Part shown: positions 1 to 64,000 of the stretch, one piece after another | How the letters are laid out: every line of letters begins with the position of its first letter | Position numbering within the stretch: the first letter of the stretch is position 1 | From: Archangium gephyra | GTDB taxonomy: Bacteria > Myxococcota > Myxococcia > Myxococcales > Myxococcaceae | Direction of reading: 5' to 3' | NCBI RefSeq assembly: GCF_001027285.1 | Contig: NZ_CP011509.1 | Location: 7,340,501-7,404,500, forward strand | DNA length: 64,000 nt | Notes under the pieces: generated by a model | What the model was told of the DNA's origin: nothing | What the model saw: only the letters and a program-made list of their open reading frames with translations | The model's database searches: none | Made by a program: the position numbers and the translations under genes

Positions 1-510
1 CGGGCGCAGCTCTTCGTGAGCCTCCACTCGGACGCACGCGGGGAGGCGCGCTGGTGGCAGAGCTCGCTGGATCAGGTGTGCCTGAGGAACGACACGGCCC
101 CCGGGTACAGCGTGCTCTACGCGGACGACATCGCCGAGCCCCTGCTCTCCCAACGGCTCACCCTGGCCCGGGCGCTGGCCCGGCGCATGGGGGACGCGGG
201 CTTCCTGCCCTACAGCGGCGAGGACTACGTGGGCCTCTACGCCCCCGACTCCGAGCAGCCAGGGACCTTCGTGAGCCGGCACCTGCCAGGACAGCGCATC
301 TTCGTGCTGCGCAAGCCGCCCATGCCCTCGGTCATCATCGAGACGCACCACGCGCTGGACCTCGAGGAGGTGGCGCGCTGGCGCGAGGAGCGCACCCTGG
401 AGGCCTTCGCGGCGGCGGTGGCCCGGGGGCTGCTGGACGCCTTCGCCCCACCCCCGGGTGTCCCGCCCGCGGCCCAGGTCTCAACCCGTGCCACGCTCCC
501 CGTGCCCTGA
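1..510 (+). CDS. N-acetylmuramoyl-L-alanine amidase (3' part only)
   Basis: The reading frame is open from base 1 and ends with TGA at 508-510, so the 5' part lies outside the window. The visible 169 residues look like the C-terminal half of an amidase_3 family cell-wall hydrolase, which cuts the bond between N-acetylmuramic acid and L-alanine in peptidoglycan. LFVSLHSDA near the start corresponds to the block with a zinc-binding His, and [11 protein letters not shown] near residue 110 corresponds to the block with the catalytic Glu. The last 30 bases overlap tail-to-tail with the end of the NRPS gene on the other strand. Family assignment is by motif only; the zinc ligands further upstream are not visible. 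Confidence 0.72.
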
Positions 511-1340
511 CTCCGCCCGCTCCGCCTCCGCCAGCCAGCGCGTGAGCCGCTCCGCCAGCTCGTGCACGTGCGGCGCCCGGAGGATGCCGTGGTGGTCGCC
601 GGGAATGTCCTCCACGGTGAGCCCAGTGGCCGCGAGCCGCCCCCAGCCGTGCGTGGCGTCCACCTCGATGCCCTTCCGTGCGTCCCGCGCCCGGAGCAGC
701 AGCATCCGCCCCTCATGGGGCTCGGGGCTGTAGCCGGCCACCGCGCGCAGGTTCGCCCGGGCCACCTCCAGCAACACCCGCAGCTCCTCCAGGCCCGCCC
801 CAGGAGGCAGCAGCCCCGCCTCGTGCGCCCGCGTCCAGAGGGTGCGAAGCTGCTCCTCGGGCGACAGGCCCGCGAGGGACTCGGGGGTGAGGGACAGCTC
901 GCGCCCGGCACTCCGGGCCAGGTCCGCCGCGAAGCCCGCCAGCAACGTGGCCGGGTCCGGCTCCGGCGCCGGCTGCCCCGCGGGAGCGAAGCTGTCGAGC
1001 AGCACCAGCAGCGCCACCTCCTGCCCCTGGCGCCGCAGCTCCCTCGCCATCTCGTAGGCCACCGTGCCGCCCAGCGACCAACCACCGAGGAGGTACGGCC
1101 CCTCGGGCTGCACGGCGCGCACCTGCTCCAGGTACCGGCGGGCCATGTCCTCCACACGCGTGAGGGGGGCCTCGCTCCCATCCAGCCCCGTGGCCTGCAA
1201 CGCATGGAAGGGACGCCCGGTGCCCAGGTGCCTCGCGAGCTCCGCGTAGCACAGGACGTTGCCTCCCACCGGGTGCACCCAGAAGACCGGCGTGCCCGTG
1301 CCCTCGGGTTGCAGCGTCACCCGGTTGCCCTGGACGGAAG
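481..1340 (-). other. Type I thioesterase domain
   Basis: C-terminal alpha/beta hydrolase domain of the last NRPS. It begins near [10 protein letters not shown], has the nucleophile motif GGWSLGG near residue 6437, and the catalytic His in GDHHGIL near 6600. It releases the finished chain by hydrolysis or cyclisation; which one cannot be told from sequence. Confidence 0.9.
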
Positions 1341-4300
1341 CTGGAGTCCCCGCGCGCAGCCGGGCCGCGAGCGCCTCGATGGTGGGTCCCTCGAAGAGCG
1401 CCGCCAACGGCACGGTACGGCCCAGCCGCTCCCTCAGCCGCGCCACCAGCCGCACCGCCAGCAGCGACTGGCCGCCCAGCTCGAAGAAGCTGTCCGTCAC
1501 GCCCACCGCATGGACCCCGAGTACCTCTTCCCAGACGCGCGCCAGCTCCCGCTCGAGCTCATCCCTCGGCGGGACGGAGGCGCGGCCCTCCCGGTGTACT
1601 TCCCCGGGCGCGGGCAGGGCTCGCCCATCCACCTTGCCGCTCGACGTCAGCGGCAACGCGTCCAGCCAGACGAAGGCCGAGGGCACCATCGCCTCCGCCA
1701 ACCGCCGCCGCAGCCTCGCGCGGACCTCCCGCTCCTCGCGCGGCGTGCTCTCTGCTGGCACCACGTACGCCACCAGCCGCGTCTCGCCCGAGGGGCTCTT
1801 CCACGCCCTCACGTGCGCCTGCTTCGCGCCGGCCAGCTCCCTCAGCGCCGCCTCCACCTCTCCCGGCTCCACCCGGACGCCATTCACCTTCACCTGCGCG
1901 TCCACACGGCCCAGGAAGTCCAACCGCCCGTCCGCCCTCCACCTCACCACGTCCCCCGTGCGGTACAGGCGCTCGCCCGGCTCGCGGCCGAAGGGGTTGG
2001 GCACGAAGCGCTCCGCCGTCAGCTCCGGCCTCCCCACGTAGCCCCGCGCCAGCCCCGGCCCGCCCAGGTACAGCTCCCCCGCCACTCCCGGGGGCACCGG
2101 CCTCATCGCCCTGTCCAGCACGTACGCCTGCGTGTTGGCCAGCGGCCCTCCGATGGGCGGACGCGCCTCGCCCGGCTCGCACTCCTCCCACGTGGCGAGC
2201 ACCGATACCTCCGTGGGGCCATAGCCGTTGACGAGGCGCCGGCTCCTGCCCCACCGCTCCACCAGCTCGGCTGGGCAGGCCTCACCCGCCACCATCACCA
2301 CCCGCAGGTGCTCCAGCCCCTCATCCGGCAACAGCGCCAACACCGACGGCGGCAGCGTCAGCACTGTCACCCCACCCTCCACCAGCTCGCGCCGCAGCTC
2401 CTCCCCCAGCGGCACCCTCCCACCCGCTGGCACGTACAGCGCCGCGCCCACCGACACCGTCAGCAGGTACTCCCAGATGGACGCATCGAAGCCCAGCGAT
2501 GCCAACTGCATCACCCGGCTCTCCGCTCCCACCCCAAAGGCCCGCGCCTTCCCCGGGATGAGATCGCATGCGCCCTCGTGCGTCACCACCACTCCCTTGG
2601 GCCGCCCCGTGCTCCCCGAGGTGTAGAGGACATAGGCCGCGTTGCCGGCCCGCACGCCGCTCTCCAGCGGGCCCGCCTCCCCACCCACCTCCTCCAGCAC
2701 CACCACCGGGACTCCTTCCGGCAGCCGGCTCCTGTCCTCCAACCCACGCTTCGTCACCACCGCGCGCACGCCCGCGTCCCGGGCCATCCACTCCAGCCGC
2801 TCCGCGGGCAGCACCGCCTCCAGTGGCACGTACACGCCTCCCGCCAGCTGCACGCCCCAGAAGGCCACCACCGCCTCCACGCTCTTCTCCAACAACACCC
2901 CCACCCTCACCTCCGGCCCCACCCCCTCTCGCCTCAGCCGGTGCGCCAGCCCGCGGGCCCTCTGCTCCAGCTCCCGGTAGCTCAGCCTCTGCCCGCTGCC
3001 CTCCACCGCCAACGCCTCGGGCGTCCTGGCCGCCTGCAGCTCCAGCACCTGGCCCAGTCCCTCCTGCGCCCCCTCCACCCTCGGCCCCCGGCTCCACTCC
3101 TCCAGCACCCGGGCCCGCTCCTCTCCCACCAGCAGCTCCACGTCCACCACCCGCTGCTCCGGCGCCCGCACCACCTCCGACAGCAGCCTCTCCAGGTGCC
3201 TCGCCAGGCGGTGGAGCGTCTCCGGCTCGAAGAGCGAGGTGTCATAGGAGAACGCGCCCCGCAGCCCCTCCGGCGTCGGTGTGAGGCCCAACGTCAGATC
3301 GAGCTTCGCCGCGGGGCCCTCTCGTTCCACCGGCGACAGCTTCAGCTCCCGCAGCGAGACCCCGTGGCCCGGCGTGTTCTGGAGTACGAACATCACCTGG
3401 AAGAGGGGCGAATGCCGCAGCTCCCGCTCCGGTTTCAGCTCCTCCACCAGCTTCTCGAAGGGCACGTCCTGGTGTGCGTACGCCCCCAGCGCCACCTCGC
3501 GCACCCGTCCCAGCAGCTCCCGGAACGAGGGCGCCCCGCTCACGTCCGTGCGCAGCACCAGCGTGTTGACGAAGAGGCCGATCAGCCCCTCCACCTCCAC
3601 CCTCGTGCGCCCCGCCACCGGCGTGCCCACCACCACGTCCTCCTGCCCGCTCCAACGCGCCAGCAGCGCCTGGAAGCCCGCCAGCAGCACCATGAACAGG
3701 CTGCACCCCTCGCGCTGCGCCAGCGCCTCCAGCGCCTCGCTCAGTTCGCGCGACAGCACCACCGGCACCTGGCCCGCACGCCGGGACCTCTGCGCCGGAC
3801 GCGGCCTGTCCAACGGCAGGTCCAACACCGGCGGACTGCCCGCCAGCCGCCGCTTCCAATACGCGAGCTGCTCCTCCAGCACCTCACCCTTCAGCCACTC
3901 CCTCTGCCAGCGCGCATGGTCCGAGTACCGCAGCGGTAGCTCCGGCAACGGGCTCGGCTCCCCACGGCAGAAGGCGTCGTACAGCGCCGCCAGCTCCCGG
4001 AAGAGGATGCCCGCCGACCAGCCGTCGAAGACGATGTGGTGCACCGTCAGCAGCAACACGTGCTCCCGCTCCCCCAGCCGCAGCAGCGTCGCGCGCAGCA
4101 GCGGCCCCCGCGACAGCTCGAAGGGCCGGTGCGACTCCTCCGAGGCGAGCCGCTCCACCGCCTCGCTCCGCGGCCCGACGTCCAGTGCCGACAGGTCCAT
4201 GGGCTCCAGCGGCAGCCGCAAGGGCCCGGAGAAGCGCAGCACCGGCTCGCCACCCCGGCTCTCGATGATGGCCTGGAGCACCTCGTGCCGGCGCACCACC

Positions 4301-7300
4301 TCCTCCAGCGCGCGCTCCAGCGCCGCCGTGTCGAGTGGGCCCTCCAACCGCAGCGCGACGGGAATGTTGTACGCCGTATTCCCTGGCTGGAACTGCTCCA
4401 GGAACCACAGCCGTTGCTGGGCGAAGCTGAGCGGCGGCGGCCCGTCCGTGTCCAGTGCCCGCACCAGCGGCACCACCGCGGACGCCGCCCCACCCACCGC
4501 GGTGATGTACGCGGCCAGGGCCTCGAGTGTCGGTGCATCGAAGACGGCCTGCAGCGGCACCTCCACCCCGAGCTCCTTGCGCACCCGCGACACGAGCTGC
4601 GTGGCCAGCAGCGAGTGCCCGCCCAAGTCGAAGAAGCTGTCCGTCACTCCCACCGGATGGACCCCGAGCAATTCCTCCCAGAGGTGCGCCAGCTCGCGCT
4701 CCAGCTCATTCCTCGGCGCGACGGAATGCCTGCCCTCGGGGCGGACCTCCTCCGGTGCGGGCAGCGCTCGCCCATCCACCTTGCCGCTCGGCGTCAGCGG
4801 CAGGGCCTCCAGCCAGACGAAGGCCGAGGGCACCATGACCTCCGCCAGCCGCTGGCGCAGCAGCGCGCGGACGTCCCGCTCCTCGCGCGGCGTGGCCTCT
4901 CCCGGCACCACGTACGCCACCAGCCGCGACTCACCCGAGGGACCCTTCCACGCCTTCACGTGCGCCTGCCGTGCTCCGGCCAGCTCCCGCAGCGCGGCCT
5001 CCACTTCGCCCGGCTCGATCCGGACGCCGTTCACCTTCACCTGCGCGTCCACGCGCCCCAGGAAGTCCAGCCGCCCGTCCGCCCTCCACCTCACCACGTC
5101 TCCCGTGCGGTACAGCCGCGCTCCCGGCTCGCCACTGAGCGCATCCGGCACGAAGCGCTCCGCCGTCAGCTCCGGCCTCCCCACGTAGCCGCGCGCCAGG
5201 CCCGGCCCGCCCAGGTACAGCTCTCCCGCCACCCCCGTCGGCACCGGCCTCATCGCCCCATCCAGCACGTAGGCCCGCACGTTGCCCAGCGGCCCGCCAA
5301 TGCCCGGACGGCCCCCGCCCGGCTCGCACTCCTCCCACGTGACGCACACCGACGCCTCCGTGGGCCCGTAGCCGTTGACGAAGCGCCGCCCCGGAGCCCA
5401 CCGCTCCACCAGCTCGGCCGGACAGGCCTCGCCCACGGACATCACCACCCGCAGGTGCTCCAGCCCCTCGTCCGGCAACAGCGCCAGCACCGACGGCGGC
5501 AACGTCACCACCGTCACCCCGCCCTCCTCCAGTTCGCGCCGCAACTCCTCCCCCAGCGGCACCCTCCCGCCCGCCGGCATGTACAGCGCCGCGCCCACCG
5601 CCATCGCCATCAGGTACTCCCAGATGGAGGCATCGAAGCCCAGCGACGCCAGCTGCATCACCCGGCCCTCCGCTCCCACCCCGAAGGCTCGCAGCTTGCC
5701 GTGCACCAGATCGCACGCGCCCTCGTGCGTCACCACCACGCCCTTGGGCCGCCCCGTGCTCCCCGAGGTGTAGAGGATGTAGCAGGCATTGCCCGGCTGG
5801 ACTCCCGCCTCCAGCGCGCCCGACGCCTCCTCCAGCTCCTCCAGCCGCACCACGGATACGCCCTCGGGCAGCTGGCACCGCGCCTCCAGTCCCCGCAGCG
5901 TCACCACCGCGCGCACGCCCGCGTCCCGGGCCATCCACTCCAGACGCTCCGCGGGCAGCACCGCCTCCAGTGGCACGTACACGCCTCCCGCAAGCTGCAC
6001 GCCCCAGAAGGCCACCACCGCCTCCACGCTCTTCTCCAACAGCACCCCCACCCTCGCCTCCGGCCCCACTCCCTCTCGCCTCAGCCGGTGCGCCAGACTC
6101 CGGGCCCTTTCCTCCAACTCCCGGTAGCTCAGCCTCCGCCCGCTGCCCTCCACCGCCAACGCCTCGGGCGTCCTGGCCGCCTGCAGCTCCAGCACCTGGC
6201 CCAGTCCCTCCTGCGCCCCCTCCACCCTCGGCCCCTGGCTCCACTCCTCCAGCACCCGGGCCCGCTCCTCTCCCACCAGCAGCTCCACGTCCATCACCCG
6301 CTGCTCCGGCGCCCTCGCCACCACCGACAGCAGCCTCTCCAGGTGCCTCGCCAGGCGGTGGAGCGTCTCCGGCTCGAAGAGCGCCGCGTCGTACAAGAAA
6401 AGGCCCCGCAGCCCCTCCGGCGTCCGCGTGAAGCCCAACGTCAGATCGAGCTTCGCCTCCAGGCCCTCCTGCTCCACCGTCGACAGCTTCAGCTCCGGCA
6501 GCGACACCTCGCGCGCCGGGAGGTTCTCCATGACGAACAGCACCTGGAAGAGCGGCGAGTGCCCCGACTCCCGCTCCGGCTTCAGCTCCTCCACCAGCTT
6601 CTCGAAGGGCACGTCCTGGTGCGCGTACGCCCCCAGCGCCACCTCGCGCACCCGGGCCAGCAGCTCCCGGAACGAGGGCGCCCCGCTCACGTCCGTGCGC
6701 AATACCAGCGTGTTGACGAAGAGGCCGATCAGCCCCTCCACCTCCACCCGTGTGCGCCCCGCTACCGGCGTGCCCACCACCACGTCCTCCTGCCCACTCC
6801 AGCGCGCCAGCAGCGCCTGGAAGCCCGCCAGCAGCACCATGAACAGGCTGCACCCCTCGCGCTGCGCCAGCGCCTCCAGCGCCTCGCTCAATTCGCGCGA
6901 CAGCACCACCGGCACCCGGCCCGCACGCGGGGACCTCTGCGCCGGACGCGGCTTGTCCAACGGCAGGTCCAACACCGGCGGACTGCCCCCCAGCCGCTGC
7001 CTCCAGTACGCGAGCTGCGCCTCCAGCACCTCGCCCTTCAGCCACCCCCGCTGCCACCTCGCGTAGTCCGAGTAGCGCAGCGGTAGCTCCGGCAACGGGC
7101 TCGGCTCCCCACGGCGGAAGGCTTCGTACAGCGCCGCCAGCTCCCGGAAGAGGATGCCCGCCGACCAGCCGTCGAAGACGATGTGGTGCACCGTCAGCAG
7201 CAGCACGTGCTCCCGCTCCCCCAACCGCACCAGCGTCGCACGCAGCAGCGGCGCCCGCGACAGCTCGAAGGGCCGGGACGACTCCTCCGAGGCGTACCAC

Positions 7301-10300
7301 TCCACCGCCCCGCGCCTCTGCTCCGCGTCCATCTCCGACAGGTCCACGGGCTGCAACGGCAGCCGCGGCGCCTCGGCGAGGTGCATCACCGGCTCGCCCT
7401 CATGGCTCTTGAAGGAGGCCCGGAGCACCTCGTGCCGGCGCACCACCTCCTCCAGCGCGCGCTCCAGCGCCTCCCGCTCCAACCGGCCCTCCAGCCGCAG
7501 CGCATAGGGAATGTTGTACGCCGTGCTCTCCGACTGGAGCTGATCCATGAACCACAGCCGCTGCTGGGCGAAGCTGAGCGGCGGCGGCTCGTCCATGTCC
7601 ACCGCCCGGACCAGGGACGCCGCCGCGGCCGACGCCCCACCCACCGCGGTGATGCGCGCGGCCAGGGCCCCGAGCGTCGGCGCATCGAAGAGGGCCCGCA
7701 ACGGCACCTCCACCCCGAGCTCCTTGCGCACCCGCGACACGAGCTGCGTGGCCAGCAGCGAGTGCCCGCCCAGATCGAAGAAGCCGTCGTGCATGCCCAC
7801 CCGCTCCACCCGGAGCAGCTCGCGCCAGATCCGCGCCAGGGTGGGCGCCACCGGGCCCTCGGGCTCCACGTACCCGAGCCGCGCCGGGTGCGCGGGAAGC
7901 AGCGGCGGAGGTGGCATGGGGCGCGCCCCGGTGCCCTCTCCCAACAGGCGCGGAAGCGGCTGATCCGGCTCCATCGCCACCGCGCCGAGCAACGTCTCCA
8001 GCTCCGTCATCCACCGCGCCGCCGTGCCCTCGTCGAAGAGCCGGGCGTTGTAGAGGAGCTGCCCTCGCACTCCTCCCGCTCCCTCCTCCAGGGACAGCGA
8101 GAGATCGAACTTCGAGCTGCCCGTCACCGTCTCGAGGCCGGTGAGTGTAAGGCCTGGCAGCTCCAGGGGCGCGCGGGGCAGGTTCTGCAACGAGAACATC
8201 ACCTGGAAGAGCGGTGTGTACCGCACGTCCCGCACCGGCTTCAGCTCCTCCACCAGCTTCTCGAAGGGCACATCCTGGTGCGCGTACGCCCCCAGCGCCA
8301 CCTCGCGCACCCGTCCCAGCAGCTCCCGGAACGAGGGCGCCCCGCTCACGTCCGTGCGCAGCACCAGCGTGTTGACGAAGAAGCCGATCAGCCCCTCCAC
8401 CTCCGCCCGCGTGCGCCCCGCCACCGGCGTGCCCACCACCACGTCCTCCTGCCCGCTCCAGTGCGCCAGCACCGCCTGGAAGCCCGCCAGCAGCACCATG
8501 AACAGGCTGCTCCCCTCGCGCCGCCCCAGGGCCTCGAGCCGCGCCAACCGCTCCCCCGACAGGGAGAACGGCCTCGTGCCCGCGTGGAACTCCGGCTCCT
8601 CGGCGCGCGGCCTGTCCAGCGGCAGGTTCAACACCGGCGGACTGCCCGCCAGCCGCTGCCTCCAGTACGCGAGTTGCTCCTCCAGCACCTCGCCCTTCAG
8701 CCACTCGCGCTGCCACTTCGCGTAGTCCGAGTACTGCAGCGGCAGCTCCTCCAACGGGCCCGGCTCCCCGCGAGTGAAGGCCGCGTACAGCACCGCCAGC
8801 TCCCGCAGGAAGATGCCCGTGGACCAGCCGTCCGTGACGATGTGGTGCACCGTGAGCAGCAGCACATGCTCGCTGTCTCCCAGGCGCAGCAGCACCGTCC
8901 TCAACAGCGGCCCCTCCGCGAGCGCGAAGGGCTTCCGTGCTTCCAGCTCCGCGAGCCGGAGCACTTCGGCCTCCCGCTCGTCCACCCCGAGCCCCGAGAG
9001 CTCCACCCGCCCGAGCGGCACCTTCATCCGCTCCGCGACGCGAGCCACCGGCATGCCCTCGTGCTCACCGAACACCGTGCGCAGCACCTCGTGGCGCTGG
9101 ACGATCGTCTCCAGCGCCCGCTCCAGGGCCGCGAGCTCCAGGGTGCCCGTCAGCCGGACGCCATAGGGGATGGTGTAGGCCACGCTTCCGGGCCGCAGCC
9201 GCTCCAGGAACCACAGCCGCTGCTGCGCGAAGCTGAGCGCTACCTCCTTCGGGCCCCGGTGCGCCACCAGCGGCGGCGGTACGGCCGCGCTCGCGGCCAT
9301 GCGCGGCACCTCCTCCACCCGGCGGGCGAGCGCCTCCAGCGTGGGCGACTCGAAAACAGCACGCAGCGGCAGCTCCACTCCGAAGGTGACTCGCACCCGC
9401 GACACCAGTTGCGTGGCCAGCAGCGAGTGCCCACCCAGCTCGAAGAAGGAGTCCGTGACGCCCACGCGCTCCACGCCCAGCGTGCGCGACCACAGCTCCG
9501 CCAGCTTCCGCTCCGTGTCCGTGCGCGGCGCGGTGAAGCCCACCGTCCCCTGGAGGGCTCCCGGCAGCGGGAGCGCCTTGCGGTCCACCTTGCCGCTCGG
9601 CGTGAGCGGGAAGGCGGGGAGCTCGACGATGGCCGCGGGGATCATGGGCTCCGGCAGGCGCTGGCGCAGACGGGCTCGCAGCTCGGAGAGATCCAACCCG
9701 GGAACCGTGGCACCCTCACCCCGTCCCTCTCCCGGAGGGCGAGGGGAAGTGGGCACGACGTAGGCCACGAGGCGCTGGTCTCCCGGTCCGTACTCGCGTA
9801 CGGCGGCCACGGCTTCACGCACCTCGGGTTGCTCGCGCAGGGCCACTTCCACCTCACCCAGCTCGATGCGATGGCCTCGCAGCTTCACCTGGAAGTCCAC
9901 TCGCCCGAGGAACTCCACCGTTCCGTTCGACAGCCAGCGGGCTCGATCTCCCGTCCGGTAGAGCCTCGCCCCCGGCTCCCCGCTGAAAGCGTCTGGGACG
10001 AAGCGCTCGGCCGTCGCCTCCGGCCGCCCGAGGTACCCTCGCGCCAGTCCCGCTCCGCCGATGAAGAGCTCTCCCGGGACTCCCACGCCCACCGGTTGAC
10101 CGTCGCGGTCCAGCACGTACAGCCGCACGTTCTCGATGGGCCGGCCGAGCACGGGACGTCCGTACTCCTCCGTCACCGGGCACACCGTCGCGTCCACCGT
10201 GCACTCGGTGGGGCCGTACACGTTGAACGTCCGCACCGTGCGCGAGGCCGCCAGCCGCCGCCACAGCGTCTCGGAGATGGCCTCGCCACCCACCAGCAGG

Positions 10301-13300
10301 GTGATGGGACGCGAGGCTTTCTCCAACCAGCCCGTCTCCAGCAACAACTGGAGCTGAGAGGGCGTGCAGTCGAAGACGTCCACCTCCTGCCGCTCCAGGT
10401 AGCCGCGCAGCTCCTCACCGTCGAAGCGCACGGGCTCCGGCGTCAGGTCCAGCATATGCCCGCGCAGCACCTGGAAGAGCTGCTTCACCGACGTGTCGAA
10501 AGACACCGAGCCATTCACGCTCACCCGCTGCCCCGGCCCCAGCGGCGCGTATACCGCCCGGTGCAGCGCCTCGATGAGGTTGGCCACCGCGCCCTGGCGC
10601 ACCATCACCGCCTTCGGCCGGCCCGTGCTGCCCGAAGTGTAGATGGCGTACGCCAGGTGCTCCGGCCCCGCGCCTCCGGGCACCGGCGTCTCCGGCTCCG
10701 CGCGCAGCGCCTCCCGCTCCGCGTCCAGCCGCAACAGCACCTGCCCGGGCCCCACGAGCCCCCCGGCCGCCTCGCCCGCCGTCACCACCACCCCGGCCCC
10801 CGAGTCCTCCAACATGTAGCGCAACCGCTCGGGCGGATAGGCCGGATCCAGCGGGACGTACGCGCCGCCGGCCTTCAGGATGCCCCACAGGCCCACCACC
10901 AGCTCCACCGAGCGCTCCACGCACAGGCCCACCCGCACGTCCGGGCCCACGCCCATCCGCCGCAGCCGGTGCGCCACCTGGTTGGCCCGCGCGTCCAGCT
11001 CGCGGAAGGTGAGCCGCGCCGGCCCCATCCCCACCGCCACCGCCTCCGGCGTGCGCGCCACCTGCGCCTCCAGCAGCGCCGTCAGCCCGGAGGATCCCTC
11101 GCGCGCTACCGCCGTGGCGTTCCACTCGCGGAGCACCCGCTGGCGCTCCTCCTCACCCAGCGGGGACAGCTCCTCCACCGGGCGCTCCGCCGACTCCACC
11201 AGCTGCCCCAGCAGGCGCTGGAAATGCTCCAGCAGCCGCTGCGCGTCCGCCCCGTCGATGCGGCTCTCGTCATGGTAGAGGTGCAGCTCCAACCCCTGGT
11301 GGGGATTCGCGATCAGCACCAGCGGGAAGCTGTCGAGCTCGAAGCTGCGCAGATCCCGGACCTCCAGCCCCGTCTCCTTTCCGAGCCCGCCCTCCAGCGC
11401 CTCGTCCACCCGCAGGTTCTCCACCACCACCAGCGACTCGAAGAGCGGCGTCCCGGACGGCACCTCGCTCCAGCGCCGCACCTCCACCAGCGGGCTGTAG
11501 TCGTGCTGACGCATCTCCAGCAGCCAGCCCTGCAGCTCCCGCAGCCACTCGCCCACGGGCTTCCCACGGACAACACGCGCGCGCACCGGCAGCGTGTTGA
11601 TGAACATCCCGATCGTCTCCTCCACCCCCGGCAGCGTCGCCGGACGGCCGGAGACGGTGTTGCCGAACACCACGTCGTCCTCGCCCGCGTGGTGGCGCAG
11701 CAGGAGCGCCCAGACGCCCATGAGGCAGGTGCTCAGGGTGACCTTCTGGCGGCGCGAGAACTCCTGGAGCGCGGCGATCTGCCCGGACGTCAGACGCGCC
11801 TTCCGCTCCCGGCGCACGGGGACTCCGCCCGGCACGGGGCCGCGATCCACGCTCACCTGCGTGGGCGACGTGAAGCCCGCGAGCGACTCACGCCAGAACT
11901 CCCGGGCGGCGTCCAGCTCCTGACCCTGCAACCAGGCGATGAAGTCGCGATACGCGGGCGCCTCGGGCCAGCTCCGCGTTCCACCGAGCGCCAGCGACCC
12001 GTAGCGGGTGAATACCTCGCCCAGCAGCAGGGGCATGGACCAGCCATCCAGCACCAGGTGCGAGTAGCTGAAGACGATCCTCCAGGCCCGCTCGCCGACT
12101 CGCAGCAGGGCGAGCCGCAGCAGGGGGGCCCGCTCCAGCTCGAAGCCCTGACGCCGATCCTCGGCGATCCATGCGGCGAACCGCGCCTCGAACTCCGAGG
12201 ACGGTACCTCGCGCCAGTCCTCCGAGTGGATGGGCAGTTGCGCATGCCTCATCACCACCTGCAGCGGCTCCTCCAGGCCCTCCCAGAGGAAGCCCGTGCG
12301 CAGGCTGGTGTGGCGATCCACCGTCTCCTGCCACGCGCGCGCCACCGCCGTGACGTCCAGCGGGCCCTCCAGCTCCCAGGAGAGCTGGTTGAGGTACATG
12401 TCCGCGCTGGACGCGTGGAGCACGTGGAAGAGCAGCCCCTTCTGCAACGGGGAGAGGGGGTACAGATCCTCGATGTTCCGGCGGCGTGAGGCATCGCCCC
12501 GCGCCACCCGCTCCACCAGCGCATCCAGTTCCTGCTGGCCGAGCTTCACGAGCGGGAAGTCGGACGGAGTGAAATGGTCCCTGCCCTCCGAGGCACGCGC
12601 TCGCGCCACCGGCTCCAGGGACTGGCTGGACGCCGCTCCCGCCACCGCGGCGAGTCGGGCGATCGTCGGCTGGGAGAAGAGCTGCTTCGCGGTGATGTGG
12701 ACTCCCGCCTGCGCCGCCCGGGAGATGATCCGGATGGCGAGGATGGAGTCGCCGCCCAGCTCGAAGAAGTCATCGTGGATGCCCACCCGCTCGTGCCCGA
12801 GCACCTGCTCCCAGGCCTCCGCCAGCACGCGCTCCTCCGGCGTGCGCGGCGGTTCGTGGGTGGTGGGCTTCTCCCTCGCCTGCTCCGGCGCGGGTAGTGC
12901 CTTGCGATCCACCTTGCCACTCGTGGTGCGCGGCAGTGCATTGAGTGGCACGAAGACCGCGGGCACCATGTACTCGGGGATGCGCTGACCCAGGAAGGCG
13001 CGCAGATGGGAGGGATCCAACCCGGGAGCCGTGGCACCCTCACCCCGTCCCTCTCCCGGAGGGCGAGGGGATGTGGGCACGACGTAGGCCACGAGCCACG
13101 GATCTCCTCCGGCACGCTTGCGGAGGACGACCACTGCCTCGGCCACCGAAGGTTCCTCGCCCAGGGCCGCTTCGATCTCCCCCAGCTCGATGCGGAACCC
13201 GCGCAGCTTCACCTGCTCGTCGGCACGCCCGAGGAACTCGAGCTGCCCGTCCGGCAGCCACCGGACGACGTCTCCCGTCCGGTACAGGCGCGCACCGGGA

Positions 13301-16300
13301 GCGCCATGGAACGGGTCCGGAATGAAGCGCTCGGCCGTCAGCTCCGGGCGCCCGAGGTAGCCCCGCGTCACGCCCTCCCCGCCCACGTACAGCTCTCCCC
13401 TCACGCCCACCGCCACCGGCCGCAGGTCCGCGTCGAGCACGTAGGCACTCGCCCCCGCCAGCGGCCCTCCAATGGGCACCACCGCCGCGTCCGGCGGGCA
13501 CTTCGCCAGCGTCGCGTAGATGGAGATCTCCGTGGGGCCGTACGCGTTGACGAAGAGCCGCCCCGCTCCCCAGCGTCTCGGCAGCCTCGGACCGCAGGCC
13601 TCGCCCGCCACCATCACCGACTCCAGGGCGGGCAGCGCCTCGACAGGCGTCGCCTCCAACACCGAGGGCGTGAGCACGGCCGTGGTCACCCGCTCCTCGC
13701 GCAGCACGCGCAACAGATCCGCGCCCGGCATCAACGCCTCGCGCGAAGCCATGACCAGCGCCGCGCCGTCGCTCAGCGCGCCGAAGATCTCGAACACGGA
13801 CACGTCGAAGCTCGCCGAGGCGAACTGCAGCACCCGCTTGCCCGGCCCGATGGCCCAGGCCTCTCGCGAGGCCCTCACGGTGTTGCTCGCGCCCCGGTGC
13901 TCCACCAGCACGCCCTTGGGCCTGCCCGTCGAGCCCGACGTATAGATGACATAGGCGAGCTGCTCCGGACGCACCTCCACCCCGGGAGACGTCCTCGGCG
14001 CGCGTGCGAGCGTCTCACGCTCCGCCTCCGCGTCCAGCAGCACCCGCCGCACGTCCTGCCCTTCCAGCCATGCGGCCGTGCGCTCCTGGGCGATCACCCC
14101 GGAGGCGCCACTGTCCTCCAGCAGGGAGCGGAGCCGCGCCGCCGGCCACGCCGGATCCACCGGCACATACGCACCGCCCGCCTTGAGCACGCCCAGCATG
14201 GCGATGATCAGCTCCGGAGAGCGCTCCAGGCACAGCACCACCCGGGACTCCTCCCTCACGCCGAGCCCGCGCAGGTGGTGCGCGAGTTGGTTGGCCCGTG
14301 CGTCCAGCTCTCCGTAGGTGAGCCGCTCCTTCCCGAAGAGGATCGCCTCCGCCTCCGGGGCCACCGCCGCCCGCTCCTCGAAACGCCGGTGCAGCAGGCC
14401 GGTCTCCGCCGCGGGCACCTCGGCTCCACTCCACTCCCGCAGCAGCCGGCGCCGCTCGGACGCGTCCACCGGAGACAGCTCACCCAGCCGCTGGCCGGGC
14501 CGGGCCACCATGGACTCCAGCAGGTGGCGCAACTGCTCCAGGAGCCGTCCGGCATGCGCCGCGTCGAACCGTGCCGTGTCGTAGGCCAGGTGAAGCGGCA
14601 GCTCCCGCGCGGGCGACGCGATGAGCGTCAACGGGTGGTGATCCGACTCCAACGAGCGGACATCGCGCACCTCCAGCGAGGGCAGCGACGCCGTGAGCGC
14701 CGCATCCACCGGATAGTTCTCGAAGATGACGAGGCTCTCGAAGAGCGGCGTCCCTGCGGGGACCTCGCTCCAACGCCGCACCTTCACCAGCGGCGAGTGC
14801 TCGTGCTGCCGCATCTCCAGCAGCCACGACTGGAGGCGCTGGAGCCACGGGACGAGAAGCTCCTCCTGGGCCAGACGCACGCGCACCGGCAGCGTGTTGA
14901 TGAAGAGGCCCACCATGCCCTCCACTCCGGACAGCTCCGGCGGGCGGCCGGATACGGTGGTGCCGAAGACGACGTCCTTCGTCCCCGCATGGTGACCGAG
15001 CAGCAGCGCCCAGGCGCCCTGCACCACGGTGTTGAGCGTGAGGCCCTGCTGGCGCGCGAACGCGTTCAGCGCCTCGGTGGTGACGGCGGACAGGTGGAGC
15101 TGCCGCGTGGCCCTGCCGGCCGCGGGCCCTTCCAGGCTCGCGGTGCCCCGGCCTGGATCGGTGGGCTCGGAGAAGCCCGCGAGCGAGCGGCGCCAGAAGC
15201 GCTCGGACTCCTCCAGGTTCCGCGACTGGATCCAGCCGATGTAATCGCCGTAGGGCCGCGTCTGCTCCAGCCTCGGCGCCTGCCCCCGGGAGAGCTGCTC
15301 GTAGAGGCCGAAGACCTGCTTGATCAGGAGGGGAACGGACCAGCCATCCAGCAGCAGGTGGTGGTGACTGAAGACGAAACGGTACACCGCGTCCCCGGTG
15401 CGCAGCAGGGCCAGGCGGCTCAAGGGCGGCGAGGACAGCTCGAAGCTCCGGCGGCGATCCGCCTCCAGCCACGTGGCGAAGCGCGACTCCTGCTCGGAGA
15501 CCGCCACCTCACGCCAGTCCTCCTGGACGAGCGGCAGCTCCGCCTCGCGGAACACCACCTGCAGGGGCTCGTCGACACCCTCCCAGACGATGGCCGTCCG
15601 GAGGATGGAGTGCGCCTCCCCCACCTGCCGCCAGGCTCGCGTGAAGGCGGAGAGATCCAACACACCGCGCAGCTCGCAGACGAGCTGGTTGAAGTACAGG
15701 CCGCCCCCCTGCTCGCGCAGGACGTGGAAGAGCATTCCCTGCTGCAACGGGGAGAGCGGGTACAGGTCCTCGAGATTCCGGCCCCGCGCGCCGCCCCGGG
15801 ACACACGCTCCACCAGCCCATCCAGCTGCTTCTGCCCGAGCCGTGCCAACGGGAAGTCCGCCGGCGTGAGGAGGCTCGCCGCGTCCTCGGCGGTGCAGCG
15901 CGCGAGGAGGGCTCGCAGGGCATCCAGGAAGCCGCGAGCCAGGGACTCCAGCGTCTCCTTCCGGTAGAGGTGCTCGCCGTAGGCCCAGGACACCTGGAGG
16001 CGGCCTCCGGACACGAGGGCATTCACGCCGATCCGATGGGAGCGGCGGTCCCTCGGGTCCTGGGTGGGTCCCACGAACTCGGAGGTCAGCGCGAGCGGCG
16101 ACTCCGGCGGCAGCACGTGGTCGAGCTGCCCCAGGTAGTTGAAGGACACCTCCGCGGCAGGGAGCGCACGCAGGCGGGCGGCCAGCGCCTCGTCCTTCGA
16201 CAGGTAGCGCAGCACGCCGAAGCCCAGGCCCCGGCGCGGAATGCGGCGGAGGGTCTCCTTGACGGCCCGCAGCCCCGACTCGGGCGTCTGGCCATCCCCC

Positions 16301-19300
16301 GTCTCGAGCAGCACAGGGTACAGGCTGGTGAACCAGCCCACCGTGCGCGACAGGTCCACGCCCTCGAGCACGTCCTCGCGCCCGTGGCCCTCCAGATCCA
16401 CCTGCAGGCACGGCACGCCCGTCCAGCGCCGGAAGGACTCCGCCAGCGCCGCCAGCAGCACTTCCTCCACGCGCGCGCGCCACGCACGCGGCACTTCCTG
16501 GAGGAGCAACCGCGTCTCCTCCGCGTCGAGCTCCACCCGCACCATGCGCGCGGAGCCCTCGGAGTCCTCGCCGCCAGGCAATTCCACCGGCAGGCGCGAG
16601 ACACGCTCCCAGGGCAGCCCCAGCCAGTACTCCGCCTCCTCCCGCATGGCCGGCGTCTGGGCATACGCCTCCAACCGCTCCGCCCATTGCTGGAAGGAGG
16701 TGGTCTTCGGCGGCAGCCGCACCGGCCCGCCCGCCTGGAGCTGGGCTCCCGCCGTGACGAGGTCCGTCAGCAGCACCCGCCACGAGACGCCGTCCACCAC
16801 GAGGTGGTGGATGACGAGCAACAACCGCCTCGGCTCCCCCACGCCAAGGTCGTACAGCACCGCGCGCGCGAGCGTCCCCTCCTGGAGATTCAGAGAGGCC
16901 TGCATCCTCGCGGCATGGGCCTCCAGGGCTTCCCGGCGTCCAGCGGGAGCCACGCCGGAGAGGTCCACACGCTCCAGCGGGAAGCGGCCCCCGGAGCCTC
17001 CGTGCTCCTGGCTCCACCCCCCACCATTCCGGGAGAAGCGCAGGCGCAGCACGTCGTGGTGCTGGCTCAGGTGCTGGAGCGCCTGCTCGAGCAGCGCCAC
17101 GTCCCACGGCTCGCGCAACGCGAAGAGCAGTGCCTGGTTGTAGTGGTGCGGATTCACCCGCTCCTGCTCGAAGAACCAGCGCTGGATGGGCGTGGACACC
17201 ACCGGCCCCGTCACCAGCGACTGCTCGGCGGTGACTCCGGGCGCCGAGCCGGCCACCGCCGCGAGCCGGGCGATCGTCTTGTGCGAGAACAGCTGCTTCG
17301 CGGTGATGTGGACTCCCGCCTGCGCGGCTCGGGAGATGATCTGGATGGCGAGGATGGAGTCGCCACCCAGCTCGAAGAAGTCATCGTGGATGCCCACCCG
17401 CTCGTGCCCGAGCACCTGCGCCCAGGTCTCCGCCAGCTTCCGCTCCACCTCGCCACGGGGAGCGACGAAGGCTCGGGACTGCTCCGCGTGCGGGGCGTCC
17501 GGGGCCGGCAGCGCCTTGCGATCCACCTTGCCGTTGGGCGAGAGCGGCAAGGCCTCCAGCGCCACGAAGGCCGCGGGGACCATGTGCGCGGGCAGCTCCC
17601 GCTCGAGGAAGGCCCGCAGGACGTCCGAGCCTGGCGCTCGCGGCTCGCCCGTCACGTACGCCACCAGCCGCCGGACGCCGGGGTTGTCCTCGCGGACCAC
17701 CACCACCGCCTCGCGCACCGCCGGGTGCTTCGCCAGCGCCGCTTCCACCTCTCCCAGCTCCACGCGGAAGCCGCGCACCTTCACCTGCGCGTCCCGCCGC
17801 CCCAGGAACTCCACGCTCCCGTCCGGCAGGTAGCGGGCCAGGTCCCCCGTCCGGTACAGCCTCGCGCCGGGAGAGCCGCTGAAGGGATGGGGAATGAAGC
17901 GCTCCGCCGTCAGCTCCGGCCGGCGCAGATAGCCGCGCGCCAGACCCTCGCCGCCGAGGAACAGCTCGCCCGGAACGCCCACCGGCACCGGCTGGAGCGA
18001 CGCATCCAGCAGGTACAGCTGCGTGTTGGCGATGGGGCGGCCGATGGGGACCGTCGGCCCCGAGCCAGGAGACGGGCAACGCGCGAAGGTGGCGTCGATG
18101 GTGGCCTCGGTGGGGCCGTACAGATTGACCAGGGTGGCCGAGGGCAATTGTGCACGCAGCCGGTGCTCCAGCTCGACGGGCAGCGCCTCGCCGCCGCAGA
18201 AGAGCCAGCGCAGGCTCGTGGCCCGGGACAGCCCCTTCTCCTCCAGCAGCACCCGCAGCAGCGACGGGACGAGCTGGAGCACCGTCACCTGCCCGCGCGT
18301 CACCGCCTCCAGGAGCGCGACGCCGTCCCGGTGTGCGTCGGGAGCGGCGATGACCAGCCGTCCGCCGGACATGAGCGGGGCCCAGCACTCCCAGACGGAG
18401 GCATCGAAGCTGAGCGGCGTCTTCTGCAGCACCCGATCCGCCGGCCCGAGACCGAACGCGGAGAGGATCCACGCCATGTGGTTGCCCAGCGCGCGGTGCG
18501 TGATGACGGCGCCCTTGGGCTGGCCGGTGGAGCCGGAGGTGTAGATGACGTAGGCCGCGCTATCGGAATGCACGCCCGCGTCCGGCGCGTCCGCGCTCAG
18601 GCGCGAGAGCTCCTGCCCCTCCGAGTCCAGGCAGAGCACCGGCGTGCCCTTCGGTTCGAGCCGCTCGAGCAGGTGCCGCTGGGTGAGCAGCACGGCGGGC
18701 GCGGAGTCCTCCAGCATGAAGGCCAGCCGCGCGGGGGGATAGCCGGGATCCAACGGCACGTAGGCACCGCCGGCCTTGAGGATGCCGAGCAGCCCCACCG
18801 CCATCTCCAGCGAGCGCTCCACGCACAGCCCCACCCGCGTCTCGGGGCCCACGCCGCGCTCGCGCAACGCGTGGGCGAGCTGGTTGGCGCGCCGGTCCAG
18901 CTCCCGGTACGTGAGCCGCTGTCCCTCGAACTCCACCGCCACCGCGTCCGGCGTCCGCTCCACCTGGGCCTCGACGAGCTGGTGGAGGCAGCGCTCACGA
19001 GGGTACTCGGCCCGCGTGTCGTTCCACTCCACCAGGAGCTGGTGCCGCTCCCGCTCGGAGAGCAGCGGGAGCCCGGCCAGTGGCCGCTCGGGCCAGGTGG
19101 CCATGGACTCCAGCAGGTGACGGAGCTGCCCCAGCATCCGGTCGATGTGGGCCGCATCGAAGCGCGCGCACTCGTGAGCGAGCTCCAGCCGCAACTCACG
19201 CCCCGGCACGGCGGTGAGCGTCAGCGGATGGTGGTCCGCCTCGACGGCGCGCACGTCCCGCACCTCCAGCGACGGCAACGACGCGGTGAGGGCCGCATCC

Positions 19301-20382
19301 ACCGGGTAGTTCTCGAAAACGAGCAGGCTCTCGAAGAGCGGTGTGCCCGGTGGGACGTCACTCCAGCGCTGCACCTTCACCAGCGGTGAGTGCTCGTGCT
19401 GCCGCATCTCCAGCAGCCACGCCTGGAGATTCTTCAACCAGGTGACGAGCGGCTCGTCCGCGGGCAGGCGCACGCGCACCGGGAGCGTGTTGATGAAGAG
19501 GCCCACCATGCCCTCCACGCCGGACAGCTCCGGCGGGCGGCCCGAGACGGTGGTGCCAAAGACGACGTCCTTCGTCCCCGCATGGTGGCCGAGCAGCAAC
19601 GCCCACGCGCCCTGCACCACGGTGTTGAGCGTGAGCCCCTGCTGGCGCGCGAGCGCATTCAGCGCCTCGGTGGTAGCGGCGGAGAGATGGACCCTCCGGG
19701 AGGCGCGGCCCGACGCCGGTGAACCGTCCAGGCCCGGGAAGCCCCGCCCCAGGGAGGTGGGCTCGGAGAAGCCCGCGAGCGAGCGGCGCCAGAAGCGCTC
19801 CGAGTCCTCCAGCCCTCGCTCTTGAATCCACTCGATGTAATCGCCGTAGGGCCGCGCCTGTTCCACGCGCGGTGTGAAGCCCCGGACGAGGCTCTCGTAG
19901 AGGACGAAGACCTGTTTGATGAGGAGGGGAACGGACCACCCGTCCAGCAGGATGTGGTGGTGGCTGAAGACGAAGCGGTACGCCGCGTCCCCGGTGCGCA
20001 GCAGCGACAGGCGCAGCAGGGGCGGCGTGCCGAGATCCACGCCCCGGCGGCGATCCGCCTCCAGCCACGCGGTGAAGCGCGTCTCCTGCTCCGCCACCGG
20101 AGTCCCGCGCCAGTCCTCCTGCTCGAGCGGCAGTTCCACCTCGTTGAGCACCACCTGGAGGGGCTCGTCGACGTCCTCCCAGACGATGGCCGTGCGGAGG
20201 ATGGGGAACGCCGCCACCGCCCGCCGCCAGGCTTCCGTGAACGCCGGAAGATTCAGCGCCCCGCGCAGCTCGCAGGAGAGCTGGTTGAAGTACAGGCCAG
20301 TGCCCTGCTCCTGGAGGACGTGGAAGAGCATCCCCTGCTGCAGCGGGGAGAGCGGGTACAGGTTCTCGATGTTGTCGCTCAT
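481..20382 (-). CDS. Six-module NRPS with terminal thioesterase (third assembly-line gene)
   Basis: Predicted protein of 6633 residues, the end of a lipopeptide assembly line. Domain order with approximate residues: C-A-T-E (1-1530), C-A-T (1530-2630), C-A-T (2630-3695), C-T (3695-4255), C-A-T (4255-5300), C-A-T (5300-6340), TE (6350-6633). I chose ATG 20382 ([16 protein letters not shown]) over the longer open frame to 20580, because it begins exactly at the C domain and overlaps the upstream stop as ATGA, which implies translational coupling. The extra 66 residues would be Arg/Gly/Pro-rich shadow sequence. Carrier serines sit in LGGDS (twice) and LGGHS/LGGQS (four times). The first three C domains are of the D-peptide-accepting type (SPLQ-G-LFH), the last three are LCL-like (SFAQQRLWF). 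Modules are described separately below. Confidence 0.95.
1340..4480 (-). other. NRPS module 10: C-A-T
   Basis: Last extension module. C domain [10 protein letters not shown] domain with [13 protein letters not shown] domain [11 protein letters not shown] near residue 6305. Specificity residues read D-A-W-S-M-A-G-V-L-K; not assignable with confidence. The A10 core reads SGKVDGRAL, with the catalytic Lys kept and the following Arg changed to Gly, as in modules 1 and 9. Large stretches match module 9 at the DNA level with an offset near 3.15 kb. Confidence 0.8.
1450..7760 (-). repeat. Tandem module duplication (modules 9 and 10)
   Basis: Two adjacent copies of about 3.15 kb, roughly 1450-4620 and 4600-7760, encode C-A-T modules 10 and 9. 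Long runs match almost base for base, for example around 2850-3100 against 5990-6240 and around 3540-3700 against 6690-6850. Differences are scattered. The C domain of module 8 shares part of the same sequence. Confidence 0.8.
4480..7620 (-). other. NRPS module 9: C-A-T
   Basis: LCL C domain (HHIVFDGWS), A domain and T domain (LGGHSLLA). Core specificity residues read D-A-W-S-M-V-G-V-C-K. This resembles the aromatic codes (Phe DAWTVAAVCK), so a bulky hydrophobic or aromatic residue is a weak guess. The A8 core is the variant [15 protein letters not shown] instead of [15 protein letters not shown], shared with modules 1 and 10. DNA is very similar to module 10, consistent with recent module duplication or gene conversion. 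Confidence 0.8.
7620..9300 (-). other. NRPS module 8: C-T without an adenylation domain
   Basis: A complete LCL-type C domain (HHIVTDGWS near residue 3847) is followed, after a proline-rich linker, by a full T domain ([11 protein letters not shown] near 4208). There is no adenylation domain between them: none of the A3, A5 or A8 cores appear, and the gap is only about 60 residues. The carrier serine is intact. Either the module is skipped, or its carrier is loaded in trans or by another A domain of the line. The DNA is continuous with no frameshift, so this is not a reading-frame artefact. Confidence 0.85.
9300..12490 (-). other. NRPS module 7: C-A-T, Glu-like specificity
   Basis: The C domain is DCL-like ([14 protein letters not shown]), but its His motif reads SHLVLDGWS: the first His is Ser while the second, catalytic His is kept. 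The A domain core residues read D-T-K-S-L-G-V-V-D-K, near the glutamate code DAKDLGVVDK from surfactin synthetase, so Glu-like is a tentative call. The invariant A10 lysine is present (SGKVDRKAL). A second in-frame REP-like repeat lies at 9695-9747, in the same place as in module 6. The T domain is LGGHSLLA. Confidence 0.8.
9695..9747 (-). repeat. REP-like repeat translated inside module 7 A domain
   Basis: A 53-base element starting AACCCGGGAACCG and ending in CGGAGGGCGAGGGGA, containing the imperfect hairpin CCCTCTCCC-GGA-GGGCGAGGG. Read in frame on the minus strand it gives [12 protein letters not shown], a low-complexity insert between cores A8 and A10 of the A domain. It matches 13019-13071 with one difference and an intergenic copy at 62571-62622. 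Confidence 0.88.
12490..15780 (-). other. NRPS module 6: C-A-T with an epimerase-deletion scar
   Basis: The C domain ([11 protein letters not shown]) is nearly the same as that of module 5. The A domain core residues read D-V-F-S-M-A-A-I-Y-K, which I cannot assign. The T domain keeps the LGGDS form typical before an E domain, but no E domain follows. Instead the chain runs within about 60 residues into [16 protein letters not shown] and then the next C domain. That peptide normally marks the far end of an E domain (module 5 has [16 protein letters not shown] there). A REP-like repeat is translated inside the A domain at 13019-13071. Confidence 0.82.
13019..13071 (-). repeat. REP-like repeat translated inside module 6 A domain
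   Basis: Same 53-base element as at 9695-9747, with one base changed (AACCCGGGAGCCG). It sits at the same place in the A domain, right after VAYVVP, and is read in frame. The flanking bases are also similar between the two modules, so one insertion followed by module duplication or gene conversion is the simplest history. Confidence 0.88.
15780..20382 (-). other. NRPS module 5: C-A-T-E
   Basis: The C domain has [11 protein letters not shown] near residue 141, the DCL type that accepts a D-residue, which fits the E domain ending the previous protein. The A domain has [11 protein letters not shown] near 617. By alignment to GrsA I read the specificity residues as D-A-W-S-F-G-L-I-D-K, close to the known glutamine code DAWQFGLIDK, so Gln-like is the best guess. 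The T domain has LGGDS near 1007, the form usual before an epimerase. The E domain has [10 protein letters not shown] near 1195, a VEGHGRE-type block and NYLGQ. The residue is therefore expected to be D-configured. Confidence 0.85.
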
Positions 20383-23300
20383 TGGGTCTTCTTGCCGAAC
20401 CGTGCGGAAAGCTTGTCGAGTTGGGACTGCTTCACCTTGGCCATCGGGAAGTCGGAGGGCGTGTGGCCTCCGGCCTCGGGGGACTGGCAGTGCGCGATCA
20501 GCTCGCGCAACCGCTCCAGGAAGTCCGCCGCGAGCTTCTCGACGGTCTCCCGGCGGTGAATCGACTCCCCATACGTCCACGTCATCTGGAGGCGGCCGCC
20601 CACCACGGCGCCCACCACGTCGAGCAGGTACGGCCTGCGGGTACGAGGCCCACGCTGCGGGCCCATGCCCTCGGGCGCGAGCGCGAGCATCCCGTTCCCG
20701 TTCAGCGCCCCGTCCACCTGTCCGAGGTAGTTGAAGCTCAGCTCGGCCCGGGGCAACCCCGCCAGCCCGGCGTCCTCGGCCAGGTGGCGCAGCAGCCCAT
20801 ACCCCATGCCCTTGGAGGGCACGGCGCGGAGCGACTCCTTCACGTCCCGCAGCGTCTCACCCGGGCCCGCGGCCTGCCGCGCCTCCAGCAGCGCCGGGAA
20901 GAACGTGGTGAACCAGCCCACCGTGCGCGAGACGTCCAGGCCCGCGAGCAGCTCCTCGCGCCCGTGGCCCTCCACGTCCACCAGCACCAGCGGGTTGCCG
21001 GACCAGCGCCCCACCGTCCGCGCCAGCGCCGTGAGCAGCGCGTCGTTGATCTGCGAGTGGTACGCCTTCGGCACGTCCTGCAGCAGCGCGCGCGTCTCCT
21101 CGGCGGTGAGGCTCAGGCTCACGCCGCGTGCCGTGCCCTCGAGGTTCTCCCCTCCCGGTGAATCCACTGGCAGCCGCGTCACGCGGGCCCAGGGACGCGC
21201 CAGCCACCAGGAGCGCTCGGCGTCGAGCTTGCCGGAGCGAGCGTGCTCGGAGAGGCCATGGGCCCAGGCCTGGAAGGAGGTGGTCTTCGGCGGCAGTGCC
21301 ACCGGAGCGCCCGCCGCGAGCCGCTGGTACGTCCCCAGCAAATCCTCCAGGAGGATGCGCCAGGAGACGCCATCCACCAGCAGGTGATGCAGCACGAGCA
21401 GCAGCCGCCCGGACTGTCCCGACCCAAGGTCGAACAACACGGCCCGGAGCAGCGGCCCCTCCTCCAACCGGAGTGAGCTCTGCGCCTCCGTGGCCCGCCG
21501 CTCCAGCTCAGCGGTCCGCGCCTCGGGAGCCACGCCGGACAGGTCCACGCGCTCCAGCCGCACGGGCTCGCCCGGGGGCGCGCACACCTGCCGCCAGCCC
21601 GCCTCCGTGCGAGCGAAGCGCAGCCGCAACGCGTCGTGGTGCTCGACCACGAGTCCCAGCGTGCGCTCCAGCAGCGCCGCGTCCAGGGCCGTGCGCACCT
21701 CCAGGAAGAGCGACATGTTCCAGTGGTGGGGCTCCGCCGGAGACTGCGCGAAGAACCAGCGCTGGATGGGGCTCAGCGCCACCGGGCCCGTCACCGGCCC
21801 CTGCTCGGCCTGCACGGCGAGCCGCGTGTTCGCCACCGCCGCGAGCCGGGCCACCGTGGGGTTCTGGAACACCTGGCGCGGAGACAGCTCGATGCCGGCC
21901 CGGCCCGCACGCGTGACGATCTGGATGCTGAGGATGGAGTCCCCTCCCAGCTCGAAGAAGTTGTCATCCACGCCCACGCGCTCCACGCCGAGCACCTCGC
22001 ACCAGATGCGCGCGAGCTGCGTCTCCAGCTCGTTGCGCGGTGCCACGTACGCGGCGCTCCGCACGGCGGTCTGGAGCTCCGGGGCCGGAAGAGCACCCAG
22101 GTCCACCTTGCCGTTGCGCGTGCGCGGCAGGGACTCGCGCTCCACGAAGGCGGACGGCACCATGTACTCGGGGAGCCGCTCGCGCAGGAAGGCGCGCAGC
22201 GCGTCCGGAGTGGGCCCCGGGCGCTGGTGCGGCACGACGTAGCCCACGAGCCGCCTGCCACCCCGCCCGTCCTCGCGAGCGGCCACCGCCACCTCGCGCA
22301 GTCCGGAGTGGGCGGCGAGCGCCACTTCCACCTCGCCCGTCTCGATGCGGAAGCCCCGCACCTTCACCTGTCCGTCCTGGCGTCCGAGGAACTCGAGCAC
22401 CCCGTCCTTCCGCCAGCGCACGCGATCTCCCGTGCGGTACAGCCGCGCGCCGGGGCTCGTATCGAACGGATCCGCCACGAAGCGCTCGGAGGTGAGTTCG
22501 GGCCGCCCGAGGTAGCCACGCGCCACGCCCGCACCGCCGACGTACAGCTCGCCCGGCACGCCCACGGGGACGGGCTGGAGGCGCTCGCTGAGCACGTACA
22601 CCCGGGCACCGGGGATGGCACGGCCGATGGGCACGGGTCCCAGGTCCGAGGGATCCACCTTGTGCACGGTGCTCCAGATGGTGGCCTCGGTGGGGCCGTA
22701 CTCGTTGAAGAGGGCCGTGCCAGGCAGGGCCTCGTGGTGGGCACGGACCAGGTCACGCGGGCAGGCCTCGCCGCCGACGGTCACGGCCCGCAGGCTGGAG
22801 AGCCCACCAGCCGGAGCCGCCGCGAGGATCTGCGCGTACAGCACCGGCACGCCAATGAGGTGCGTGACGCCGTGCCGCGCGAGGGACGCGGCCAGCTCGC
22901 GCGGATCATCCATGACGCCGGAGTCCGGGAAGCGCAGCGTGCCGCCGTGGAGCAGCGTCCAGAACAGGCCGGCGAGCGAGGCATCGAAGGTGAACGGCGA
23001 TAGCGGGACACAGACGCCCGGAGTCCCATACACCTCGAAGCGGGCCCGGGTGGCGTGCGCGAGCTGGCGGTGCTCCACCACCACGCCCTTGGGCTTGCCC
23101 GTGGAGCCGGAGGTGAAGAGCACGTAGGCCGCGTGATGGGGCTCGGGGCGCGACGTGAGAGGCACGGAGGGCTCGGACGCCGCGGACTCCACGGCGAGCA
23201 CGGTCCTTCCCGCTCCCGCGAACCGGCCCGTCATGGCCTCCCGGGTGAGCACCACGCGTGCCCCCGCGTCCTCGAGCACGAGCCGCAACCGCTCCGGCGG

Positions 23301-24960
23301 GCTCGAGAGATCCAACGGGAGCCAGGCGCCACCGGCCGCGAGCGTGCCCAGGATCGAGGACACGACGTCCGTGGGGCGCTCCATCGCGAGGGCCACCACG
23401 CACTCGGAACCCACGCCCTGCCGCCGCAGCAGCGAGGCGATGCGCCAGGCCCGGGCGGCCAGCTCACGGTACGAGAGCACCTCTCCGGCATCGGCCACGG
23501 CGGGCGCGTCCGGAGTCCGGGCCACCTGGGCCTCGAAGAGCTCGAGCACGGTGGCGGAAGACGCGGGCACGTGAGGCGGATTCCACTCCACCAGGAGCTG
23601 GCGGCGCTCCGCCTCGGACAGGAGTGTCAGCGCGGAGAGCCGGTGCTCTGGAGCCGCGGCGATGCCCTCGAGCAGGCGCAGGAAGTGGCCGCCCAGGCGG
23701 GCGATGGTCTCCGCGTCGAAGAGGTCGGTGTTGTACTCGAGGCCGCCCCACAGGCCGTCCGGCGTCTCGCGTAGCTCCAGCGCGAGGTCCAGCTTGGCGG
23801 CGCCCACGTGGAGGTCCATGCCGCTCAGGGTGAGGCCCGCGAGCTTCACGGTGGGCATGGGAACGTTGTGGAGCACCAACAGCGTCTGGAAGATGGGCGA
23901 GTGGCCCAGGTCACGCGAGACGTGCAGCGCGTCGACCAGCTTCTCGAAGGGGACCTCCTGGTGGGCGAAGCCCTCCAGGGCGGTGCGGCGGACGCGGCCG
24001 AGCAGCTCCACGAAGGACGGATCCCCGGAGAGATCGGCGCGCAGGGGCAGCGAGTTGATGAAGCAGCCCACGAGGGGCTCGAGCTCGGGACGGCTGCGGC
24101 CGGCCACGGCGGTGCCCACCGCGAAGTCCTCCTGGCCGCTGTAACGGGACAGGAGCAGCTGGTAGGCGGCCATGAGCACCATGAAGGGCGTGGCGCCCTC
24201 GCGCTTCGCGAGCGCCCCCAACGCCTCGGACACGCTCCGGGGCACGGTGAAGCGGTGCTGCGCGCCCCGGTAGGACTGCACCGCCGGCCGGGGCTTGTCG
24301 GTGGAGAGCCGCAGCACCGGCACGTCGGCCAGCGTCTGCTTCCACCAGGACAGCTCCTTCTCCAGCGTGGGCCCGCGCAGCCACTCGTGCTGCCACGCGG
24401 CGTAATCCACGTACTGCACGGGCAGCTCTGGCAGCGGCGAGGCGGCGCCCGAGACGAAGGCGGCGTAGAGGACCGCCAGCTCCTTCAACATCACGCCCGC
24501 GGACCAGCCATCGGAGACGATGTGGTGCGGGGTGACGAGCAGCACGTGCTCCGTGTCCTCGATGCGCAGCAGCGCCGCGCGAATCAGCGGACCGGCCGCG
24601 AGCTCGAAGGGCCGCCGGGCCTCTTCACGGGCCCACTCGACGATCGCCGCGTCACGGTCTCCCTCCGCCTCCAGCCGCACCACCGGCAGGGGCACGGACA
24701 GGGCTTCGGCGATGCGCTGCACGGGGCCGGAGTCCTCCAGGGCGAAGGTGGTGCGGAGCGCCTCGTGACGGCGGACCACCTCGTTGAGGGCGCGCTCCAG
24801 CGCGGCGGCATTGAGGGGCCCGCTGAGCCGCAGCGCGGACGGGTTGTTGTAGGCCACGTTCCCCGGCTCGAGCTGATCCAGGTACCACAGCCGCTGCTGG
24901 GAGAAGCTGAGGGGCAGCGGCCGATCGCGCGGCACGCGGGCGATGGAGGGCGGTCCCTCG
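20379..24960 (-). other. NRPS module 4: C-A-T-E
   Basis: Canonical LCL C domain ([19 protein letters not shown] near residue 2405). A domain with [12 protein letters not shown] near 2877; specificity residues read D-A-A-L-T-G-E-I-W-K, not assignable. T domain LGGDSILS near 3262. E domain with [10 protein letters not shown] near 3449, [15 protein letters not shown] and NYLGQ. The residue should leave as the D-form, which fits the DCL-type C domain that opens the next protein. Confidence 0.85.
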
Positions 24961-27900
24961 GCACGGCGAGCCGCTTCCGGACGAGCCACCTCTGGACGAG
25001 GAGCCTGAACGGGCGCGGGAGCCGGACGGCGGGCCGCCGGAGCTCCCCCCGCGAGCAGCTCCACGGAGCCATCGGCCCTGCGCCGGGCGCGCTGTCCCAT
25101 GGGGAGCAGCCGTGCTCCGGCCTCCAGGGGCGGCTCCTTCCAGAAGCCCCGCGGGACGCCCTCGCCTCCAATGGCGAGCACACCGGAGACGCCCACGGGA
25201 ACGGGCATGCCCCGGGAGTCCAGCACCTGAACGTGCAGGTGCGCGGGAGGCAGGAACACCGGAGTCCCCTTCTCCTCCGCGCGCACCGGCAGCCACGCCG
25301 CGGGCCCGAAGGCCTCCTCGCGGCGCAGCACCTCCACACCGGCCGCGCGTGCGAGCGAGGCGGCCAGCTCTGGAGCCGCGCCCTCGACGAACAGCCGCCG
25401 CACGGAGCGGAGCGCCTCGGAGACTCGCGGGAGCGTGGCGAGCGCGCGGGCCAGCGAGGGCGTGCAGTGCAGGTACGTGGCGCCCGTCTCGCGCACCAGC
25501 GCGAGCACCGACTCCACCTCCGCGCCGCTCTCCGCCCACACGGAGGACACGGCCCCGGTCCCTTGCGGCTGCGAGCGCCGCCGCAGGGTGTCCAGGTGCT
25601 GGAGGCTGGTCATCGTCTCCTCCACACTGGTGCCAAAGTCCACCAGACAGGCCACCTCGTCCACGTCCAGCCGCCGCACGCGCTCGATCATGGCCTCACA
25701 GGACTCGGGCGTCCCGAAGAGCCCGCCGTCCTCCAGGTGGCGCTCGAAGCCGTGCTCCAGCATCGCCTCCATGTCGCGGGGCGAGAGGCTCCGCGGATCC
25801 ACGTTGAGGCCCTGGCTGGCGATGAAGCCACTGGAGATGTCCACCGAGCCGCGGAAGTAGCGCATCAGCGGCTCGCGCACGGTGCGGCGCACCTCGGACA
25901 CCTCCGTCCCGAGGAAGGCGTGCATCATCAGGCTCACGTGGCCCCGGCCCGGACCATGGCCATGCCGCCGCCACGTCTCGCGGTAGAGCGCCACCTTCTC
26001 GGCCAGCGAGTCGAGCTGCTGGCCCATCAGGTTGGTGAGCACGTTGGCGCCCAGCTCGCCCGCGAGCCGGAAGGTCTCCGGGCTTCCGGCGGCCGTGAGC
26101 CAGAAGGGCAGCTCCGCCTGCACGGGCCTCGGGCGGATGGAGATCTCCACCTCGTGGCCATCCCCATTGCGGCGGCGCACCGTCCCGCCCCGCCACAGGT
26201 GCCGCACCGTCTCGATGCCGCGGTGCATGAGCTCCTTGCGGCGCGCGTAGTTGTCCGGGGCGAAGACGAAGTCATTGGCGTGCCAGCCCGAGGCGAACGA
26301 CACCCCCACCCGGCCACCGGAGAGGTTGTCGATCATCGCCCACTCCTCGGCCACCTGGAGGGGATCGTGCAGGGGGAGCACCACGCTGCCCGCGCGGATG
26401 CCCACGTTCTCGGTGAGGGTGGCGATGCCCGCGCCGGTGATGGCGGGGCTCGGGTAGAGGCCGCCGAAGGAGTGGAAGTGACGCTCGGGCGTCCAGATGG
26501 CGGAGAAGCCGTGCGAGTCGGCGAAGCGCGCTCCGTCCAGCAGGAGCTGGTACTTGCGCCGGCCGAGCGTGTCCTCGTCATTGGCGAAGTACGAGAGGCT
26601 GAAGGCCAGCGGGCGGCGAGGCGCGGAGTCCCGGCCCACCACGAACCGGGCGCTCGCGGGCTCACGCGGCAGGACGACGCGCAGGCCCCGGCACAGCGCC
26701 CACAACACTTCCAGTCCGCTCCCCTGCCCCGCGGCCTCCTCGGCCCACAGCCATGCGCCTCCGGAGGTTCCTCCCTGGCCCTCGTCGAGCGCGCGGAACA
26801 GGTGGGCCACCGTACGCGGCGTGTGGATGGCCCGGCGCGGCGTGGCCTCGGTGACACCCAGCGCCTCGAGGCAGACCATGGCCTCGGCACCGGCCGGAGC
26901 GGCGCGGTGCTCCAGCGCGGGCACTCCCTCCAGGGACGTGTCCACGTACAACACCCGCGAGGCGTCCAGCGGAACGCTGGTGCGCAGCCGCGAGTCCGTG
27001 AGCAACAGCGGCACCGGTGCGCCCTCGGGAGCAAGGGAAGCCAGCTCCCGCAGCCGCGACGGCGGCACGAGCACCCAGGCCCCACCGGCCTCCAGCACGG
27101 CCCATTGCGCCACGAGGCGCTCGGGAGACGGCTCCAGGCACACGGCCACGAGTTGCTCCGGCCCCACGCCCTTGTGCACCAGTGCTCCGGCCAGATGCCG
27201 GGCCCGCTCGCGCAGCTCACCCCAGGAGAGGCTTCGCGCCCCGGCGGTGACGGCGGGTGCCTCCGGAGCCTTCGAGGCCTGGGCCTCCAGCAGCGCGGCG
27301 ATCGAGATGATCTCCCCGCGCGGAGCCGGGGCCGCGAGGGCCTCCCGCTGACTCCGCTCCTCGCGGGTCTCCAGGGACAGCTCGGAGAGGCGCAGATCGG
27401 GGTTCTCCACTGCCGACGCGAGGAGCGCCTCGAAGTGGCCGATCATCCGCTCGATGGTGGCGGCATCGAAGAGCTCGGTGGCGTACTCCATGTCACCGGA
27501 GAAGCCCTGCTCGCTCTCGCCCAGGGCGAGGCAGTGGCTGGAGAGCAGCGAGCCGAACTGCGAGGGTGCCTCCACCTGCACGTGCTCCAGCCGGAGGCCG
27601 GGCAGCTCCACGTGCGAGCCGAAGCCCGCGTGATGGAGGACGAAGAGCGCGTCGAACAGCCGCGAGGTGCCGGAGTCCTTCTTCGGCTCGAGCTCGCGCA
27701 CGAGGTGCTCATAGGGGACGTCCGGGTTCGCGTGGGCGCCGAGCGTCGTGTCGCGCACGCGGCCGATCAGCTCGCGGAAGGAGGGATCGCCCGAGAGGTC
27801 GGTGCGCAGCGGGACGGCGTGGGCCACGTAGCCGATCAGCGGCTCCAGCTCGCCACGGGAGCGGTTGCCGATGGGCGTGCCCACGACGATGTCCTCCTGG

Positions 27901-30900
27901 CCGGCGTAGCGGGCCAGCAGCGCCTTGTAGCCGGCGAGGAGGATCATGAAGGAGGTGAAGCCCTCGCGCTGGCCGAGCGCCAGGATGGCGTCGGAGAGCC
28001 GGCGGGACAGGCCGAAGAGGCGGCGGGCGCTGCGGAGCGGACTCGAGGCCCCGCGCGGACGATCCGTGGGAAGCGCCAGCGGGCCCGGAGGAGCGGCCAT
28101 GCGCTCGCGCCAATAAGCCACCTGGGCCGGGAAGGCGCCCGATTCCAGCGTGCGCCGCTGCCAGGCCGCGAAGTCCATGTACTGCACGGAGAGCGCGGGG
28201 AGCGGAGAGGGGCGGCCCTGGAGGAAGGCCTCGTAGTTGACCGCCAGCTCGCGGGCGATCGCCACCATGGACAGCGTGTCCGAGATGACGTGGTGCACGG
28301 TGACGAACAGCAGGTGCGAGTCCGGAGCGATGCGCGCCAGGGAAGCGCGGAGGACGGGACCCTGCTCCAGGGAGAAGGGCCGCTCGATGTCCTCCTGGGC
28401 GAGCCGGAGGGCCTCCGCCTCGCGCTGCTCGCGGGAGCCCTCCAGGACAACCACCTGGAGGGGCGTCTTCATCTCGGAGTGCACGCGGGGCACGAACCGG
28501 CCGTCCACGAACGCGTAGGTGACGCGAAGGACCTCATGGCGGCGGACGATCTCCGCGAGGCCGCGCTCCAGCACGGCCACGTCCAGCGAGCCCGTCAACC
28601 GGAGGGCCACGGACATGTGGAGCGCCGGGTTGCCGGGCGAGAAGCGCTCCAGCGCGCACACGCGCTCCTGCACGAAGGACAGCGGCAGCTCTCCCTCGCG
28701 CGTCACGGGCACGAGCCGAGGCACCGGCACGCCCGTCCCCGAGCCCTCCACCTCCTTCAGGCGGGCCTCGATGCGCCCGGCGACGCCCGCCACGGTGGGG
28801 GCCTCGAAGAGGTCGCTCAGGGGGATCTGCACCGGGAAGGACTCGCGCAGGCGCGTGAGCATCTGCGCCGCCATCAGCGAGTTGCCGCCCAGCTCCAGGA
28901 AGTTGTCGTGGATGCCGAAGTCCTCGACACCGAGCCGCTCGCGCCAGATGGCCATCACCTGCCGCTCGACGTCGGTGCGCGGGCCTTCCTTGCCGGCCGG
29001 GGCCACGACGGAAATCGGAGCCGCGACAGGAGCCGTGACGGGCGCCATGACCGGAACCGGAGCCGGCGCCACGTCCATCTCCATCCAGCGGGGCTCGAGC
29101 CGGAAGAGCTGGCGCTCGAAGGGGTACGAGGGCAGGGACAGCCGCTGGCGCTGCTCATGGGCGTAGAAGCGCTCCCAGCTCACCTCCAGCCCGGCCTGCC
29201 ACAGCGCGCCCACCGCCTCCAGCAGCGCGCCATGATCGGACGCGGAGACACCCGAGCGAGGCAGTGAGGGGACCACGCGCACCGGCTCCGAGCCGCGCAG
29301 GTGCATGCGGGCCAGCGTGGTGAGCGCCTGATCGGGCCCCACCTCGAGGAAGACGGCACACCCATCCCGCTGGAGGGTGTCCAGGCCCTCGGCGAAGCGC
29401 ACGGGCTGGCGCATCTGCCGGGCCCAGTAGGACGGATCCGTGGCCTCCTCGGGGCGGATCCACGTCCCGGTGAGGCTGGAGATATAGGGACGCTGGGGCG
29501 CGGACAGCCGCAGTCCCGCGACGGTGCGCTGGAGCTCCTCGCGCAGGGGCTCCACCGCCGCCGAGTGGAAGGCCTGTCGCGCGGGCAGCCGCAGCGAACC
29601 CACCCCACGGCGCGCCAGCTCCTGCTCGAGCCGCTCCACCTCGTCCACGGGGCCGGAGACGACACAGCGGCTGGCACCGTTGATCGACGCGAGCGATAGC
29701 GCCCCGGTGAGCAGGGGCTGGAGCTCGGCCTCGGAGCAGCCCGCGGCGGTCATGGCGCCGGGAGGCATGCGCGCCATCAACTGGCCCCGCACCACCGCGA
29801 GCGCCAGCGCGTCCTCCAGCGTCAGCACGCCCGCGAGGCACGCGGCCACGTACTCGCCGTAGCTGTGGCCGAACAGGGCCCGCGGCTCCACGCCCCAGTC
29901 CATCCACAACCGGGCGAGCGCGTACTCCACGGTGAAGAGCAGGGGCAGCGCGTAGCGGGGATCCGCGAGCGCCTCACGGGCCTCGGCCTCCTGCGCGGGA
30001 GCCGGGTACAGCAGCGGATGCAGGGGCCTGCCCAGGCGGGGAGTGAGCAGCGCGAGGCAGGCATCCACGTGCTCGCGGAAGCCGGGCTCGGCGGCGTACA
30101 GCTCGCGCGCCATGCCCACGGACTGCGCGCCCTGGCCGGGGAAGAGGAAGGCCACCCGCTGCTCGCGGGCCGCCTCCAGGCTGGGGATCGCCTGGGCCGC
30201 GGGAGGCGCCTTCAACCGTCCGAGCAGCGAGGGCACATCCGCCGCGACGAGCGTGCGCCGGTGCTCGAAGGCCTTGCGTCCCACGTTGCGGGTGAAGGCG
30301 AGGTCGGCCAGGTCCACGCCCGGCCGGGCCTCCAGCCAGGCGGCGAGCTCGTGCGTCATGGCGTCCAGCGCGGTGGCGGTGCGCGCGGAGAGCGTGACGA
30401 GCTGGCGGGGCCGGGCGCTGGGGCGGCTCTCGGTGAGTGGAGCCTCGCCGAGGATGGCGTGCGCGTTGGTGCCGCCGATGCCGAAGGAGCTGACGCCCGC
30501 GAGCCGGGGCTTCTCGCCGCGAGCCCAGGGCCGGCGCTCGGAGGCGACGAAGAAGGGGCTGCCGGCGAAGTCGATGGCCGGATTGGGGCGCTCGAAATGG
30601 AGGCTGGCGGGGAGCTCCTCGTGGTGGAGCGCCAGGGTGGCCTTGAGCAGCCCGGCGATGCCCGCCGCGGTGTCCAGGTGGCCGATGTTGGTCTTCACCG
30701 AGCCGATCGCGCAGTAGCCCCGGGCTTCGGTGTCGCGGCGGAAGGCGCGCGTGAGGGCGGACAACTCGATCGGATCCCCGAGCGGCGTGCCGGTGCCGTG
30801 GGCCTCCACGTAGTCCAGCTCCCCTGCCCCGACGCCCGCGTAGGCGAGCGCCTCGGAGATGGCCTCCGCCTGTCCCTCGACGCTGGGCGCGGTGTAGCCC

Positions 30901-31730
30901 ACCTTCTGGTGGCCGTCGTTGTTGATGGCCGAGCCCTTGATGACGGCATAGACGTGATCGCCATCCCGCAGCGCGTCGGCGAGCGGCTTGAGGACGACGA
31001 CGCCCACGCCATTGCCACTGACGGTGCCCCGGGCGCGCGCGTCGAAGGCGCGGCAGTGCCCATCGGGCGAGAAGATCATCCCGTCCTGGTAGAGGTAGCC
31101 GGTGCGCTGCGGGAGCGAGATGCGGACCGCGCCGGCCAGGGCGATGTCGGACTGTCGCAGCAGGAGGCTCTGGCAGGCCATGTGGACGGCGACGAGGCCC
31201 GTGGAGCACGCGGTGTAGAGGGCGAGGCTCTCGCCGCGCAGCCGGAGCTTGAAGGACGCCTTGGTGGCGACGTTCTCCGCGTTGGTGGTGCCGAGCGCCT
31301 CGAAGAGGGAGGCGGGATCCTTCTTCACATGGCCCAGCAGGGACAGCACGTGCCCGGACTGGCCGGCGCCCGCGTAGAGGGAGATCTTCCCAGGGAAGCG
31401 CTCCGGGTCATACGCCGCGTCCTCGAGCGCGGCCCAGGCGCACTCCAGGAACACGCGCTGCTGGGGATCCATCCACAGCGCCTCGCGAGGGGCGATGTCG
31501 AAGAAGCCATGATCGAACAGGTCCGCGCCCTCGAGCACGCCACCCGCGCGCACGAAGTCCGGGTGCGCGCGCAGCGCCTCGGGGACGAGTGGGGACGGCT
31601 CCAGCTCCTCCGCCTGGAAGCGGGAGATGGACTCGACGCCCTCCCGCAGGTTCTTCCAGAAGGCGTGGAGGTCGGCGGCACCGGGGAAGCGCCCCGCCAT
31701 GCCGATGATCGCGATGTCGTTGTCAGCCAT
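20379..31730 (-). CDS. Hybrid PKS-NRPS with embedded luciferase-like monooxygenase (second assembly-line gene)
   Basis: Predicted protein of 3783 residues. Domain order: KS (1-430), AT (540-850), T (910-990), C (1000-1440), degenerate A interrupted by a luciferase-like monooxygenase (1470-2230), C (2265-2700), A (2740-3240), T (3245-3300), E (3310-3770). I chose ATG 31730 rather than GTG 31736: a GAGGGA ribosome site sits nine bases before the ATG, but too close to the GTG. The start overlaps the upstream stop by eight bases and the stop overlaps the next start as ATGA, so all three genes are coupled. There is no KR, DH, ER or aminotransferase, so the polyketide unit is not reduced in cis. 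No separate T domain follows the monooxygenase before the next C. Confidence 0.93.
24960..28740 (-). other. Module 3: degenerate C and pseudo-adenylation domain hosting a monooxygenase, no T
   Basis: The C domain has HHVISDTLS, with both His and Asp kept but the usual Gly-Trp changed to Thr-Leu. The following A domain is clearly homologous but dead. The ATP-binding core, which should read YTSGSTG-PKG, aligns with [15 protein letters not shown]. The substrate-binding Asp of core A4 is gone, NxYGPTE is replaced by EAFGPAAW, and cores A8 and A10 are absent. A monooxygenase (25570-26625) is inserted between A4 and A5. After the A remnant comes a Pro/Ala/Arg-rich linker and then another C domain; no carrier domain is present. 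Confidence 0.85.
25570..26625 (-). other. Luciferase-like flavin monooxygenase domain inside the NRPS
   Basis: About 350 residues, starting at [11 protein letters not shown]. It carries recognisable bacterial-luciferase-fold segments: [17 protein letters not shown], the block around [20 protein letters not shown], and [15 protein letters not shown]. This matches the subfamily of luciferase-like domains built into NRPS and PKS proteins. Monooxygenases inserted in A domains are known from MtaG and MelG of myxothiazol and melithiazol synthesis. Likely FMNH2-dependent oxidation of the carrier-bound intermediate; the actual reaction cannot be read from sequence. Confidence 0.85.
28740..31730 (-). 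other. PKS module 2: KS-AT-T (malonyl-type)
   Basis: The KS has the nucleophile in TACSTG near residue 172 and the two His motifs VEAHGTGT and [10 protein letters not shown]. The usual ACSSS is ACSTG here. The AT has FPGQGAQ, the active-site GHSYGE near 623 and QAFHS, the malonyl-type (xAFH) signature rather than YASH for methylmalonyl. The T domain is [10 protein letters not shown] near 950, after an Ala/Pro/Val-rich linker. It should add one acetate unit to the acyl-aminoacyl chain from the first protein. Confidence 0.88.
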
Positions 31731-34700
31731 TGCCACGGCTCCCTCGGGGATTGCGGCGCTGGAGGGCCTGCCGGCGCGCCTCCGCGCGATCCTGATGATT
31801 GGTGCTGCGGGTCTCGGTGCTTACGGCCTGCTCCAGCCGTCTGGCGAGCGCGTGGACCGTGGGGTGTTCGAAGAGGTAGACGATGGGCACATCCCGCCGC
31901 AGCTCCTCGCGCAGCAGGGCGCAGGCCTTGACGACGGTGAGCGAGCTGCCGCCCAGCTCATCGAAGAAATGATCATGGAGGCCCACGGCCTCGCGGCCGA
32001 GCGCCTGGGCCCAGCAGCGCGCGATGGACACCTCGAGCGGGCCGCGGGGAGGGACGAAGGAAGCGGAGCGCGCGGGTGGCTCGGGAGGAGGAAGGGCCCG
32101 CCCGTCCACCTTGCCACTGGGAGACAGGGGCAGGGCCTCCAGGAGGACGAAGGCCGAGGGCACCAGGGACTCGGGCAGACGCTGGCGCAACAGCGCGCGC
32201 AGCTCCCGGGTCTCGCGGGGGGTGGACTCACCGGGCACCACGTAGCCCACCAGCCGGGCCTCACCCGAGGGACCCTTCCACGCCTTCACGTGGGCCTGCT
32301 TCGCGCCACCCACCTCACGCAGCGCGGCCTCCACCTCGCCCGGCTCCACCCGGACGCCATTCACCTTCACCTGCGCATCCGCGCGGCCCACGTAGTCGAG
32401 CCGCCCGTCCGTCTTCCACCGGACCACGTCCCCCGTCCGGAACAGCCGCTCGCCGCCCTCGCGGCCGAAGGGGTTGGGCACGAAGCGCTCGGCGGTCAGA
32501 TCCGGCCGCCCCACGTAGCCGCGCGCCACGCCGGGGCCGCCCAGGAACAGCTCTCCCGCCACGCCGGGAGGAACGGGCCGCAGCGCTCCGTCCAGCACAT
32601 ACGCCTCCACGTTGCCCAGCGGACTTCCGATGGAGGGCCGGCCCTCCCCGGGCACGCACTCTCCCCACGAGACGGCCACCGACACCTCCGTGGGCCCGTA
32701 CCCGTTGAGGAAGCGCCGTCCCCTTCCCCACTTCTCCACCATGGCGGGCGGACACGCCTCGCCCACGGACATCACCACCCGCAGGTGCTCCAGTCCCTCC
32801 TCCGGCAGCAGCGCCAGCACGGACGGAGGCAGCGTCACCATCGTCACCCTGCCCTCCACCAGCACCCGCCGCAGCTCCTCGCCCAGGGGCACGCGTCCAC
32901 CCTCGGGCACGTACAGCGTCCCGCCCACCGACAGCGTCACCAGGTACTCCCAGACGGAGGAGTCGAAGCCCAGCGAGGCGAGTTGCAGCACCCGGCTGTC
33001 CGCCCCGAGCCCCAGCGACCGCACCCGCGCGTACGCCAGATCGCACAGCCCCGCGTGCGTCACCTCGACGCCCTTGGGCCGCCCCGTGCTGCCCGAGGTG
33101 TAGAGGATGTACGCCACGTTGCAGGCCCGCACGCCGCTCTCCATCGGGAACAACGCCTCCTCACCCACCTCCTCCAGCCGCACCACCCGCGCGCCCTCGG
33201 GCGGGACGCACCTGTCCTCCAGCTCGCGCCGCGTCACCACCGCGCGCACGCCCGCGTCCCGCGCCATCCACTCCAGCCGCTCGCGGGGCTGCACCGCCTC
33301 CAGCGGCACGTACACCCCACCCGCCTTCTGCACGCCCCAGAAGGCCACCACCGCCTCCACGCTCTTCTCCAGCAGCACGCCCACGCGCACTTCCGGTCCC
33401 ACGCCCTCGCGCCGCAGCCGGGCGCCGAGCCGCCTCGCCCGCGCCTCCAGCTCCCGGTAGCTCAGCCGCTGCCCGTCCCCTTCCACCGCCACCGCCTCGG
33501 GGGCGCGCGCCACCTGCTCCTCCAGCAGCCCCGCCAGCCCCTCCACGGGGACTTCCACGCGCGGCCCCCGGCTCCACGCCTCCAGTACGCGGGCCCGCTC
33601 CTCTCCCCCCAGCAGCTCCACCTCCTCCACCCGGCGTCCGGGCGCCTCCACCAGCTCCGCCAGCAGCGCCACGAAGTGCCGTGCCATGCGCTCGGCCGTG
33701 GCGGCCTCGAAGAGGTCCGTGCAGTACTCCAGCGAGCCGCCCAACCCGCTCTCCGTCTCGGCCATCATCAGGGTGAGGTCGAACGCCGAGCCCCGGCGGG
33801 TGAGCGGCAGCGACTCGATCTCCAGGGCGCCCAGGCTCATGCGCGCGTCCGGATCGCCCAGCGCGAAGGAGGCCAGCGAGGTGCCCTCTCCGGGCAGGTG
33901 GCCGCGCTGCAGGACGAACATCGCCTGGAAGACGGGCGAATGACCCGGCTCGCGCGGGGGCTGGAGCTCCTCCACCAACCTGGGGAAGGGCATGTCCTGG
34001 TGCTCCAGCGCCTCGAGCACCGTGCTCCGCGTCTGGGCGATCAACTCGCGGAAGGTGGTGCCGGAGGGAATGCTGGCGCGCAGGGCCACGGGGTTGACGA
34101 GGTAGCCCACGAGCCGGGTCAGCTCCGGCCGGGTGCGGCCCGCGGTGGGCGAGCCCACGACGAGCTCATCCTGTCCGGTGTAGCGGCGCAGGAAGGTGAA
34201 GAAGGCGGCCAGCAGCACCATGTACGGCGTGGCCCCGCTCTCCCGCGCGAGCGCGTTCACGCGCCGGGTCAGCGCGGGCCCCACGTGGAACGGGAGCGTG
34301 TCACCGCGGAAGGACTGGAGCCGGGGCCGGGGGCGATCCGTGGGCAGCGCCAGCAGGGGCAGCTCCCCGCCGAGCCGCTGCTTCCAGAAGGAGCGCAACA
34401 CCTCGCCCCGGGGGCCGGCGAGCCGCGCCGAGAGCGCGCGGGTGGCCTCCACGGGGTTGGGAGCGAGCGCCGGCAGCACGCCCGCGAGGCCGCCCGTCTC
34501 CGCCGTGTAGAGCGCGCCCAGCTCCTCCACCATCACGCCCAGGGACCAGAAGTCGGTGATGAGGTGGTGGAGCGAGAGCAGCAGCACGTGCTCGTCCGGG
34601 CCCCGGGTGAAGAGCAGGACGCGCAGGAGGGGGCCCTGCTCCAGCTCGAAGGGCCGGTGGGCCTCGGCGTCGAGCCGCGTCCGCAACTGGGCCTCGCTCC

Positions 34701-34970
34701 AGCCGGAGGCATCCTCCACCTGCACCAGCGGACCCGAGGGCTCCACGAAGCGCGGGACGGGGGCGCCGTTCTCCTCGGGGAACGCCGCGCGCAGGGACGG
34801 GTGGCGCGTCACGAGACACAGGAAGGCTCGCTCCAACGCGGCCACATCGAGGCGCGAGCGGATCCGCGCCGCGCGGACCACGTGGTACGCGGTGCTCTCC
34901 GGTGACATGCGCTGCAGGAACCACAGGGCCCGCTGTCCATCGGAGAGGGGCGGAGCCGCCTCGAGGGCCT
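31723..34970 (-). other. NRPS module 1: C-A-T
   Basis: First amino-acid module. The C domain reads HHLITDFWS, with the Gly after Asp changed to Phe. The A domain specificity residues read D-S-W-S-M-V-G-V-A-K, not assignable, but this A domain is a close relative of those in modules 9 and 10, including the [15 protein letters not shown] variant of core A8. T domain [11 protein letters not shown]. Confidence 0.82.
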
Positions 34971-37035
34971 GGGGCGCGAGCGGTGCCTCGGCCTCGGGCG
35001 TGGGGCGGGCCACGAGGCTCTCGGCCAGCTCCCGTACGCTGGGCCCGCGCAGCAGGCTGGTGACGGGCAGGGACACGCCGAACGTCAGCTCCAGCGAGCC
35101 ACGCACCTCCATGGCGCGCAGCGAGTCGAGCCCATACCGGGTGAGGGGCTCATCCAGCCGCAACTCGCCGGCCGGAATCCGCAGCTCCCGCGACAGGCGG
35201 GCGGAGAGCCAGGGAAGCAGCGCCTCCACCCCCGCGGACAGAGGAGGAGCGGACTCCTCCGTCCCGTCCACGAGCGATGCCGCCACGTGAGTCCCGGCGG
35301 TGCCGTCGCGCCAGGAGCCCACGGCCTCCAGGGAGCCCTGGAGGAACGCGGAGCGGCAGGCATGGCGTTGGATCTTCCCGCTCGACGTCTTGGGGATGCT
35401 CCCGGGCGCGAGCAGCACCACGGCCTGCACGCCGAGCTCATGCTCCTCGGCCACCGCCTGGCGGATGCGGGCGATGACCTCGCGGGTGCGGGTCTCCAGC
35501 TCGCCACCGGAGCGATCGGCGAATTCCTGGACGATGACCAGCCGCTCCTCGCCTCCAGAGTCCACGGAGAAGGCGGCGCCGCAACCGGGCCGCAGACCCG
35601 GATCGCACCGCTCCACGGTGAGCTCGAGGTCCTGCGGGTAGTGGTTGCGCCCGCGGATGATGAGGAGGTCCTTGCGCCGGCCGGTGACGAACAGCTCGCC
35701 GCCGTCGAGCAGGCCGAGGTCCCCGGTGCGCAGGTACGGCCCCTCACCGGAGCCCGCGAGGCGCGCCTGGAAGACGCGGGCGGTGTCGTCGGAGCGCTCC
35801 CAATAGCCTCGGGCCACGCTGGCACCACGGACCCAGATCTCTCCGACGCGGCCGGGGGCGCACGGCTCGCACGTCTCGGGATCGACGATGCGCACCGTCT
35901 GGTCTCCCAGGGCGCCGCCGCAGCCGACCATGGACACGCCCTGCCGTCCGGTGTGCTCCAGGGGGCGCACCACGGGAGGCGCGGCCTTGCGCCCACCACT
36001 GACGATGAGCGTGCCCTCGGCGAGCCCGTAGCAGGGATAGAAGGCCTCGCGCCGGAAGCCAGCGGGAGCGAACGCCTCGGCGAACCGGTCCAGCGTCTCC
36101 GGGCGGATGGGCTCGGCGCCGCAGAAGGCCACCTCCCAGCTGCGCAGATCCAACGCGGCGCGCTGCTCGGGGGTCGTCTTCCGGATGCACAGCTCGTAGG
36201 CGAAGTTGGGGCCGCCGCTGACGGAGCCGCCGTGCCGGGAGATGGCCTCCAGCCAGTTCAGGGGGCGCTGGAGGAAGAAGAGCGGCGACATCAGGACGGT
36301 GGGGATGTCGCGGTAGAGGGGCTGGAGGATGCCGCCGATGAGCCCCATGTCGTGGTACGGCGGCAGCCAGATGACGCCCACGGGCTGGGGCGAGGCGTCG
36401 AAGCCGAGCGCGATCAACCCCGAGTTGTGCAGCAGGTTGCGGTGGCTGAGCATCACGCCCTTGGGCGTGCCGGTGGAGCCGGAGGTGTACTGGAGGAAGG
36501 CCAGGTCGTCGGAGGACAGCCGGGGCGCGCTCCACGTGCCGGCGGTGCCGGGCTGGAGGGCATCGGTGGCCAACCAGCGCAGCGCGCGGAGTCCGGGAGC
36601 GTCCTCGGTGACGAAGCCGACCATGTCGAGCAGCGCGGAGGTGGTGAGGGCGGCGGTGGCCTGGCAATCGGCCACCAGGGACTGGAGCCTGGGCAGGGTG
36701 CGGGCGAGGCGGGAGGGATCCGGCGGATACGCGGGGACGGCGATGACACCGGCGTAGAGGCACCCGAGGAAGCCCAGCACGTACTCCCGGCCCGGCGGGT
36801 AGAGCAGCAGCGCCCGATCACCGGGAGCGAGGTGCTGGCGCAGGGTGGCGGCGACGGCGCGGGCGCCCTCGTCCAGCTCGCGGTAGGTGATGGTGCTCTC
36901 CCCCGACTCGTCGAGGAAGGTGAAGACCCGGGCATCGGGCTGGAGGAGGGCCCGCTCGCGGAGCACGTCCACGAAGGTGGTGCCGTCGGGAATGGAGACG
37001 GCACGCGCAGGATTCTCTCGCGACAACAGCGGCAT
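31723..37035 (-). CDS. Fatty acyl-AMP ligase-ACP-C-A-T starter NRPS (first assembly-line gene)
   Basis: Predicted protein of 1770 residues that activates a free fatty acid and couples it to the first amino acid. The fatty acyl-AMP ligase (about 1-580) has [12 protein letters not shown] near residue 185, [11 protein letters not shown] and CYGLAEGTL. Next come an ACP-type carrier ([10 protein letters not shown] near 640), a C domain (HHLITDFWS near 826), an A domain ([11 protein letters not shown] near 1317) and a T domain (LGGSSLTVV near 1697). The C-terminal tail after the T domain is charged and Arg-rich and may act as a docking end. Start ATG 37035 has a GAGG five bases before it. No promoter is clear in the 229-base divergent gap upstream. 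Confidence 0.94.
34970..37035 (-). other. Loading module: FAAL-ACP
   Basis: Adenylates a long-chain acid and passes it to the adjacent ACP without coenzyme A. The ligase part lacks a C domain before it and has the FAAL-typical [10 protein letters not shown] and [11 protein letters not shown] segments. The ACP serine lies in YGLDSLRAM, the DSL form used by polyketide-type carriers. This sets the product as N-acylated. Confidence 0.9.
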
Positions 37036-37264
37036 GGGACCTCACGAGCGGGGCTCGGAGGGCATGAGGAACCCGGCGCGGAGACTCCACGGCCGCGGGG
37101 GGGCCGAGCAGTTCCGACGAGCTCTTCCTGCCCCCTGTTTCTCGGGTGACACCTTAAACGCTCGACCCTTGGGCCTCCAAGGCTCCAGGAAGGGATCGCC
37201 GCCAGCTCGCTGGGACCGCGAGCACGCGCACCTTTACTGGCAGAGGAGCTAGAGTGCCGCGCCC

Positions 37265-37795
37265 ATGCGCCCTTGGATGATGCTCGCCGCCGCGCTCCTT
37301 CCGGGAATGGCCTCGGCCTCCGGACATGAGCTGTCCCTCGGGGGGAACATGTTCTCCTCGAGTGGACTATCCCTCGCCCTGCCCAACCGCCCCGGCCTCG
37401 AGGCCGCCTATGCCTACGAGACGGACAGCTGGAGGCTGGGGGGCGGCGTACGCTGGAGCTTTGGTTCGGGCAGCCCACCGCTCGAGGTCTTCGCCCGTGC
37501 CCAGCTCACCGCGAACATGGGAGTGTGGCGGCCGGCGGTGGGCCCGGAGCTGGGCCTGAGCTGGCTGCGCGTGGTGGGCCCGGCCAACACGGGTTTTCCC
37601 CCGGACTACCCCGACACCCGGGCCGCGCTCTTCGGGCCCGCCTACGTGGCCATCCACGCCGCGCCCCTGCGCTTCGCCTTCGGCCGCTTCACCGCGAGCA
37701 CCCTGGAGCTCCACTGGGGCACCCTGCTCACGCCCCAGCCCGGCTCCCTGCTGCGCCTGCAGCTCGGCCTGCTCCAGGTGGGGGTGACGCTGTGA
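37265..37795 (+). CDS. Putative outer-membrane barrel protein with signal peptide
   Basis: Predicted 176 residues. The N-terminus (MRPWMMLAAALLPGMASA) is a plausible Sec signal peptide cut after ASA. The rest alternates polar and hydrophobic residues with many Gly, Tyr and Trp (LGGGVRWSFG, LELHWGTLL), which suggests a small beta-barrel or surface protein. I do not recognise a family. ATG 37265 has no good ribosome site at normal spacing; ATG 37277 is an alternative. The stop overlaps the start of the next gene as GTGA, so the two are probably translated together. Confidence 0.65.
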   Translation: MRPWMMLAAALLPGMASASGHELSLGGNMFSSSGLSLALPNRPGLEAAYAYETDSWRLGGGVRWSFGSGSPPLEVFARAQLTANMGVWRPAVGPELGLSWLRVVGPANTGFPPDYPDTRAALFGPAYVAIHAAPLRFAFGRFTASTLELHWGTLLTPQPGSLLRLQLGLLQVGVTL

Positions 37796-38802
37796 GAGCC
37801 CTGCGCGCCACCCTGCTGCTGCTCGCCGTGAATGCCTGTGCCTCGCGCGTCCCCGTCGAGGAGCCCGCCCTCCTCCGGGCGGGAGACTTCGGCGCGGGCG
37901 TGGAGCAGGCCCGCCTGGAGTCGGATGTGGCGGCCCTGGCGGCTGCCCACCTCGCGGACACTCCGCTCGACTGCGGTGCCTTCGACCTGGAGCAGATCAA
38001 CCTGGAGCACCAGCCGGTGTGCCACATCACCCGCGAGAAGGCCCGTCAGCTCGTGCAGGAGCGCTTCGAGTCACTCGGCTACACGGTCACCTCGCAGGAC
38101 GCGGCGGGCCCGGTCACGCCGACCACCAACGTCATCGCCGAGTTGAAGGGCACCACGCACCCCGATGAGGTGGTGGTGGTGGGGGCCCACTACGACTCGT
38201 TCTACGCGGGCGCGGACGACAACAGCTCGGGCGTGGCGGCCATGCTGGAGATGGCACGGCTGGCGGCGGGCAAGCGCTTCGCGCGCACCGTGCGCTTCGT
38301 GGGCTTCGACATGGAGGAGCTCGGCCTGGCGGGCAGCACGCGCTATGTGCGCACGCTCGCGGGAGAGGAGATCGTCGCCTCCATCATCTTCGACTGCATT
38401 GGCTACAAGGACGCGCGCCCGGGAGCCCAGCTGGACCTGCCCGGCTTCCCCATTCCCAACACGGGGGACTTCGTCGCCGCCATCTCCAACGAGCAGTCGC
38501 GTCCCCGGCTGGAGGAGCTGTACGCGCTGGGGAGCCGGCTGGACTTCGTGCCGATCCGGGGCGCGATGGCGCCGAGCGACGGCTCCGGTCCCTTCTCGGG
38601 CAACCTCATGCGCAGCGATCACGCCCCCTTCTGGCTGGCGGGCTACAACTCGCTCTTCCTCACGGACACCGCCAACTTCCGCAATCCCCACTACCACACC
38701 GACAAGGACGTGCCCTCGACGCTGGACTACGCGTTCCTCGCGGGTGTCACCCGGCTGTCCGCGGCGGGGATCGCCTACTGGGCGGAAGGTCCGCTGCCAT
38801 GA
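37792..38802 (+). CDS. M28 family zinc metallopeptidase, lipoprotein
   Basis: Predicted 336 residues, an exported aminopeptidase-type enzyme. GTG 37792 overlaps the previous stop by four bases and gives an N-terminus MRALRATLLLLAVNAC with a lipobox at Cys16; starting further upstream would run through the preceding gene in another frame. Zinc and catalytic residues of the M28 fold are visible: GAHYDSF (His133), GADDNSSG (Asp142/143), DMEELGL (Glu175/176), the Asp in IIFDCIG, and His in HYHTDKD. It probably removes N-terminal residues from peptides in the periplasm or outside the cell. Confidence 0.88.
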   Translation: MRALRATLLLLAVNACASRVPVEEPALLRAGDFGAGVEQARLESDVAALAAAHLADTPLDCGAFDLEQINLEHQPVCHITREKARQLVQERFESLGYTVTSQDAAGPVTPTTNVIAELKGTTHPDEVVVVGAHYDSFYAGADDNSSGVAAMLEMARLAAGKRFARTVRFVGFDMEELGLAGSTRYVRTLAGEEIVASIIFDCIGYKDARPGAQLDLPGFPIPNTGDFVAAISNEQSRPRLEELYALGSRLDFVPIRGAMAPSDGSGPFSGNLMRSDHAPFWLAGYNSLFLTDTANFRNPHYHTDKDVPSTLDYAFLAGVTRLSAAGIAYWAEGPLP

Positions 38803-38831
38803 CCGCGGCCGGTATGGCAGGTTAAAGGCCT

Positions 38832-39812
38832 ATGAAATACGCCAACCTGGGTCATACCGGTCTGAAGGTGTCCCGTATCTGCCTGGGGTGCATGAGCTAT
38901 GGCACTCCCAGCTGGCGCCCGTGGGTGCTGGACGAGGCGGCCTCGCAACCCTTCTTCCAGCGGGCGGTGGAAGCCGGCATCAACTTCTTCGACACGGCGA
39001 ACATGTACTCGCTGGGGGTGAGCGAGGAGGTCACCGGCCGCGCGCTGCGCAAGTACGCGCGGATGGAGGAGGTGGTGCTCGCCACCAAGGTCTACTTCCC
39101 CATGACGGAGGGGCCCAACATGGGGGGCCTGTCGCGCAAGAACGTGGTGCAGGCCTGCGAGGCGAGCCTGAAGCGGCTCGGCGTGGAGACGATCGACCTG
39201 TATCAGATCCACCGGATGGATCCGGAGACGCCGCTGGAGGAGACGCTGGCGGCGTTGGATCAGCTGGTGCGGCAGGGCAAGGTCCGCTACCTCGGCGCGA
39301 GCTCATCGGCGGCGTGGAGGTTCGCGAAGGCGCTGAGCCTCTCGGAGCGCAACGGCTGGGCGCGCTTCGTGTCGATGCAGAACCACTACAACCTCGTCTA
39401 CCGCGAGGAGGAGCGGGAGATGATGCCCCTGTGCGAGGCGGAGGGCATCGGGGTGATTCCCTGGTCGCCGCTGGCGCGCGGGCTGCTGGCGGGCACGCGC
39501 AAGTCGCTGGATGACAAGCAGGCCACGGCGCGGGCGGGCTCGGACGCGTTCGCGTCGGCGCTCTACGACAACCCGCACGACTGGGACGTGGTGGAGGCGG
39601 TGAAGAAGGTGGCGGCGGCCCGGGGCAACACGCCCGCCGAGGTGTCCCTGGCGTGGTTGCACTCCAAGCCGGCGGTGGTGGCGCCCATCATCGGCGCCAC
39701 GAAGCTGGAGCACCTGGAGTCGGCCATCCGCTCGGTGGACGTGACGCTCGGCGCGGACGAGGTGAAGGCGCTGGAGGCGCCCTACCAGCCGCACGCCGTG
39801 CGCGGCATGTAA
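38832..39812 (+). CDS. Aldo/keto reductase
   Basis: Predicted 326 residues, the normal length for this NADPH-dependent family. The catalytic tetrad is in place: Asp54 in FFDTANMY, Tyr59, Lys86 in ATKVYF and His127 in YQIHRMD. The C-terminal cofactor-binding segment PIIGATKLEHLESA is also typical. It follows the peptidase gene by 29 bases and its stop lies four bases from the stop of the convergent FHA gene. The substrate is unknown. Confidence 0.92.
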   Translation: MKYANLGHTGLKVSRICLGCMSYGTPSWRPWVLDEAASQPFFQRAVEAGINFFDTANMYSLGVSEEVTGRALRKYARMEEVVLATKVYFPMTEGPNMGGLSRKNVVQACEASLKRLGVETIDLYQIHRMDPETPLEETLAALDQLVRQGKVRYLGASSSAAWRFAKALSLSERNGWARFVSMQNHYNLVYREEEREMMPLCEAEGIGVIPWSPLARGLLAGTRKSLDDKQATARAGSDAFASALYDNPHDWDVVEAVKKVAAARGNTPAEVSLAWLHSKPAVVAPIIGATKLEHLESAIRSVDVTLGADEVKALEAPYQPHAVRGM

Positions 39813-39816
39813 GCGC

Positions 39817-40788
39817 TCAGGGCTTCTCCTTCGCGAGCGCGTCCACGTCCTCCTGGAGCTTCTGCGTGCCCTCGAAGAAGGAGTCCACCGGCTTGGAGGG
39901 CACCAGCTGGAAGGCGGGAGGCAGCAGCGTGCGGTCGAAGTCGAGCGAGGAGGAGAAGTCCTCCTCGCCCAGCAGCGAGTCCGCCTGGGTGAGCGCGCCG
40001 AAGCACACGAGGATGATTCCCAGCAAGGTCATGAGCCGCCGGGGCTCCGCGCGCGTCACGTAGCGCAGGTGCCAGAAGAGGATGAAGCCCATCCACCCGA
40101 GGTACCCGGCCAGGTACAGCCACCGCACCCATGCGCCCAGTCCCAGGCTGTAGGTGAGCACTCCGATCAGCAGCGGAATCACCAGCAGCCCCAGCAGCCC
40201 GAGGCTCCCGATGGTGCCGTGCGCGCCGAAGTGGAACACGCGCCGCGCCACCTTGCTCGCGACGGACCAGAGGCCCGACCAGACGAAGGACACGAACACC
40301 GGCGCGACGACGGCCAGCGCCAGCGAGCCCCAGTCCGTCTTCTGGTAGTTCGTCAGGTACTCGCGCAGGAGGAAGGTGAGCACCGCCACCGCCAGCATCG
40401 CGGGGAAGGCGAAGGGCCGCTCGAAGGGACGGCCCTGCGGAGCCACGGGGATGGCGGCGACGCGTGTGTCCTCCACCACGTGCGACCGGCTCCGGAAGCG
40501 CAGCACCGTGTCCCCCACGGCCACCCGCGCGTCGTCCGTGAGCTCCAGCTCCGCCAGCCGCGCCCAGGGCTCCACGCGGAACGTGCCATTGGTGCTGCCC
40601 GTGTCCCGCAGCACCAGCCGTCCGTCCTCGGCGCGGTCGATCCGCAGGTGCGAGGCGGACACCTTGGGATCATCCAGGATGATGTCGTTGGCGTAGCCGC
40701 GCCCCACCGTGACGGGGAAGCGGTCCAGCCGGTGGCGGGCGTGGACGTCATCCGCCTCCAGCATCTCCAGGAAGATCACTTCGTCCAC
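39817..40788 (-). CDS. FHA-domain membrane protein
   Basis: Predicted 323 residues. An N-terminal FHA phosphothreonine-binding domain shows VTVGRGYANDIIL, the conserved ASH and GSTNGTF at residues 64-70. After a short linker there are about five hydrophobic segments that should span the inner membrane (around 128-240), then a polar tail. GTG 40788 overlaps the end of the protease gene by 13 bases and keeps the first FHA strand; ATG 40764 is an alternative. The pairing with a Ser/Thr-type protease suggests the two act together, with FHA reading a kinase signal. Confidence 0.85.
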   Translation of the reverse strand: MDEVIFLEMLEADDVHARHRLDRFPVTVGRGYANDIILDDPKVSASHLRIDRAEDGRLVLRDTGSTNGTFRVEPWARLAELELTDDARVAVGDTVLRFRSRSHVVEDTRVAAIPVAPQGRPFERPFAFPAMLAVAVLTFLLREYLTNYQKTDWGSLALAVVAPVFVSFVWSGLWSVASKVARRVFHFGAHGTIGSLGLLGLLVIPLLIGVLTYSLGLGAWVRWLYLAGYLGWMGFILFWHLRYVTRAEPRRLMTLLGIILVCFGALTQADSLLGEEDFSSSLDFDRTLLPPAFQLVPSKPVDSFFEGTQKLQEDVDALAKEKP

Positions 40789-42116
40789 GCGAGCGCCTCC
40801 AGGTAGCGGCGGGCGAGGGCACGCGCGTTGTCGGCGGAGAACCCCGCCAGGGTGAGGCTCGTCTGGACGCCCGAGGTGCTCGCGTTGGTCGTCGCGGCCC
40901 GGAGCGCCAGGTCATACAGGCCGGGGAACTTCTTGTAGGCGCGCAGGCACAGGGAGGTCCGCGTGGGGACGCCGCCCACTTTCACGAAGTCCACGCGGCA
41001 GCGGAAGTTCGTCACGTCCTCCTTGGTGGCGTCCACGCCGCCCGGATCATTGCTGAAGGTGGCCTCGTAGAGCGCGGAGAAGCGCAGGGCCCCGAGCTGA
41101 TCGCTCGACACGAAGGCATGGTCATAGGCCACCACGCCGGTGCGGTGCTCGCCGCTCAGGTAGATGTCCTCCTCGGAGGAGCACTGGTAGCTGGTGATGG
41201 TGTAGGGGTTCTCCGGCTCGTGGGGGGTGTCGCCCCAGCACTTGAGGAAGGGCAACCAGCGGCCGGGCACGTGGTAGTCGCCGAGCTGCTGCGTCGGGAG
41301 GGGCGCGGCCAGGAGGCGCTCGGTGATGCGCTGCTGGTTGTCCAGGAGCTGCGAGCCCACCACGGCCAGGAGCGCCGAGGGGCTGCTCTCCTTCACCTGG
41401 CGCGCGCGCTCCACCAGCTCGCGGGCATGGGCCACCGGCACGAGGAAGCCGAGCTGGTTGCCCATGGTGGCCACGTTGACGCCCACCACGCGGCCATCCC
41501 CCGTGACGGTGGGGCCGCCGCTCATGCCGGGGTTGATGGCGCCGCTGAAGTGCACCTTGTCGTAGAGCGCGTCCTGCACGAGGCCGTTGTAGGTGCCCTC
41601 GACGATGGTGGTGCCCAGGTCATGCGGGTTGCCCATGGCGTACAGGCGGGTGCCCTGGGGAGGCTCCCTGGCGGCCAGCTCGAACCAGTCCTTCACCGGT
41701 GCGTCCTGCCGGATGACGGCCAGGTCGTGCACCACGTCCACGTCCACCACGCGGACGGCAATGGCCTCGGCGTCCTTGCCCTCGCGCACCAGCTCGGCGG
41801 TGTAGTCGTCCGGGTGGTGAACGATGTCGGAGATGACGTGGTAGTTGGTGAGGGCATGGCCCTCGGCGCTCACGAAGAACGCCGAGCCGATGGACGACCG
41901 GGTGCCACTGCGCCGCTCGATGATGCGCACCTGGGCGACGCGGCCCTTGAGGCGCTCGAAGAGCTCATGGGTGGCGGGGGGCAGCGTGGCCACGGGCAGC
42001 GGAGGCACGACGGCAGGGGTGCCCGCGTCCGGCGGGTCTCCGGGCAAGGCATTCGCGGCCGGGACCGGAGCCTGGGCCAGGGCGGCGAGGAGGAGGATCG
42101 TCAACATGCGGGGCAC
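40776..42116 (-). CDS. Trypsin-like serine protease, exported
   Basis: Predicted 446 residues. The N-terminus MPRMLTILLLAALAQAPVPAA is a signal peptide, followed by a Pro/Ala-rich stretch. The chymotrypsin-fold triad is visible as His93 (TNYHVISD), Asp131 (VHDLAVIR) and Ser199 (NPGMSGGP), as in DegP/HtrA-like and S1C enzymes. No PDZ domain is seen; the C-terminal 220 residues contain several Cys and are not recognised. It is transcribed ahead of the FHA membrane protein with overlapping ends. Confidence 0.87.
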   Translation of the reverse strand: MPRMLTILLLAALAQAPVPAANALPGDPPDAGTPAVVPPLPVATLPPATHELFERLKGRVAQVRIIERRSGTRSSIGSAFFVSAEGHALTNYHVISDIVHHPDDYTAELVREGKDAEAIAVRVVDVDVVHDLAVIRQDAPVKDWFELAAREPPQGTRLYAMGNPHDLGTTIVEGTYNGLVQDALYDKVHFSGAINPGMSGGPTVTGDGRVVGVNVATMGNQLGFLVPVAHARELVERARQVKESSPSALLAVVGSQLLDNQQRITERLLAAPLPTQQLGDYHVPGRWLPFLKCWGDTPHEPENPYTITSYQCSSEEDIYLSGEHRTGVVAYDHAFVSSDQLGALRFSALYEATFSNDPGGVDATKEDVTNFRCRVDFVKVGGVPTRTSLCLRAYKKFPGLYDLALRAATTNASTSGVQTSLTLAGFSADNARALARRYLEALAWTK

Positions 42117-42143
42117 ACACTAGGCCATCCCAACCAATTCCGT

Positions 42144-42290
42144 TCAGGGGGTGGCGGCTCGGGTAGGCAGGTTGCCGCGCCTGCGGATGCGGCGCAGCAG
42201 GTGGACTGTCGCACCATAGAAGGAGTCGCGGTCCGCCGTCAGCATGCGGCTGAAGTAGGTGGCCGTCCGCAAGCCTCTTGAGCGTCCGCT
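42144..42290 (-). pseudogene. Possible C-terminal gene remnant
   Basis: A short minus-strand frame ending at 42144 gives a peptide (TYFSRMLTADRDSF then LLRRIRRR) that looks more protein-like than the surrounding shadow frames. It has no start of its own and its upstream part runs into the 5' end of the defence-type operon. It may be the tail of a gene truncated when that operon was inserted. No family is recognised, and it may be chance. Confidence 0.2.
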
Positions 42291-42300
42291 TCGTACGACG

Positions 42301-42320
42301 CCAGTGTTATATTCGCGGGG
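42301..42320 (+). promoter_or_regulatory. Candidate -10 element and leaderless start
   Basis: TTATATTC at 42307-42314 is an AT-rich island in very GC-rich DNA and resembles a -10 box. Its end is seven bases before ATG 42321, so the transcript would begin at or next to the start codon. No convincing -35 box was found. Confidence 0.35.
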
Positions 42321-42674
42321 ATGATCCACTGGAGCACACGCCAACGAGGCTTGGTCGAAGCTATCCTCCAGCGCCATCCAGCCGAGTCCTCCGAGTGCGC
42401 CAACGCTGCCCAGAGCATCCTTCCAACGGCTCTGGAGGTCGATGACACCGCGCACGCCCGCATCATCGTGGCGGAGAACGCCCTTTACATCCAACCCAAG
42501 GGACCCTCCCGCCGTTGGATGCACCACGTGACGGTGGCCGTGACGGAATACCACGTGGACGTGTTGACGGGACCGGACGGGTTTCCCCAGGAGACCTATC
42601 TGGAGGAGTACTTCCACCACCCCGAGGCCCATACGGTCCGGCCTGTCGAACCCGACGAGTGGGCAACACTATGA
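42321..42674 (+). CDS. Small papain-fold-like protein (possible toxin/effector)
   Basis: Predicted 117 residues, first gene of a three-gene overlapping operon. The pattern SECANAAQ (Cys26), WMHHVTVAV (His68/69) and YHVDVLTGPDG (Asp80) follows the Cys-His-Asp order and spacing of small papain-fold domains found in polymorphic toxins, where the Cys starts a helix and the His lies in a strand next to a D-x-LTG turn. On this basis it could be a protease or deamidase effector. No signal peptide or membrane segment. The stop overlaps the next start as ATGA. The family call is by motif only. Confidence 0.6.
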   Translation: MIHWSTRQRGLVEAILQRHPAESSECANAAQSILPTALEVDDTAHARIIVAENALYIQPKGPSRRWMHHVTVAVTEYHVDVLTGPDGFPQETYLEEYFHHPEAHTVRPVEPDEWATL

Positions 42675-43030
42675 CCTCGCAAGAACGCCTCCTCCGCCAG
42701 CTCGACGAGAAGCTCGACTCCATCCTCGACAATCCGGAGGGATGGGGCGGAATCGACGCGCTGGAGCCGCTGGTACTCCTGCTGTTGCTCCTCCGGGCGG
42801 CTCTGGCGACGCCTCGGATGACCCACGCCGAAGTCTTGAAGCAGTACAGGGTCTTTCTCGCCACACGCCTCAAGCCGGGAGTCGGGGACATTCGCGAGCG
42901 CCTGGGAGACGCGTTGTCGCTGGAGACCATGGTCGAGCTCCTCCGCGAGCACGTCTCCAGCGTCCGCGCGCATCAGCGTCCCTCGGGATTCCCGAGGTAC
43001 ATGGCCGTCGAGTCCGAGGCACGCCACTGA
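42671..43030 (+). CDS. Small helical protein of unknown function
   Basis: Predicted 119 residues, starting at ATG 42671 inside the previous stop. Mostly predicted helix, with a Leu-rich run (PLVLLLLLLRAAL) near residue 40 that is amphipathic-to-hydrophobic, and many charged residues elsewhere. I do not recognise a family. Its overlap with both neighbours (ATGA before, TGATG after) suggests a fixed stoichiometry with them, perhaps as an adaptor or an inhibitor of the Cys-His protein. Confidence 0.6.
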   Translation: MTSQERLLRQLDEKLDSILDNPEGWGGIDALEPLVLLLLLLRAALATPRMTHAEVLKQYRVFLATRLKPGVGDIRERLGDALSLETMVELLREHVSSVRAHQRPSGFPRYMAVESEARH

Positions 43031-44811
43031 TGGGCGAAATCATCTCGTTCTACTCGTACAAGGGAGGCGTGGGGCGTTCGATGGCGCTCGCCAACGTGGC
43101 CACGCTGCTCGCGCATCGGGGCCGACGCGTCTTGGTCGTCGACTTCGACCTTGAGGCACCTGGGCTTCATCGGTACTTCCTGTCCTCGTTTCCCCGACCC
43201 CGCCGGATGCGTCAGCAATCTGGCTCGGGGCAGCTCGGGACCATCGACTTCTTCTGCGAGCTCTCGGACCTCCTCTCAACTCGGAAGGACTCCCCCCAGA
43301 AAGCCATTGCCTCCCTCCTGGACTCCGGCAGGTTCGGATACTCCATCCCTGTCAGGTCACCCACCCGATCCCGAGCCGCCAGTCTGGACTTCTGGAGCGC
43401 AGGTCTCTTCGACAAGGACTACGCCAGCCGCGTACACGACTATCCCTGGGACCGGCTCTATGAGGAATCCCGGGAGGTCTTCACGCAACTCGCGGAGGAG
43501 TGGAAGGCGCGCTACGACTACGTCCTCCTCGATTCACGCACGGGCATCTCGGATCTCGGGAGTGTCTCCACCGTCATCCTGGCGGACAAGCTGGTCCTGG
43601 CCTTCACGCTCAACGAGCAGTCCCTGCACGGAGTGACAGAGCTCGGGCGACAGGCGGTGCAGTTGAAGCGAAGCGTCGGTGCTTCCAGGCCCCTCGCCCT
43701 GTTTCCGCTCCTCAGCCGGGTCGACGAGGGTGAAGAGCACTTGAATCGCAGGTGGAGCAAGGAGGCCGCCCGACGCTTCGCCTCGCTGTTCGAAGCCGCT
43801 TACGGGCGGGGCACGCTCGACTTCTCGACCTACTTCGATGCGGTCCGAATCCCATATCGGGGGTACTACGCCTACGGCGAGAAGATTGCCGTCGAGGAGG
43901 AAAAGCCGGCGACGCTGGGCTCCCTCGCGGAGGGATATGAGCGGTTTCTCGACTGCGTCCTCGGAGAGCGGCTGGAGGGGTGGCAGGAGCGTATCCGGAG
44001 CACGGTGAAGCCCATCCGGATGGATGGCGGTCTGCTGGTGAACTTCGAGAAGCCGTCCGCCCTCTCCTTCGAGCTGGACTTGGGGCACGTGGTGAAGGTT
44101 CCCGAGCAGCTCCCGGCGCACGGGACCACCGAGCTGCGAGACATCCCCATCAACAGGATGGCCTGGGAGCGGGCCCTGCGCGAGATGGAGCAGGGGGTAG
44201 AGCGTGCGACGCAGACCATCCAGGGGACGCTGCACGTCTTCGCGACGATGCCCTATCCCGCGGCCGTGTTCCTCGGAAGATGCCTGGACGACCTCGCCCG
44301 GACCCGACCCATCCAGCTTCACCAACTCGACCCGCGCACCCACACCTGGGTTCCGTTCTCGGGAGTGGGTGTGTCCGCCCCTGAGGCCACCGGGCCCTAC
44401 TTCCATCCGCTGGAGCGAGTGATCATGTACTCGGGACCGGCGGTGGGGCTGGCCATCGAGGGCATGACCCCGATTTCCAGGGCGTCACTCTCCCAGCTTG
44501 GCCTCCACGTCAATGCGAGCATCTACCACCTCCAGCCAAGACAGCGACGCCCCCTGCCACCTCGCGCCGGAGCAGCGGTCGTCGAGGAGCTCAGGGCCGC
44601 GCTCCTGCACCTGCGGGAACAACACCCCTCCGCGCCGCTCCACATCGTGACGAGCGCACCGGTGGCGCTCCTCATCGAGCTGGGGCGCCTGTTACCTCCC
44701 TCGGTGTACAAGAGCGTCACCGTCCACCAGTTCGAGCCCGGGTCCGGCAGCTACGTTCCCGTGCTCGATGTCATCACGCGTGAGGTGGTCGTCGCCCAGA
44801 AGCCGGCTTGA
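43030..44811 (+). CDS. KGGVGR-type P-loop ATPase fused to a SAVED domain
   Basis: Predicted 593 residues. Residues 1-310 are a MinD/ParA-like ATPase: SYKGGVGRSMALANVA with the deviant Walker A KGGVGR at 11-16 (Arg instead of Lys), VLVVDFDLEAPG, and a Walker B-like YVLLDSRTG near 163. KGGVGR ATPases are known from predicted bacterial conflict systems. Residues about 340-590 match the SAVED sensor fold, with both halves visible: LHVFATMPYPAAVFLGR and W near 401-440, then LHIVTSAPVALLIELGR and YVPVLDV near 537-580. SAVED domains in CBASS bind cyclic oligonucleotides. There is no CD-NTase in the window, so the ligand source is unknown. ATG 43030 shares one base with the previous stop. Confidence 0.85.
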   Translation: MGEIISFYSYKGGVGRSMALANVATLLAHRGRRVLVVDFDLEAPGLHRYFLSSFPRPRRMRQQSGSGQLGTIDFFCELSDLLSTRKDSPQKAIASLLDSGRFGYSIPVRSPTRSRAASLDFWSAGLFDKDYASRVHDYPWDRLYEESREVFTQLAEEWKARYDYVLLDSRTGISDLGSVSTVILADKLVLAFTLNEQSLHGVTELGRQAVQLKRSVGASRPLALFPLLSRVDEGEEHLNRRWSKEAARRFASLFEAAYGRGTLDFSTYFDAVRIPYRGYYAYGEKIAVEEEKPATLGSLAEGYERFLDCVLGERLEGWQERIRSTVKPIRMDGGLLVNFEKPSALSFELDLGHVVKVPEQLPAHGTTELRDIPINRMAWERALREMEQGVERATQTIQGTLHVFATMPYPAAVFLGRCLDDLARTRPIQLHQLDPRTHTWVPFSGVGVSAPEATGPYFHPLERVIMYSGPAVGLAIEGMTPISRASLSQLGLHVNASIYHLQPRQRRPLPPRAGAAVVEELRAALLHLREQHPSAPLHIVTSAPVALLIELGRLLPPSVYKSVTVHQFEPGSGSYVPVLDVITREVVVAQKPA

Positions 44812-44842
44812 CACTCCCGCGGCCCGGCCCCTAGCTTGAGAA

Positions 44843-45184
44843 CGCGGTCCGAAGGCCAGCTTGTTCTTTTCCAGGCCCGTTGCTGCGTGAGCAGCAAACG
44901 AGAATCGGGTGAATTGCCGGAACCCCCGGAGACGGGCAACCGGCAGCCAAGGCCGACACGGCGGGGCACTGCTGTCCGTGTCCTAAGGGGTCGGCAAGGT
45001 TCAGAGACTAGGGTCCGAGCGAAAGCGGTAATGACCCCACGAGCGCCCGACGTCTTCCCGGCAGTGAGGAAGACGATGAGATAGTCCGGTCTACCGAGAT
45101 GATCGGCGGTCCCAAACGGTAGAAGCCGGGGATAAAGAGCCCCGGCGATAACAGCGCTTCGGCTACGAGGGCCTTCGGACCGCG
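44843..45184 (+). terminator. Intrinsic terminator of the SAVED operon, split by an intron
   Basis: Exon pieces 44843-44848 (CGCGGT) and 45172-45184 join after splicing into CGCGGTCC-TTC-GGACCGCG, a perfect 8-base-pair stem with a three-base loop, followed by a pyrimidine-rich tail (CCCTTCCCTTTCC). The stem lies 31 bases after the stop of the ATPase-SAVED gene. In the DNA this appears as a 15-base inverted repeat, 44843-44857 and 45170-45184. The terminator role is inferred. Confidence 0.5.
44849..45171 (+). ncRNA. Group I self-splicing intron, ORF-less
   Basis: The conserved core elements P, Q, R and S are all present in order, and the paired segments can be built. P1 holds a U-G pair (U44848 with G44855). 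P2 is 44879-44886 with 44891-44899. P3 is 44905-44910 with 45013-45018, P4 is 44915-44920 with 44940-44945, and P6 is 44952-44957 with 44990-44995. P7 is GACTA 45006-45010 with TAGTC 45082-45086, P8 is 45051-45058 with 45068-45075, and P9 is 45090-45096 with 45117-45123, followed by a strong hairpin at 45125-45146. The predicted 3' end is G45171, and CTTCGG just after it pairs with the guide (P10). No homing endonuclease gene. Splice ends are inferred; the core is directly visible. Confidence 0.9.
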
Positions 45185-45396
45185 CCCTTCCCTTTCCGTC
45201 TTGCGCATTGCCGTTTGCCGTGGAGAGCCTCAGTCAAGACCCTTCCGCGGAATGCGCGCCTCCACCGGGCCCGCGGCCCCTGGAGCGAGCGGGCAAACGG
45301 GGCTTGGACTCCGGGTGAACATCCATCCTACATTCAGAGCAAGCCCCAGAGTCCTCGGGTGACTTCCCCACCCCGCACGGTAACCTTGCCCCCGAG
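45185..45396 (+). other. Intergenic stretch without recognised gene
   Basis: Apart from the pyrimidine-rich terminator tail at its start and a weak GCCCGC/GCGGGC inverted repeat near 45270-45295, I see no gene or clear promoter here. It should hold the promoter of the TPR gene. Confidence 0.4.
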
Positions 45397-45882
45397 ATGA
45401 AGCCCGAAGCCCGCGCCGAAATGGTCGCCCATGCCGAACGCGCCCTGCGCCGCGGAGAGCTGAACGAGGCCCTGGGCCTCTACGAATCGCTCTGCCGGGC
45501 CTTCCCCGAGGACGAAGCGCTCGGCCTCAAGCTGGCCAACCTGCGCGAGATGCTCCAGCCCCAGGAGCTGCAGACGCTCCAGGCCCTCCGGGCCAGCGCC
45601 GTCCCCGAGGCCATCCCCCAGGGCCCCTCCACCCCCGTCACCGAGGGCGAGCGCCTCTTCTTCCTCGGGGACTATGTAGGTGCCGCGGCCGCCTACCGCC
45701 GGGCCCTCCAGGAGAATCCGGAGAACGAGCTGTTCCGCGAGCGGCTGGTGGAGCTGTACCGGCTGGCCCGCTCCCTCCCGGTGAGCTCGCCCACGGATCG
45801 CCAACTGCCCCGCCAGCCCGAGCCGCTGCTGCACGCCCTGTTGGACCGGCTCGCCGCGCGCCGCCGCATCAAGCGCGATTGA
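45397..45882 (+). CDS. Small TPR-repeat protein
   Basis: Predicted 161 residues with two tetratricopeptide-type helix pairs: residues 9-45 (ALRRGELNEALGLYESLCRAFPED) and about 80-115 (RLFFLGDYVGAAAAYRRALQENPEN). Such repeats mediate protein contacts. No signal peptide. It lies 124 bases before a Ser/Thr kinase gene on the same strand and may be a partner in that pathway. There is no good ribosome site before ATG 45397 (CCCCGAG). Confidence 0.72.
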   Translation: MKPEARAEMVAHAERALRRGELNEALGLYESLCRAFPEDEALGLKLANLREMLQPQELQTLQALRASAVPEAIPQGPSTPVTEGERLFFLGDYVGAAAAYRRALQENPENELFRERLVELYRLARSLPVSSPTDRQLPRQPEPLLHALLDRLAARRRIKRD

Positions 45883-46006
45883 CGCTTTGCACCCCACGGG
45901 GGCGGCTCCTAGAATCCAACCCCGACGTCCCTGTCATACTCGCGCCCTCCACCCTGACACTCGCGTCCGCATGGGCATCGGCTTGGAAGACTGAGACTCG
46001 GCACCC

Positions 46007-47815
46007 ATGACGCACATCGGCCGCAACATCGGGCGGTACCGCATCCTCGAGGAGCTGGGCTCCGGGGGCATGAGCGTCGTGTACAAGGGGTTGGACACGG
46101 CGTTGGATCGCGAGGTGGCGGTGAAGGTGCTGCACCCGCACCTGGCCAACAAGTCCGAGTCGCGGCGGCGGCTGGCGCGCGAGGCCAAGGCGGTGGCGCG
46201 GCTGCACCACCCCAACATCCTCGAGGTGTTCGACTTCTCGGCCGAGGGCGCGCAGGACGCCTTCCTCGTCACCGAGTACGTGCGGGGCCGCACCCTCAAG
46301 GAGTGCGTGGACGAGCTGGGCCGGCTGGAGCTGCCCGAGCTGGCGGCGATGATCATCCATGAGCTCGCCGCGGCGCTGGCGCACGCGCACGAGGCCGGCG
46401 TCATCCACCGGGATTTGAAGCCCGAGAACGTGATGGTCCGCGAGGACGGCGTCCTGAAGCTGATGGACTTCGGCATCGCGAAGCTGCTCGACATCGAGGA
46501 TCGGATGACCGTCACGGGCGCGCTGGTGGGCTCGCCCGCGCACATGGCGCCGGAGATCATCGAGGGCCACGAGGCCGGCGCCGAAGCGGACATCTTCTCG
46601 CTGGGCACCATCCTCTATTCCCTCATCGTGGGCCGGCTGCCCTTCACGGCCGCCAACGCCACCGCCACGCTCAAGCGGATTCTCGACGGGGCCTATGAGG
46701 ATCCACGCCAGCGGGTGCCCACGCTCTCGGACGAGCTGGCGGAGATCTGCGCCACGTGCCTCGCGAGGGATCCAGCGCGGCGCTACTCGAACGCGGGCAA
46801 GCTGCGCGATGCGCTCGGGGACTACCTGGCGGGGCTCGGTTTCGCGCGCGTGGGCGAGGAGCTCGCGTCCTTCTTCGCGGATCCGCCCTCGTACCAGAAG
46901 CTGATGCGCCCGCGAATCATCGCCACGCTGCTGGAGCGCGGGGAGCGGCTGCTCGCGGACAAGCGCACGCCCCGGGCGCTGGCCTGCCTCAACCAGGTGC
47001 TCGCGCTCGACGCCACCAACGCGCGGGCGCTCGGGCTGCTCCAGGGACTGGAGCGGGAGCGCCGCGTGAAGCTGTGGCGTGCCCGGGGGCTGAAGCTGGG
47101 CATGGGCCTGGTGGTGGCCTCGGTGCTCGCGGTGGGCTTGCACCTCTTCCAGCGACGTGCCCCGGAAGCCGCGCCCGCGGTCACGTCCTCCGCGCGGGTC
47201 AGTCCCAAGAAGGTGCCGAAGACGGCGCCCGTGGAGAAACCGTCACCTCCCGGGCCCCTGGAGCACGCCACGGTCACCCCGGAGCCCGCGCGACCCAACC
47301 CCGAGAAGCGGCTCGTCCCGCGCCCCGAGCCCGTGCCCCGCGAGCCCGTCCGGGCGGTGCCGGAGTCCGTGTCCATCCTCGTACGGCCCTACGGCTACAT
47401 CCGCGTGGACCAGGGGGCGCGCAGCGACAAACCGCTCGCGCAGCACATGGTGGAGCTAACGCCCGGCCCGCACACCGTCACCATCACCTGCGACTACTGC
47501 GAGGACGCGCAGGAGACCATCGACGTGCGGCGGGGCGTGGAGAACGTCTTCGCCCTGCGCGCCCTGCTCAAGCGCTCGAGGCTGTCGTTCGTGTACGAGC
47601 CGGCGGACGCGCTGGTGCGCGTGGGGGGCGAGGCGCGCACCGTGCGCGAGTCCCAGGAGCGGCCCTTCGAGATCCAATCGCCGAGGGGCCCGGCGAGCTT
47701 CCAGCACCGGGTGGAGTACGAGGTGAGCCACAACGGGTACCTCACCGAGAAGCGCGTGGCGAACCTGGAGCCCGGCAAGTCCACCACCCTGCGCGGGGCG
47801 CTCGTCGCCGAATGA
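46007..47815 (+). CDS. Membrane Ser/Thr protein kinase
   Basis: Predicted 602 residues, a bacterial Hanks-type (Pkn) kinase. All key motifs are seen: glycine loop GSGGMSVVY at 18-26, Lys40 (VAVKV), HRDLKPEN (Asp136), DFG at 154-156 and SPAHMAPE near 176. A single transmembrane helix follows at about 363-382 (LKLGMGLVVASVLAVGLHLF), then a Pro/Glu/Arg-rich linker and a C-terminal region with PEGA-like character. That C-terminal part should be periplasmic and may sense a signal. The gene overlaps the next one by four bases (ATGA) and belongs to a signalling cluster with an FHA-sigma54 activator downstream. Confidence 0.95.
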   Translation: MTHIGRNIGRYRILEELGSGGMSVVYKGLDTALDREVAVKVLHPHLANKSESRRRLAREAKAVARLHHPNILEVFDFSAEGAQDAFLVTEYVRGRTLKECVDELGRLELPELAAMIIHELAAALAHAHEAGVIHRDLKPENVMVREDGVLKLMDFGIAKLLDIEDRMTVTGALVGSPAHMAPEIIEGHEAGAEADIFSLGTILYSLIVGRLPFTAANATATLKRILDGAYEDPRQRVPTLSDELAEICATCLARDPARRYSNAGKLRDALGDYLAGLGFARVGEELASFFADPPSYQKLMRPRIIATLLERGERLLADKRTPRALACLNQVLALDATNARALGLLQGLERERRVKLWRARGLKLGMGLVVASVLAVGLHLFQRRAPEAAPAVTSSARVSPKKVPKTAPVEKPSPPGPLEHATVTPEPARPNPEKRLVPRPEPVPREPVRAVPESVSILVRPYGYIRVDQGARSDKPLAQHMVELTPGPHTVTITCDYCEDAQETIDVRRGVENVFALRALLKRSRLSFVYEPADALVRVGGEARTVRESQERPFEIQSPRGPASFQHRVEYEVSHNGYLTEKRVANLEPGKSTTLRGALVAE

Positions 47816-48780
47816 GCCGCTGCCTTCGCCTCCTGCTGTTGGTGGGACTGCTGGCCCCCGCCGCCGTGTTCGCCGAGGAGCCGGTGGACGCGGAGGTGAC
47901 CACGCTGCGCGCCACCTATGAGTACGGCCGCTACGCCGAGGTGCTGGAGCGGGCGGGGATGCGCATCGACCGGGGCCGGCTGGCGGACAAGGACTTGGTG
48001 GAGCTGCACAAGCTGGCCGGGCTGAGCGCCTTCCACCTCAACCGGACCGAGGACTCGACGCGCCACTTCCGCGCGCTGCTGCGGTTGGAGCCGGACTTCA
48101 ACCTGGATCCCTTCTCGGTGCCGCCGCCGGCGGTGGAGCACCTGAACGGCATCCGCGAGCAGATGTCGGCGGAGCTGGAGCTGGTGCGGCAGGAGCGGCG
48201 GCTGCGGGTGGAGCGGGAGCGCACGGAGGCCGAGCGCCGCGAGCGGGAGCGGGTGGCGGCCGAGGAGCAGCGGCGGCGCCTGGAGGTGCTGTCGCGGCAG
48301 GTGACGGTGCGGCAGGTGGAGACACGCAGCTTCCTGGTGAACTTCGTGCCCTTTGGGGCGGGCCAGTTCCAGCAGGGCCGCAACGGCCTGGGGACGCTCT
48401 TCGCGGCCACGCAGGGAGCGCTCGCCATCACCAGCATCATCTCCTTCTTCGCGTACGACTCGCTCATCGAGACGGAGGACGTCACGGTGGACGACATCCG
48501 CGGGCCCATCAAGGTCTCCGTGAGCTTCATTCCCACCGCGCGCGTGAGGGAGGCCGAGGTCTGGACGGGGCTCAAGTGGGGCTCGGCCGGGGCCTTCTAC
48601 GCCGTCTACGCGGCGGGGGTGCTGGACGCGCTGCTGCACCACCAGGAGCAGGTGGTGCGCACGAGCATCGAGACCCTGCCCTCCGCGCCCGCGCCGGCCG
48701 AGCCCGACGCGCCGCGGGCGAGCCTGCACCTCTACCCCACCTCCGGCGGAGCGGCGGCGGGATTCACCCTCACCTTCTAG
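47812..48780 (+). CDS. Exported coiled-coil and membrane-anchored protein
   Basis: Predicted 322 residues. MSRCLRLLLLVGLLAPAAVFA is a signal peptide. Residues about 30-105 resemble a TPR-like tally of helix pairs ending in LRLEPDFNLDP. A charged coiled coil of Glu/Arg (about 120-165) follows, then hydrophobic segments near 190-215 and 250-280. Function unknown; similar proteins accompany myxobacterial kinases. ATG 47812 overlaps the kinase stop, and the next gene starts 12 bases after its stop, so kinase, this protein and the activator are likely one operon. Confidence 0.72.
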   Translation: MSRCLRLLLLVGLLAPAAVFAEEPVDAEVTTLRATYEYGRYAEVLERAGMRIDRGRLADKDLVELHKLAGLSAFHLNRTEDSTRHFRALLRLEPDFNLDPFSVPPPAVEHLNGIREQMSAELELVRQERRLRVERERTEAERRERERVAAEEQRRRLEVLSRQVTVRQVETRSFLVNFVPFGAGQFQQGRNGLGTLFAATQGALAITSIISFFAYDSLIETEDVTVDDIRGPIKVSVSFIPTARVREAEVWTGLKWGSAGAFYAVYAAGVLDALLHHQEQVVRTSIETLPSAPAPAEPDAPRASLHLYPTSGGAAAGFTLTF

Positions 48781-48792
48781 GAACGCGTCGAC

Positions 48793-50682
48793 ATGGCCAG
48801 CCTCACCGTCCGCAGCCCCGAGGGCAAGGTCCGCACGGTCCCCCTCCACAAGCGCATCACCAGCATCGGCCGCTCGGCCGACAATGACGTGCAGCTGGAG
48901 GATCCGTCGGTACCGGACAGTGCGTTGCACGTGCTCTTCGATGGAACGCGCTACCAGCTGGGCAGCCTGGGGGCGACGTTCCAGGTGAACGGCAAGAAGC
49001 GGGACAACCACGTGCTGGCCTCGGAGGACGTCATCCGCGTGGGCGCCACCGAGCTCGTCTTCGCGCGCGAGGACGCCGTGGCGAAGCCGCCTCCGGCCCC
49101 GGCGCTCTCGGTGACGCACGAGCCGACGTCGGATCCGGACTCGCACACCCGGGACATGCCGGGGGTGGTGGGCCGCGAGCTGGTGCTGCTGCGCCGCCTC
49201 ACGGCGTTCAGCGAGCGGCTGCTGGGCAGCTCCAGCCGGGACGAGCTGCTGGAGAGCCTGCTGGACGAGGCCATCGAGGTGACGCGGGCGGACAAGGGCT
49301 TCCTCATCCTGCGGGACAACGGCGAGCTGAGCGTGAAGGTGGCGCGCAACCTGTCGCGGGAGAACATCGAGGACGCGATGGCGCGGGTGTCGGACTCGAT
49401 CATCGAGAAGGTGGTGCGCACCCGCAAGCCGCTGATCCTGAGCGACGCGCTGGATGACCCCGAGTTCAAGAGCAGCAAGTCGGTGGTGAACCTGAAGCTG
49501 CTGTCGGTGATGTGCGTGCCGCTGGTGCGCAACGACGAGCTGTTCGGGGTGCTGTACGTGGGCAATGACCGGTTGGTGAACCGGTTCGAGCCCAAGAGCC
49601 TGGACATGCTCACCATCTTCGCGGCGCAGGCGCTGCTGCTCATCCAGAACGCGCTGCTGGTGAACGATCTGAAGCTGGACAACACCGAGCTGCGCAAGCG
49701 GCTGGACGACACCCACTATGGGGAGATCGTCGGTGCATGCCAGGGGATGCTGGACGTGTACCGGCGCATCGACAAGATCGCGCCCACGGACATCTCGGTG
49801 CTGATCACGGGAGAGACGGGCACGGGCAAGGAGCTGATTGCCCGGGAGATCCACCGGCACTCGCCGAGGAACAAGGGTCCGTTCATCACCATCAACTGCG
49901 GAGCGATTCCGGAGAACCTGCTGGAGAGCGAGCTGTTCGGCCACGTGAGGGGCGCCTTCACGGGGGCGGTGAACACGAAGGTGGGCAAGTTCCAGGCGGC
50001 CATTGGCGGCACGCTCTTCCTGGATGAGATTGGCGAGATGCCGCTGCAGTTGCAGGTGAAGCTGCTGAGGGCGCTGCAGGAGAAGGTGGTCTACAAGGTA
50101 GGAGATCACCGGGGCGAGCCGGTGGACATCCGGGTGGTGGCGGCGACGAACCGGGTGCTCGAGGAGGAGGTGCGCAAGGGCACCTTCCGCGAGGACCTGT
50201 ACTACCGGCTCAACGTGGTGACGCTGAAGCTGCCGCCGCTGCGCGAGCGGGGCGAGGACCTGTTCGTGTTGGGCAAGTACTTCCTGCAGAAGTACGCGAA
50301 GGAGTTCAACTCGAAGGCGAAGGGTTTCTCGCCGTCGGCGACGGTGGCGATGAAGAAGTACGGCTGGCCGGGCAACATCCGCGAGTTGGAGAACCGCATC
50401 AAGAAGGCGGTGGTGCTGGCGGACAAGCCGCTGCTGGGGCCGGACGATCTGGATTTGAGGCCGGAGAGCCTGGAGCCGGTGCTGCCGCTGTCGGAGGCGC
50501 GGGAGCGCTGGCAGAAGCAGTACATCCAGGAGGTCTACGAGCGGAACAATCGCAACAAGACGAAGACGGCGAAGGATCTGGGAGTGGATCCGCGCACGAT
50601 CTTCCGCCACTTCGAGAAGCTGGAAGCGGAGAAGACTGGCGGTCCGCTGCCGCCCGGCGAGGATGGCGACGAGCTGTTGTAG
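48793..50682 (+). CDS. FHA-GAF sigma-54 dependent transcription activator
   Basis: Predicted 629 residues. Domain order: FHA (about 1-95, SIGRSADNDVQL), GAF sensor (about 135-295), sigma-54 AAA+ domain (about 310-550) and a Fis-type helix-turn-helix (about 585-615, TAKDLGVDPRTIFRHF). The AAA+ domain has Walker A GETGTGKE near 340, GAFTGA near 387 for contact with sigma-54, and the Walker B block TLFLDEIGEM. The FHA domain would let it bind phosphothreonine, placing it downstream of the Ser/Thr kinase encoded 1 kb upstream. Target promoters are not visible. Confidence 0.95.
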   Translation: MASLTVRSPEGKVRTVPLHKRITSIGRSADNDVQLEDPSVPDSALHVLFDGTRYQLGSLGATFQVNGKKRDNHVLASEDVIRVGATELVFAREDAVAKPPPAPALSVTHEPTSDPDSHTRDMPGVVGRELVLLRRLTAFSERLLGSSSRDELLESLLDEAIEVTRADKGFLILRDNGELSVKVARNLSRENIEDAMARVSDSIIEKVVRTRKPLILSDALDDPEFKSSKSVVNLKLLSVMCVPLVRNDELFGVLYVGNDRLVNRFEPKSLDMLTIFAAQALLLIQNALLVNDLKLDNTELRKRLDDTHYGEIVGACQGMLDVYRRIDKIAPTDISVLITGETGTGKELIAREIHRHSPRNKGPFITINCGAIPENLLESELFGHVRGAFTGAVNTKVGKFQAAIGGTLFLDEIGEMPLQLQVKLLRALQEKVVYKVGDHRGEPVDIRVVAATNRVLEEEVRKGTFREDLYYRLNVVTLKLPPLRERGEDLFVLGKYFLQKYAKEFNSKAKGFSPSATVAMKKYGWPGNIRELENRIKKAVVLADKPLLGPDDLDLRPESLEPVLPLSEARERWQKQYIQEVYERNNRNKTKTAKDLGVDPRTIFRHFEKLEAEKTGGPLPPGEDGDELL

Positions 50683-50697
50683 ACGCGGGGCACCGGC

Positions 50698-51153
50698 TCA
50701 ATCGCCGGACTTGCCCCGATGATTTCCCCGGCCACGGCCCTGGGTGCTCTTGCTCCTGGTTCGTGACCGGGCCCGTTTGACCGGTGGGCTGACCGGGTCC
50801 GCGGGATCCAGGGCCCAGGTGCCCTCCTCCCAGCGCTTCAGGGCCTCGGAAGCCGCGAATGGAATCAATCCCTTTCCCTTCGCGGCTTCTTCCAGAACCG
50901 CCCTGGCCTCCGCTGTCCGATGGCGCAACAGGAAAGCCGCTGCGGCCGTCCGCACGTCCATCCTCGGATGTGTGAAAAGCACGGCGAGCGCATCCCGCCC
51001 GGCATCACCATGAGCACACAGCTTATCGAATGCGGCGATGGCTTTCTTCGCGTGCTTGTTTCCGGTCTTCGCATCCCCGTTGAAGATTTCACGGGTTTGC
51101 GCCTCGACATGGTAGGCGAACGCTTCGACAAACTTGTCAAACTCCGCTACCAT
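50698..51153 (-). CDS. SitI-like immunity protein (DUF2019/HEAT-like)
   Basis: Predicted 151 residues. The first 110 are helical with the pattern of DUF2019 proteins: a conserved helix pair, then HGDAGRDALAVLFTHPRMDVRTAAAAFLL, a HEAT-like unit that is common in immunity proteins. The C-terminal 40 residues are Arg/Gly/Lys-rich and disordered. Its start overlaps the toxin gene stop by seven bases, the usual toxin-then-immunity order. It should protect the cell and its kin against the toxin encoded just upstream. Confidence 0.7.
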   Translation of the reverse strand: MVAEFDKFVEAFAYHVEAQTREIFNGDAKTGNKHAKKAIAAFDKLCAHGDAGRDALAVLFTHPRMDVRTAAAAFLLRHRTAEARAVLEEAAKGKGLIPFAASEALKRWEEGTWALDPADPVSPPVKRARSRTRSKSTQGRGRGNHRGKSGD

Positions 51154-52547
51154 ATTCCGTTCCTCACATTTTCGATTGCCAAAAGACCAAATGCCCGCTG
51201 GGCCTCATAGGACTGTATGCTGAGCCACTTTCGCACTGTCAGGGTTCTGGAGCCGGTGATGTGCAGATGAATCGCCGAATATAGGCGACTGACGTTCGTG
51301 TGGAGGGCCTTGTCCATCGCAATGACGTTCTCCGTGTTGTGCAGGGCCTCACCCCCGAACCGCTCCGCGTTGCCCGGGGTCTGCTCCACGATGTGATGCC
51401 ACTCCTTGCCCTTACCCGCTGGGCCCATCGCAGACTTGAAACCACTCGGCGAGCCCCACGCCCTGTGCCCATTGGGCAGGAGCGTTCCCCGTGTCGGCGC
51501 TGGAACTCCTCCTGCGACACTCCGCGTGGCCATGGCCACCACGTGAGGCGCCAACACGACGTGAATCGCTCCCTCGGGCACCGAAACAATGACGCGCTCG
51601 GCGCCGTTTGCCACGTTCAACAGGCCCAGGCCTGCGCTTGCCTCGACCGTGCGCGAGGCCTGCCCGAACCCCGGCAGCTTCGGCGCCTTGGACGCGAGCG
51701 CCACCGTCTCCCCTATCGCCGCCGTCCCCACGATGAGGAGAATCCGCACACTGTTCGGGCCGATCACACGGCCGAACCGCTCGCCAATCTCGCGCAGCTC
51801 CGCGAAGGAGGAGGCCCGCGGCGCCTCGTCGTAAAGCCGTGCGTACGCCCGCAGCAGGTCGAAGAACTCCCACCCCAGGTACCCCCACAGGAGCACGGTG
51901 AATGCGGCGGCGACGCCCTTGGTCACCGGCTCGGGCACCGGCGCGAGCAGGAGCGCCATGTAGGCCGTGATGGAGAAGCTGAGCGTCGCCAGCAACCGCG
52001 TTGGGTCGAGCATGGCCCGCGCTTCCGCGTCCAGCCCTTCCAGCGCCGGTCCCACCGCCAGGGCCAGCGCGAGACTCCGTTTGTCCTCGTCCCGCCATCG
52101 CGGCCCGTCCTCGAGCAGCGTCAGGCAATCCCCCGGCGTGCCGCGCCGCTCGCAATAGCGCCCATAGGAGCGCTCCAGCTCGGGTCTCCACGCTTCGCCG
52201 TTCGAAGGCGAGCAGGCCAGCGCAAGCCGACGGCCGGCATACAGCGGGAAGTGGGAGGTGGCCACCCGCGGCGGCAGGTTGAGCCAGAACGTCGTCAGGG
52301 CCGCCTGGAGCTCCGAGTCCCCCACCCGTACCGGCGCGAAGTCCGTGGGCAGCATGGCGAAGACCGCGTCCCCTGCCCCTGCGCCCTCCACGGGCGGAGC
52401 GTCCCGGTACGCCGTCATGCCGCCCGGGGGAGCACCCGTGGCGCACGCCGTCACCAGCATCAACGCCGCCAGGGCCAGCGCACCCACGCGCGAGCACCAC
52501 CGTTCACCCGGAGGGTGCGAATCGACAAGAGGGTTGGACATCGGCAC
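51147..52547 (-). CDS. SitA-like polymorphic toxin lipoprotein with HNH-type C-terminus
   Basis: Predicted 466 residues. A lipoprotein signal (VGALALAALMLVTAC, Cys35) is followed by a large conserved delivery region with two hydrophobic segments (about 185-230 and 265-285). The last 100 residues form a separate toxin domain with EWHHIVEQ, an Asn in LHNTENVI and a further LH, the layout of HNH/WHH-type nucleases. This architecture matches SitA toxins, which are handed between sibling myxobacterial cells by TraA/TraB outer-membrane exchange and kill recipients without the matching immunity protein. The immunity gene follows directly. Confidence 0.75.
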   Translation of the reverse strand: MPMSNPLVDSHPPGERWCSRVGALALAALMLVTACATGAPPGGMTAYRDAPPVEGAGAGDAVFAMLPTDFAPVRVGDSELQAALTTFWLNLPPRVATSHFPLYAGRRLALACSPSNGEAWRPELERSYGRYCERRGTPGDCLTLLEDGPRWRDEDKRSLALALAVGPALEGLDAEARAMLDPTRLLATLSFSITAYMALLLAPVPEPVTKGVAAAFTVLLWGYLGWEFFDLLRAYARLYDEAPRASSFAELREIGERFGRVIGPNSVRILLIVGTAAIGETVALASKAPKLPGFGQASRTVEASAGLGLLNVANGAERVIVSVPEGAIHVVLAPHVVAMATRSVAGGVPAPTRGTLLPNGHRAWGSPSGFKSAMGPAGKGKEWHHIVEQTPGNAERFGGEALHNTENVIAMDKALHTNVSRLYSAIHLHITGSRTLTVRKWLSIQSYEAQRAFGLLAIENVRNGIW

Positions 52548-52743
52548 CAGTATGGGCCCTCCGGACCGCCCCCGACTCGGCTGCCTGCCTGGCGTGGGGC
52601 GGCCTCGAGCGTCGTGGACTCATCGTGACAGGCTTGTCGCGGTTCCCTGCACCTCCCGGGTATGGCACCCTCGCCAAACCCCTGTTCCGACGATGAAATC
52701 CTCTTCCGACCGACTGGCCAGCGAATTGCTAATGCTCCCCGCC

Positions 52744-53298
52744 ATGAAGTGGTGGGGACTCGGAGCCGCCGCATGGCTCCTGGGGGGATGCGTCATCCCC
52801 CAGGATGCGAGCTACCTCAGCGACGTCCCCGAGCAGCGCAACCGCCCCCCGCGATTCGTGGAGAGCCAGATGCAACCCGCCGAGCGCATCGTCCGAGGCT
52901 ACGGCTCCGATGACCTGTGCCAGCTGACGTTCGAGGCCATCGTCGAGGATCCCGACGTCGACGACCGCATCGTCGCCTACTGGTACGTGGACTACGACCC
53001 CACCCGGACCCAACGCGAGGACGCCCGCAGCGTCATCCAGCCCAAGAAGTCCAAGGTCATCCGCGACGATCGCGCCACCTTCCAGGTGAACTTCAACTCC
53101 GCCGACTTCAACCGGCTCAACGTTCCGGGTGACCACATCGTCGAGGTCGTCGTCACCGACACCGCCCTGGTGGAGGGCCGCGAGCCCGATGCCAGCAGCA
53201 CCGTCACGCTCTCGGACGGAGGCACCGTTGTGGACCCTGGCTACACCACCACCTACGTGTGGTTCGTCAGGACCGAGGCCGGAGGAGGCTGCCCATGA
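52744..53298 (+). CDS. Lipoprotein of unknown function
   Basis: Predicted 184 residues. ATG 52744 gives a compact lipoprotein signal, MKWWGLGAAAWLLGGC (Cys16); ATG 52693 is an in-frame alternative that would put 17 extra polar residues before it. The mature part is rich in Asp, Arg and Val with beta-type runs such as IVAYWYVDYDPT and HIVEVVVTDTAL. It may be an Ig-like or cadherin-like fold, but no family is recognised. The stop overlaps the next start as ATGA. No strong ribosome site is visible at either start. Confidence 0.7.
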   Translation: MKWWGLGAAAWLLGGCVIPQDASYLSDVPEQRNRPPRFVESQMQPAERIVRGYGSDDLCQLTFEAIVEDPDVDDRIVAYWYVDYDPTRTQREDARSVIQPKKSKVIRDDRATFQVNFNSADFNRLNVPGDHIVEVVVTDTALVEGREPDASSTVTLSDGGTVVDPGYTTTYVWFVRTEAGGGCP

Positions 53299-54902
53299 AG
53301 CGGCTCACCCCCCTCCTGTTGCTGTCCACGGCCCTCGCCACGGGCTGCGGCTTCGGCGATCCGGATCCCGTCCTCGGCTGCCGCAGTGACAGCGACTGCA
53401 ACAGTGACGAGGTGTGCTTCCTCGACGGCTGTGGAGACCCGGGCAAGAACATCGCCGTCGAGGTGGTCCCCAACCCCCGCGTCGGTCTGCACGCCCAGGA
53501 CTTCCGGGTGACGGAGCTGCGGAGCCAGCAGAACATCGAGCTGTACGGCTCCTCCACCCTCACGGGCCAGGTGCGCATGGAGGGACCGTCCTCCAACAGC
53601 GTGTACTCCGCCCCCATCACCCTGCGCATGACGGGCGAGAGCCTGCTCATCCCCGGACTGGTGCGCCGCCACGAGAGCACGCTCGTCCCCACCAATGGCG
53701 TCTACACGTTGCCCGTGGGCGTGGGGCGCTACAACGTCACCCTGTTCACCGACGACTCCGAGCTGCCGCCCCTGTCCGGCACCCGCGACGTGCAGCCGGG
53801 CCGCGAGGTGATGCTGGACTTCACCCTGCCCGTCTCCTCCGAGCTCGTCCGGCTCGCCGGCAAGGTGGTGCGCCCGGATGGAAAGCCGGTGGATGTGGAC
53901 CTGGAGGTGCAGGCCCAGGACGAGGACCTGCGCCCGCTCTCGCAGCGCGTGATGGTGAAGCGCGACACGGGAGAGTTCTCCCTCGCGCTCCCGCCCACGG
54001 CCGCCGAGCGGCCCACGGTGGTCCTCCAGGTGGTGCCCACCTCCGCGCAGGCCCTGGTGCCGCAGAAGCTCTTCACCGTGAACCCGCGCCAGGGGGTGCT
54101 GTCTCCCCTGTCCATGGGGGACTATGGCGAGCCGGTGCGGCTCAAGAGCAAGGTGCTGAGCCGCACCGGGCAACCGGTGGCGCAGGCCACGGTGTCCCTG
54201 CAGGGCAAGGTGGGCGGCGGCGGACAATTCCGCAGCCTGAAGGTACTCACGGACGCGAACGGCGCCTTCGAGCTCCTCACCCTTCCGAACGAGACCGGGA
54301 GCGTGATGACGATCTCCGTCGTGCCGCCGCCGGGCTCCAGCGCGAGCTTCACCCAGAAGTACGTCCAGGTGCCGCGCGTCAGCGCCATGCAGTTGTCGGA
54401 CGTGACGTGTGGGGAGCGCGTCACGGTCCGCGGCGAGCTGAAGAAGCCCAGTGACTCACAACCGGCGGCGGGCGTGACGGTCGTGGCCGAGCCCCTCGAG
54501 GAGGTCCTCGGCTGGCCCCGGCCCACGTCCACCTTCGAGGCCCCGCGCACCACGGATGAGGCGGGCAGATTCGAGCTGGCGATGGATCCGGGCCGCTACC
54601 GCCTCGACTTCATCCCCACCGACGATCTCCCGCGCGTCAGCCGCATCGTGACGGTGCCGCCCCCGGACAGCTCCTCCCTGGCGCCGAGCCTGGAGCTCTC
54701 CTCCTTCACCCTCTCCAAGGGCCGCAGCGTCACCGGGCAGGTCACCTTCAACGGCTCGAACGCGGCGCCGTCCACCGCCCCCTACGCCTCCGTCCGCTTC
54801 TTCCGCGTGGTGGACGTGGAGGGCAAGCCGTCCGCCCTGCTGCTCTCGCAGACGCTGACGGACCAGAACGGCGCCTACTCCACCACCGTGCCCGCGCGCT
54901 GA
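53295..54902 (+). CDS. Large lipoprotein with carboxypeptidase-regulatory-like repeats
   Basis: Predicted 535 residues. Lipobox at MKRLTPLLLLSTALATGC (Cys18), then a short Cys-rich segment (CRSDSDCNSDEVCFLDGC) with five Cys, of the sort seen in myxobacterial surface lipoproteins. The rest reads as several beta-sandwich repeats with the signature V-G-V-V-x-P-D-G-K-P and DANGAFELLTLP / DEAGRFELAMDPGRY / QNGAYS, typical of carboxypeptidase-regulatory-like domains. Probably a surface-exposed binding or structural protein. ATG 53295 overlaps the previous stop, so it is co-translated with the lipoprotein before it. Confidence 0.8.
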   Translation: MKRLTPLLLLSTALATGCGFGDPDPVLGCRSDSDCNSDEVCFLDGCGDPGKNIAVEVVPNPRVGLHAQDFRVTELRSQQNIELYGSSTLTGQVRMEGPSSNSVYSAPITLRMTGESLLIPGLVRRHESTLVPTNGVYTLPVGVGRYNVTLFTDDSELPPLSGTRDVQPGREVMLDFTLPVSSELVRLAGKVVRPDGKPVDVDLEVQAQDEDLRPLSQRVMVKRDTGEFSLALPPTAAERPTVVLQVVPTSAQALVPQKLFTVNPRQGVLSPLSMGDYGEPVRLKSKVLSRTGQPVAQATVSLQGKVGGGGQFRSLKVLTDANGAFELLTLPNETGSVMTISVVPPPGSSASFTQKYVQVPRVSAMQLSDVTCGERVTVRGELKKPSDSQPAAGVTVVAEPLEEVLGWPRPTSTFEAPRTTDEAGRFELAMDPGRYRLDFIPTDDLPRVSRIVTVPPPDSSSLAPSLELSSFTLSKGRSVTGQVTFNGSNAAPSTAPYASVRFFRVVDVEGKPSALLLSQTLTDQNGAYSTTVPAR

Positions 54903-55016
54903 ACCAGTCTCCCGCGGGCCCGGGAGCGCCAGGCAGGAGGACGAGGGCATTGCTGGCCACTCGCCCTCCTGGCCTCGGGCGGAGCCAATGCCGGACCGTG
55001 CCTACCTTCAGCCTGG

Positions 55017-56168
55017 ATGGCCGCCCGGGAACCGACACGCCGCTCGCAGATCTCCGCCCGCACCGTCTGGACGGTGGGGCTCAACGCACTCGCCCTGGTG
55101 ACACTGGCGTACATGCTCATCCAGCTGCGCGCCGTCTTCGTGCTGCTGGCGGTGGCGCTGTTCGTCTCCCTGGCGATCGATCCACTGGTGCGCTGGTTCC
55201 AGCGGCGGGGGCTGACCCGAGGCTGGGGCGTGCTGGTGACGTTCCTGGGGCTGCTCGGAATCACGGGGCTGCTGGGAGCCACGTTGGTGCCCCTGGTGGT
55301 GCAGCAGGCGCGCAGTCTGGTGCGCTCCGCGCCCGGGCTGGTGAGCGAGGTCCGCACCTGGGAGTGGACGCGGTGGCTCGAGCAGCGCTTCGACCTGGAG
55401 CGCAAGGTGCAGGAGGCGCTGTCGCACCTGCCGGACGAGGTCGCCCAGTCCCTGCCGGGCGTGGTCTCCACCACGGTGAACGGCGTGCTCGTGTTCATCA
55501 CCGTGCTGACGCTCAGCCTCTTCGCCCTGCTCTTCGGGAAGGATCTCTACGAGCAGGCGCTGGGGTGGGTGCGTCCGGCGCGCAGGCCCGCCGTGCGCGA
55601 GCTGGTGAAGAACATGCACCGGGCGGTGAGCGGCTACCTGGCGGGCACGGCCCTCACGGTGACGCTGGGCGGGCTGTTCACGGCGCTGGGCACCTTCCTG
55701 CTGGGCGTGCCCTACTTCCTGGCGCTGGGGAGCCTCTACCTGGTGCTCGGCCTCATCCCGTACATCGGCAGCCTGCTCATGGCGCTGCTGGTCGCCTTCA
55801 CCACGCTGACGACGGTGGGCCTCAATAAGGCGCTGATTGCCCTGGGCCTCTTCCTCGTCTACCAGCAGGTGGAGGGCAACCTGATCCAACCGCTCGTCCA
55901 GCGCCACTCCATCCGGATGAATCCGCTGCTCATCTCGGTGGTGCTGCTCATGGGTGCCGGGCTGATGGGGCTGATCGGCGCGATGATCGCCCTGCCCCTG
56001 GCGGCGGCCCTCCAGGAGTTCCTCCGGGAGGTCCAGGAGGAGCAGCGCGAGCGGTGGGGCGATGAGCGCGAGACCGGAGCCCCCCTCTCCGAAGCCGCTC
56101 CGGCGCCACCGGAGCCCGAGGCCCGGGACCACGGCCCGCACGAGCCCATGGGCCCCGCGCCTCATTAG
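55017..56168 (+). CDS. AI-2E family transporter (permease)
   Basis: Predicted 383 residues with about seven or eight transmembrane segments in the arrangement of the AI-2E/PerM family: an N-terminal pair (about 18-60), one near 75-95, a large loop, then 155-175 and a cluster from about 210 to 340. Family landmarks include LGLIPYIGSLL and the QQVEGNLIQPLVQRHSIRMNPL segment. The last 45 residues are an acidic, Pro-rich tail. Substrates differ widely in this family and cannot be inferred. It starts 114 bases after the lipoprotein gene. Confidence 0.9.
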   Translation: MAAREPTRRSQISARTVWTVGLNALALVTLAYMLIQLRAVFVLLAVALFVSLAIDPLVRWFQRRGLTRGWGVLVTFLGLLGITGLLGATLVPLVVQQARSLVRSAPGLVSEVRTWEWTRWLEQRFDLERKVQEALSHLPDEVAQSLPGVVSTTVNGVLVFITVLTLSLFALLFGKDLYEQALGWVRPARRPAVRELVKNMHRAVSGYLAGTALTVTLGGLFTALGTFLLGVPYFLALGSLYLVLGLIPYIGSLLMALLVAFTTLTTVGLNKALIALGLFLVYQQVEGNLIQPLVQRHSIRMNPLLISVVLLMGAGLMGLIGAMIALPLAAALQEFLREVQEEQRERWGDERETGAPLSEAAPAPPEPEARDHGPHEPMGPAPH

Positions 56169-56195
56169 AGGCTACCCGGCGGAGGCTACCCGGCG
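56168..56195 (+). repeat. Tandem 14-base duplication
   Basis: GAGGCTACCCGGCG occurs twice in a row (56168-56181 and 56182-56195), between the stop of the transporter gene and inside the end of the convergent small gene. The second copy holds the TAG stop of that gene; the first copy carries another CTA in a different frame. It looks like a simple slippage event. Confidence 0.8.
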
Positions 56196-56494
56196 GAGGC
56201 GCCGGTGAGCTTCCGGGAGTGCTCCTGGAAGTCGGTCCAGGCCTGCTCCAACCGCGCCTGGGCCTGCTCCCAGCCGTCGTCGTCGGACTGCTCCAGCCCG
56301 GACAGCGACTGCCGGACGGTGTCCAGCGAGCGGCGCATCAGCTCGAACTCCTCCTGGGTGAGCCGCAGATCCTCGGCCGAGGTCCGCTGGAGCACGGCCT
56401 CCATCTGGCCGATCTGCGCGTCGATCTGCTGGAGCCCGGCCTCGTGCTTCTGGAAGGACTGCCTCTTCGGCTCGTGCGGCTCCTCGTTCTTCAT
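56186..56494 (-). CDS. Small coiled-coil-like protein
   Basis: Predicted 102 residues from ATG 56494, which has a strong ribosome site (GGAGGAGG, nine to ten bases upstream). The longer frame to 56545 lacks one and would enter the divergent arg control region. The sequence is almost all helix with heptad-like spacing (QQIDAQIGQMEAVLQRT, LDTVRQSLSGLEQ), acidic, without membrane segments. No family recognised; could be a small structural or regulatory coiled coil. Confidence 0.65.
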   Translation of the reverse strand: MKNEEPHEPKRQSFQKHEAGLQQIDAQIGQMEAVLQRTSAEDLRLTQEEFELMRRSLDTVRQSLSGLEQSDDDGWEQAQARLEQAWTDFQEHSRKLTGASAG

Positions 56495-56514
56495 GGCGGT
56501 GCCTCCTCCTTCGG

Positions 56515-56575
56515 GAATATGCATTTGCCGCTTGCTTGTATGCACCGTAGCGAATATTCATGCACACCCATGCAT
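56515..56575 (+). promoter_or_regulatory. Candidate ArgR operator upstream of argC
   Basis: ATGCA occurs four times, starting at 56519, 56540, 56560 and 56570, that is at steps of 21, 20 and 10 bases, so all lie on one face of the helix. Between them is the palindrome GAATATTC (56552-56559). ArgR hexamers typically bind paired boxes about 21 bases apart. A TTGCTT at 56532 and AATATT at 56553 could form a promoter, which the motifs overlap. argR itself is in this operon. Inference only. Confidence 0.45.
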
Positions 56576-57631
56576 AAGACGGCGATCGGCATCATTGGCG
56601 CGTCCGGCTACTCCGGCGTCGAGGCGACCCACATCCTGGCGGCCCACGAAAAGGTGGAGCTGCGCCTGGTGACGAGCGACAGGTGGCAGGGCGAGGCCGT
56701 GAGCCGCCGTCTGGGCACCATGGGAGCGGTGGGGCAGCTGAAGTACGCGCCATTGGACAAGAGTGCCGAGCTGGCCCGGGAATGCGAGGTGGTGCTGCTC
56801 GCCACGCCGGCCGAGTCCTCCCTGCAGCTGGTGCCGGGGCTGCTCGCCGCGGGCGTGCGGGTGATCGATCTGTCGGGCTCCTTCCGGCTGAGGAACCTCG
56901 CCAGCTATCCGGCCTTCTACAACTTCACGCACTCGGCGCCCGAGCTGCTGGAGCAGGCCGCCTATGGCCTGCCGGAGCTGTTCCGCGAGCGCATTCCCGG
57001 CGCGAAGCTCGTGGCCAACCCGGGCTGCTACGCCACCGCGTGCGCGCTGTCCGTGGCGCCGCTGTTGCGGGCGGGGCTGCTCGACGAGGGCTCCCTCATC
57101 TTCGATGCCGCCTCGGGCACCACGGGGGCGGGCCGCAAGGGCTCGGAGGACCTGAGCTTCAGCGAGGTGGACGAGGACTTCCGCGCCTACCGCGTGCTGC
57201 GCCACCAGCACACGCCGGAGATCGCCCAGACGCTCGCGGGCGTGGCGGGCCGCACCGTGCCCCTCACCTTCACCGCGCACCTGCTGCCGCTCAAGCGGGG
57301 CATCCTCGTCACCGCCTATGGGCGCCTGCGCCCGGGCGCCACCGCCGCCGAGGCCCGCGCCGCCCTGGAGCAGGCCTATGCCTCCTGCCCCTTCCTGACG
57401 GTGGAGGCCTCGCCGGACGCGGTGAACCTCAAGGGCGTGGTGGGCACCAACCGCTGCACGGTGGCCGTGGCCGCCGACACCACCGGCTACGATCCGGGCC
57501 GCGTGGTGGTGACGGCCGCGATCGACAACCTGGTGAAGGGGGCGGCCGGCCAGGCCGTCCAGAACCTCAACCTCATGATGGGGTGGGAGGAGACGCTCGG
57601 CCTCTCCACGCTGCGGGGTTTCAATCCGTGA
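56570..57631 (+). CDS. argC: N-acetyl-gamma-glutamyl-phosphate reductase
   Basis: Predicted 353 residues, full length for ArgC. It reduces N-acetylglutamyl phosphate to the semialdehyde with NADPH, the third step of arginine synthesis. The NADP-binding start IGIIGASGYSG, the catalytic Cys153 in NPGCYATA, and the active-site His in PLTFTAHLLPLKRG are visible. ATG 56570 is chosen because the protein then begins at the expected first strand. First gene of the arginine operon; its stop overlaps the next start as GTGA. Confidence 0.96.
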   Translation: MHKTAIGIIGASGYSGVEATHILAAHEKVELRLVTSDRWQGEAVSRRLGTMGAVGQLKYAPLDKSAELARECEVVLLATPAESSLQLVPGLLAAGVRVIDLSGSFRLRNLASYPAFYNFTHSAPELLEQAAYGLPELFRERIPGAKLVANPGCYATACALSVAPLLRAGLLDEGSLIFDAASGTTGAGRKGSEDLSFSEVDEDFRAYRVLRHQHTPEIAQTLAGVAGRTVPLTFTAHLLPLKRGILVTAYGRLRPGATAAEARAALEQAYASCPFLTVEASPDAVNLKGVVGTNRCTVAVAADTTGYDPGRVVVTAAIDNLVKGAAGQAVQNLNLMMGWEETLGLSTLRGFNP

Positions 57632-59706
57632 AGGTACCGCTCGGCTTCACCTTCTCCGGCGCCCACGCCGGCCTCAAGCCCCAGCGCAAGGACGTGGCGC
57701 TCGTCTACAGCGACACGCCCTGCTCCGCCGCGGGCTGCTTCACGGCCAACAAGGCCCGGGCCGCCCCGGTGCAGGATGCCGAGCCCCGCCTGCCCGCCTC
57801 GGGCATCCAGGCCGTGCTCGTCAACTCGGGCAACGCCAACGCCCTCACCGGCCCCGCCGGACAGCAGGCCGTGCGCACCCTGCGTGACGAGCTGGGCCGC
57901 GTCCTCTCCGTGCCGGCGTCCGCCGTGCTCACCGCCTCCACGGGCGTCATCGGCCATCCCCTGCCCGTGAACAAGGTGGTGACGGTGCTCGGCCCGCTCA
58001 AGGACGCCCTGCGCGCCGAGCCCGACACCGCCGCCGAGGCCATCATGACCACCGACACGCGCGCCAAGCAGGCGTGGCGCACGGTGAGCATTGGCGGCCG
58101 CAACGTGACGGTCTCCTCCATCTTCAAGGGCTCGGGGATGATGCACCCCTCGCTGGCCACGGTGATCGCCGTCATCACCACGGACTGCGCCATCCAGCCC
58201 GGCGTGCTGGCGGCCTCCCTGCGCGAGGCGGTGTCCACCACCTTCAACAGCCTGACGGTGGACGGGGACATGAGCCCCAACGACACCGTGTACGCGCTGG
58301 CCAACGGCCGGGCCGGCAACCCGTCCATCTCCGACCCCGGGCCGGAGCTGACGATCTTCACCGCCACGCTCTCGGACCTGTGCCTGGAGATGGCGCGGGA
58401 GATCGCCTCGGATGGCGAGGGCGCCACCAAGCTGCTGCAGGTGGAGGTGTCGGGCGCTCCGGACACCACCATCGCCCAGGACCTGGCGCGGGCCGTGGCC
58501 GGCTCCACGCTGGTGAAGGCCGCCGTCTTCGGGGCCGACCCCAACTGGGGCCGTGTGCTCGCCACGGTGGGCGCGCGCGCCGGCACCCAGGGCTACGCGG
58601 TGGACCCCTACTCGGCCCACGTCCGCATCCAGGGCATCTCCGTCTACCAGGGCGAGCCGAAGCCGTATGACCCGGCGCACCTCAAGGCGCGCATGCGCGA
58701 GCCCGAGGTCCGCATCGAGGTGTGCCTCACCGGCGGCGAGGGCTCCTCCGTGGCGTGGGGGTGCGATCTCTCGTACGACTACGTGAAGATCAACGCGGAC
58801 TACACCTCGCTCATCGTCCCGAGGCCCGATGGCGGCGTGGGCCGGGATGATCGGCTGGCCAACTACAGCCCCGCGTTCAAGACGACGCTGCTCGTCGAGG
58901 CGCTCTCGTACATCTCCCGCTTCCGGGGCAAGCGCTGCGTCATCCGCTACGGCGGCGCGGCCATGGTGAAGGAGTCCCTCAAGCAGGCCTTCTGCCGGGA
59001 CATCGAGCTGCTGCGCTCGGCGGGCCTGCAGCCCATCATCGTGCACGGTGGCGGGCCAGAGCTCACGCGCACGCTGGACAAGCTCGGCCTGCGCCAGGAG
59101 GACGGTCTCATCACCGACGCCTCGGGTCTCAAGGTGGTGGAGATGGTGCTGTCCGGCTCCGTCAACTCGGAGCTCGTCACCATCCTCAACAACATGGGGG
59201 ACCGGGCGGTGGGCCTGTCCGGCAAGGACGGCGCGCTGCTGCGGGCCCGGCGGATTCCGGTGGAGGACGGCCGCTCCAAGGAGCACGTGGGCGAGGTGAC
59301 GCGCGTCAACCACGAGTTCCTGGAGATGCTGCTGGGCCAGGGCTACGTGCCCATCATCTCCCCGGTGGGGCTGGGCGAGGACGGACAGACGTATGACCTG
59401 GGCTCGGACGCGGTGGCGGCCGAGGTGGCCAGCGCCCTCAAGGCCCACAAGCTCGTCTACCTGCACGACGCGCCGGGCATCCTCCGAGGCGAGGAGCTCT
59501 TCAACGAGCTGACGGCCGCGCAACTGGAGGCGCACCTCGCGGCGGGCGCGTTCGCCGGCAGCATGCAGACGCGGGCGAAGATGACCCTGAAGGCCCTGAG
59601 CGGCGGCGCCGTGGAGCGCGTGCACGTCATCGACGGGCGCGTCCCGCACAGCCTCATCGCCGAGCTCTTCACCGACAAGGGCGTCGGGACGCTCGTCACC
59701 CGTTGA
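57628..59706 (+). CDS. argJB: Fused ArgJ-ArgB: ornithine acetyltransferase and acetylglutamate kinase
   Basis: One continuous frame of 692 residues. Residues 1-395 are ArgJ, which moves acetyl from N-acetylornithine to glutamate; it has VNSGNAN, the self-cleavage site in KGSGMMHPSLAT (Ala177-Thr178), GADPNWGR and the usual ending DYVKINADYTS. Residues about 410-692 are ArgB-like: ALSYISRFRGK, VHGGGPE, VVEMVLSG, GKDGALLRA, HVIDGRVPHSL. No stop lies between the parts, though a GTG at 58837 could allow internal initiation. Both lysines normally essential in ArgB are Arg here (440 in VIRYGGAAM, 649 in SMQTRAK). GTG 57628 overlaps the argC stop. Confidence 0.9.
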   Translation: MKVPLGFTFSGAHAGLKPQRKDVALVYSDTPCSAAGCFTANKARAAPVQDAEPRLPASGIQAVLVNSGNANALTGPAGQQAVRTLRDELGRVLSVPASAVLTASTGVIGHPLPVNKVVTVLGPLKDALRAEPDTAAEAIMTTDTRAKQAWRTVSIGGRNVTVSSIFKGSGMMHPSLATVIAVITTDCAIQPGVLAASLREAVSTTFNSLTVDGDMSPNDTVYALANGRAGNPSISDPGPELTIFTATLSDLCLEMAREIASDGEGATKLLQVEVSGAPDTTIAQDLARAVAGSTLVKAAVFGADPNWGRVLATVGARAGTQGYAVDPYSAHVRIQGISVYQGEPKPYDPAHLKARMREPEVRIEVCLTGGEGSSVAWGCDLSYDYVKINADYTSLIVPRPDGGVGRDDRLANYSPAFKTTLLVEALSYISRFRGKRCVIRYGGAAMVKESLKQAFCRDIELLRSAGLQPIIVHGGGPELTRTLDKLGLRQEDGLITDASGLKVVEMVLSGSVNSELVTILNNMGDRAVGLSGKDGALLRARRIPVEDGRSKEHVGEVTRVNHEFLEMLLGQGYVPIISPVGLGEDGQTYDLGSDAVAAEVASALKAHKLVYLHDAPGILRGEELFNELTAAQLEAHLAAGAFAGSMQTRAKMTLKALSGGAVERVHVIDGRVPHSLIAELFTDKGVGTLVTR

Positions 59707-59715
59707 GGCACGGCC

Positions 59716-60216
59716 ATGAGGACCTCGAACGTGAGTCCCCTTCGGAGCAACGGAGACAAGGCGGCGCGGCAGGAGGCCATCCGCCGCATCATCCGCACCC
59801 ACGCCGTGTCCACCCAGGACGAGCTGGGGCAACTGCTGACCCGCGAGGGCTTCGACGTCACCCAGGCCACGCTGTCGAGGGACCTGGCCCAGCTCGGTGC
59901 CATGCGCGTGTCGCTGCCCCAGGGCGGCACGGTGTACGGGCTGGAGGAGGCCCCACCGCCCTCGGGCGAGGACCGGCTGCGGGAGCTGGCGGAGATGGTC
60001 CTCTCGGTGGAGGACAACGAGATGTTGGTGGTGGTCCGCACCCGCCCGGGCTCCGCGCCCCTGGTGGCGTCGGCCATCGATCAGGCCCGGCTGCCCGAGA
60101 ACCTGGGAACCATCGCCGGAGATGACACCATCTTCGTCGCCCCGGCCCGCGGCAAGTCCACCCGCACACTGAACCGGAAGTTGAAGTCCCTCTTTGGAAA
60201 GGAAGACACCCCGTGA
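59716..60216 (+). CDS. argR: Arginine repressor
   Basis: Predicted 166 residues, the usual ArgR length. The N-terminal winged helix shows STQDELGQLLTREGFDVTQATLSRDLAQL with the family Ser-Arg pair, and the C-terminal hexamerisation and arginine-binding part shows GSAPLVASAID and TIAGDDTIFVAP with the ligand-binding Asp pair. It binds DNA when arginine is high. Encoded inside the operon it most likely controls, so it should be autoregulated. A ten-base gap separates it from the argJB stop; its own stop overlaps argH as GTGA. Confidence 0.95.
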   Translation: MRTSNVSPLRSNGDKAARQEAIRRIIRTHAVSTQDELGQLLTREGFDVTQATLSRDLAQLGAMRVSLPQGGTVYGLEEAPPPSGEDRLRELAEMVLSVEDNEMLVVVRTRPGSAPLVASAIDQARLPENLGTIAGDDTIFVAPARGKSTRTLNRKLKSLFGKEDTP

Positions 60217-61658
60217 CGATTGCCAAGACGGCCGCCTCCGGCGGGCCCGGCCTCCACCCGGAGGTGCTGGCATTCACCAGCTCGCTGGCGCTCGACAAGG
60301 CGCTGCTCACCGAGGATCTGGTGGGAAGCATCGCCCACCTCACCATGCTGTCGCGCACCCGGCTCATCCCCTCGGAGGACGCGCGCGCCATCCGGGAGCA
60401 GCTCGTGGCCATCTGGAAGGCCGCGCGGGCCGGCACGCTCGTCCTGGCGGACGAGGAGGACGTGCACATGGCCGTGGAGGCGGAGCTCACCCGCGTCCTC
60501 GGGGAGCGCGCGGGCCTCTTGCACACGGCGCGCTCGCGCAATGATCAGGTGGCGTTGGACCTGCGCCTGCACGTGCGCGAGAAGGTGGCCGAGGCGCTCG
60601 GCGTGCTGGCGAAGCTGCTGGACGCACTGGCCGCCCGGGCCGAGGCGGAGCGCGACACGCTGCTCCCCTCGTACACGCACCGGCAGCGGGCACAGCCCAT
60701 CTCGCTGGCGTACCAGCTGTGCGGGTACGGGGCCATGTTCACCCGGGACGTGGACGCGCTCGGCTTCGTGCTGGAGCAGGTGGCCTCGCTGCCGCTGGGC
60801 GTGGGCGCCATTGGCGGCACGTCGCTGCCCATCGACCGGGAGGTGACGCGCGAGCTGCTGCGCTTCCCCCGCCTGACGATGAACGGGCTGGACACGGTGG
60901 GAGACCGGGACTTCGCGATGGACTTCGCGTACGCGGCCATGCGCTCGCTGCTGCACGCGAGCCGGGTGGCCACGGACTTCTACGACTTCGCCTCGCCCGA
61001 GTTCGGCTTCGTGAAGCTGGACGGGGAGATCGCCTGCGGCTCGAGCATGATGCCGCAGAAGCGCAACCCGGACGTCTTCGAGCTGATCCGCGGCAAGTCC
61101 GGGCGGGCGGTGGGCAACCTGAACACGCTGGCGGTGCTGGTGAAGGGCTTGCCGGGCGGGTACAGCCGGGACCTGCAGGAGGACCGGCAGGTGCTGCTGG
61201 AGACGGGGCCGCTGCTGACGAGCGTGCTGTCCATGCTGAACCTGGCGCTGGGCAAGGTGCACTTCGACAAGGAGCGCTGCTTCGCGGCGGTGGAGTCGGA
61301 CTACATGCAGGCGACGGACGTGGCCGAGGCGCTGGCGATGAAGGGGATTCCCTTCCGTACGGCGTACAAGGCGACGGGGGCGCTGGTGCGGGCGTGCCAG
61401 GAGCGTGGATTGCCGCTGGCCAAGGTGACGCTGGAGCTGGCACAGTCGGTGGACCCGCGCTTCGACGCCGAGGTGCTGAAGAGCGCGGATCCGCGGCGCG
61501 CGGTGGAGCGCAAGGCCAACGCCGGAGGGACCGGACCGGCGTCGGTGGAGAAGCAGATTGCCGGGCTGAAGTCCCATGCGGCACGGGCGCGGGAGATGGC
61601 GGATGCCATTCCCCGGCTCGCGGCCATTTTCGACTCCCTGCAGGAGGCAGCACTGTGA
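60213..61658 (+). CDS. argH: Argininosuccinate lyase
   Basis: Predicted 481 residues, slightly above the usual length of about 460. It splits argininosuccinate into arginine and fumarate, the last step of the pathway. The superfamily signature GSSMMPQKRNPD with the catalytic Ser is near residue 277, and TARSRNDQVALD-type and THRQRAQPIS segments are present near 108 and 153. The start is GTG 60213, coupled to argR by a four-base overlap. argG, whose product supplies the substrate, is not in the window. Confidence 0.96.
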   Translation: MTIAKTAASGGPGLHPEVLAFTSSLALDKALLTEDLVGSIAHLTMLSRTRLIPSEDARAIREQLVAIWKAARAGTLVLADEEDVHMAVEAELTRVLGERAGLLHTARSRNDQVALDLRLHVREKVAEALGVLAKLLDALAARAEAERDTLLPSYTHRQRAQPISLAYQLCGYGAMFTRDVDALGFVLEQVASLPLGVGAIGGTSLPIDREVTRELLRFPRLTMNGLDTVGDRDFAMDFAYAAMRSLLHASRVATDFYDFASPEFGFVKLDGEIACGSSMMPQKRNPDVFELIRGKSGRAVGNLNTLAVLVKGLPGGYSRDLQEDRQVLLETGPLLTSVLSMLNLALGKVHFDKERCFAAVESDYMQATDVAEALAMKGIPFRTAYKATGALVRACQERGLPLAKVTLELAQSVDPRFDAEVLKSADPRRAVERKANAGGTGPASVEKQIAGLKSHAARAREMADAIPRLAAIFDSLQEAAL

Positions 61659-62560
61659 AGCGCGATTTCCTGACCCTGGCCGACCGCACCGAGGCCGAGT
61701 ACCGCGCCCTGTTCGATCGGGCCCACGCGCTCAAGGCGAGCCGCAAGCGCAAGGAAGTGGTGAAGACGCTGGAGGGGCGGCACCTGGTGCTGGTGTTCGA
61801 GAAGGCCTCGACGCGCACGCACCTGTCCTTCGAGGCGGCGATGTACCAGCTGGGCGGCACGGTCTCGACGATCACCGCGGGCAGCAGCCAGATCGCCCGG
61901 GGCGAGACGATCGAGGACACGGCACGGGTCATCTCCGGCTACGCGGACTGCATCATGTTCCGCACCTTCGGGGATGACCGGCTGACGGCGTTCGCGAAGG
62001 CGTCGCGGGTGCCGGTGATCAACGGCCTGTCCGAGGGCGGCCACCCGGTGCAGATCGCGACGGATCTGTTCACGGTGGAGGAGCGGCTGGGGAGCGTGAA
62101 GGGGAAGACGATCGCGTTCGTGGGCGACTGCGCGAGCAACATGGGCCTGTCGTTCGTGGAGGCGACGGGCATCTTCGGGTTCAACCTGCGGCTGGGGTGC
62201 CCCGACGGTTACCGTCCGCCCGCGGCGGTGCTGGCCGCGGCGGGAGCGCGCGTGCACGTGACGGCGGACGCGGTCGAGGCGGTGCGGGGGGCGGACGTGG
62301 TGGTGACGGACGTGTGGACGAGCATGGGCCAGGAGGTCGAGTCGGCGAAGCGCAAGAAGGACTTGCACGACTACCAGCTCAACGAGGCGCTGCTGGCGAA
62401 GGCGAACAAGGGCGCCATCGTGCTGCACTGCCTGCCGGCGCACCGGGGCGAGGAGATCACCGACGGCGTCGTGGACGGGGCGCAGTCGGCGGTCTGGGAC
62501 GAGGCGGAGAACCGGATGCACGTCCAGAAGGCCCTGCTGGAGCAGCTCATCCTGGGCTGA
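61655..62560 (+). CDS. argF: Ornithine carbamoyltransferase
   Basis: Predicted 301 residues. It joins ornithine and carbamoyl phosphate to citrulline. STRTHLSFE (carbamoyl phosphate site) near residue 53, the FRTFGDDRL segment, GDCASNMGLS and the ornithine-site HCLPAHRGEE are all seen. GTG 61655 overlaps the argH stop as GTGA and has AGGAGG upstream. Last gene of the operon; a perfect hairpin follows at 62572-62592. Confidence 0.96.
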   Translation: MKRDFLTLADRTEAEYRALFDRAHALKASRKRKEVVKTLEGRHLVLVFEKASTRTHLSFEAAMYQLGGTVSTITAGSSQIARGETIEDTARVISGYADCIMFRTFGDDRLTAFAKASRVPVINGLSEGGHPVQIATDLFTVEERLGSVKGKTIAFVGDCASNMGLSFVEATGIFGFNLRLGCPDGYRPPAAVLAAAGARVHVTADAVEAVRGADVVVTDVWTSMGQEVESAKRKKDLHDYQLNEALLAKANKGAIVLHCLPAHRGEEITDGVVDGAQSAVWDEAENRMHVQKALLEQLILG

Positions 62561-62570
62561 GACGCAGCTC

Positions 62571-62622
62571 TCCCTCTCCCCTCGGGAGAGGGGCGGGGTG
62601 AGGGTATCTCGGTTCCCGGGTT
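62571..62622 (-). repeat. REP-like element, intergenic copy after argF
   Basis: Read on the minus strand this starts AACCCGGGAACCG and continues CCCTCACCCCG, then CCCTCTCCC, matching the two copies inside the NRPS gene at most positions. On the plus strand it forms the perfect hairpin CCCTCTCCC-CTC-GGGAGAGGG (62572-62592), 11 bases after the argF stop. It could end transcription of the arg operon, although no T-run follows. Confidence 0.85.
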
Positions 62623-62731
62623 CCCCACCCCCGCTGTTCCGTATCCCGAGCCCCGAGCGGACAACCGAGCTCCCCGATCCATCCGTGGCCCTCGCGTTGC
62701 CCGCCGCGCTCCCCCACCCCAGCCTTGAGGG

Positions 62732-63469
62732 ATGACAGCGCGCTCACGCCGCACGGTGCTTCGCACCTGCGCGTCGACCCTGCTGGCGAGCGGGCTTCCG
62801 GGCGCGGAACGGAGACAGCGGATGCTCACGGTATTCACCTTTGGCGATTCGGTTCTCGATTGTGGTCACTACAACCGGTACGGCGTCTCACCCGGCGAGC
62901 TGCTGGTGCGCAACCGGGACGACCTCTTCCTGGAGTTCCGCGGCCAGGATCTGAGCGCCTTCGGGGGTGGGCGGCTCGAACAGCTCGCGCAGGATGGAGG
63001 GACGGTGAACTCCCTTCCGAGACAGCTGCGCGGGGTGAAGAGCCACGGGCCGTCGGTGGCGCTCGTCTCGGTGGGCGGCAATGATCTGCTCCAGGGCCTG
63101 CTGGTGGACCCGGGCCCGGGCTTCGAGGAGTTCCGGCGCAAGCTCTCCGACTTCCTCACGGCGCTGCCCATCCGCCCGGTGCTCATCGCGAACGTGTACG
63201 ATCCCACGATGGGCAATGACCGGGACAACTTCACCGGCGTCCCGGTGGAGCGGGCTCGCGGGAACCACCGGCGGCTGAACGAGCTCATCGCCAGGCTCGC
63301 GGCCGAGCACGGCACCCTCATCGACCTGCACGGGCACTTCCTCGGGGGCGAGGCCTCGTGGTTCACCTCCACCATCGAGCCCAGCCTGCGCGGCGCCTCC
63401 GAGGTACGGCGCTGCTACTGGAAGGAGCTGGTGAAGCACCTCCCCACCCGGGCCGAAGCCGCGCCCTGA
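62732..63469 (+). CDS. SGNH/GDSL-type hydrolase, probably exported
   Basis: Predicted 245 residues, an esterase or lipase of the SGNH fold. FTFGDSVLD carries the nucleophile Ser40 and GGND near residue 115 the oxyanion block. The last block, where DxxH is usual, reads FTSTIEPSLRGASEVRR, so the catalytic His is not at its normal place. The N-terminus has a twin-arginine motif (SRRTVLRT) and a hydrophobic stretch, suggesting Tat export; the second Met (residue 31) would remove it. Substrate unknown. Confidence 0.8.
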   Translation: MTARSRRTVLRTCASTLLASGLPGAERRQRMLTVFTFGDSVLDCGHYNRYGVSPGELLVRNRDDLFLEFRGQDLSAFGGGRLEQLAQDGGTVNSLPRQLRGVKSHGPSVALVSVGGNDLLQGLLVDPGPGFEEFRRKLSDFLTALPIRPVLIANVYDPTMGNDRDNFTGVPVERARGNHRRLNELIARLAAEHGTLIDLHGHFLGGEASWFTSTIEPSLRGASEVRRCYWKELVKHLPTRAEAAP

Positions 63470-63517
63470 CGCTTCACTTGTTGCCATGGGGCCGGACTCC
63501 GAGGAGAGTCACCGGTC

Positions 63518-64000
63518 ATGAGAACCCTGGTGGGATTGGGCTACTCCGGTTGGACCGAGAAGGCGCGCTGGGCGTTGGATCACCATCGTCTGGCGTACCG
63601 GTACCGTGAACACATCCCGCTGATGGGCGAGCTGCGTCTGCGGCTCCATGCGCCTTCCGGGCAACGCGGCAGCGTCCCGCTCCTGCTGGATGGTTTGAAG
63701 GGCACGATGGGCTCCTACGCGATCGCGCAGTGGGCCGAGCGCGAGGGCAAGGGCACCCCGCTGTTCCCCGAGGCGTCGCTCCCGGAGATCGAGCAATGGG
63801 AGCAGCGCAGTGACGCGATGCTGCGCGTGGGACGGGCGTACATGGTGCAGCGGCTCATGCAGTTCCCCGAGGCCCAGGTGGAGAGCCTGCCCCCGTTCAT
63901 CCCCGGGTTCGCCCGGGGGCCGCTCAAGCCCATGGCGAAGATGGCGGCACTCTTCCTCGCGAACAAGCACGAGGCGGCGGCGGACCCGGAGGCGGCCCTG
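63518..64000 (+). CDS. Glutathione S-transferase-like protein (5' part only)
   Basis: The frame is open to the window end, giving 161 residues. The N-terminal thioredoxin-like domain is recognisable (GYSGWTEKARWALDHHRLAYRYRE, then GSVPLLLDG with the cis-proline region and SYAIAQWAE), followed by the start of the helical domain. ATG 63518 has GAGGAGA about 11 bases upstream. Family assigned by pattern; the C-terminal half is missing from the window. Confidence 0.8.
   Translation, partial: MRTLVGLGYSGWTEKARWALDHHRLAYRYREHIPLMGELRLRLHAPSGQRGSVPLLLDGLKGTMGSYAIAQWAEREGKGTPLFPEASLPEIEQWEQRSDAMLRVGRAYMVQRLMQFPEAQVESLPPFIPGFARGPLKPMAKMAALFLANKHEAAADPEAAL

Follow-up and report, generated by a model that had tools for sequence, protein, structure and literature searches.

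We consider it probable that a mobile three-gene module of Archangium gephyra, which ends in an ATPase-SAVED gene, has in its 3' untranslated region a hairpin whose tip is occupied by an ORF-less, phage-related group I intron, and that this intron self-splices from the module's mRNA. For an intron of this class, a 3' hairpin past a probable anti-phage gene is an unusual location. The stretch of DNA analysed, referred to below as the window, comprised 64,000 nucleotides of contig NZ_CP011509.1, and its features are collected in Table 1.

A cmscan search against Rfam returned an Intron_gpI (RF00028) match at 44856-45109 on the forward strand, with 71.4 bits and an E-value of 3.8e-16. The score clears the curated cut-off of the family (gathering score, 50), and the match was the single one in the entire 12.49 Mb genome. 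An earlier note, made from the letters of the DNA, had proposed a group I intron here and had named an Infernal search with this model as a check; the significant match and the covariation described below bear the proposal out. The 323-nt intron contained no credible ORF. Neither a homing endonuclease gene nor IS605-type transposase genes were found in it, just a frame of 82 aa that starts with TTG and has no Pfam match, and an Rfam scan detected no aptamer in the intron.

The core helices P3, P4, P5, P6a, P7, P7.1 and P8 were drawn on the window sequence and scored on an alignment of 34 sequences, namely the window intron, its counterpart in G006 (a genome of the same genus) and 32 phage introns. 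In the 34 sequences, 91.5% of the cells of the core helices were paired, compared with 69.7% in shuffles; the alignment was not fitted to the drawn structure, which was however taken from one member and is favoured by this on the cells paired. Two-sided changes were seen in 26 of the 40 core pairs, and the core covariation score was 0.538, against 0.148 for shuffled sequences and at most 0.130 with slid partners. Because the pairing and covariation scores exceeded those of the shuffles and the slid partners, we conclude that the window core is a true group I fold. P7.1 alone could be made out of the extra pairings of subgroup IA, P7.1 and P7.2, which lie between P7 and P3.

Table 1. Features of the module, the intron and the exon hairpin, in window positions
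Feature	Position	Strand	Basis or remarks
Inserted module (genes, hairpin, intron)	42126..45312		comparison with the flanks in relatives
First small gene	42321..42674	+	117 aa; no Pfam match; homologous reading frame in G006
Second small gene	42671..43030	+	about 119 aa; no Pfam or PADLOC match
ATPase (KGGVGR type)-SAVED fusion	43030..44811	+	last gene of the module
5' exon arm CGCGGU	44843..44848	+	kept as GCGGU in G006; spacer before it unrelated
P1 GGUC-CGAA-GGCC	44846..44857	+	U44848-G44855 wobble at the 5' splice site; fold
Group I intron	44849..45171	+	323 nt; RF00028 match; boundaries from P1, P10, terminal G and phage templates
P2 hairpin GUUGCUGC-GUGA-GCAGCAAAC	44879..44899	+	predicted fold; same place as P2 of the L186 phage intron
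P3	44905-44911 / 45044-45050	+	100% of cells paired; two-sided changes in 5 of 7 pairs
P4	44915-44920 / 44940-44945	+	34-sequence pairing count
P5	44925-44928 / 44933-44936	+	34-sequence pairing count
P6a	44952-44957 / 44990-44995	+	92.6% paired; two-sided changes in 6 of 6 pairs
P7, guanosine site	45006-45010 / 45082-45086	+	invariant in 34 sequences
P7.1	45011-45015 / 45033-45037	+	covaries in 34 sequences
P8	45052-45058 / 45068-45074	+	covaries in 34 sequences
3' exon arm CCUUCGGACCGCG	45172..45184	+	identical in G006; 45173-45178 also in P10

Joining of the two exons (CGCGGU|CCUUCGGACCGCG) gave a perfect 8-bp stem with a UUC loop, CGCGGUCC-UUC-GGACCGCG, which was predicted to be stable (-14.0 kcal/mol). 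The hairpin begins at 44843, 31 bases past the ATPase-SAVED stop codon (44809-44811); the earlier note had read both the stem and this distance correctly. In the unspliced form, the palindrome around the intron was a perfect 15 bp (44843-44857 / 45170-45184), whereas 1470 random places in the window, scored for arms spaced alike, gave none longer than 11 bp. The longest perfect inverted repeat measured 15 bp in the window and 13 bp in G006, compared with at most 12 bp in the phage and bacterial introns surveyed: the maximum was 12 bp both for the flanks of 124 phage introns, where 6-9 bp was usual, and for about 100 scorable bacterial introns. No palindrome comparable to that of the window was found around the roughly 120 phage or 100 bacterial introns of the survey. 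The bacterial introns came from four broad genome samples, centred on an alphaproteobacterium, an actinomycete, a Bacteroidetes MAG and an Anaerolineales MAG, from which 23 loci that were cut by contig ends or of odd length had been left out. The bacterial loci with longer arms were tRNA genes in all four cases read. ARAGORN classifies intron hosts poorly, since it named one partial tRNA across 29 bacterial intron loci. Two other views of the hairpin were rejected: as a repeated genomic palindrome, because the joined 17-mer was absent from all six genomes of the genus, and as a part of the host site, because it was missing at the nearly empty sites of two relatives (G002 and G003).

The earlier note had called this hairpin a terminator. 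The hairpin stands, but its status as a terminator is only partly supported: an intrinsic terminator is a GC-rich hairpin directly followed by a T-run, the tail after the window hairpin (CCCTTCCCTTTCC) contained no T-run or U-tract, and a terminator scan of 42000-45600 found no intrinsic terminator. The tail in G006 (GTTTCGCTTCTCC) was just slightly better as a U-tract. The present hairpin would be a weak terminator at best. The suggestion that splicing remakes a terminator is unlikely to hold; both arms and the 3' splice site would already be transcribed before splicing, so that a remade terminator could not halt the polymerase that made the transcript. A competition between the 15-bp hairpin and P1 before splicing seems more likely. 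In the unspliced RNA, the exon arms and the P10 strands could form one 15-bp helix that excludes P1. Because this helix shares strands with P1 and P10, two exclusive folds are possible, and the RNA would adopt either the closed hairpin or the splicing-competent fold. The minimum-energy fold obtained without constraints included the 15-bp helix (-167.4 kcal/mol for the stretch folded); enforcing P1 gave -154.5 kcal/mol, a cost of about 13 kcal/mol that refers to secondary structure alone and excludes the tertiary contacts favouring P1 docking. The balance between the two folds could affect the mRNA end.

The three genes of the module overlap by ATGA at both junctions, the stop of the first small gene with the start of the second and the stop of the second with the start of the ATPase-SAVED gene. 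The product of the last gene matched Pfam SAVED (E 5.7e-18) and AAA_31 (3e-13), in agreement with the earlier placement of the intron directly past an ATPase-SAVED gene. It also matched the PADLOC candidate defence family PDC-M28B (3.1e-26), the best stretch being the ATPase part; the gene is a probable anti-phage gene. Either or both of the small upstream genes (42321-43030), which belong to no Pfam family, may be the true partner of ATPase-SAVED.

A second copy of this arrangement was found in G006. Among 195 Myxococcota genomes, RF00028 matches occurred in three (the window genome, G006 and G118), and the ATPase-SAVED gene (E < 1e-30) occurred in the window genome and G006 alone. The G006 intron also lies directly past the ATPase-SAVED gene and inside the same hairpin; the association of intron, gene and hairpin is known from these two copies in one genus. 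The intron of G118 lies in a 23S rRNA gene (L003 1501-1755), between the exons CCGTAACTATA and CGGTCCTAAGGTAGCG. The ATPase-SAVED proteins of the window and G006 were 66% identical, and homology between the two loci extended from about 42396 to 45184, where it stopped at the end of the hairpin. The spacer from the stop codon to the hairpin and the DNA past the hairpin were unrelated, while GCGGU and CCUUCGGACCGCG were kept, and non-coding conservation beyond the gene was limited to the intron and the hairpin arms. Between the two copies, the intron differed at 14.8% of aligned positions, compared with 47.4% of third codon positions and 58.6% of fourfold sites, and several of the intron changes were compensatory (in P6a, P7.1 and P8). 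This low divergence indicates that the intron is under strong purifying selection, which fits selection for the host or just for the intron.

A long, distant ATPase-SAVED homologue was found in a deltaproteobacterial MAG (L009), with a canonical terminator and no intron; the homologue in L008 ends at the contig edge. As the L009 case shows, the ATPase-SAVED gene family does not require the intron, and the view of it as a constant partner of the family was rejected. The intrinsic terminator at L009 7740-7795 has the tip GCC-TTC-GGC, which resembles the tip of the window exon hairpin; a UUC-tipped 3' hairpin may therefore be the ancestral state.

Comparison with the empty site in relatives, which the earlier note had recommended, yielded near-empty sites: the two flanks of the module were 147 bp apart in G002 and 192 bp apart in G003, and neither site contained the hairpin or the intron. 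The same site was filled by other DNA of 0.9-1.65 kb in G004, G005 and G006. Since the G006 module is located at 10.37 Mb, elsewhere than the site corresponding to that of the window module (7.15 Mb), the two species carry the module at different places, in each case complete with hairpin and intron. The module thus appears to move with its intron. A single insertion before the two module copies diverged would be the simplest history, with the intron moving with the module since then. The intergenic site occupied by 42126-45312 is a variable hotspot and perhaps rich in defence genes.

Relatives of the intron were common in phages. A scan of viral contigs with a short core pattern gave at least 120 matching stretches, and related sequence was present in named phages, including Pectobacterium phage phiTE. 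Five phage introns from IMG/VR (L153, L159, L181, L186 and L193) and the phiTE region H42 contained the core motifs GCAGCCAAG, AAGGTTCAGAGACTA and ATAGTCC as in the window; like the window intron, they had P7.1, P8 and P9 hairpins, a U at the 5' site and a G at the 3' end. The four phage introns whose exons could be joined were 246-274 nt long and had no ORF, as is the case for the window intron. Unlike the window intron, the phage introns examined interrupt structural genes (coding genes such as that of the capsid) and have no comparable exon palindrome. Searches of plasmid and phage collections gave no close or near-identical copy of the intron, and the exact end of the window intron was not found in viral contigs. 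A phage origin of the intron is likely. Tandem group I introns separated by a short exon were observed in one phage capsid-like gene (L193 9560-10200, and L344 on the reverse strand near 11829), and both introns have GTCAACTAA close to their start. The viral contigs L106, L146, L207 and L092 likewise contain two or more related group I introns, at distances of a few hundred bases.

Group I introns splice by two guanosine-dependent steps, and the window intron most likely self-splices from the mRNA tail in this usual manner. The 5' site would be set by P1 (GGU/GCC) and the 3' site by P10 (CCGAAG/CUUCGG), and the spliced mRNA would end in a short, stable hairpin. The usual explanation of bacterial group I introns is that they are selfish elements, which survive because they are spliced out of the genes that they interrupt. 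The present intron has been kept at a place where no coding or structural RNA should depend on its splicing; it is better conserved than silent sites in the adjacent gene and appears to travel with a probable anti-phage module. It thus offers a well-defined case in which to test whether such an intron has become a useful part of a bacterial mRNA.

We see an even chance that the intron is a passive mobile parasite, for which the 3' hairpin is a tolerated landing site and whose conservation just keeps splicing intact, a reading compatible with its identity as an intron. The abundance of relatives in phages, the lack of an ORF, the position outside coding sequence and the intron-free homologous gene of L009 all agree with it, as does the current assumption that such introns are benign selfish elements (PMC3984707). 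However, splicing failure outside a coding gene should be cheap, and even so the conservation of the intron exceeds that of third codon positions threefold. In addition, no further copy exists in the window genome or G006, and conversion from a second intron copy is therefore unlikely. It is possible, though we doubt it, that the intron is a regulatory element of the module, so that whether or not it splices determines where the ATPase-SAVED mRNA ends, how stable it is or how much read-through occurs. The strong purifying selection, the retention with the gene and the overlap of the hairpin with P1 and P10, which gives two exclusive folds, point in this direction, but there is no U-tract past the hairpin and no conserved downstream gene at both loci that could be regulated. 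It is improbable that a phage-type intron was adopted as a 3'-end switch of an anti-phage module, alternating between the closed 15-bp hairpin and the ribozyme, so that infection conditions (GTP level, transcription speed or phage factors) would alter splicing and, through splicing, the lifetime or the length of the defence mRNA.

The model of a self-splicing intron at the hairpin tip places the splice sites at U44848, the last exon base, which pairs with G44855, and at G45171, the end of the intron; both bases are conserved in G006. P1 uses just three exon bases in the window (GGU), and its last pair changes from G-C in the window to G-U in G006. In both species, a 6-bp P10 can form between CCGAAG (44849-44854) and CUUCGG of the 3' exon (45173-45178). 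In the phage relatives L159, L181, L153 and L186, joining the exons at the U of the 5' site and after the G of the intron end gave an open frame across the junction. The order read from the L186 sequence was P1, a linker, the P2 hairpin, TGACAA and P3, and the window intron displayed the same P1-linker-P2-P3 order. Because this P1/P2/P10 layout matches L186 and the phage splice rules, 44849-45171 are the best supported boundaries by sequence comparison. The G006 copy supports them independently, and the U-G pair in P1 and the terminal G proposed at the outset are supported by P10, the phage templates and this copy. An alternative 3' site after G45155 (GCG|CUUCGGC) is possible in the window but was rejected, as it is not conserved in G006.

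Rfam's alignment puts the first helix further in, at 44859-44862 / 44873-44876, where a U-G pair is also conserved in G006; with the 5' site after U44861, the whole 15-bp palindrome would be exonic and the intron would lie in its loop. We rejected this P1, as the predicted 3' exon start had no P10 partner in either species and L186, with its in-frame exon joining, has the helix order of the 44849-45171 model; boundaries of this kind are decidedly unlikely. A fossil that no longer splices, or a structural match by chance, is a very improbable explanation, for although splicing is here predicted from sequence, the E-value of the Rfam match, the covariation in 34 sequences and the compensatory changes in P6a, P7.1 and P8 between the window and G006 copies all speak against it.

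The window intron is a member of a known ribozyme class in a new, conserved setting. Searches of the open-access literature brought up no group I intron that lies within a terminator or a 3' hairpin, and none from myxobacteria. The sites described for group I introns in bacteria are tRNA genes, rRNA genes and some protein genes, besides IStrons and one 5' UTR ribozyme under the control of c-di-GMP; such introns are currently assumed to be benign selfish elements (PMC3984707). The introns of bacterial tRNA and rRNA genes, such as the 23S intron of G118 (L003), are likewise chromosomal group I ribozymes in structured RNA; the window exon, in contrast, is an mRNA tail hairpin, a case not seen among the roughly 100 bacterial introns surveyed. 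IStrons, which combine a group I intron with IS605 genes (PMC3984707), can also have their group I core outside the usual genes, but they carry transposase genes and the 323-nt window element does not. The c-di-GMP-dependent allosteric group I ribozyme of Clostridioides difficile (PMC3984707) lies, as the window intron does, in an mRNA untranslated region; it occupies the 5' UTR and has a c-di-GMP aptamer, whereas the window intron is on the 3' side and has no aptamer by Rfam. Group IIC introns, which insert after the stem-loops of intrinsic terminators according to the passage of PMC7161350 that cites Robart et al. (2007), resemble the window intron in being tied to the 3' stem-loop of a bacterial gene. 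They represent another ribozyme class that has a reverse transcriptase and inserts after the stem-loop; the window intron lies inside the stem-loop and encodes no protein. The window intron thus provides a group I parallel to the use of 3' stem-loops by group IIC introns.
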